A stretch of DNA of 26,770 nt from a virus: the IMG/VR virus record IMGVR_UViG_3300005827_000112, positions 1 through 26,770 of that record; one strand, written 5' to 3'. Positions 1-26,770 of this stretch are shown piece after piece. The first letter of the stretch is position 1; the number at the start of each line of letters is the position of its first letter. The notes under the pieces were generated by a model, which saw only the letters and a program-made list of their open reading frames with translations, searched no databases and was not told the DNA's origin. The position numbers and the translations under genes are program-made.

Positions 1-90
1 GGGCATACCCTATCGATGTGCCCCCACCCCCCCAACTAACACTTACTTACATCTTCTCAACCTCTCCCAAATTCCTCTCAATTTAAAATG
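1..90 (+). repeat. Intergenic promoter-like repeat, copy 1 (truncated at window edge)
   Basis: This copy starts inside the element at GGGCATACCC and carries the ATCGAT core, the run of C5-A-C7 and a diverged pyrimidine/A-rich tail with CTCCCAAATT. The tail ends at the start codon of the gene at 88. It lacks the TACTATTGAACTA and GTACAMAATCT sites found in the copies at 14911 and 21471. Its first 29 bases equal the last 29 of the window. Confidence 0.9.
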
Positions 91-576
91 CGAATTGCGG
101 TTATTGGACAGACAACAACTCAACCCATTCCCCCTCCTAACTTCAGTACCTCGCCTGAAGGGATTGCGTTTTTGTTGGCTGGCATTGGAGTGGGTGGGAA
201 ATTTTTGGTGGACGCGGTTCAGAAAGTCTTCGACCTCTGGAATAAGAAGGAAGATTCAGAATCCGCACTAACTAGAGATTTGGTTAATAACTTACTGGAG
301 TCTCAGCGATCGCTAATCCAACTTTTTCAAGGGGGCATGGAACGGATCGTGGCTGAGCAACAGAAACAGACTCAGTTAATGCAGCAAGACTTTCAGCAAG
401 GCAAAACAGCACAAGCGATTCAATACGCTGAGACTCGCCAAGCATTGACTTCAATGGCTGCTGACCTGGCCTCTATCCGTGAAGATGTCGCCGCTTCCCG
501 ACGTGAAACGATGGCATTTCACAGGCGTTTCGATTCTGCGGGGGTGGGGTATGTGGGCACATCGGAGCAAGGCTGA
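88..576 (+). CDS. Hypothetical membrane-anchored coiled-coil protein
   Basis: I do not recognise this 162-residue protein. A short Pro-rich N-terminus is followed by one hydrophobic, Gly-rich segment at about residues 25-45 (PEGIAFLLAGIGVGGKFLVD). A long Gln/Glu-rich helical stretch at about 60-145 is compatible with a coiled coil. One membrane segment plus a coiled coil would suit a holin-associated or virion-accessory role, but that is inference. The ATG follows the truncated repeat directly, with no visible Shine-Dalgarno. If the molecule is circular, the gene lies downstream of the fibre genes, where lysis genes often sit. It converges with the minus-strand gene ending at 627, and no clear terminator lies between them. 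Confidence 0.6.
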   Translation: MRIAVIGQTTTQPIPPPNFSTSPEGIAFLLAGIGVGGKFLVDAVQKVFDLWNKKEDSESALTRDLVNNLLESQRSLIQLFQGGMERIVAEQQKQTQLMQQDFQQGKTAQAIQYAETRQALTSMAADLASIREDVAASRRETMAFHRRFDSAGVGYVGTSEQG

Positions 577-626
577 TTCACCCGGATCGTGGGTTTATCG
601 TGAACTTGCTGCAATACTGCTGAATA

Positions 627-1481
627 CTAGAACGCTTCACAGCTTTCAGAGCATCCATAAACCTGTAAATCAAGCTCATATTGCTCGTAAGCTACGGTGT
701 TCAGCTTGTCGTCTGAAGTCTTGACGAATCCTGGCTTTTGGGCGATAGCAAAAATATCGCTAACCGTCTTATACTGCCTAAAAAACCTGGCTGGCAATGG
801 TCTGGTTGGCTGTGTTTCAGGCCGGAAGTTTTCATATAGTTGCTCCCAGCGCCGGAAATTATCAAACCATTCAGGGTGCTCGACTGCTATCGTCGCAAGC
901 TTGCGATCGCTCTTCTTCCAACACGTTTTACAGTTGCCTTCGTATCCCTTGAGATTCAGGCGAAAAGGCATTTCAGCCCAAAATCTGTTGATATCGGCCT
1001 TTTGAATTTTCCAGTCAATCAGGGGATAAATAATTTTGGGATCAGTGCCAATCCGATCCCATTCGTCGTATCGGATTCCAATAGCGATTTGGTAGCATCC
1101 CAAATCACGCTGCGCTGACGAAAGTGCCTGGGATTTTAATTCCCTTGTACAGTATGGATGCTGAATGTCAGGGATACCGTATTTTTGGATCATCGCCTCA
1201 AACGGTTCACCGTTGCGGCTGGCCGTTTTGAAATCGACAACTTTATGCTGAGTTCCCTTGCCGTTAATTGGATCAATAACAGCCTCAATCCAGGTAACGT
1301 GAAACCCAAAATATTTTGAGCATTTATCAACAAAGATCAGGCTTTCTTCCTGCTCCTCCCCAGTGTTCGCAAAAAACACGTGCATTTCATAGTCATCTGA
1401 CCATTCTGAGATTAGTCGCTGAGTCAGATATGCGGATGTTTCGCCGCCTGAGAAGCTGATCGCGAGTCGCTGTTTTTTCAT
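627..1481 (-). CDS. Phosphoadenosine phosphosulfate reductase-family (PP-loop ATPase) protein
   Basis: This 284-residue protein has the N-type PP-loop signature SGGETSAY at about residues 11-18, which binds the phosphates of ATP or an adenylylated substrate. Family landmarks follow: YCTRELK, GIRYDEWDRI, a CKTCWKKS cysteine pair and a C-terminal GCSESCEAF cysteine pair. The length suits the phage-borne PAPS-reductase-like proteins. Those proteins are rarely shown to reduce PAPS; relatives act in sulfur transfer (DndC-like) or nucleotide modification. The substrate here cannot be told from sequence. It is the last gene of the 4902-627 minus-strand block, after a 182-base spacer, so it may have its own promoter. 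Confidence 0.85.
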   Translation of the reverse strand: MKKQRLAISFSGGETSAYLTQRLISEWSDDYEMHVFFANTGEEQEESLIFVDKCSKYFGFHVTWIEAVIDPINGKGTQHKVVDFKTASRNGEPFEAMIQKYGIPDIQHPYCTRELKSQALSSAQRDLGCYQIAIGIRYDEWDRIGTDPKIIYPLIDWKIQKADINRFWAEMPFRLNLKGYEGNCKTCWKKSDRKLATIAVEHPEWFDNFRRWEQLYENFRPETQPTRPLPARFFRQYKTVSDIFAIAQKPGFVKTSDDKLNTVAYEQYELDLQVYGCSESCEAF

Positions 1482-1663
1482 TGGCTACACTTAATCAAAA
1501 CTAAAGTGGCGTTTCCTAACCGTTCATTACTAATCAGGACGGGTCGGAGTGTGGTAAACGACCAACTTCAATCCGTCCTTGGTGCGGCGGCGGCGTTTAT
1601 TTATGATGTTAGGCAAAGACTCGAACGCTGGACTAGAGATCGCTGACTATTTGAATGTAATTT

Positions 1664-1924
1664 TCATAGCAGACTCAACTGTATTGGCTTGAACTGAACT
1701 CGATCTCTAGGCACGATCATTTCTCCCCACCCATCCCCTTTGGGATACAGCACTCGAATTAAGTGCCTCCCGCTGATCCACCCTGGCAAAGATGGCCGCA
1801 AACGCTCATCTACCGCAACGCATTCTACCCCGTCTAGAATGCCCTTCATTGGGGGATTGATGGGAACGTAGCCACTAAGCTTAGAACAGGGTAAGCTGCC
1901 CTGGTTTTGCTTGGGATTTTGCAC
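1664..1924 (-). CDS. Hypothetical protein
   Basis: This 86-residue ORF begins with GTG and overlaps the end of the upstream HNH gene by 44 bases, as expected of translational coupling. The middle reads like a small beta-rich domain (VECVAVDERLRPSLPG, HLIRVLYPKGDGWGEMIVPRDRV). I recognise no family. Phage genes next to HNH and MazG-like genes are often small nucleotide-metabolism or DNA-modification accessories, but nothing in the sequence shows that here. Confidence 0.5.
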   Translation of the reverse strand: MQNPKQNQGSLPCSKLSGYVPINPPMKGILDGVECVAVDERLRPSLPGWISGRHLIRVLYPKGDGWGEMIVPRDRVQFKPIQLSLL

Positions 1925-2285
1925 GTTTTTTAGCCGCCTTCATCGGTGAATCGTACCTGAGATGGCAACCTGAGCATAGGGCTTTTAGGTTGTCAGGGTC
2001 GCAATTGGCTGGGTTGTGGTCAAGGTGCGCGACGGTAAGCGTGAACCGTTGGGGGCGATCTATGCTTATCCACTCTCCCGTCTCGTCATGGGCTACATCA
2101 TCCCATGTCTGTAAAAACCATTTTGGGCATTCACCTTTTAGCAGTCTTGCGCTGAAATCTTTCCATACCTCTTTTGGTCGTCGGCATGGCCGTAGGCAGG
2201 TTTGACAACGCCAATCAGCCGCCTCTTTCACCGCTTTGGCGATCGCCTCCCAGTTTTTTGGGTATAGGTGGCGTTGCATCGGCAT
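1881..2285 (-). CDS. HNH endonuclease
   Basis: The protein carries the HNH/beta-beta-alpha-metal pattern. A CQTC pair (about residues 28-31) and a later CSGCH pair form the zinc knuckles; the central HLDHNPANCDPDNLKALC segment supplies the catalytic His and the Asn/His residues. The start at 2285 is preferred over the ORF limit at 2306: MPMQRHLYPKNW matches the usual N-terminus of such proteins, and GGAGGAG lies ten bases upstream. The gene overlaps its upstream neighbour by about 70 bases and the downstream one by 44. It may nick or cut DNA in replication or recombination, or be a free-standing homing-type enzyme. It differs clearly from the HNH gene at 21040. Confidence 0.85.
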   Translation of the reverse strand: MPMQRHLYPKNWEAIAKAVKEAADWRCQTCLRPCRRPKEVWKDFSARLLKGECPKWFLQTWDDVAHDETGEWISIDRPQRFTLTVAHLDHNPANCDPDNLKALCSGCHLRYDSPMKAAKKRAKSQAKPGQLTLF

Positions 2286-2514
2286 TTCGTCTTGACTCCT
2301 CCACAATCTCGTCGTAGGCTTGGGCGATCGCGGCCAAGCGTTGATACAGGTTGTTATAGATTCCGATTAGAGCGTTCCCTGCTGGCTGGGGAAGATAGTC
2401 GTGGCTGTTCGTTAGCAGGTTCATTGCTGCCCTGACTTTATCGGCCTTAATCCGTGCCACGATGGGCGGATCGGTTGGGTTCACTGGATTGACGGGCTTG
2501 GTTGAGATTGTCAT
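2215..2514 (-). CDS. Hypothetical protein
   Basis: This 99-residue protein has a Pro/Asn/Thr-rich N-terminus (TKPVNPVNPTDPP), a helical centre (RIKADKVRAAMNLL, LIGIYNNLYQRLAAIAQAYDEIVEESRR) and a basic tail. No family is recognised. Its last 70 bases overlap the start of the HNH gene, and it follows the MazG-like gene by 57 bases. The tail past residue 75 may be poorly constrained, because the HNH ribosome-binding site lies within it. Confidence 0.5.
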   Translation of the reverse strand: MTISTKPVNPVNPTDPPIVARIKADKVRAAMNLLTNSHDYLPQPAGNALIGIYNNLYQRLAAIAQAYDEIVEESRRNADATPPIPKKLGGDRQSGERGG

Positions 2515-2571
2515 ACTGGCTTCAGTGAATAGGACTACTAGGCGGCGACCTGTGAGGATGTCGCCGTTTTT

Positions 2572-3267
2572 TTATTTGGCGTTGAATCCAGGGCATTCCG
2601 CCGCCGTACTCACAGGGGTACTCCGCTCCTCCCAGAACGCTGCAACTTCCTGGCGTTGGTAGACATTGCACAGTTCGTCACCGCTGGCGTTTGGCTCTGT
2701 CGCCCAGTTCTCGCAATGATGGCAAGTTTTCACAGCTTTCGATGCCAGTGCCGTTTGAGCGTTGAACCGCTGGCCTTTGTGCCTCTGCTCCAGCTTGATT
2801 ACATTGAACTCCATCACTTCCTGCGGGGTCACGTTTAGCACATGGCAGAGTTTAGCCCATTCCTCCACCGCCATTGGTAGTGCGCTGTAGTCCCCGTGGC
2901 AGGTGTACTCAACGGATCTCGATGCCACACGCATGGCGGTTCCAGTCCGCCCGTGAATGGTACTGCTATTTGGCTTCATGGCTGCTTTCACCTGGTTTGT
3001 CAGGTCTTCCAGGTGTTCATCTGACTCGCATTTTTTTATCTCGATTAGTAGGTTCGCGATCGCATACCAGATCCAATCCCCCAACTCAGACACATACTCA
3101 ACCCTGTGAACTTTCTGGCTGTGAAACATTGATTTTTTGATCAGGTCAACAATTTCACCCGCCTCTCCTATCAATCCCAACTTGAAATTTAGTGCCAATT
3201 CTTCATCACTGAATTGTTCAGACTGACTGAATCGCTCAACATGGGCAAAAAACTGATCAACGTTCAT
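2572..3267 (-). CDS. MazG-like nucleotide pyrophosphohydrolase with C-terminal Cys-rich domain
   Basis: The N-terminal 75 or so residues show the all-alpha NTP-pyrophosphohydrolase metal motif: GEAGEIVDLIKK then, one helix later, ELGDWIWYAIANLL (the ExxE...ExxD arrangement). Such enzymes hydrolyse (d)NTPs or related nucleotides. In phages they are thought to shape nucleotide pools or alarmone signalling. The protein (231 residues) is about twice the length of a minimal MazG domain. The C-terminal 55 residues add CHHCENW, ELCNVY and AAECPGF, a four-cysteine zinc-ribbon-like module. The middle (about 100-175) is unassigned. It is cotranscribed with the HTH_36 gene upstream. Confidence 0.8.
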   Translation of the reverse strand: MNVDQFFAHVERFSQSEQFSDEELALNFKLGLIGEAGEIVDLIKKSMFHSQKVHRVEYVSELGDWIWYAIANLLIEIKKCESDEHLEDLTNQVKAAMKPNSSTIHGRTGTAMRVASRSVEYTCHGDYSALPMAVEEWAKLCHVLNVTPQEVMEFNVIKLEQRHKGQRFNAQTALASKAVKTCHHCENWATEPNASGDELCNVYQRQEVAAFWEERSTPVSTAAECPGFNAK

Positions 3268-3341
3268 AGAGCCTCCAATTTTCTAGCTAAGTTTCGTAAT
3301 ATCTCGTCTGGCAGGTATTGAATTTTATTCCATGGCAAAGG

Positions 3342-4319
3342 CTAACCTGCGTGGCCCTGCGCTGATGAGGCGGTCTGACGATTCCACGGCAATAACCGTT
3401 TTGCTTGCTCCCTGGCTGCTATATCCTCCTCCGTTAGGCTGGGAAGTGTTGGCGGAATGAAGCCGGGAATTGGGGTTAGTGCTGGGGCGGGGTTTGTCGT
3501 TGAGCATTGAGAGCGGTTGAATTCTATCCATAAATCATTTACTTGCACGTAGGCTTTCGTCCCTACTTCTGCAAAGTTAGCTTTTCTCAGTACGGCCTGT
3601 GCAATGCGCTCATGCTCATAGTGATTTCGCAGATAGTTTAACCATTTGACATCGCTTTGCAACTGCTTCCACGGGTGGGACGGAGAGCATAGAGCGTCGG
3701 ACGCTGAAACGGTGGGCGTAGATGCTTCTGTTGGCAGGACTGAGATTTCTTCCGTAAGCACAAGCTGAGTCACATCATTTTGTACGGATTCTAGATCGGC
3801 CAGTGGGGGGGTGGGGTCTTTATCCCCCCGTCTTAGATATTGATTCCGTTTTTTGATCGGAATAAGTCTTTTATATGGAGTGGGTTTTTCCACTTCCGGT
3901 TTTTCCACTTCCGGTTTTTCCACTTCCGGCTCTACCGTGAATGGATTTCCCACTTCTGGTGGAAACTGGGTCAATCCCTCATTCTCGCTTGCTTTTACCG
4001 TGAATGGATTTCCCACTTCTGGTAACTCTGCCACAACCCATTCATGTCCTGACCATTGTCCGTTTTCGCCTCTTACTTTTACCTGCCAAGCATATCCAGA
4101 GGCTTGCAGTTCTCGCATTCCGGCTTTTACTGAGTCCAGTCCGTCACGGTCTGAGTTGGCGGCAAGACTTTTTAAGCTGATTTTCGCTGTTGGTGGCAGT
4201 GACAGAATGTAATGGTGAATGCCCCTGGCCTTGAAACTTAGACCGCGATCGCGTACTGCCTTGTTATCGATGACAGTGAATCGCTCCTTGTGGCTGGATC
4301 TCCTGATGTATGTTTCCAT
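3342..4319 (-). CDS. HTH_36-type winged-helix protein, putative replication initiator
   Basis: The first 100 or so residues match the winged helix found at the N-terminus of many phage and plasmid replication proteins. Recognised parts are FTVIDNKAVRDRGLSFKARG, then HHYILSLPPTAKISLKSLAA, then GLDSVKAGMRELQASGYAW. A repetitive linker follows: two PEVGNPFTV units and three tandem EVEKP units. The C-terminal half holds a helical segment around KWLNYLRNHYEHERIAQAVLRKA. Length is 325 residues. A GCTTACGGAA site abuts its start codon and another lies inside the gene; the same 10-mer forms phased repeats at 6711-6819. I infer an origin-binding, self-regulating initiator. No Shine-Dalgarno is visible before ATG. 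Confidence 0.75.
   Translation of the reverse strand: METYIRRSSHKERFTVIDNKAVRDRGLSFKARGIHHYILSLPPTAKISLKSLAANSDRDGLDSVKAGMRELQASGYAWQVKVRGENGQWSGHEWVVAELPEVGNPFTVKASENEGLTQFPPEVGNPFTVEPEVEKPEVEKPEVEKPTPYKRLIPIKKRNQYLRRGDKDPTPPLADLESVQNDVTQLVLTEEISVLPTEASTPTVSASDALCSPSHPWKQLQSDVKWLNYLRNHYEHERIAQAVLRKANFAEVGTKAYVQVNDLWIEFNRSQCSTTNPAPALTPIPGFIPPTLPSLTEEDIAAREQAKRLLPWNRQTASSAQGHAG
3885..3929 (-). repeat. Three tandem 15-bp units encoding EVEKP
   Basis: TTTTTCCACTTCCGG (plus strand) occurs three times head to tail inside the HTH_36 gene and encodes the EVEKP linker repeats. A separate 27-bp direct repeat at about 3934-3960 and 3997-4023 encodes the two PEVGNPFTV units. Perfect identity implies recent slippage or expansion. 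Confidence 0.85.
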
Positions 4320-4329
4320 GCTTACGGAA
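4320..4329 (-). promoter_or_regulatory. TTCCGTAAGC site abutting the HTH_36 start codon
   Basis: On the minus strand TTCCGTAAGC is followed directly by ATG of the putative initiator. The same 10-mer is repeated at 6711-6819 and elsewhere. A bound protein here would block translation initiation or early elongation of the mRNA-encoding region, so self-regulation is plausible (inference). Confidence 0.45.
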
Positions 4330-4441
4330 TGACGTAGGAAGGATGATCGCTACAACCCCCAATCTGTAAGAGGCTAATTGCGGTATACGCAAAAACGGCA
4401 TTTGCAGAGTGGGAGAAGTAGCGATCGCTGACTTAATTGGA

Positions 4442-4624
4442 CTAAGAATCTGTTTCGTAGCTTCCTGGCGTTTGACCTGTTTTCAGGCTTCCACTCAGGG
4501 TCTTACTGATGCCGTTTAACCTTTTTTGCAACTTGCTGGGTTGCTCAAAGTATCCTGTCAGTAGGAGGTGTAGCGTTTCCGCTAGTTCCTTTGCTGCTTG
4601 CGCTTGCCATCCCTTGCTATCCAT
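4442..4624 (-). CDS. Hypothetical small helical protein
   Basis: This 60-residue protein begins MDSKGWQAQAAKELAETLHL and looks wholly helical with a basic, Ser/Gly-rich tail. GGAG lies three bases before the ATG on the minus strand, an unusually clear Shine-Dalgarno for this window and the main support for the gene. It sits 122 bases upstream of the HTH_36 gene on the same strand. No family is recognised. It may be a small regulator, but nothing proves that. Confidence 0.5.
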   Translation of the reverse strand: MDSKGWQAQAAKELAETLHLLLTGYFEQPSKLQKRLNGISKTLSGSLKTGQTPGSYETDS

Positions 4625-4713
4625 GGATCTCCGTCGTTGCTGGGGAGGTCGGGATTGGGAATCCCATTACTACAGTGCCAAACATCACAGCCCACACCAA
4701 CACGGTGCATAGT

Positions 4714-4902
4714 TCAATTGCAAGTTGCAGTTTTGAGCCGCTTCCTTGGGTTCCTTTGTCCATCGTCCCAAATTAAAAACAGTTTGCGCTTTAGGAGTTG
4801 CTTTAACAGCGTTAGGCTGCGTTCGGCCTCCGGGCGTTTCTCGTATTCCGCCTTGATCGTCTTCAACACTGCTCCATCGGCTTCATAGGCGATTTTCCAC
4901 AT
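4714..4902 (-). CDS. Hypothetical small basic protein
   Basis: A 62-residue charged protein: helical centre AVLKTIKAEYEKRPEAERS, then LLKQLLKRKLFLIWDDGQR and a basic tail. It would be the first gene of the minus-strand block ending at 627. The ribosome-binding site is weak, and the promoter would lie in the control region 4903-5160. No family is recognised; a real gene is somewhat more likely than not, given its position and sense-like composition. Confidence 0.4.
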   Translation of the reverse strand: MWKIAYEADGAVLKTIKAEYEKRPEAERSLTLLKQLLKRKLFLIWDDGQRNPRKRLKTATCN

Positions 4903-5239
4903 GGTCTATAGTCTTTAGTTGCTTGGGTTTACTTGTTTAATTGGTGGGGTTCTGCGCCCTTGCTCTAGGCTCTTTTAGTGACAGGACAGCCGTTAATAAC
5001 GACCGGGGTTAGTTGCGGAATGGTAGCCAGTCCTGGGGCGTTTTTTCCATTCAACCCAATTGCCCTTGATGCAGGAATGCGATCGCCCGATGCAGGCGAT
5101 CGCTGGGAGATCCATCAATCATATCCATTGCATCTAAGTAGACATCATAAACATAGTCTGCTAATTTGTAAATATGTATTTACTAAGTAGGTACAACAAT
5201 ATAGGATCGAAATTGAGATCCTTGTACGCAGGTGCCAGT
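4903..5239. other. Divergent control region between minus- and plus-strand blocks
   Basis: These 337 bases separate the block read leftward from 4902 and the operon read rightward from 5240. The region holds a HIP1 hairpin at about 5080-5104 (GCGATCGCC, 7-base loop, GGCGATCGC), a short GC-rich hairpin near 5031 followed by a T-run, and the dyad at 5161-5190. No ORF here is convincing. It is the natural place for a genetic switch or origin-proximal control (inference). Confidence 0.6.
5161..5190. promoter_or_regulatory. 30-bp dyad operator candidate
   Basis: Two 14-bp arms around TG: CTAATTTGTAAATA and TATTTACTAAGTAG. Twelve of 14 positions are complementary and the inner GTAAATA/TATTTAC is perfect. 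The dyad lies just upstream of a weak -10-like TATAGG at about 5201 and 50 bases before the start at 5240. A dimeric repressor could sit here and occlude RNA polymerase. Confidence 0.6.
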
Positions 5240-5722
5240 ATGCCTAGAGTTAATAATTCAGAATCTGTTAAAAAAATCTATATCTCGTTTGCCGTTGCAA
5301 GTCCTCAGAGGTTGCAAGCTAGGGCGATCGCCGAACACGATGGCCTTAATCTCAATGAGTTGGATCGTATGGCGTGGTTCCTTGGTCTTTCACGGCTCTG
5401 TGAGGGTGCAAACAAACGCTTGGTGGCCTTGGGGCTGTTTAAGAAGCAAGGTATTGACCTTGATGATTTACCTCAATCAATTTCTGACGATATCCCCGTT
5501 GAGTCCGTGGATGTTGAGCCTAAGACCGTAGTTCGTTTTCCGGTGCCTGAGAAGCTGGATAGACACGCTGCGGCTCTATCGGTTGCAGATGGGACTGTCA
5601 GGGCTGAGCTAGACCGTATGGCATGGGCTATCGGCCTCTCCCTGTACGCTGAGTTAATGAATAAGCGTCTGGTCAATCAGTCTTTGCTGAGTAGGTTGCA
5701 GAATGACACGGTTGAAGATTGA
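5240..5722 (+). CDS. Hypothetical protein with internally duplicated domain
   Basis: This 160-residue protein consists of two copies of a unit of about 55 residues. Each copy contains ELDRMAW, two residues, GLS and then NKRLV (about residues 40-75 and 115-150). The halves are joined by an acidic/Pro linker (DDIPVESVDVEPKT). The start at 5240 is preferred to the ORF limit at 5174: AGGTG lies a good distance upstream and the upstream stretch overlaps the operator region. It leads an operon of four overlapping genes. The duplicated helical unit would suit a DNA-binding protein with two linked domains (ribbon-helix-helix-like regulators are one possibility), but no family is recognised. Confidence 0.65.
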   Translation: MPRVNNSESVKKIYISFAVASPQRLQARAIAEHDGLNLNELDRMAWFLGLSRLCEGANKRLVALGLFKKQGIDLDDLPQSISDDIPVESVDVEPKTVVRFPVPEKLDRHAAALSVADGTVRAELDRMAWAIGLSLYAELMNKRLVNQSLLSRLQNDTVED

Positions 5723-6014
5723 CGATGCTAACTGTGCAGCGATCGCCGCGATCGCTGCTGAACTTGGCCTTAGCCAGACTAAGGCTCTCAATGTTTTGCT
5801 TTCGGATCTAGCTGGGGACTATTTGGATCACATTAGAAGCCGTCCCCGGCCTCGATTGGTTCCTAATGCGATCCAAACTGGATCCAAAGTGGATCCAACT
5901 AGGCTCTCGGTTGAGCCTACAACTGGATCCAATGTGGTTCCGATTCATGCCCATCCTGCGCCTGATCGTGATCCGTTATTGGATCGTCTTGGTTCTTTAT
6001 TGGAGCAATGGTGA
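5703..6014 (+). CDS. Hypothetical protein
   Basis: A 103-residue protein overlapping the upstream gene by 20 bases. The N-terminal half (about 1-45) is helical and includes GLSQTKALNVLLSDLAGDYL, which could be a small helical DNA-binding or dimerisation unit. The second half is Pro/Ser/Val-rich and disordered-looking. The DNA of that half holds the phased GATCCAA repeats, so part of the protein sequence may be a by-product of a DNA site. No family is recognised. Confidence 0.55.
   Translation: MTRLKIDDANCAAIAAIAAELGLSQTKALNVLLSDLAGDYLDHIRSRPRPRLVPNAIQTGSKVDPTRLSVEPTTGSNVVPIHAHPAPDRDPLLDRLGSLLEQW
5870..5932 (+). repeat. Helically phased GATCCAA repeats
   Basis: GATCCAA occurs at 5870, 5881 and 5892 (11-bp period) and again at 5926, 34 bases later. 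Because 11 is not a multiple of 3, the copies fall in different reading frames of the gene at 5703, which points to DNA-level rather than protein-level selection. One turn of B-DNA separates the sites. Confidence 0.7.
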
Positions 6015-6421
6015 TGAAGTTAGTTGCTAGTGGTCGTATTGCTGATGGGCAGATTTTTACTGAGCCTGTGACTGATCCGGTTACAGGTCAAATCTCTTTC
6101 TCCCCTGATGAGTGCCTGGTTCAGACTGTTACCCGTAAGTCAGTTTTGGCCAAGAAGGCACTCAAGTATCCTGCTTGGGCTTGGCTGCTGGAGATGATTC
6201 GGTTTGATCAAGAGCTTGGCTATCTTCAGGGTGTGGGTGGTAACGAAGTGGTTCAGTTCGATATTCCTGAGTTCTGTGTTCGCTGGGGGATGGTGAATGG
6301 AGTTGGTGAGCCTGAATTTAAATCAATTCAGGATGTGAAAGTAGCCTTGGCCGCGCTTCAGAAAAAAATGATGGTTAGATCATCCAACGTTGTTCAGTTG
6401 GAGCTTAAGCCATGGGATTAG
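6014..6421 (+). CDS. Hypothetical protein
   Basis: This 135-residue protein starts at the second of two in-frame ATGs: GGAG lies eight bases upstream and the codon overlaps the previous stop as TGATG. It reads as a compact alpha/beta protein (for instance KKALKYPAWAWLLEMIRFD and VKVALAALQKKMMVRSSNVV). The helical C-terminus could be a winged-helix-like fold, as in plasmid replication or copy-control proteins. That is speculative; I recognise no family. Confidence 0.6.
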   Translation: MKLVASGRIADGQIFTEPVTDPVTGQISFSPDECLVQTVTRKSVLAKKALKYPAWAWLLEMIRFDQELGYLQGVGGNEVVQFDIPEFCVRWGMVNGVGEPEFKSIQDVKVALAALQKKMMVRSSNVVQLELKPWD

Positions 6422-7056
6422 ACTGCTCCCATTCCACGGCCTACCCTAGCCTCAACCATCGGACTGGCTCTTACTGTCCAGAATGCGATCGCGGCGTTTA
6501 TCCCTCCTCACGCCTGCCCGTGTTCCGGGCTGGTGATTTTGTCGCCGTTAGTGGGGATTCTCAGACATGGCGGGTTGTTGATGATTCGCATCCCGCTAAT
6601 TACGTTCTACAGTCTGGGTCTGATCCTGGCAAAACTCGGCGGTGCGCTGAGAAGTTTCTTATAGCCGCACAGATATTAGAATCCCAGCCTGAAACTGTTG
6701 ATATTCCGATGCTTACGGAAGATATTTACGCACTACTCCCCATGGAGGGGGATTCTTCGCTACTTTCTTCCGTAAGCACTCTAATATCTTCCGTAAACGC
6801 AGAGGAATCTTCCGTAAGCGCATTTGGGCATGACCTTAAAGTCATCCCTTCTCATGGCAAGCGATATTTTAGATATGTCGCCTGGGAGGGTCATAAGGTA
6901 GTGCGATCGCTCCATATCCCTGGCGGCAATACTCACAACGGGGTGGCGAGGGAGAGAGCCTATAGGGTCAGACAGGCCATACGCGCTGGGAAGGGTCTGC
7001 AAGAAATTGAGGCGATGATAGTTAGTTGGCGCACAAGTCGAGCCAAGAGGCGTTAG
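6412..7056 (+). CDS. Hypothetical zinc-ribbon protein containing phased DNA repeats
   Basis: A 214-residue protein. The N-terminus has CSH then, 16 residues later, CPEC: a probable zinc-binding pair. The middle carries three SSVS/SSVN units spaced exactly seven residues apart. The C-terminus (about 140-214) is basic, with VIPSHGKRYFRYVAWEGHKV and ending RTSRAKRR, which suggests nucleic-acid binding. The start overlaps the upstream gene by ten bases with GGAG eight bases before it. The SSVS units are encoded by the candidate iterons at 6768-6819, so the gene may double as an origin, as in several theta-replicating phages and plasmids (inference). Confidence 0.6.
   Translation: MGLDCSHSTAYPSLNHRTGSYCPECDRGVYPSSRLPVFRAGDFVAVSGDSQTWRVVDDSHPANYVLQSGSDPGKTRRCAEKFLIAAQILESQPETVDIPMLTEDIYALLPMEGDSSLLSSVSTLISSVNAEESSVSAFGHDLKVIPSHGKRYFRYVAWEGHKVVRSLHIPGGNTHNGVARERAYRVRQAIRAGKGLQEIEAMIVSWRTSRAKRR
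6711..6819. repeat. Candidate iteron cluster (TTCCGTAAGC)
   Basis: TTCCGTAARC occurs at 6768, 6789 and 6810, exactly 21 bp apart, with the inverted copy GCTTACGGAA at 6711-6720. The 12-bp core TCTTCCGTAARC is kept while the 9-bp spacers differ, the pattern of protein-binding iterons. Two helical turns per unit would place the bound proteins on one face of the DNA. Confidence 0.6.
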
Positions 7057-7057
7057 C

Positions 7058-7163
7058 TCTCCCTGGCTTAGGGCATACCCTATCGATGTGCCCCCACCCC
7101 CCCAAACCACACTACCAACCATCACTCTCAGCCCCTGCCAAATTCGGGCGGAATTAAAAGGGT
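7058..7163 (+). repeat. Intergenic promoter-like repeat, copy 2
   Basis: It begins TCTCCCT just after the stop of the gene at 6412 and has the GGGCATACCC, ATCGAT and C5-A-C7 core. CCACTATCAACC-like text and GGAATTAAAAGGG follow. The terminal TACTATTGAACTA and GTACAMAATCT sites of copies 3 and 4 are absent, and no plus-strand gene follows. It may therefore be an operon-end or decayed copy. Confidence 0.9.
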
Positions 7164-7364
7164 GTTGGGTTAGGCGTAGAACGTAGAGTTAATAAATCTC
7201 TCGGTTTGTAGTGGATGCTGCTGAACACGTTGAACGCAGTTCAACGGAAAAATTTTTTTGAAAAAATGACCCCTTGCACGGTTTCGTGTAAGGGGTTGGG
7301 GCGGGGCATAACTCCCGCTGGTGTGGTTATGTTTTTTACTTTATCCGGGGCGATCGCGTGCGGG
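7164..7364. other. Spacer between convergent operons
   Basis: The spacer after repeat copy 2 contains an inverted repeat at 7228-7246 (CGTTGAA, 5 bases, TTCAACG) followed by A5T7, possibly a weak plus-strand terminator or operator. It also contains the minus-strand terminator at 7260-7295. No gene is seen. Confidence 0.55.
7260..7295 (-). terminator. Rho-independent terminator of the 11035-7365 operon
   Basis: On the minus strand an 11-bp stem (CCCCTTACACG / CGTGCAAGGGG, one G-T pair) with a 4-base loop is followed by TCA and six T's. It lies 70 bases beyond the last gene of the minus-strand operon. Confidence 0.8.
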
Positions 7365-7688
7365 TTAGTCGGCGATATCAGCCATTAGAATTTTGTCGTG
7401 TTTTGCCTTGTCCAGTCCATGCTGTGCATAGATGGACGGATTCGGCTGGTTCTTTGTTGGCATTACAAGACTATCCCCGTGGAGTGTGATCTTGTACCCA
7501 TTGCCATTCTCAAACTGCCAATACCCCGTCATCTTGAGCGGCGTTCCTGCATCCAATGGTGCCAACTGCCATTCTCTGACGCGATAGAAGCATGATCCTA
7601 CTGAGTGTTTCGCCACAAAGTCCTTTAATTCCATGCATCCGAGTGCTAGTAATGCGGATTTTGTTAGATTTGGGTTGCTGTATTCCAT
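7365..7688 (-). CDS. Hypothetical protein
   Basis: This 107-residue protein is the last gene of the minus-strand operon. The N-terminus resembles a short helical segment (SALLALGCMELKDFVAKH). The rest is beta-rich (MTGYWQFENGNGYKITLHGDSLVM), and the C-terminus is again helical. No family is recognised. It lies three bases from the HTH-like gene at 7692, so the two are surely cotranscribed. Confidence 0.55.
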   Translation of the reverse strand: MEYSNPNLTKSALLALGCMELKDFVAKHSVGSCFYRVREWQLAPLDAGTPLKMTGYWQFENGNGYKITLHGDSLVMPTKNQPNPSIYAQHGLDKAKHDKILMADIAD

Positions 7689-7691
7689 TGG

Positions 7692-7946
7692 TTAATTTGG
7701 TTTAATTTCTTCTTCTCGATAGAGTTTCGCTTGTATGCCCACACATTGGGCAAGTTGTAGAACGGTGGAGCATCGGGGATTCTCGGATGTTCCGCTAAAC
7801 ACGGCCCATATTTGGCTTCGCCGTTTTCCTGCGTCTGCTCCCACACGTTTCTCGTAGTCGCGGGTTAACCTGGGTAACCAGTTATCCCCATACTTTTTTT
7901 TGGCTTCTTCGCGAATAGCCTCCACGATTGATTCTGTAGTTAGCAT
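7692..7946 (-). CDS. Putative HTH DNA-binding protein
   Basis: An 84-residue protein with the layout of small cyanobacterial/phage regulators: an N-terminal helix (SIVEAIREEAKKKYGDNWLP), then a basic stretch RRSQIWAVFSG, then STVLQLAQCVGIQAKLYR. The last two resemble the helix-turn-helix and following helix of Cro/XRE-like proteins. This is pattern resemblance only. Its place in the early-type operon, after genes of unknown function, fits a regulator of the lytic programme or of plasmid-like maintenance (inference). Confidence 0.55.
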   Translation of the reverse strand: MLTTESIVEAIREEAKKKYGDNWLPRLTRDYEKRVGADAGKRRSQIWAVFSGTSENPRCSTVLQLAQCVGIQAKLYREEEIKPN

Positions 7947-7998
7947 GGCTTCGTTCTGATATTAGAATCTTCAATCTATCACTGGGTTGGGTTTGTTT

Positions 7999-8502
7999 TC
8001 AATCCTTTCTCAGTGATTGATTAAAGATAGCGATCGCGGCCTGCATCACCAGATCATCAGGCCAAGCTGGGTGGGCTTCTTTTACCCGATGGATACAGAA
8101 TCCCAAAAACTCCACCGAGAACCCAACCCTTTGGTTTAACTTTTCTCTTGTTAGTGGCTCCGATTGGTGGTGATTCTGTACAGATTCTCGATAGGCTGGC
8201 TCGGCGTTCCCCGTGGGTGCGGTTCCCGCGCGTCCTTGCAGTTCCTTGATTAGTTCTCCTGGCTGTTGGGGCAGTAGTTTCCATTTGGTTTTTCCTGCTT
8301 TTGTTTGGGCTTCTAGGGCTACGGTATCCCCAGGTTGAAGGAAGGAGAACAATCCTGCTGCAAAATAAACTCTGCATTGCTCTTGATCGTCTACAAACTC
8401 CACGAGTAGGGAATGCTCTGGGGTGTAGCCGTTCGCGCTTTTTGGCTCTGTTGGGGCGTGTTTGCATACGGCCCAGTAAACTTGGGGGTTTGGTTGTGGC
8501 AT
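7999..8502 (-). CDS. Hypothetical protein
   Basis: From the ATG at 8502 this is 167 residues; the ORF is open back to a TTG at 8631, but that start would lie in the duplicated intercistronic element. The N-terminal 85 residues look beta-rich (VYWAVCKHAPTEPK, SLLVEFVDDQEQCRVYFAAG, FLQPGDTVALEAQ). A polar linker follows and then a helical C-terminus. The N-terminal part could be an OB-like or small beta-barrel domain, which would suit a single-strand-DNA-associated protein, but this is a guess. Confidence 0.5.
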   Translation of the reverse strand: MPQPNPQVYWAVCKHAPTEPKSANGYTPEHSLLVEFVDDQEQCRVYFAAGLFSFLQPGDTVALEAQTKAGKTKWKLLPQQPGELIKELQGRAGTAPTGNAEPAYRESVQNHHQSEPLTREKLNQRVGFSVEFLGFCIHRVKEAHPAWPDDLVMQAAIAIFNQSLRKD

Positions 8503-8596
8503 GGTAGGGCTGGTTTTTCCGAGTTCGCAGATTTGATCCTCTGACTGGAGGGCTGCGATCGCGTTGATTGTGAGTTGTTTGTGGGTAAGTGGTGGC

Positions 8597-8635
8597 GGCG
8601 ATCGCCCAAGGGAGCAATCGCCAATGAGCAATTAA
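8597..8635 (-). repeat. Duplicated intercistronic element A
   Basis: These 39 bases recur at 8860-8898 with one difference. Each copy ends on the stop codon of the upstream gene of this minus-strand operon and contains HIP1-derived arms (GGCGAT and ATCGCC) that can pair. It is probably an mRNA processing or stability hairpin. Confidence 0.85.
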
Positions 8636-8814
8636 TTGGGATCTTGCCTGCGCCTGCGGCTTTCCTCTTTCATTACCGCGTCTGCCAGATCAAACGCTCT
8701 GGAGACTAGCTCTAGGTCAGGATGTCCGAAGCATTCCGGATCTTTATGCCAAGCGATCCGATCCTCCACAATCAAAGCGGTAAGTATGCGAACCGCAATT
8801 TCTAATCTGTCCAT
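8632..8814 (-). CDS. Hypothetical small helical protein
   Basis: A 60-residue protein from the ATG at 8814 (MDRLEIAVRILTALIVEDRI); the longer ORF start at 8880 falls in the duplicated element and is rejected. It looks fully helical and ends basic/acidic (EESRRRRQDPN). A ribosome-binding site CAGG is weak. It is flanked on both sides by the same 39-bp element, so this gene may have arrived by, or been bracketed by, duplication of that spacer. No family is recognised. Confidence 0.5.
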   Translation of the reverse strand: MDRLEIAVRILTALIVEDRIAWHKDPECFGHPDLELVSRAFDLADAVMKEESRRRRQDPN

Positions 8815-8859
8815 ATTCAAAACCTGTAACGAGGGGGTGAAGTCTGGTTGGGTAGTTGT

Positions 8860-8898
8860 GGCGATCGCCCAAGGGAGCAATCGCCAATGAACAATTAA
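8860..8898 (-). repeat. Duplicated intercistronic element B
   Basis: The second copy of the 39-base element (38 of 39 bases as at 8597-8635), again covering the stop codon of the upstream gene, here that of the gene at 8895. Confidence 0.85.
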
Positions 8899-9257
8899 GC
8901 GGTGAGGGCTTCCATTTGTGCGATTTGATGCCTCGCTTCGAGTTTGGCAACAGAGAAAAATCGGCTCTGCTCTCCAAGTTTTATCCGCTTCAGTTCGGCT
9001 TTATATTTGAGTTGCCGCAATTGTTCGGACAATGCCTGATACTCTGGATCGCTGGTCAGTTCGATGCGCTTTGCTTTACGCTGTGCGTCGTTTTTCAGGG
9101 TTCCGTCGTTGGCGATTTCTGCATCAATTCGGCTCAACCATTGAGAGACTGTATCGGATAGGGGGCGGATCTGCTGCTGTTCCAATCGAACAAGGCTTTT
9201 TTCGGTGCGGGAAATTGCCGCTGCATAGTGGCGCAAGTAGGTTAAATCAGTGTTCAT
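8895..9257 (-). CDS. Hypothetical coiled-coil protein
   Basis: From ATG 9257 this gives 120 residues; AAGGA lies ten bases upstream, and the start falls just past the stop of the upstream gene. The ORF limit at 9341 would need an 80-base overlap. The protein is almost entirely helical and charged (AISRTEKSLVRLEQQQIRPL, then EYQALSEQLRQLKYKAELKRI), so a coiled coil is likely. No family is recognised. Confidence 0.6.
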   Translation of the reverse strand: MNTDLTYLRHYAAAISRTEKSLVRLEQQQIRPLSDTVSQWLSRIDAEIANDGTLKNDAQRKAKRIELTSDPEYQALSEQLRQLKYKAELKRIKLGEQSRFFSVAKLEARHQIAQMEALTA

Positions 9258-9262
9258 GTGGT

Positions 9263-9682
9263 TCAATCCTTGGATAGTGTGGCTGTGCAGATTTCTACGA
9301 TCGTGTCGTGTTGCAGGGTGTAGGAGTCCGTCAACTCCCAATAATGCTCACCAACTCGGCAAAATATAGCCGTGATCGTCCCCCAGGTGAACTCTCGCAA
9401 TTTGAAAGTTTCAGCGGTTCTTGAGCTTACCCAATGTAGGGGGGGTAGAATGTTTAGCATTTCATTCCACTTGCCGGGGGTGATTTGTTTGGGTGGCTTC
9501 CGGTGGATCTCGGTAATGGCTGCGATCGCGTCGTCCAGGTTTATCAATATTGCGTTGGGGTATTGCTCCGCAATATCTCCAGACGTTAGGCCCAAGCTTG
9601 TTGTTGTTTCACCTGGTGCGATCGTGTCGATTAGATCGGTGGAACCGGGAACGTAATAGCAATAGGTTTGTGTTTGTGTCAT
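9263..9682 (-). CDS. Hypothetical protein
   Basis: A 139-residue acidic protein with alternating beta and helical stretches: TSLGLTSGDIAEQYPNAILI, then NLDDAIAAITEIHRKPPKQI, then TWGTITAIFCRVGEHYWELT. It lies between DUF932 and the coiled-coil gene in the same operon, six bases from the latter's start. The combination is reminiscent of small proteins that accompany DUF932 genes on plasmids and phages, but no specific family is recognised. Confidence 0.55.
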   Translation of the reverse strand: MTQTQTYCYYVPGSTDLIDTIAPGETTTSLGLTSGDIAEQYPNAILINLDDAIAAITEIHRKPPKQITPGKWNEMLNILPPLHWVSSRTAETFKLREFTWGTITAIFCRVGEHYWELTDSYTLQHDTIVEICTATLSKD

Positions 9683-9706
9683 GATTGGTTGTCCGGTTGT
9701 TTGGGC

Positions 9707-9734
9707 TTTTGGGGGATGTAGCCATCCCCCAAAA
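9707..9734 (-). other. Intercistronic hairpin after the DUF932 gene
   Basis: A 12-bp stem TTTTGGGGGATG / CATCCCCCAAAA with a 4-base loop lies just downstream of the DUF932 stop on the minus strand. No T-run follows it in that direction, so mRNA processing or protection is likelier than termination. Confidence 0.6.
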
Positions 9735-9738
9735 AAAA

Positions 9739-10647
9739 CTAGAGATAGCAGCCTACCAACTGGCGTTGGAATTTCTGCATTTGGTTTGCACGGTTGCCGG
9801 ATAGAATCGATCTGAATTGGTCGTTAACCGTTCCCCGCGCTGGCGCGTGCCAGTTGAAATACTCGGTTACTGAGTGAAGCAATCCGTAGGCTGTGTTATA
9901 GGCTGATTGCAACTCCGATCCTTTCGCTTGCCCGTTAAACAATTTCAGCGCAGTCTTGACAATCCGGGGTTGGCTTTCCACGGGTTCGCCGATCACACCA
10001 AAGGCCGCGATCAGTTGTAAGGTGGCCTCCATCGTGTCTACATTTATCGTAGTCAGCGCGGTGTCCTGCTCTTGCTGCTGGCTGAGCGTTTCCCGTGCCA
10101 GTTGTAGCAGTGTGGTGATCTTGGCTTCGTTGAATGATCCAACGTGGGCCATGGTTTTTGATCCCACCTTGATCCCTAGCTTCATTCCGTTCGTGCAGAT
10201 TAGCCGATTCGCATAGATGGAGACGCTTAGGCCGCGACCATTTACGTGCGAATCTTCTAGCAGTAGATAACCTTCCGTGAGATCTCCTATGCAGGTGGCT
10301 GGGGCTGTCATTTCTGGCAATTTGGCGGCGGCGTATAACTGACGGCCTCCGTCTAAGCTTCCCAGATGGGTCATTGGCAGATCGGCTTGGTCACAGAAAC
10401 GGTTAAAGGTTTCGACAATCTCCGAATTCTGCCAGGGCTGGCGATCGCGGTAGGTGTCCAAGAATGCCTTTGTGTCGCTCCGATAAGCTGCGAAGATGTC
10501 GGGCTGTTCGTGTGTAGTGCCTTCATCGTCCCGATATTTGATCGGGGCTAGGTACACCAACCAATCTAGACTTGCTGCTTTCAGTTGCTCGTCAACTGTC
10601 AAGCCTTCAACATTAACAGCGGTGCCACGGTGCCAAGATGTAGACAT
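9739..10647 (-). CDS. DUF932 (phage/plasmid-like protein)
   Basis: This 302-residue protein matches the DUF932 family of phage and plasmid proteins. Its N-terminus has a conserved HRGTAV start and the DWLVYLAPI segment. It continues with IFAAYRSDTKAFLDTYRDRQ, LGSLDGGRQLYAAAKLPE, the ICTNGMKLGIK block and a helical C-terminus ending RQLVGCYL. DUF932 proteins are widespread in phages and conjugative plasmids; their biochemistry is not settled, although roles in DNA maintenance have been proposed. The length is usual for the family. It is the second gene of the operon from the promoter at 11214-11242 and the largest. Confidence 0.85.
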   Translation of the reverse strand: MSTSWHRGTAVNVEGLTVDEQLKAASLDWLVYLAPIKYRDDEGTTHEQPDIFAAYRSDTKAFLDTYRDRQPWQNSEIVETFNRFCDQADLPMTHLGSLDGGRQLYAAAKLPEMTAPATCIGDLTEGYLLLEDSHVNGRGLSVSIYANRLICTNGMKLGIKVGSKTMAHVGSFNEAKITTLLQLARETLSQQQEQDTALTTINVDTMEATLQLIAAFGVIGEPVESQPRIVKTALKLFNGQAKGSELQSAYNTAYGLLHSVTEYFNWHAPARGTVNDQFRSILSGNRANQMQKFQRQLVGCYL

Positions 10648-10685
10648 TATTAGTAAATCCTTGTTGCTTGGAATAAAGAACGGTG

Positions 10686-10707
10686 GGGGCGTTTAATGAC
10701 TCGCCCC
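10686..10707 (-). other. Intercistronic hairpin between 10721 and 10647 genes
   Basis: GGGGCG, 10-base loop, CGCCCC. No T-run follows on the minus strand. With the hairpin at 9707 and the leader hairpin at 11068 it forms a series of GC-rich stems in this transcript. Confidence 0.5.
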
Positions 10708-10720
10708 AATGTCGGATAGC

Positions 10721-11035
10721 TTAGGCTGCCAACTGCTCCGCATCCATCGGCGTGTAAGCAACTGGGCATTTGCTTAGGCGATTGATGAACACTTCCCTAT
10801 TCATGCTTAAGTCCCGGTTGCCTGTTGCTACGTGATAAGCCATTTCTTCGATCAAATTCTCGATGCACAATCCAAGCCAGTGGTACAGGGCTGATTCAAT
10901 ATCAGCGGCCTTGTAGTGCATCCCAGCATCATGCTCGTAGTGGGCCTGGATCTCTAAAGCCACTTCCGCGATCTGATCGTGCTGTTCCTCTGAAAGGCTC
11001 ATATCTTTGTAGTGGGCGATGGTTGTTTGTGACAT
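10721..11035 (-). CDS. Hypothetical protein
   Basis: The first gene of the minus-strand operon: 104 residues, acidic and largely helical (SEEQHDQIAEVALEIQAHYE, then ADIESALYHWLGLCIENLIE). It lies about 170 bases downstream of a near-consensus promoter, so it should be strongly expressed early. No family is recognised. Early, highly expressed small acidic phage proteins are often host-takeover or anti-defence factors, but that is only a reason to test it. Confidence 0.6.
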   Translation of the reverse strand: MSQTTIAHYKDMSLSEEQHDQIAEVALEIQAHYEHDAGMHYKAADIESALYHWLGLCIENLIEEMAYHVATGNRDLSMNREVFINRLSKCPVAYTPMDAEQLAA

Positions 11036-11067
11036 AATTGATTACCTTGTTTAGTTGAATTGGTTGG

Positions 11068-11104
11068 GGGTGAGTGATGGCCGTCACTCACCCTAGTTTT
11101 TTTG
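11068..11104 (+). terminator. Strong hairpin with T-run (plus-strand terminator / minus-strand leader stem)
   Basis: A perfect 10-bp stem GGGTGAGTGA / TCACTCACCC with a 6-base loop is followed on the plus strand by TAG and eight T's. As a plus-strand terminator it would stop antisense transcription into the structured region. On the minus strand it lies in the 5' leader of the early operon. Confidence 0.6.
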
Positions 11105-11213
11105 CGCGTTTGGTGTGAGCCAACTTTGAGGGCTTCCCCCCTACTGCCGGGTTTCTAGGCTTGTGCCGTTGTCTGGGCCTCGCTCCGCGCTCTTTATCTA
11201 ACCTTCAATTCTA

Positions 11214-11242
11214 ATTATAGAGCAAAACTATCCTAAAATCAA
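11214..11242 (-). promoter_or_regulatory. Sigma-70-type promoter of the 11035-7365 operon
   Basis: On the minus strand TTGATT (plus 11237-11242) is separated by exactly 17 bp from TATAAT (plus 11214-11219). Transcription would start near 11207, giving a leader of about 170 bases before the ATG at 11035. Confidence 0.8.
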
Positions 11243-11287
11243 GCAAATATAGGGTTAATCTGCTCCTAATTTAGAACGATTTACCGC

Positions 11288-11303
11288 GATTTCGTACACA
11301 ATC
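11288..11303 (+). promoter_or_regulatory. Palindromic GTACACAATC site before the structured RNA region
   Basis: GATTTCGTACACAATC is a near-palindrome around GTAC. It matches 21583-21598 closely and 15029-15044 partly; in those places it lies just upstream of operon start codons. It is likely a promoter or operator that would put the RNA region in the same regulon as two late operons. Confidence 0.5.
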
Positions 11304-11940
11304 TCAATCCGGTGGTGGCGTAGCCGCCCCCATTCCCAGATTCTCAGCCCAACCGTGCCGCCGCCCACCGCCAAAGATGCACACAAAGCAGCGGGTCCCA
11401 TGTCAAGGGGTGGAGCAACGTTGGATAAATTGGCGTTTAGCTGTAAACCTCTCTGCGTTGCGGAATCCCCTTTACATGGGTGCTGTGTGCGAACCTATTC
11501 GGTAGGCGGTGCAACGGTTGGGCTGATGCGTAGCAACAACTCACCCCCTTGGGGGGCTGGGGGGACTGGGGGTTTGGGGGTTATCCCCCTTAGTGACCGG
11601 AAATAAAGACCGGATCAGGCTTTGCCTGCCCTTAATTCTTCTAGCCTCTGAAGCAAATGGGTAGCGATGGGAACCTCAAGGAAAACATGACCCCATGGCT
11701 GCCCATTTGCGACTAACCAACTACCTGCCTGTACTGCGTTAGGGATAGGAGTAAGCTGGCATACCGCTGGAACCTTAGCGATGCACGGCTTGTAAAAGCT
11801 CGATGGGCGGTGAGGGAGATTTTACAAGCCGATGCATCGCTTAGGTTGTGGCGGTATGACTGCTGCGGATAGCCCGACCCGCCCCAGAACGTGCCGATCG
11901 CCTGCCGCAATGACTGAGCGGGTAACGCCCAACTGAACGG
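11304..11940 (+). ncRNA. Putative large structured RNA (about 0.6 kb)
   Basis: This gene-free stretch contains nested complementary segments. Part one: 11345-11356 pairs with 11514-11525 (perfect 12 bp), ACCGCC 11367-11372 with GGCGGT 11505-11510, GCACACA 11379-11385 with 11484-11490, CCCATGT 11397-11403 with 11474-11480, AAGGGG 11405-11410 with 11467-11472, GCAACG 11415-11420 with 11456-11461, and GTTTA 11435-11439 with TAAAC 11444-11448. Part two: a hairpin at 11653-11710, a stem of 38 bp with few mismatches at 11760-11858, and a possible pseudoknot at 11864-11923. A G-quadruplex motif and small stem-loops lie between. Size and phage context recall ornate RNAs such as GOLLD and ROOL; no membership is claimed. 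The strand is inferred from the promoter-like site at 11288. A packaging or replication DNA site is the alternative. Confidence 0.6.
11551..11580 (+). other. G-quadruplex motif
   Basis: Four runs of 6, 6, 5 and 5 G's are separated by loops CT, ACT and TTT. A run of five C's directly upstream (CACCCCCTT) and another downstream (ATCCCCCTT) could pair with G-runs instead, so a switch between duplex and quadruplex is possible. Confidence 0.75.
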
Positions 11941-11941
11941 A

Positions 11942-11954
11942 TACTATTGAACTA
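11942..11954 (+). promoter_or_regulatory. Phage promoter motif before the small terminase
   Basis: TACTATTGAACTA followed by ATACCCT. The same motif with AATGCCCT precedes the coat gene (23214), and TACTATTGAACTA occurs before the gene at 15059 (15016). TACTAT is a plausible -10; there is no consensus -35, which suggests an activator or extended element. The start at 11975 is 21 bases downstream. Confidence 0.6.
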
Positions 11955-11974
11955 ATACCCTATAGAAAATGTAG

Positions 11975-12364
11975 ATGGCTGGCCGTAGTAAGAAAATCCC
12001 AATTACTCCTGAAGCTATCGGCATTATTGAAGGGATGGCTGGCCGTGGAGCAGTCCTAAATGATATTGCCAAGTACCTAAATATTGGGCCATCGACCCTA
12101 GATCGATGGCTGAAAGAACCTGAAGTTCGGCAGGCTTATGATCGTGGTCGCATCCATGCGATTGATGCTGTGGCAGAAGCTTTATATCAAAGTGCTTTGG
12201 CTGGGGATACTACTGCTCAAATCTTTTATCTGAAATCTCAAGCAAAATGGCGGGATTACTGGCCTGTCGATGATGCCAAAGAAGCTCCGGCTGTTGTTCA
12301 CTTCTACTTACCTGAACTGGAACCAGAACAGCCAGAATCACCTAGTCCTGAACATTCAGGTTAG
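11975..12364 (+). CDS. terS: Terminase small subunit (putative)
   Basis: A 129-residue protein. An N-terminal helix-turn-helix covers about residues 10-55 (ITPEAIGIIEGMAGRGAVLN, then IAKYLNIGPSTLDRWLKEPE). A helical dimerisation/oligomerisation region follows (AIDAVAEALYQSALAGDTTA, IFYLKSQAKWRDYW), typical of small terminases that bind the packaging site. The tail is acidic and Pro-rich (LPELEPEQPESPSPEHSG), the part that often contacts the large subunit. It lies upstream of the large terminase, as usual. The structured region immediately upstream could include its recognition site. Confidence 0.8.
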   Translation: MAGRSKKIPITPEAIGIIEGMAGRGAVLNDIAKYLNIGPSTLDRWLKEPEVRQAYDRGRIHAIDAVAEALYQSALAGDTTAQIFYLKSQAKWRDYWPVDDAKEAPAVVHFYLPELEPEQPESPSPEHSG

Positions 12365-12367
12365 TTG

Positions 12368-12709
12368 CTAACCAGGGGTTCGCCAACCAATTTGCCTTGG
12401 ATTATTTAGCCGATCTGCCAATGCTGCCGCCAACCCACCATCATCTAAATGCTTTCGCCCTGCCAATGGGTTTTGTTGAGTTAGATGCTGGGTGATCATA
12501 CTCTTCCTCTCGGCCTGTGCCTGATTCGGCTTTGTCGCTGCCTTCGTTCCTGTCCGTTTTGCCAACGCCCTTCCTAACTGCTTCTCTTTCTTTGGCTTCG
12601 GCTGTTTGGGAAAGGCACTCTCCCGCAAACTTCCACCCGTGCCGCCTGCCTGTGTTGCTTTGGGGGCTGCGGGTCGCGGACTCGGTTTTAGACTTGGCTT
12701 TACATTCAT
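12368..12709 (-). CDS. Hypothetical basic protein antisense between terminase genes
   Basis: A 113-residue, Lys/Ala/Pro-rich protein with a low-complexity N-terminal half and a more ordered C-terminus (MITQHLTQQNPLAGRKHLDD, then GGLAAALADRLNNPRQIGWR). It fills the 348-base gap between the terminase genes on the opposite strand. GAGGT lies six bases before its ATG, and that ATG is three bases from the start codon of the large terminase, so the two start sites are divergent and nearly touch. It could be a moron or a small DNA-binding accessory. The alternative is that the gap is noncoding; no family is recognised. Confidence 0.5.
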   Translation of the reverse strand: MNVKPSLKPSPRPAAPKATQAGGTGGSLRESAFPKQPKPKKEKQLGRALAKRTGTKAATKPNQAQAERKSMITQHLTQQNPLAGRKHLDDGGLAAALADRLNNPRQIGWRTPG

Positions 12710-12712
12710 ACC

Positions 12713-14092
12713 ATGACCTCGGTAACAACAACTCCCACTATCATAAGACCCCATGAAGGGGCGCAGACTGCCGCCCTCGCTTCCCGTGCCACGATTGTCC
12801 TGTTTGGCGGTGCTAAGGGTGGTGGTAAGAGTCATGCTATGCGATTGGTGCCTGTTCGTTACATCAATACTCCTGGTTACCGCGCTGCCATATTCCGGCG
12901 ATCGCTGCCCCAGATTGAAAACCCTGGTGGTCAGTGGGATAAATCCTATGAGATTTACAAACCGTTCGCTGGCAAAGCTCATAATGCTAAGTTCACTTGG
13001 CGGTTCCCCCCTGGCTCCAGTATTCGCTTTTGGCATTTGCAGAATGACGACGCTTGGCTGGATTGGCAAGGTACTGAGTGCGCTTACTTTGGATTTGATC
13101 AGCTTGAGGAATTTACCCAAACTCAATTCCTTAAGATGCTGACCTGCTTGAGAACCACTACCAAGGTTCCTACCAAGGTATTTGCAACCATGAACCCTGA
13201 TGCAGTGTCATGGGTGCGATTGCTGGTTGACCCATGGATTGCCAGTGATGGTTATGTTGATCCACTTCAGGATAGAAAAACTAAGTATTTCACCGTCATT
13301 GATGATGTGATTACGTGGGTTAGCCCTGATTACAGAGATTCTAATGGTCAGCCCCCGACAAGTTGCGTTTACATCTCCGCTGACGTTTGGGATAACCCAA
13401 CCTTGCTAGAGAACGACCCCAAGTATCTTTCCAACTTAATGAGCCAATGCAAAGTAGACCGCGACCGCTTCCTCGGTGTGCGTGGGCGCGGCGGCAATTG
13501 GAACGTTAAAGCTGAAGCAGGGAAAGTATTCAAATCTGACTGGTTCCGCATTATTGATCATGCCTATGCAGATCAGGTGGTGAAACGCTGCCGTTATTGG
13601 GACTTGGCCGCTTCCGAAGCAGAACATAAGGGCGATAACCCAGATTGGACGGTTGGGCTATTGATGGCACTGCTCCGCAATGGCTCTGTGGTAGTGGAAG
13701 ATTTGCAGCGCGATCGCTTGACTCCACCCGACGTAGATAAACTCATGCTTAGAACCGCTCAGGCTGACGGCTCCGCTGTGCTGCAACGCTGGGAACGTGC
13801 CCCTGGTGAGGCTGGTATTCGCTCAGATTTTGCATTTCGCAACCTACTGACTGGCTATAACTGTGCTGGCATTCTGCCTAGAATCAGCAAATTCGACCGC
13901 GCTAAGCCATTAAGCAGACTAGCTGAAGATGGCCGATTTTACCTGAAACAGGCTGACTGGAATAACACCTTGATTAACGAGTATGTGTCCTTTCCTGATG
14001 GGGATTTTGATGATCAGGTTGATGGTGGCTCCGGTGCTTATTCATGCCTAGTGAATAACTCATCTTCTGGTACTGGGCAGATGCAGATATAA
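12713..14092 (+). CDS. terL: Terminase large subunit
   Basis: A 459-residue packaging motor. Walker A is FGGAKGGGKS (about residues 31-40). A Walker B-like block YFGFDQLEEF follows at about 120-130, then TTKVFATMNPD (motif III region). The RNase H-like nuclease half contains YWDLAASE (an acidic metal ligand), NPDWTVGLLM and the C-terminal FPDGDFDDQVDG, with the acidic cluster expected of the nuclease. It cuts concatemeric DNA and pumps it into proheads through the portal at 19437. The length is normal. No Shine-Dalgarno is visible at the ATG; translation may depend on the leader. Confidence 0.95.
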   Translation: MTSVTTTPTIIRPHEGAQTAALASRATIVLFGGAKGGGKSHAMRLVPVRYINTPGYRAAIFRRSLPQIENPGGQWDKSYEIYKPFAGKAHNAKFTWRFPPGSSIRFWHLQNDDAWLDWQGTECAYFGFDQLEEFTQTQFLKMLTCLRTTTKVPTKVFATMNPDAVSWVRLLVDPWIASDGYVDPLQDRKTKYFTVIDDVITWVSPDYRDSNGQPPTSCVYISADVWDNPTLLENDPKYLSNLMSQCKVDRDRFLGVRGRGGNWNVKAEAGKVFKSDWFRIIDHAYADQVVKRCRYWDLAASEAEHKGDNPDWTVGLLMALLRNGSVVVEDLQRDRLTPPDVDKLMLRTAQADGSAVLQRWERAPGEAGIRSDFAFRNLLTGYNCAGILPRISKFDRAKPLSRLAEDGRFYLKQADWNNTLINEYVSFPDGDFDDQVDGGSGAYSCLVNNSSSGTGQMQI

Positions 14093-14300
14093 TTTGAATG
14101 CGATCGCTCACCAGTGGCAAGCCGCGCCCAGCGGATACCAGGCTCATTAGGACTACCTGCAATATCCACTTTTGCACCCTAATCTGTAGCTGGTTCAACT
14201 CCAGCACCGCGCCCATTGTGGGCACGGAGAGTACAGGACTCGCAGGCGGCAACGGTGTAAGGGCGATCGCCTCCCAATTCCTGAAAGCTGGCTTACCATC
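14093..14300. other. Spacer between terL and the Acb2-like gene
   Basis: About 208 bases with no convincing gene. The spacer includes a tRNA T-arm-like stem-loop (GCTGG, TTCAACT, CCAGC at 14189-14205), HIP1 sites and several short GC-rich stems. A leader or regulatory RNA for the downstream gene is possible. Confidence 0.4.
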
Positions 14301-14522
14301 ATGCTTCCAATTGAAGAATACTTCCGCTATCATCCGCCCACGACTCAAGAGCGGACAGACAAACACAATGCTGTTAACATTGCGGCTTTAGAGTTTGCAA
14401 AGATTGTTGAATCGACTTGTCGGGATGAGGAATGTAAAAAATTCTCCATATTCGCGATACAACAGGCGCGAATGTTTGCAAATCAGGGCATTACGATTGA
14501 TGACATCAGTTCAGGTGTTTGA
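14301..14522 (+). CDS. Acb2-like anti-CBASS cyclic-nucleotide sponge (putative)
   Basis: A 73-residue helical protein that matches, in order, the layout I know for Acb2-family proteins. The N-terminal FRYHPPTTQERTDKHNAV is followed by AALEFAKIVESTC, then EECKKFSIFAIQQARMFANQ ending in GITIDD. Acb2 forms hexamers that bind cyclic di- and trinucleotides made by CD-NTases and so blocks CBASS signalling. It sits directly after the terminase with a roughly 200-base spacer, a common spot for inserted accessory genes. The usual final NAxIAR reads NQGITID here. Confidence rests on residue pattern only. Confidence 0.7.
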   Translation: MLPIEEYFRYHPPTTQERTDKHNAVNIAALEFAKIVESTCRDEECKKFSIFAIQQARMFANQGITIDDISSGV

Positions 14523-14574
14523 TAGGCGATCGCCTTCTAGAGCAATCCGCTTTTACCATTATTGTTGGCGAGTT

Positions 14575-14823
14575 ATGCAGTTATCCATCTTTGAAGTCGA
14601 ATTTGTTGAAGAAGACTCCATTTCTCACCCAATTCTTGACTCAATCCCGCCCAAGCTAACTCCATCCGCGATCGCATACTGGCAAGGTAGAGCCAATTAC
14701 TATCGCAAGTTGATAGAACGGTTTTTCTGGTCTGGGCAGAACGGAACTCCGCCTCTCGTTACCCGTGCGTTGATCGCTTCCGCATGGCAACAGGTTTTGC
14801 TTAGCGAGAGTCATATAGTATAA
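14575..14823 (+). CDS. Hypothetical protein
   Basis: From the ATG at 14575 this is 82 residues; the ORF is open further upstream, but that part overlaps the Acb2-like gene and has no sensible composition. The sequence has an acidic N-terminal strand (MQLSIFEVEFVEEDSI) and a helical core (LTPSAIAYWQGRANYYRKLI, then RALIASAWQQVLLSE). Its position next to the Acb2-like gene makes an accessory or anti-defence role worth testing. No family is recognised. A TATAAT at 14819-14824 overlaps the stop codon. Confidence 0.5.
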   Translation: MQLSIFEVEFVEEDSISHPILDSIPPKLTPSAIAYWQGRANYYRKLIERFFWSGQNGTPPLVTRALIASAWQQVLLSESHIV

Positions 14824-14858
14824 TTGTTCTCATTGTTTCCTTTACCAAATGGTGAACG

Positions 14859-14901
14859 GCGATCGCTCCCTTGCAGCACGATAGGGGGCGATCGCTTCTT
14901 T
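14859..14901 (+). terminator. HIP1-based rho-independent terminator
   Basis: GCGATCGCTCCCT and AGGGGGCGATCGC form a 13-bp stem around an 11-base loop, followed by TTCTTT. It ends the terminase/accessory unit just before repeat copy 3. Confidence 0.7.
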
Positions 14902-14910
14902 ATGGGCATA

Positions 14911-15058
14911 TCTCCCTCGCTTAGGGCATACCCTATCGATGTGCCCCACCCCCCCAAACTACACCACTAACCACCACTCTCAACCCCTCCCAAATTGGTG
15001 CTGATTAAAAAGGGGTACTATTGAACTAGAAACCGTACAAAATCTGAACAGGCTTCCC
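14911..15058 (+). repeat. Intergenic promoter repeat, copy 3 (full length)
   Basis: The complete element: TCTCCCT, CGCTTAGGGCATACCC, ATCGAT, C4-A-C7, ACTCTCAACCCCTCCCAAATT, GATTAAAAAGGGG. It then carries TACTATTGAACTA (15016-15028) and GTACAAAATCTGA (inside 15029-15044), and ends with AGGCTTCCC just before the ATG at 15059. The last 45 bases parallel copy 4 up to its start codon. Confidence 0.9.
15016..15044 (+). promoter_or_regulatory. Double promoter/operator of the 15059-17672 operon
   Basis: TACTATTGAACTA is followed immediately by the GTAC-centred near-palindrome GAAACCGTACAAAATC. Both motifs recur at other plus-strand transcription units (11942, 23214; 11288, 21583). The gene start is 15 bases downstream. 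Confidence 0.55.
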
Positions 15059-15310
15059 ATGTGGCAAATTAATGACACCGCTGATTGCGTGGTTTTAATT
15101 CAGATGTTTTGTCGGCTTTTGGCAGTTGACTGGATGCACCCTAGAATTCAGTCTTGGCTTTCTGAATGTGGCGCGGCTCCATCTTCCACCGTATTAACTC
15201 TTGAAACGGATCAGTTATTTGCTGTGGCTGAGCAAATGGCCGCTTATCTGACTAGGGCTGATGTTGCTCTTTATCTCCAGAGGAAGGCTAAGAATGGGAC
15301 ATTGGTATGA
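15059..15310 (+). CDS. Hypothetical protein
   Basis: An 83-residue protein leading the operon behind repeat copy 3. It is helical and mildly hydrophobic: ADCVVLIQMFCRLLAVDW, then HPRIQSWLSECG, then LFAVAEQMAAYLTRADVALY. It ends in KAKNGTLV, where it overlaps the nuclease gene by 17 bases, so the two are translationally coupled. No family is recognised; it may be a partner of the nuclease. Confidence 0.55.
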   Translation: MWQINDTADCVVLIQMFCRLLAVDWMHPRIQSWLSECGAAPSSTVLTLETDQLFAVAEQMAAYLTRADVALYLQRKAKNGTLV

Positions 15311-16019
15311 TCCTGAAACTAGGGAACGTTCGCCCCATCATGTGGCTGGCTGGCTCCCCTCCGTGACCACCATTCTGAGTGCAACCATGCCTTACACCAA
15401 GCGCATGGCCTTGGATGCTGCACAGGCCAAAGACCCCTATGGATTTGCTCGACGGCAAGAACAAGGGCGCGATCGCGGGACTCTTATTCATGAGTGGATA
15501 ACGGCATTTTTGCTGGGGAACCAATTGCCTGATGTTCCACTGGCTTACAGCAGCTATTTGGTCAGACTCTCTGCCCTGCTTACCGATTTGAAGCAGCAAG
15601 GGGTTTTGATGGCTGGCACATCATTAATCAATCATCTGGATGGGTATGCTGGGGAACTGGATATTTTAGCCAAGATAGACGATCGCATAACATTGATTGA
15701 AGTTAAAACACGTCGCACCCCGCTGATGCCTCAGTCCAACACTGAGGCATTCATTCAAGCGATCGCCTACGCTGACGCTCTCAGCGTTGACGCTGGCATT
15801 GATGTTGATGATCTGATGGTTTTGAACTGTTGGCCGACCTTTTTTCACCCTTCGGTGTCCAGCTTTTCAGAGGCTACATTTATCTATTTGCCACAATGGG
15901 AGATGCGGTTGGATGCCTACCTATCGTCGCAGGCTGGGACAGAGGCCACGGTATCAGAGGCCCCAGAACCTCAGATACAAGTCGAGTTACCTGCGTTACC
16001 AGAAATCGCTCAGCCTTAA
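15294..16019 (+). CDS. PD-(D/E)XK superfamily nuclease (Cas4/RecB-like exonuclease)
   Basis: A 241-residue protein from ATG 15294, chosen because GAGGAAGG lies at an ideal distance; the ORF limit at 15261 has no such site. It shows LPSVTTILSATMP near the N-terminus, the GTLIHEWI histidine motif (about residues 63-70), GYAGELDILAKI with the catalytic Asp, and LIEVKTRR supplying the E-x-K pair. That order is typical of phage exonucleases of the RecB/Cas4 type, used in replication, recombination or host-DNA degradation. No Fe-S cysteine cluster is seen. The C-terminal tail is acidic and Pro-rich. Confidence 0.85.
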   Translation: MGHWYDPETRERSPHHVAGWLPSVTTILSATMPYTKRMALDAAQAKDPYGFARRQEQGRDRGTLIHEWITAFLLGNQLPDVPLAYSSYLVRLSALLTDLKQQGVLMAGTSLINHLDGYAGELDILAKIDDRITLIEVKTRRTPLMPQSNTEAFIQAIAYADALSVDAGIDVDDLMVLNCWPTFFHPSVSSFSEATFIYLPQWEMRLDAYLSSQAGTEATVSEAPEPQIQVELPALPEIAQP

Positions 16020-17373
16020 CCCTGTTCTTGCCCAATCAATAGCGGGTGAACCTGGCTCCCAGTGTACGCTTACGGAAAAGGAGGTAACTGATTACCGCTT
16101 TGTTAGTGAGCGGTCTTCTACTGGATATTGGACAGTTCGCTACAGTGCAACGAGGGATCAGGGTCAGTTGTGCTTTCAACCACCTGACGATGGCTTTGGC
16201 ACGTATGGGCCGTATGGTGGTTATCAATGGCCTGGATACCCAAGCACGGCTGTTTGGAACATCGAAGCTGACTGTGTGTTTATTCCGTCAAATACTTTTT
16301 TGCCCAATCAATTGGGCGGAAGCTCCTCCGAGCAACTTACTGTTGTGGTTGCGCTTAGTGCTTGGCGTATTCAAAACGCTAGTGGCGGCTTCCTTCCTAG
16401 TGGCTGGTCAGATATTCCCCCCAATGGCCGCATCGATGCGATTCGTGTATACGCTCCAGACGGCACACGGTTTGAGCCATACAGATACCCCAACCCTCCC
16501 GATCCTTCAACTGGAGCAAGTATCCCTGGTGGTGGCTCTGGTACTGGCGATTCGCACTGGACTCCTGACGGGCTGCAATGTGATTGTCCCGACTACACCA
16601 AGAAACAAGCCGCATTACTCCATTCGCCCTGGCGTTCAGAACGGGTAGGCCGTGATTGGTCAGCGTCTAGGGCGGGTGCCCCGGCAATTGGCTGTAAGCA
16701 TCTATCCTGTGTCCGCCGCTTACGGAATCTATCGGCTCCACCGTCACCGGATGAGGGCTGGCTGAACTACCTCAAGAGTGGTGGTGTGAATGTTAATCCA
16801 CTGAGGGATTCAGACATTAGGCGATTGCTTCGTAAAATGCGTCGTGGCCGTGGCTTCCCGTCTGGCTCACAACAACGATTAGCACAGGAATTACTCAGGC
16901 GCGATGCACAGCGGAAACAACGGGCTAAGCAGAAAAAGCAATACTCTAAGAACCGCGCTGATTTCAGGAAAAGTAAACGTGTGGGTAGATTGGATCGCGA
17001 TCGCACTCGTGGCCTGAACCGCTTAATTGGAGCAATGAACCGTAAGATTCGGGCTGAAGATGGGGTGCCGATGGATCAACTGAGTACAGGTCGTCCCCAA
17101 TATGGCCCACCTGACTGGTTCCAACGAACGCGAGTTCAGTTGTTTGATCGGATTCGTAACACCCCTGGTACTGCCGTTTTTGATCGCAGGCTAGAGAATG
17201 GCCAGATTATGATAGACATCCCGCATGGTGGCATTGGATCATCGCGTGGTGTTTATAGCCCAACCAATTTGGGTTCACCTCGCTCTTCCACCACTACATA
17301 CCGTAAGCCCCGTGACTTTTTAGACTACCTCCAACAAACATTTGACAATCTTTCACGTCCTGGATATTACTAA
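15913..17373 (+). CDS. Large hypothetical protein with SWIM-like zinc motif
   Basis: A 486-residue basic protein. The first half (about 50-215) is beta-rich and Gly/Pro/Tyr-rich, like a virion surface or tail protein. At 223-263 a CDC...CKH pattern (C223, C225, C261, H263) resembles a SWIM zinc finger with a long spacer. The following 300-375 region is strongly basic (RRDAQRKQRAKQKKQYSKNR). It overlaps the nuclease gene by 107 bases in another frame, and its first 35 residues are Arg/Tyr-rich, so the true start is uncertain; no later ATG exists until residue 311. It could be a structural or DNA-associated internal virion protein. Confidence 0.55.
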   Translation: MPTYRRRLGQRPRYQRPQNLRYKSSYLRYQKSLSLNPVLAQSIAGEPGSQCTLTEKEVTDYRFVSERSSTGYWTVRYSATRDQGQLCFQPPDDGFGTYGPYGGYQWPGYPSTAVWNIEADCVFIPSNTFLPNQLGGSSSEQLTVVVALSAWRIQNASGGFLPSGWSDIPPNGRIDAIRVYAPDGTRFEPYRYPNPPDPSTGASIPGGGSGTGDSHWTPDGLQCDCPDYTKKQAALLHSPWRSERVGRDWSASRAGAPAIGCKHLSCVRRLRNLSAPPSPDEGWLNYLKSGGVNVNPLRDSDIRRLLRKMRRGRGFPSGSQQRLAQELLRRDAQRKQRAKQKKQYSKNRADFRKSKRVGRLDRDRTRGLNRLIGAMNRKIRAEDGVPMDQLSTGRPQYGPPDWFQRTRVQLFDRIRNTPGTAVFDRRLENGQIMIDIPHGGIGSSRGVYSPTNLGSPRSSTTTYRKPRDFLDYLQQTFDNLSRPGYY

Positions 17374-17672
17374 TGCTTCGCCCTGGCACTACTACAGTTG
17401 AGAACGGCTCCGTATTCATCGCCCCTGCGGTGCGTAGACCGTTCAGCCCATCGCTACGCTATAACCCAGACATTGAGGTTCACCCTGCCACTGCTGCCCG
17501 TCAACAACGGTTGAGCCAGACAGTGGTGACAACCTATCCTGTGCCCCCGGTTAGCTCCGCCCTGGTTCGGTCTAACGCTGCGACAATGGTGAGCGATCGC
17601 CGGATCATGGCTAGATATTCCCCTGCCAGTGTTGGGGTTGCTGCGAGAGCAGTAAGAATCATGGTTCGCTAA
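17373..17672 (+). CDS. Hypothetical protein
   Basis: A 99-residue protein whose ATG overlaps the preceding stop as TAATG. The sequence is basic and rich in Pro, Val, Ser and Arg (APAVRRPFSPSLRYNP, then SALVRSNAATMVSDRR) and lacks long helices, as in small virion or tail-tip proteins. It ends the operon started at 15059, about 80 bases before a terminator. No family is recognised. Confidence 0.55.
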   Translation: MLRPGTTTVENGSVFIAPAVRRPFSPSLRYNPDIEVHPATAARQQRLSQTVVTTYPVPPVSSALVRSNAATMVSDRRIMARYSPASVGVAARAVRIMVR

Positions 17673-17719
17673 TTATTTGGTTTTCAAAAGTTGCTTGACC
17701 TTGCGACTGAATGGGATAG

Positions 17720-17782
17720 TACAATCTAACTGGTGAGTAGATGCACCCTGAAACCCGTGACCTGATCCGTCGCGGGTTTTTT
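17720..17782 (+). terminator. -10-like site followed by terminator of the 15059-17672 operon
   Basis: TACAAT at 17720-17725 is followed at 17752-17782 by a 10-bp stem AACCCGTGAC / GTCGCGGGTT (one G-T pair, 7-base loop) and six T's. The stem-loop is a clear terminator. If TACAAT is used, a transcript of only about 50 bases would be made. GTACAATCTAACT here is identical at 21447-21459. Confidence 0.8.
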
Positions 17783-17797
17783 GGTGTGTGCCATGCC

Positions 17798-17820
17798 AAA
17801 AAAAGGGGGGAACACCCCCC
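17798..17820 (-). terminator. Minus-strand terminator of the SLOG-like gene
   Basis: On the minus strand GGGGGG, TGTT, CCCCCC is followed by seven T's. It starts five bases beyond the stop codon of the gene at 17826, which supports that ORF as the transcribed one. Confidence 0.85.
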
Positions 17821-17825
17821 ACCCA

Positions 17826-18326
17826 CTAGAACAAAGGCAACTGAGCCGCCACTGGCCCAGGGAACAGCCACCACCCACGACCCAACGACACGAACCCCCA
17901 CCCACCGGGAACCCCAAACGGGGCAAACACCAGAGAGGGCACCCCAAGGAACACAGCCAGAGCCAACGAAGCCCACGACCCAGACCCCGCCCCACGGAAC
18001 GGAGAGCCAGAGGGAACCACACCCACTGGACAGGGAGCCGAGGGGAACGACACCCAAGCACCACCCGCCGCCGCCACAGCCCGAACACAGGCCGCTGACC
18101 GAACCGCAAACGCCCCACGACCGGAAAAACCAACTGACGCAACCGAGAACACCCGCACCGAACCCGACCAACCCGAACGAACAAACCCGTCAACACCCCC
18201 CGCACAACCCACGAACACACAGGCCGAAGGAGCAACCCGCCCCAACGCCAACTGAACCGCCGCAGCCGGAACAACCGACCGAGAGCCAGAGAAACCGACA
18301 ACCGAGAAAGAGGAAAGACGAAACAT
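17826..18326 (-). CDS. SLOG/Rossmann-like protein encoded by an adenine-depleted strand
   Basis: From ATG 18326 this is 166 residues (open to a GTG at 18392). Motifs run in Rossmann/SLOG order: GFSGSR at 11-16 (nucleotide-binding loop), VGCAGGVD at 39-46, FAVRSAACVRAV at 73-84, FPSAPCP at 94-100 and the Gly-rich GSGSWASLALAV at 114-125, ending WGFVSLGRGWW and AQLPLF. This recalls accessory SLOG-type proteins of cyanobacteria and phages related to DprA, YpsA or DUF2493; the ligand is unknown. The coding strand has almost no A, so every frame on both strands is open and ORF length alone is no evidence. The motifs and the adjacent terminator choose this frame. It lies opposite to the late genes, a moron-like insertion. 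Confidence 0.65.
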   Translation of the reverse strand: MFRLSSFSVVGFSGSRSVVPAAAVQLALGRVAPSACVFVGCAGGVDGFVRSGWSGSVRVFSVASVGFSGRGAFAVRSAACVRAVAAAGGAWVSFPSAPCPVGVVPSGSPFRGAGSGSWASLALAVFLGVPSLVFAPFGVPGGWGFVSLGRGWWLFPGPVAAQLPLF

Positions 18327-18668
18327 GACCGAACGCCCAAAACGCGCAACAACCCGCAAAGCACAACCCGGAAGGCTGGCCTGCCGCCTCACCGATAACC
18401 GTTGTAGCGGAACGAGGCGTGTTGGACGCTGAACGTGTGTTAAGCCTCTGTGGTGAGTGGAGCTTGGATCACTGGTGAAGGCAGGGCAGACTGGAGGGGG
18501 GTATACTAGAAAAGCCTGCGCGTGGCATTAATAAAATTCTGTAGACGGCTTTGATCATGCACAATGCACTGTTTTATCCTGGCCTTCCTCTCACTGTTTT
18601 AGAGTGGTTTGGGATGGTCTTTTGCTGCCTTTTTTTGTATGTGACCTATAGCGATTGGATTGATTGAA
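18327..18668. other. Upstream spacer of the SLOG-like gene
   Basis: The adenine-poor bias ends near 18400. The rest holds short stems (GAGGC near 18413 with GCCTC near 18443), a plus-strand -10-like TATACT at 18502-18507 without a clear -35, and T-runs near 18630. No gene is seen; promoters for both directions are expected here. Confidence 0.4.
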
Positions 18669-18959
18669 ATGGCTTTTTCTACCGCTGAGAGAGCAACGTT
18701 GCTTGAGTTGTTGGGATTGCCTGGAACCCCTGACAATATCAGCCTGTTCCAAGCAACATTGGATTCAATTAGCCTGGATTCTTCTGTAGAAACTCAGGTT
18801 AAAGCGAGGATGACTACCATTGCAACATTGCAAACCGCGATCGCTACATCGGTTAATACTGCTGGCTCTGCATATCCTCAACAAGCTGCTGAAGCTCAAA
18901 CCCAGGTTTACGCGATCGCGGCAATGCTGGGAATTAAGGTAGAACGTAAGCGGTTCTAG
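18669..18959 (+). CDS. Hypothetical protein
   Basis: A 96-residue, Ala/Thr/Leu-rich helical protein (STAERATLLELLGLPGTP, then LDSSVETQVKARMTTIATL, then AAEAQTQVYAIAAMLGI). ATG 18669 is taken; a TTG nine bases upstream is in frame. It precedes a similar small protein and the portal gene, so a head-tail connector or neck role is conceivable. I do not recognise it. Confidence 0.55.
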   Translation: MAFSTAERATLLELLGLPGTPDNISLFQATLDSISLDSSVETQVKARMTTIATLQTAIATSVNTAGSAYPQQAAEAQTQVYAIAAMLGIKVERKRF

Positions 18960-18963
18960 ATAG

Positions 18964-19028
18964 TACAATTGTATTCAAATCTACGTGTGGTTTTAACGCT
19001 TCCGAGGGCAATTCGGAGGCGTTTTTTA
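18964..19028 (+). terminator. -10-like site followed by terminator
   Basis: TACAAT (18964-18969) just past the stop of the preceding gene is followed by ACGCTTCCGA, 7-base loop, TCGGAGGCGT and six T's (18996-19027). This has the same promoter-then-terminator order as 17720-17782. Confidence 0.8.
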
Positions 19029-19034
19029 TTGGAG

Positions 19035-19040
19035 TACACT
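19035..19040 (+). promoter_or_regulatory. -10-like TACACT before the portal operon
   Basis: GTACACTAGAACC lies right after the terminator at 18996-19028. Transcription would start near 19047, leaving a very short leader before the gene at 19060. There is no clear -35. Confidence 0.4.
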
Positions 19041-19059
19041 AGAACCAACATGATTGGTG

Positions 19060-19437
19060 ATGGTTATGGGGCTGCTGGCTTCTGACAAGGAACGAATTCG
19101 CAAATATTTGGGCTATCCGCTGGATACCACCCAACTTGGCCGCATCCAAGAACGGATGGACATTGTTGATGCGTATGGGGCGACTGATACCGTTCGTCAG
19201 TATTTGATGCAACTGGATAAGATTGCATTGCAGATAGATGAAACTCGCCCGTTTGCCGCGATCGCGGCTACTTCCAACGCTGCCAGTAGCACAACTTATA
19301 TGCCGGGGGGCAGAATGAATGACTTGAGGACTGAGGGTAGGCGGTATGTTCAAATGTTGTCCTCGACTCTGGAGCTACATATCATGAGAGATTATTTCGG
19401 CTCTAACTCTGGCGGCTCTTCATTGGTGCGCTCGTAA
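19060..19437 (+). CDS. Hypothetical protein upstream of portal
   Basis: A 125-residue helical protein (ASDKERIRKYLGYPLDTTQL, GRIQERMDIVDAYGATDTVR, YLMQLDKIALQ) ending in a Gly/Ser-rich tail. The start is uncertain among ATG 19060, ATG 19066 and an upstream TTG; no Shine-Dalgarno decides it. The N-terminal (E/D)KxxIRxYLGYP pattern together with the position right before the portal suggests a head-tail connector-like protein. That is inference. Confidence 0.55.
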   Translation: MVMGLLASDKERIRKYLGYPLDTTQLGRIQERMDIVDAYGATDTVRQYLMQLDKIALQIDETRPFAAIAATSNAASSTTYMPGGRMNDLRTEGRRYVQMLSSTLELHIMRDYFGSNSGGSSLVRS

Positions 19438-21083
19438 TGGAAGAACAGAAATTTAGACCAGATAAACAGTGTGTCGCATACAAGCGTAACGCCCCTCGCT
19501 GGCAACGATTAGCCGATTTATTTATGGGGCCATCGGCATGGCTGGACTATAAAGCAAATGGCACTATTGGGCTGACTTCCAAGACTTCTAGCTACTTGCC
19601 CAAGGAACCCGCTGAAACTGATGTGGACTATCTCAATCGGGTGGTTCGCTCTCCATTCCATGACCGCTTCGCATTGTCTGTCAGAAAGTTCGTTAATCTC
19701 ATCTTTGCCAATGGGATTGATAGCTCCAAGGTTAATCCGCAGCTTGCTCTTCACTTGGAAAACTTGGATTATGAGGGCGGAACTTTTCAGCAATTCTTAA
19801 ATGAACACGCTGTGAAGGTTATGACTTTTGGGCACAGCTTTTTGTATGTCGATGCCCCTGCTACTGACATCATCCCCCAGAACCTTGCGGAATATCGGCA
19901 ATCAGGGCTGCGCCCCTATTGGGCGCAGTATTCACCGTTGCAAGTTCCATGGTTTAAGCCTGCGTTGGTGGGTGGTAGACGGGTTTTGGTTGAGGTCGCT
20001 TTGAAGGAAGTCGAGTTAATTGATACTCCCAAAGGGGAAGTTGAAGTTGAACAATGGCGATGGTTGCGCCCTGGTAGTTATGAAGTCTGGCAACGGTTAC
20101 CACAGGAACTAAGGCAAGATTCCAATGTTCCTGAGTTCCGCATGGTTTCCAGTGGGCAGACTTCGCTGGGATTTATCCCGCTGGTTCCTACTTACGCTGA
20201 CCTAAGAGAGGGCTGGTTTTTCAGTCGTCCTCCGCTGGGGGCAATGTCTGACCTTAATCTCACCCACTATCAAGTTTTTTCGGATCATCTCCGTAAGCTG
20301 CATTTGTGCTGTATGCCTGTCCCGGTACTGCGCGATAGTCAGCTTGATCCTGATAAGTCGTTGGTGATTGGCCCTAATTCCTTTTTGCATATCCGTGATC
20401 CCGGTGGGATGTTTACTTGGGCTGAGCCGCTTGCAACCTCCATCGAGCAATCGCGGCGTGAAGTTCAGGATTTAGAAAGCAGGATGGACATTCTTTCTGC
20501 TGCATACTTAGCAACTCCCGCCGATCGCCAAGCTGCTAAAACAACCGAGGTTCAGGTAGTTGAGCTTGAGTCAACTTTGGAAGGGTTTTGCTCCAGCTTT
20601 GGCGATGGCGTGAATGATGCGCTTAGGGTGCATGGCGCGTATCTGGGCATTACCGATCCTGGCACAGTTAGCCTGTCTGGGGACATTTTGAAGGAAGATC
20701 CAAGGGATTTCCAACTGCTCGATACCCTTGGCAAGTTGGACTACCAGAACCAATTGAGCCGTGAAACCTTCCTGACGTTGCTCAAAAATGCTGGATTCCT
20801 GCCTGAAGACTTTGATTTGAGCAGTGAACTAGCTCGACCTGCTGAGATGTCGCCTGATTTGGTTGATTCTTTAGTTAAGCTTGTGCAATGGGATCTCTTG
20901 GGCAAGCGTCGTATTTATGCGATTCTCCAGCGTTTGGGCTATATCCCGAATGAATGGTCTATTGATGATTTAATCAGCGAAACGGGGGAAACCTTACGTG
21001 TTGAATCAGTCTTTGGTGCCGCCCAACCTGCGCTCGACGATGCGCCAACCGCCAACCCGAACGTATTGGCTGCAACGGTTTGA
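19437..21083 (+). CDS. Portal protein (DUF4055-type)
   Basis: A 548-residue protein matching the DUF4055 phage portal family. Recognised parts are YLPKEPAETDVDYLNRVVRS near residues 53-72, then FANGIDSSKVNPQLALHLEN, RPYWAQYSPLQVPWF, the WRWLRPGSYEVWQRL strand, LGFIPLVPTYADL, DLNLTHYQVFSDHLRKLHLC and IGPNSFLHI. A long stem helix region follows (LESRMDILSAAYLATPADRQ). Portals form the dodecameric DNA channel at one capsid vertex and dock the terminase. The ATG overlaps the preceding stop as TAATG, so it is coupled. Its last 44 bases overlap an HNH gene. Confidence 0.9.
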   Translation: MEEQKFRPDKQCVAYKRNAPRWQRLADLFMGPSAWLDYKANGTIGLTSKTSSYLPKEPAETDVDYLNRVVRSPFHDRFALSVRKFVNLIFANGIDSSKVNPQLALHLENLDYEGGTFQQFLNEHAVKVMTFGHSFLYVDAPATDIIPQNLAEYRQSGLRPYWAQYSPLQVPWFKPALVGGRRVLVEVALKEVELIDTPKGEVEVEQWRWLRPGSYEVWQRLPQELRQDSNVPEFRMVSSGQTSLGFIPLVPTYADLREGWFFSRPPLGAMSDLNLTHYQVFSDHLRKLHLCCMPVPVLRDSQLDPDKSLVIGPNSFLHIRDPGGMFTWAEPLATSIEQSRREVQDLESRMDILSAAYLATPADRQAAKTTEVQVVELESTLEGFCSSFGDGVNDALRVHGAYLGITDPGTVSLSGDILKEDPRDFQLLDTLGKLDYQNQLSRETFLTLLKNAGFLPEDFDLSSELARPAEMSPDLVDSLVKLVQWDLLGKRRIYAILQRLGYIPNEWSIDDLISETGETLRVESVFGAAQPALDDAPTANPNVLAATV

Positions 21084-21426
21084 TTTTTTTCACGGGCAAT
21101 ATCCCGCCTGCTGGAAGAAAGGTCATGTTCAGAAGGTTTTGCTTGATTGGGCTAACCATCGCTGTGAGGTGTGCGATCGCGGACTAGATCAGGTATCTCT
21201 TCATGTCCACCACCTGACTTGGGCGGATAAACATGATTGCCGTTGGATCAATTTACTCGTTTGCTGCCGTGCGTGTCACGTCCAATTGCATAATCGGCGT
21301 TGGCAACCGGGGCAAAAGTGGGAGAGCCGCTGGGGAGAAGTGCCAGAGTGGGCGATCGCTAGGGGACTATTAGATAATGCTGGCAACCCAGTTTCCTCTA
21401 TAGATGTAGCTGCGATCGCTACTTAA
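21040..21426 (+). CDS. HNH endonuclease
   Basis: A 128-residue HNH protein from ATG 21040; an in-frame GTG at 20998 is less likely. The zinc pair CEVC (about 44-47), the LHVHHLTWADKHDCRWINLL block with the HH pair and catalytic His, and CRACHVQLHNRRW complete the HNH module. HNH nucleases beside terminase/portal genes can assist genome cleavage in packaging; a free-standing mobile nuclease is the alternative. It overlaps the portal gene and is followed by repeat copy 4. It is not closely similar to the HNH protein at 1881. Confidence 0.85.
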   Translation: MRQPPTRTYWLQRFDFFHGQYPACWKKGHVQKVLLDWANHRCEVCDRGLDQVSLHVHHLTWADKHDCRWINLLVCCRACHVQLHNRRWQPGQKWESRWGEVPEWAIARGLLDNAGNPVSSIDVAAIAT

Positions 21427-21470
21427 TTAAATCCAGTGGCAACCCAGTACAATCTAACTAATGGGTGTGT

Positions 21471-21611
21471 TTCCCACTCTTAGGCTCTGCCCTATCGATG
21501 TGCCCCCACCCCCCCCAAACCACACTACCAACCATCACTCTCAGCCCCTACCAAATTGCTGTTGATTTAAAAGGGGTACTGCGATTTTGTACACAATCTG
21601 AGTAGGCTGCT
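21471..21611 (+). repeat. Intergenic promoter repeat, copy 4 (full length, diverged left end)
   Basis: The left end reads CTTAGGCTCTGCCC instead of CTTAGGGCATACCC; the rest matches (ATCGAT, C5-A-C8, ACTCTCAGCCCCTACCAAATT, GATTTAAAAGGGGTACT). It then has GATTTTGTACACAATC and ends AGTAGGCTGCT before the ATG at 21612. TACTATTGAACTA of copy 3 is replaced by TACTGCGATT. Confidence 0.9.
21583..21598 (+). promoter_or_regulatory. GTAC-centred near-palindrome before the 21612 operon
   Basis: GATTTTGTACACAATC differs from a perfect palindrome at one symmetric pair. A near-identical copy lies at 11288-11303. Position and conservation suggest a promoter element or operator of the late genes. Confidence 0.55.
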
Positions 21612-21992
21612 ATGACTAACCTTTTGACTGACTATGATGATGGACTAATTGATTTGGATACTGAGTTAGAGCCAGTCGCCGATCGCTCCTCCCCTTTCCC
21701 ATATTTGACATCGGCTGAAGATGTCAAGCTCCCATATTTGACATCGGCTGAAGAGGTCAAGGATTTCCGAGAATATCAACGTCTTTCGCAGATCACGACT
21801 TCCGCTTTGAATGAAGTCATCGCCAAACAACAAGCGGCGATCGCTGAGAGGGATCGTAAAATTGCACAGTTGAATAATTGCTTACTGGAAGAGCTTTTTT
21901 TGCATCGACAGACATTGCAAACCCTTTTGTCTGCCATGTCGGCTAAGAATTTGGCATTACAGCAGCAGGTAGAGCGGCTGTCTCAACCCTAA
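21612..21992 (+). CDS. Hypothetical coiled-coil protein
   Basis: A 126-residue acidic protein. After an Asp-rich N-terminus come two tandem 11-residue units, PYLTSAEDVKL and PYLTSAEEVKD, encoded by a 33-bp tandem DNA repeat at 21698-21763. The C-terminal half (about 60-126) is a predicted coiled coil (KQQAAIAERDRKIAQLNNCL, then LSAMSAKNLALQQQVERL). It precedes the scaffold-like gene and may be a second scaffold or head-assembly factor. No family is recognised. Confidence 0.6.
   Translation: MTNLLTDYDDGLIDLDTELEPVADRSSPFPYLTSAEDVKLPYLTSAEEVKDFREYQRLSQITTSALNEVIAKQQAAIAERDRKIAQLNNCLLEELFLHRQTLQTLLSAMSAKNLALQQQVERLSQP
21698..21763 (+). repeat. Two tandem 33-bp units
   Basis: CCCATATTTGACATCGGC begins each unit; the units differ at only a few bases near their ends. 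They encode the PYLTSAE repeats of the coiled-coil protein. Confidence 0.9.
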
Positions 21993-22050
21993 TTCGGCAT
22001 TTTGCATTCTGCTTTGAAGCACTTACTTTAGACCTTAATCCCTTCAGACT

Positions 22051-22644
22051 ATGCAGACAGATGATTTAGACCTGACTGATCTAACCCCTACCGATGGCCT
22101 TGAAGGACTCCGCAAGGCGTTGGCCGCTGAACGTAGCCGCTCCAAGCAGCTTACTCAGGAGTTGCAAGTATATAAGGCTATTGGCTCTCCTGAAGAGTTT
22201 GGGCAGGCCAAGCGGATTGTCACTGAAGAACTGGAGTTAATGCAGCAAGAACTTCAGCAAGAGAGGCAAGCTTCCGCCCAACAACTTCAGGAGTTGCAAG
22301 CGAAGATCCAACAACAAACTTTACACCAAAACCTTTCTACTGCTTACGGAAACGCTAAGGGGCTTCCTCAGTACCAAGATGTTTTTGCTGCGTATCTTCA
22401 ATCTAGGCTCATTGTTTCCGATGATGGGGTTCTACTGGATGGTAAGCCGTTGGCTGATGCAATGCCAATCTTGAAGGAACAATACCCTCATTTCTTCGCC
22501 CCTGACTCTATTCCGATTGGGAGTGGTGTTGCATCTAGCCCTGGTGTTGCCTCTGGTAAGCCAACCATTAATTTGAATGATTGGGATAGTATGATGGATG
22601 CCGACTTGGCGGCTATTAAAGCTGGAGAAGTCGAGTTTATCTAA
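22051..22644 (+). CDS. Scaffolding-like protein (putative)
   Basis: A 197-residue acidic protein. An N-terminal acidic stretch (DDLDLTDLTPTDGLEGL) is followed by a long Gln/Glu-rich coiled coil (about 20-95; RIVTEELELMQQELQQER, QLQELQAKIQQQ). A small ordered region around 100-160 and a C-terminal segment with NDWDSMMDADLAAIKAGEVE complete it. Position between portal and coat genes, acidity, coiled coil and a C-terminal helix all fit scaffolding proteins that guide coat assembly. No sequence family is claimed. Its stop overlaps the next start as TAATG. Confidence 0.65.
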   Translation: MQTDDLDLTDLTPTDGLEGLRKALAAERSRSKQLTQELQVYKAIGSPEEFGQAKRIVTEELELMQQELQQERQASAQQLQELQAKIQQQTLHQNLSTAYGNAKGLPQYQDVFAAYLQSRLIVSDDGVLLDGKPLADAMPILKEQYPHFFAPDSIPIGSGVASSPGVASGKPTINLNDWDSMMDADLAAIKAGEVEFI

Positions 22645-23153
22645 TGAGTCTTAGGCAGATTGGCGATCGCTACTTAAAAGGCCGTATTTCTGCAACTGAG
22701 TTCTTGCGCTTGACAGAGATTCAGTTGCAGACTCTTTTTATGAAAGCGTTTGCTGATGTCTGGGGTCGGGTTCCCACTGATTTGGAGCAATTTGAAATTA
22801 TCCAAGCCATTGAGGAGCAAATCACTACCACTGTTGATGTGCAGACGGGTAAGGCTTGGGGCTTGACTGAGCGTATTCAGTCAGTGAACTCCAGGGCTAT
22901 TAGCTCTGCTGAGTTCTTAGCTTCGCTGGACTCCTATCAATCGTCACCGCTGCCGTTCCGCTGGCGGCAATCGGTAGCTAAGGCCAAGGCTGGTGGGTCT
23001 GTCTATGCGATTCGTCGGTTAGGTGTGGCTGAACATTGTGAACAGTGTCCGGGCTATGAGGTGCTGACCCCTACACTGATTGATTTGATTGTTCCCCCTG
23101 GCAATCTTTGCGATTGTCGTGGTCGTTGCAAGTGCGAGTTAGAGTTTATTTGA
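22644..23153 (+). CDS. Minor head / head-morphogenesis protein (putative)
   Basis: A 169-residue protein with a helical N-terminal two-thirds (GRISATEFLRLTEIQLQTLF, then QAIEEQITTTVDVQ). The C-terminal cysteine-rich module CEQCPGYEVL...PPGNLCDCRGRCKCELEFI resembles the metal-binding end of Mu gpF/SPP1 gp7-like minor head proteins, although it is shorter than they are. The position between scaffold and coat genes fits. It is translationally coupled to the scaffold gene. Confidence 0.6.
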   Translation: MSLRQIGDRYLKGRISATEFLRLTEIQLQTLFMKAFADVWGRVPTDLEQFEIIQAIEEQITTTVDVQTGKAWGLTERIQSVNSRAISSAEFLASLDSYQSSPLPFRWRQSVAKAKAGGSVYAIRRLGVAEHCEQCPGYEVLTPTLIDLIVPPGNLCDCRGRCKCELEFI

Positions 23154-23174
23154 TTTTCGTCCAGAAACTAAACC

Positions 23175-23209
23175 GCGATCGCTGTCTATGGTGGCGATCG
23201 CTTTTTTTT
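23175..23209 (+). terminator. HIP1-based rho-independent terminator
   Basis: GCGATCGC (23175-23182) and GCGATCGC (23194-23201) pair around an 11-base loop; eight T's follow. It ends the scaffold/minor-head unit, and a promoter motif for the coat gene starts five bases later. Confidence 0.85.
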
Positions 23210-23213
23210 GCCA

Positions 23214-23226
23214 TATTATTGAACTA
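23214..23226 (+). promoter_or_regulatory. Phage promoter motif before the coat gene
   Basis: TATTATTGAACTA followed by ATGCCCT, nearly identical to 11942-11961. Being placed right after a terminator, it should give the coat gene its own transcript, with a leader of about 80 bases. Confidence 0.6.
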
Positions 23227-23304
23227 ATGCCCTGGCCGTGGCATGATGCTGGCCTAGCGTGATGTGAGCGGGCGCGTTACTCGTATCTCGTTATTGGGGG
23301 CTGT

Positions 23305-24477
23305 ATGGCTTTAGATGACAATATGTTCACCCGCCTGGTGTCGGGCGTGGTGATGGCGGCGCGGGAAAATGCCGTGATGCCCAAGTACGTGAATAAGGAT
23401 CTGGCGGCTAGTTTGGCACAGCAAGGCAGTAAAGTTACCGTTCGGGTGGCTGGTGCTGTTACAGTCCGTGATGTCGTGCCGGGGCCGACTCCCCCCAGCA
23501 CTGCTGAAGCGGCTCCCACTACTTTTGATGTCAGCTTGGATTACTTTAAGGAAGCACCTTTTAAGTTAATCAGCCGGGATTTAAGTGGTCTGGATAAAAA
23601 AGGCTCTTACATTGAGGATCAAATTGCTGAGTCTGGTCGCGCGATCGCTAATGCGGTTGATAACTCTTTGTTGACGCTTTATAAAAAGTCTCCTTTCAGC
23701 ACTGGCACTGCTGGAACGACACCCTTTAGTACCTCGCTGAGTGCCCTTCAATCTGCTAGTGCGGTTCTCTACGCCAATCTGGTTTCGCCTAACGCTCCAG
23801 ATCGGACGCTATTACTCGATCCCTATGCTTACGGAAATGCGATGGGCTTGAACCAGTTGGCAAATGCTCAGTCTTTTGGAACCACTGATGTGATCCGTGA
23901 GGGTCGTATTGTTCGCGCTCTGGGCTTCAACTGGGATCAGGATCAGAACACGCCTTACCACACCAAGGGCACGGCTACGGGAACGCCGTTAACTAATGGC
24001 GTTCAGGCTATCGGGGTTACTAGCCTTGTTACTGATGGTTGGACGGCTTCTGTCACTGGCATTTTGAAGGAAGGCGACATTATCACCATCGCAGGTGATC
24101 CGAATCCCTATGTTGTCACCGCCGATGTAACTTCAAACGGGGCTGGTGCTGCCACTATTCCAATTAGTAATGGCTTCTTGAACCGTACTGCTGGCTTGTT
24201 GGTGGCCTGCGCCGACAATGCTGCTATTACCGTTGTTGGTAGCCATCGGGTTAATCTGGCATTCCATAAAAACTTTGCCTTGATTGCCTCTCGCCCACTC
24301 GATCGCATTGAGGGCGTTCCTCAGCAATCTCTTCGCAAGGTGTGGCCTGATCCTATTTCGGGGGTCATTTATACCATCAAAATTACTGAGCGGCATGAGG
24401 AATATGAGTTCTCCGTGCAAGCTCTTTGGGGTGTGCGTCAGGTTCGTCCTGAGTTTTGCTGCCGTATCCTGGGCTAA
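23305..24477 (+). CDS. Major capsid protein (P22 coat-like)
   Basis: A 390-residue protein with the layout of P22 gp5-type coats. It begins ALDDNMFTRLVSGVVMAARE, then VNKDLAASLAQQGSKVTVRV and YFKEAPFKLISRDLSGL. A helical spine segment follows (GRAIANAVDNSLLTLYKKS), then DRTLLLDPYAYGNAM. A beta-rich insertion at about 215-310 (TGILKEGDIITIAGDPNPYV) fits the P22 I-domain, and the protein closes with YEFSVQALWGVRQVRPEFC. HK97-fold coats of this kind build T=7-type heads with portal and scaffold, both encoded upstream. A purine-rich GGGGG lies before the ATG. Confidence 0.9.
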   Translation: MALDDNMFTRLVSGVVMAARENAVMPKYVNKDLAASLAQQGSKVTVRVAGAVTVRDVVPGPTPPSTAEAAPTTFDVSLDYFKEAPFKLISRDLSGLDKKGSYIEDQIAESGRAIANAVDNSLLTLYKKSPFSTGTAGTTPFSTSLSALQSASAVLYANLVSPNAPDRTLLLDPYAYGNAMGLNQLANAQSFGTTDVIREGRIVRALGFNWDQDQNTPYHTKGTATGTPLTNGVQAIGVTSLVTDGWTASVTGILKEGDIITIAGDPNPYVVTADVTSNGAGAATIPISNGFLNRTAGLLVACADNAAITVVGSHRVNLAFHKNFALIASRPLDRIEGVPQQSLRKVWPDPISGVIYTIKITERHEEYEFSVQALWGVRQVRPEFCCRILG

Positions 24478-24480
24478 ACA

Positions 24481-24789
24481 ATGCTTCCCACTGTTAAGGT
24501 TCTCAATCCGACTGGCGGTTGGATGCTGATCAATGAGTCTGATTTTGATGGGGCAATTCATCAGCTTTGGACTGGTTCTCAGCATCCAACCGCTTTTCTT
24601 GCATTTATTAATTCTGCCTCTTCTTCTCAGATGGCAGATCGATTGCCTGGGATTGGTGAAACGTCCGCGCATTCCATCGTCGCGGCTCGTAATCAGCTTG
24701 AGTCTGGCTTCACTTGTCTGTCTGAATTGCCCAAGGTTCGTGGTGTTGACTGGACGGGGTTAGCCGATGATTTTAACCAACCCGACTGA
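24481..24789 (+). CDS. Helix-hairpin-helix protein (ComEA-like) in the head module
   Basis: A 102-residue protein. The C-terminal two-thirds (about 40-90) match the ComEA-type tandem helix-hairpin-helix: [20 protein letters not shown], then [20 protein letters not shown], the LPGIG hairpin being diagnostic. Such modules bind DNA backbones without sequence specificity. It lies three bases after the coat gene and overlaps the fibre gene by 23 bases, so it is probably a structural or head-completion protein that contacts packaged DNA. A stray accessory is less likely. Confidence 0.75.
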
Positions 24790-26287
24790 ACAGCTTATCA
24801 ATATCTTGCAGACTGCGATCGCGAATTTGGGCGGGTCTAGTCCTGCCCGTGGTCGTCAAAACAGTCAGCAAGACTATCTCTATGCCTGCGCCCAACGATT
24901 AGCCGATGTGCTGGGCGGTGCGGGTGGCTTGCCTTCCGGCGCGGCGGGTGGTGCGTTGTCTGGTACTTATCCTAATCCTGGGCTGGCCGCTGGGTATATT
25001 GATGATTTTCATGTGGCCGCTGCTGCTGGGATTGACATTTCAAAGCTTAATGGGGTGGCTTCGGCTGTTCATGCCCATTCCGCTGCTGAACTGACTTCCG
25101 GTAATTTAGCGATCGCCCGTTTCAATGCTGGCACTAGCGCAAGTGCCGCAACGTTTTGGCGTGGTGACGGAACTTGGGCGACTCCCGCTGGCGGCGCAGG
25201 TACATGGGGAACCATTACTGGAACGTTAAGCAATCAAACCGATTTGCAGAGTGCTTTGGATGCTAAGGCGGCAACTAGCGGCCTTGGGGCTTTAGCTACT
25301 CTTAGTAGTGTGGATCTGAGCGGATCTCAAGCTACAGGCATTTTAGCGGCTGCTAGATTCCCTGCGCTGACTGGTGCTGTAACCACCTCTGCCGGGGCTG
25401 TGGCCACAACTTTGGCGGCGGGTGCTGTGGCTTTGTCCAACATGGCAAATTTGGCCGCCAATTCCATCATTGGCAACAATACAGGTAGTCCCGCTACTCC
25501 ATTAGCCTTGACTGCTGCACAGGTTAAGAGTTTGTTGGCGATCGCATCATCTGATGTATCCGGCCTTGGGGCTTTAGCTACTCTTAGTAGTGTGGATCTG
25601 AGCGGATCTCAAGCTACAGGCATTTTAGCGGCTGCTAGATTCCCTGCGCTGACTGGCGATGTAACTACGGTTGCCGGGGCCTTGGCTACTACCATCGCTA
25701 ATGATGCGGTGACTTATGCGAAGCTGCAAAACATCTCAACTCAGCGGATTTTGGCTCGAAATACTGCCGGGGCGGGTGACGCTGAAGAAGTGACGGCAAC
25801 TCAGGCTTTAGACTGGATTGGATCTACACGTGGGCAAATCCTATTTAGGGGTGCGTCGGCGTGGACAGCGTTAGGCGCAGGGACAGCAGGACAATTTCTG
25901 CGAACCAATGGATCGGGTGCTGATCCATCGTGGGGTGCGCCTGTTATTGCCCCTGGCTACACCAGTGCATTGCAAGCCATTACAACGGCTGGATCTCTAA
26001 CACTGGCTCATGGCCTGGGTGCTAGACCTCAGATGGTAATGGCAGAGCTAGAGTGTTTAACGGCTCAAGGGAATTATTCAATTGGGGATAAAATCTGTTT
26101 TCCCGTTAGCCAATATTGGGTTGATTCGGCTTCTAACGTTTATGGAGTTTTTTGTTTTCCAGATTCGACCAATCTAAATATTAGGTTTGGGGCTGCATCG
26201 ATAGCCTTGATGAACAAGACTACTGGGGGCACTTTTGGAATCACTAACGCTAATTGGAATATTCGATTTTACGCTTGGACTTGGTAA
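24767..26287 (+). CDS. Repetitive tail fibre/spike-like protein
   Basis: A 506-residue low-charge protein rich in Ala, Gly, Thr and Ser. After a short helical N-terminus come collagen-like or beta-helical repeats: [10 protein letters not shown], two identical 32-residue blocks [15 protein letters not shown]...FPALTG at about 172-202 and 266-297, and [18 protein letters not shown], a stretch familiar from phage tail-fibre shafts. The C-terminal 110 residues (after [19 protein letters not shown]) are compositionally different, ending [13 protein letters not shown], and are the likely receptor-binding head. No chaperone domain is evident. It is the only fibre in the window. Confidence 0.75.
25279..25656 (+). 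repeat. Perfect 96-bp direct repeat in the fibre gene
   Basis: Bases 25279-25374 and 25561-25656 are identical; the offset is 282 bases (94 codons). DNA identity including third codon positions implies a recent in-frame duplication or gene conversion. Confidence 0.95.
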
Positions 26288-26289
26288 CT

Positions 26290-26727
26290 ATGACGATCGC
26301 TGTGATTGACCAAAACGGAAACTATATCCAATCCTTTGAGGACGGCTATTCTGTGCAACTTCAAGCAGGCCAGAAGGTTATCAATCATGCGCCTTATGAC
26401 GCGCGGCAAAAATGGTTGGGAGATCGCTGGTCAGATGCTCCAGCTTCTCCTAATTGGGTAGCGTTTCGGCGGACGTTGATGGGGTCTGATGCCTACAACT
26501 CACTCAAAAAACTCAATTTCAGTCCAGAAAAGTACGATTTGATTGTCAACTTGAGCGTGTCGCTCATCGTTACTCCGCCAAACGTTGAACTTATTGCGTC
26601 GCTGTGGAACCAGCTAGACAGGGCAACTCTTAACCCGCAAAGGATTCAGAGCTTAAGGGATGCGATCGCGGCTAATAATATTCCCCTGTCAATTGATAAT
26701 CAGGGGACTATAACTGTAGTAGGTTAG
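26290..26727 (+). CDS. Hypothetical protein after the fibre (tail-fibre assembly-like)
   Basis: A 145-residue protein from ATG 26290, two bases after the fibre stop; the ORF limit at 26254 would overlap the fibre. The N-terminus is beta-rich (IAVIDQNGNYIQSFEDGYSV). Then comes GDRWSDAPASPNWVAFRRTL and a helical half (SLKKLNFSPEKYDLIVNL, then RIQSLRDAIAANNI). Small proteins right after a fibre often attach to or help fold it, so a fibre accessory is likely. No specific family is recognised. Repeat copy 5 follows. Confidence 0.55.
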   Translation: MTIAVIDQNGNYIQSFEDGYSVQLQAGQKVINHAPYDARQKWLGDRWSDAPASPNWVAFRRTLMGSDAYNSLKKLNFSPEKYDLIVNLSVSLIVTPPNVELIASLWNQLDRATLNPQRIQSLRDAIAANNIPLSIDNQGTITVVG

Positions 26728-26728
26728 T

Positions 26729-26770
26729 TCTCCCCTGCTTAGGGCATACCCTATCGATGTGCCCCCACCC
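26729..26770 (+). repeat. Intergenic promoter-like repeat, copy 5 (truncated at window edge)
   Basis: TCTCCCCTGCTTAGGG and the shared core up to C5-A-C3, where the window stops. Bases 26742-26770 equal bases 1-29. Joining the ends over this overlap would restore one intact element. Confidence 0.9.

Follow-up and report, generated by a model that had tools for sequence, protein, structure and literature searches.

GOLLD and ROOL are structured noncoding RNAs of 600-800 nt that occur in phages and prophages and have no known function; ROOL forms a homo-octameric RNA nanocage (PMC12286853). The put RNA of HK022 is a structured RNA with which transcription of a phage operon begins and which acts in cis on RNA polymerase (PMC9378689). 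In mycobacteriophages, RNA-based prophage origins of the non-RepA type have been described (PMC7157519). Here, a noncoding block of about 640 bases directly upstream of the terminase genes of a cyanophage is characterized and compared with these systems.

The window analyzed was the whole 26,770-base virus record. The HIP1 octamer GCGATCGC is present in 48 copies in the record versus 0.4 expected, which points to a cyanobacterial host; in this whole-record count, the octamer was absent from positions 10441-12898. The block lies between a leftward and a rightward gene cluster. The nearest leftward gene (10721-11035) begins at 11035, and just upstream of it a strong terminator-like hairpin is located on the + strand (11067-11094). 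The rightward cluster has the order terS, terL, exonuclease, portal, scaffold, and capsid, and no tRNA genes were found in the record. Several operon borders share an intergenic C-rich repeat, CTTAGGGCATACCCTATCGATGTGCCCCCACCCCCCC... (1-96, 7052-7167, 14905-15019, 21464-21580, and 26723-26770). The 29-base end repeat of the record is part of it; therefore, the apparent circularity of the record may reflect an assembly break at a repeat. The features discussed below are listed in Table 1.

Table 1. Coordinates of the structured block, its elements, the framing motifs, and the terminase genes in the window.
Feature	Position	Strand	Remarks
Structured noncoding block	11304-11940	+	fold z -10.25; without coding match
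P1, shared palindromic motif GATTTCGTACACAATCT	11288-11304	+	promoter-like (putative), 5' edge of block; twin at 21583-21599
Rod A	11344-11526	+	62 pairs, 13-bp perfect closing stem
G-quadruplex motif GGGGGGCTGGGGGGACTGGGGGTTTGGGGG	11551-11580	+	five-tetrad capable; four runs of at least 5 G, loops 2-3
Hairpin B	11653-11710	+	~22 pairs
Rod C	11754-11864	+	111 nt, ~44 pairs
P2, second shared motif ATACTATTGAACTAATACCCT	11941-11961	+	between block and terS; twin at 23213-23233
terS, terminase small subunit gene	11975-12364	+	phrog_309
terL, terminase large subunit gene	12713-14092	+	phrog_979

No other stretch of the 26.8-kb cyanophage record is as strongly structured as the block. The + strand of the 690 bases from 11281 to 11970 folds at -306 kcal/mol versus -248 kcal/mol (sd 5.7) in dinucleotide shuffles, which corresponds to a z-score of -10.25, and the - strand of the same region reached -7.7. 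In the ranking of 132 windows of 400 nt by energy excess, the + strand windows over the block took the first two places, and the mean pair probabilities within it were 0.92-0.97. In a scan with 120-base windows, lone hairpins elsewhere in the record attained similar z-scores; the block stands out by the packing of several hairpins rather than by any one of them. The open reading frames inside it yielded no convincing Pfam or PHROG match, none being above chance, and none matched the compared loci. Rod A corresponds to a self-complementary block of 65 bits and rod C to one of 82 bits. Other terminase loci, 2.2 Mb in total, contain about 11 independent blocks of at least 65 bits, so the probability of finding two within 640 nt by chance is ~5e-6. 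Other long imperfect self-complementary stretches of the record, weaker than rods A and C, are located at 4345-4426, 5804-5896, 6700-6788, and 7967-8028; some of these stretches fall inside genes.

All hairpins named in a preliminary description of this DNA do exist, and its view of the region as gene-free and as a large structured noncoding element is supported. Some details required correction. Rod A, described as a branched domain of 180 bases with a 12-bp closing stem, measures 183 nt and is unbranched in the MFE structure, with internal loops; its closing stem (TCAGCCCAACCGT / ACGGTTGGGCTGA, 11344-11356 with 11514-11526) is indeed perfect and is one pair longer than stated. The 58-base hairpin, now B, was recovered as described, whereas the "99-base hairpin of about 34 pairs" proved to be the larger rod C. 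As expected of any inverted repeat, both strands are foldable. Hairpin B is more stable on the + strand (-34.3 versus -28.0 kcal/mol on the - strand), as is rod C (-67.9 versus -59.2 kcal/mol), and the paired arms of the three elements contain 9 G.U versus 5 A.C. The stability of B and C and the G.U excess lean weakly to the + strand.

Inverted repeats of this kind could also be functionless and of recent origin, left by a mobile element or by replication slippage. The absence of the block from all relatives (see below) and the long imperfect repeats elsewhere in the record, including those within genes, are compatible with such an origin. However, the three rods and the quadruplex motif lie closely packed within the bounds set by two shared motifs, 11000-12000 yielded no direct-repeat family, and the arms are 81-94% complementary in their ungapped cores. 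We assign little probability to a block without function.

The G-rich sequence between rod A and hairpin B, which was missing from the preliminary description, is the window's only quadruplex motif built on runs of at least four G, and G5 quadruplex motifs are otherwise absent from the window and from 2.4 Mb of further loci. The MFE of 11304-11940 was -314.4 when the quadruplex was allowed versus -301.2 when it was not. In the syntenic relative L274, a motif of four G4 runs is found at 8073, ~1.9 kb before terS. The heptamer CACCCCC directly precedes the quadruplex motif in both L274 and the window, a likeness that need not reflect homology.

A G-run within a structured transcript suggests by analogy an RNA-primed origin, in which the G-run of the RNA would form a lasting R-loop, or a quadruplex, at the C-rich template strand, and DNA synthesis would be primed from there. 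ColE1 RNA II, which carries a G-run, and the G-rich CSB II of mitochondrial DNA are the models for such an origin. The four G5 runs that the + strand carries midway along the block, its transcript-like size and structure, its position between the two divergent clusters, and the existence of RNA-based origins in mycobacteriophage prophages would all agree with this explanation. The record nevertheless contains a replication initiator-like gene of its own (3342-4319, phrog_4707) with internal 15-nt repeats, which lowers the standing of the origin hypothesis; in addition, no clear turn of the GC skew was seen at the block, and Rfam RNAI gave no match. An origin of this type appears improbable. 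The repeats within the initiator-like gene are tandem (15-nt units at 3883-3942 and 28-nt units at 3933-4023) and could be either origin iterons or merely the trace of a repeated VEKPE peptide.

At either edge of the block lies a + strand motif that is found again ahead of further late operons and is, by position, putatively promoter-like. P1 (GATTTYGTACACAATCT) differs from its twin by one C/T substitution; the sharing of this upstream palindrome with another operon was thus confirmed. With up to three mismatches, P1 has 4 matches versus 0.08 expected, and its shorter core GTACN0-2AATCT has 5 matches, all on the + strand, versus 0.29 expected. P2 (ATWYTATTGAACTAATNCCCT), which had been overlooked earlier, matches twice versus 0.00 expected; its twin precedes the capsid gene, and a partial copy lies at 15015.

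We tentatively favor, at somewhat below an even chance, the interpretation of the block as a structured RNA that leads the late (terminase) transcript, is probably cut by RNase III, and acts in cis. Several observations argue for it: the + strand folds 10 sd better than its shuffles, and more so than the - strand; P1 stands at the start of the block and P2 at its end; terS begins 35 nt past the block end in the same direction; and no terminator-like site was found between the block and terS. Transcription would start near P1 and give an RNA of ~640 nt that opens the late operon and carries the three long rods together with the quadruplex. Since the rods hold helices long enough for RNase III, the leader would probably be cut from the terminase mRNA by this enzyme. 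Its most likely task in cis would be to set up RNA polymerase or to shield the transcript, allowing the long late operon to be transcribed to its end; HK022 put and other processive antitermination leaders could serve as a model. A terminator-like sequence is located at ~18995-19030, inside the late region, and read-through could therefore matter. On the other hand, no homologue that could furnish covariation was found in any collection; the syntenic relatives manage without the block, so its function is not essential to the phage group; P2 may be the promoter of terS itself, which would make a leader unnecessary; and folding of both strands is a property of inverted repeats in general.

The search for relatives covered RNA families, nucleotide collections, and syntenic loci. 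Against Rfam, with the GOLLD, ROOL, and pRNA models included, nothing was found at gathering scores, and only chance-level matches appeared at E<=10. The match to mir-9449 (E 0.0026) was discarded as a generic hairpin, its score being 28.6 versus a gathering score of 100. Blastn of the block against phages and plasmids returned no match, and comparison of its DNA with two cyanobacterial genome samples returned short weak matches only; one of these was inspected and lies in an apparent protein-coding gene. Besides chance-level matches, CMs of rods A and C run over the relatives, and the CM of rod A run over 42 genomes, recovered the window alone; these are single-sequence models of limited reach. 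Among viral contigs, no close relative was found by TerL, capsid, or repeat patterns. A 20-mer of rod C matched one contig that was otherwise dissimilar, a 20-mer of rod A matched none, and the P1 motif was found in five contigs, also otherwise dissimilar.

Through its terL relatives, the window could be linked to syntenic prophages of cyanobacteria. The loci L272, L273, L274, L276, and L095 have terL, the exonuclease, p19054, and mostly the portal in common with the window, and no block of comparable structure or sequence was found in these five. In L272, L273, and L274, the gene upstream of terS encodes a protein of 91-108 aa. The block is thus an orphan among the cyanobacterial genomes, phages, plasmids, and viral contigs searched, a set from which records very near the window may have been excluded. 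An HNH endonuclease gene follows the portal in the window (20998-21423), and an HNH gene 54% identical to it lies between terS and terL in L273 (12109-12432), which fits the mobility of HNH genes. A leftward open frame amid the rightward genes of the window (17826-18392, - strand) has a translation that resembles L272 13704-14252 by eye and may be a real, unnamed gene.

The pac and cos sites of several phages sit directly upstream of terS, and the block occupies the same position. The inverted repeats might accordingly be read as DNA by the terminase, as a packaging signal. However, the block is far larger than known sites, is not conserved in relatives whose TerS is 45-50% identical, and lacks direct repeats that could serve as iterated binding sites; we consider a packaging site improbable.

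Large hairpins upstream of terS were also found in some unrelated phages (L016/L017, L242, L191, and L060). The position-wise excess of structure upstream of terS was small, and a structured-gap test gave 2/20 versus 1/66, too few cases for us to propose structured gaps before terS as a widespread feature. In the unrelated virus contig L016 (2148-2702, the same in L017), a strongly folded gap of 555 nt directly precedes terS and holds a 167-nt rod and several hairpins without an Rfam match; the two contigs are identical across the gap and hence give no covariation signal. L242 (2651-2920) and L191 (4140-4285) have near-perfect long hairpins of MITE-like shape just before terminase genes.

In genomes as dense as those of phages, 640 strongly folding noncoding bases at the head of a packaging operon come at a cost and probably serve some purpose. 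The block is real, statistically strong, unusual, and in no Rfam family; if transcribed, it would count among the ornate phage RNAs without falling into any of these families. It is possible, though we consider it rather doubtful, that it represents a previously undescribed class of large phage RNAs without a relative in known families, in which three long rods and a five-tetrad RNA quadruplex would control the late operon of a cyanophage or prime replication by an R-loop. A single orphan copy is a lead and not a discovery; the quadruplex offers a sharp, testable handle on it.

Comparison with the described systems does not support a kinship of the block with GOLLD and ROOL, to which it had been likened initially. 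It is similar to them only in size and phage setting; unlike them, it has long unbranched rods, a G-quadruplex motif, and a single known copy. The conserved 3' domain of the GOLLD model was not matched, nor was the ROOL model, even at the permissive threshold, and the tRNA genes often found near GOLLD are missing. An independent trans-acting ornate RNA that works in a GOLLD/ROOL-like manner, yet belongs to a separate class, could be made from P1 and accumulate alone. Its size, phage setting, and strong fold would suit such a role, as would the presence of P2 as a separate motif for terS. It appears unlikely, since the block has rods instead of multi-branched folds and shows no Rfam match, nearby tRNA, 3' terminator, or homologues. 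With the pRNA of phi29 the block shares a positional link to packaging genes; no match to the Rfam pRNA model was obtained, and TerS and TerL of the window are of the ordinary large-terminase kind, unlike the phi29 setting. The group I and group II intron models of Rfam gave no match either. With ColE1 RNA II and the non-RepA mycobacteriophage origins the block has in common a noncoding transcript of several hundred nucleotides, putative in the present case, whereas the cyanophage differs in having an initiator-like gene. No RNA I/RNA II pair was found; the antisense strand of the block folds as well, and no promoter evidence was obtained for it. HK022 put serves early genes and is far shorter (PMC9378689), and no sequence resemblance is claimed. 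The likeness lies in cis action at an operon start, which for the block is only proposed, and of the known systems put comes closest in function to the leader that we favor.
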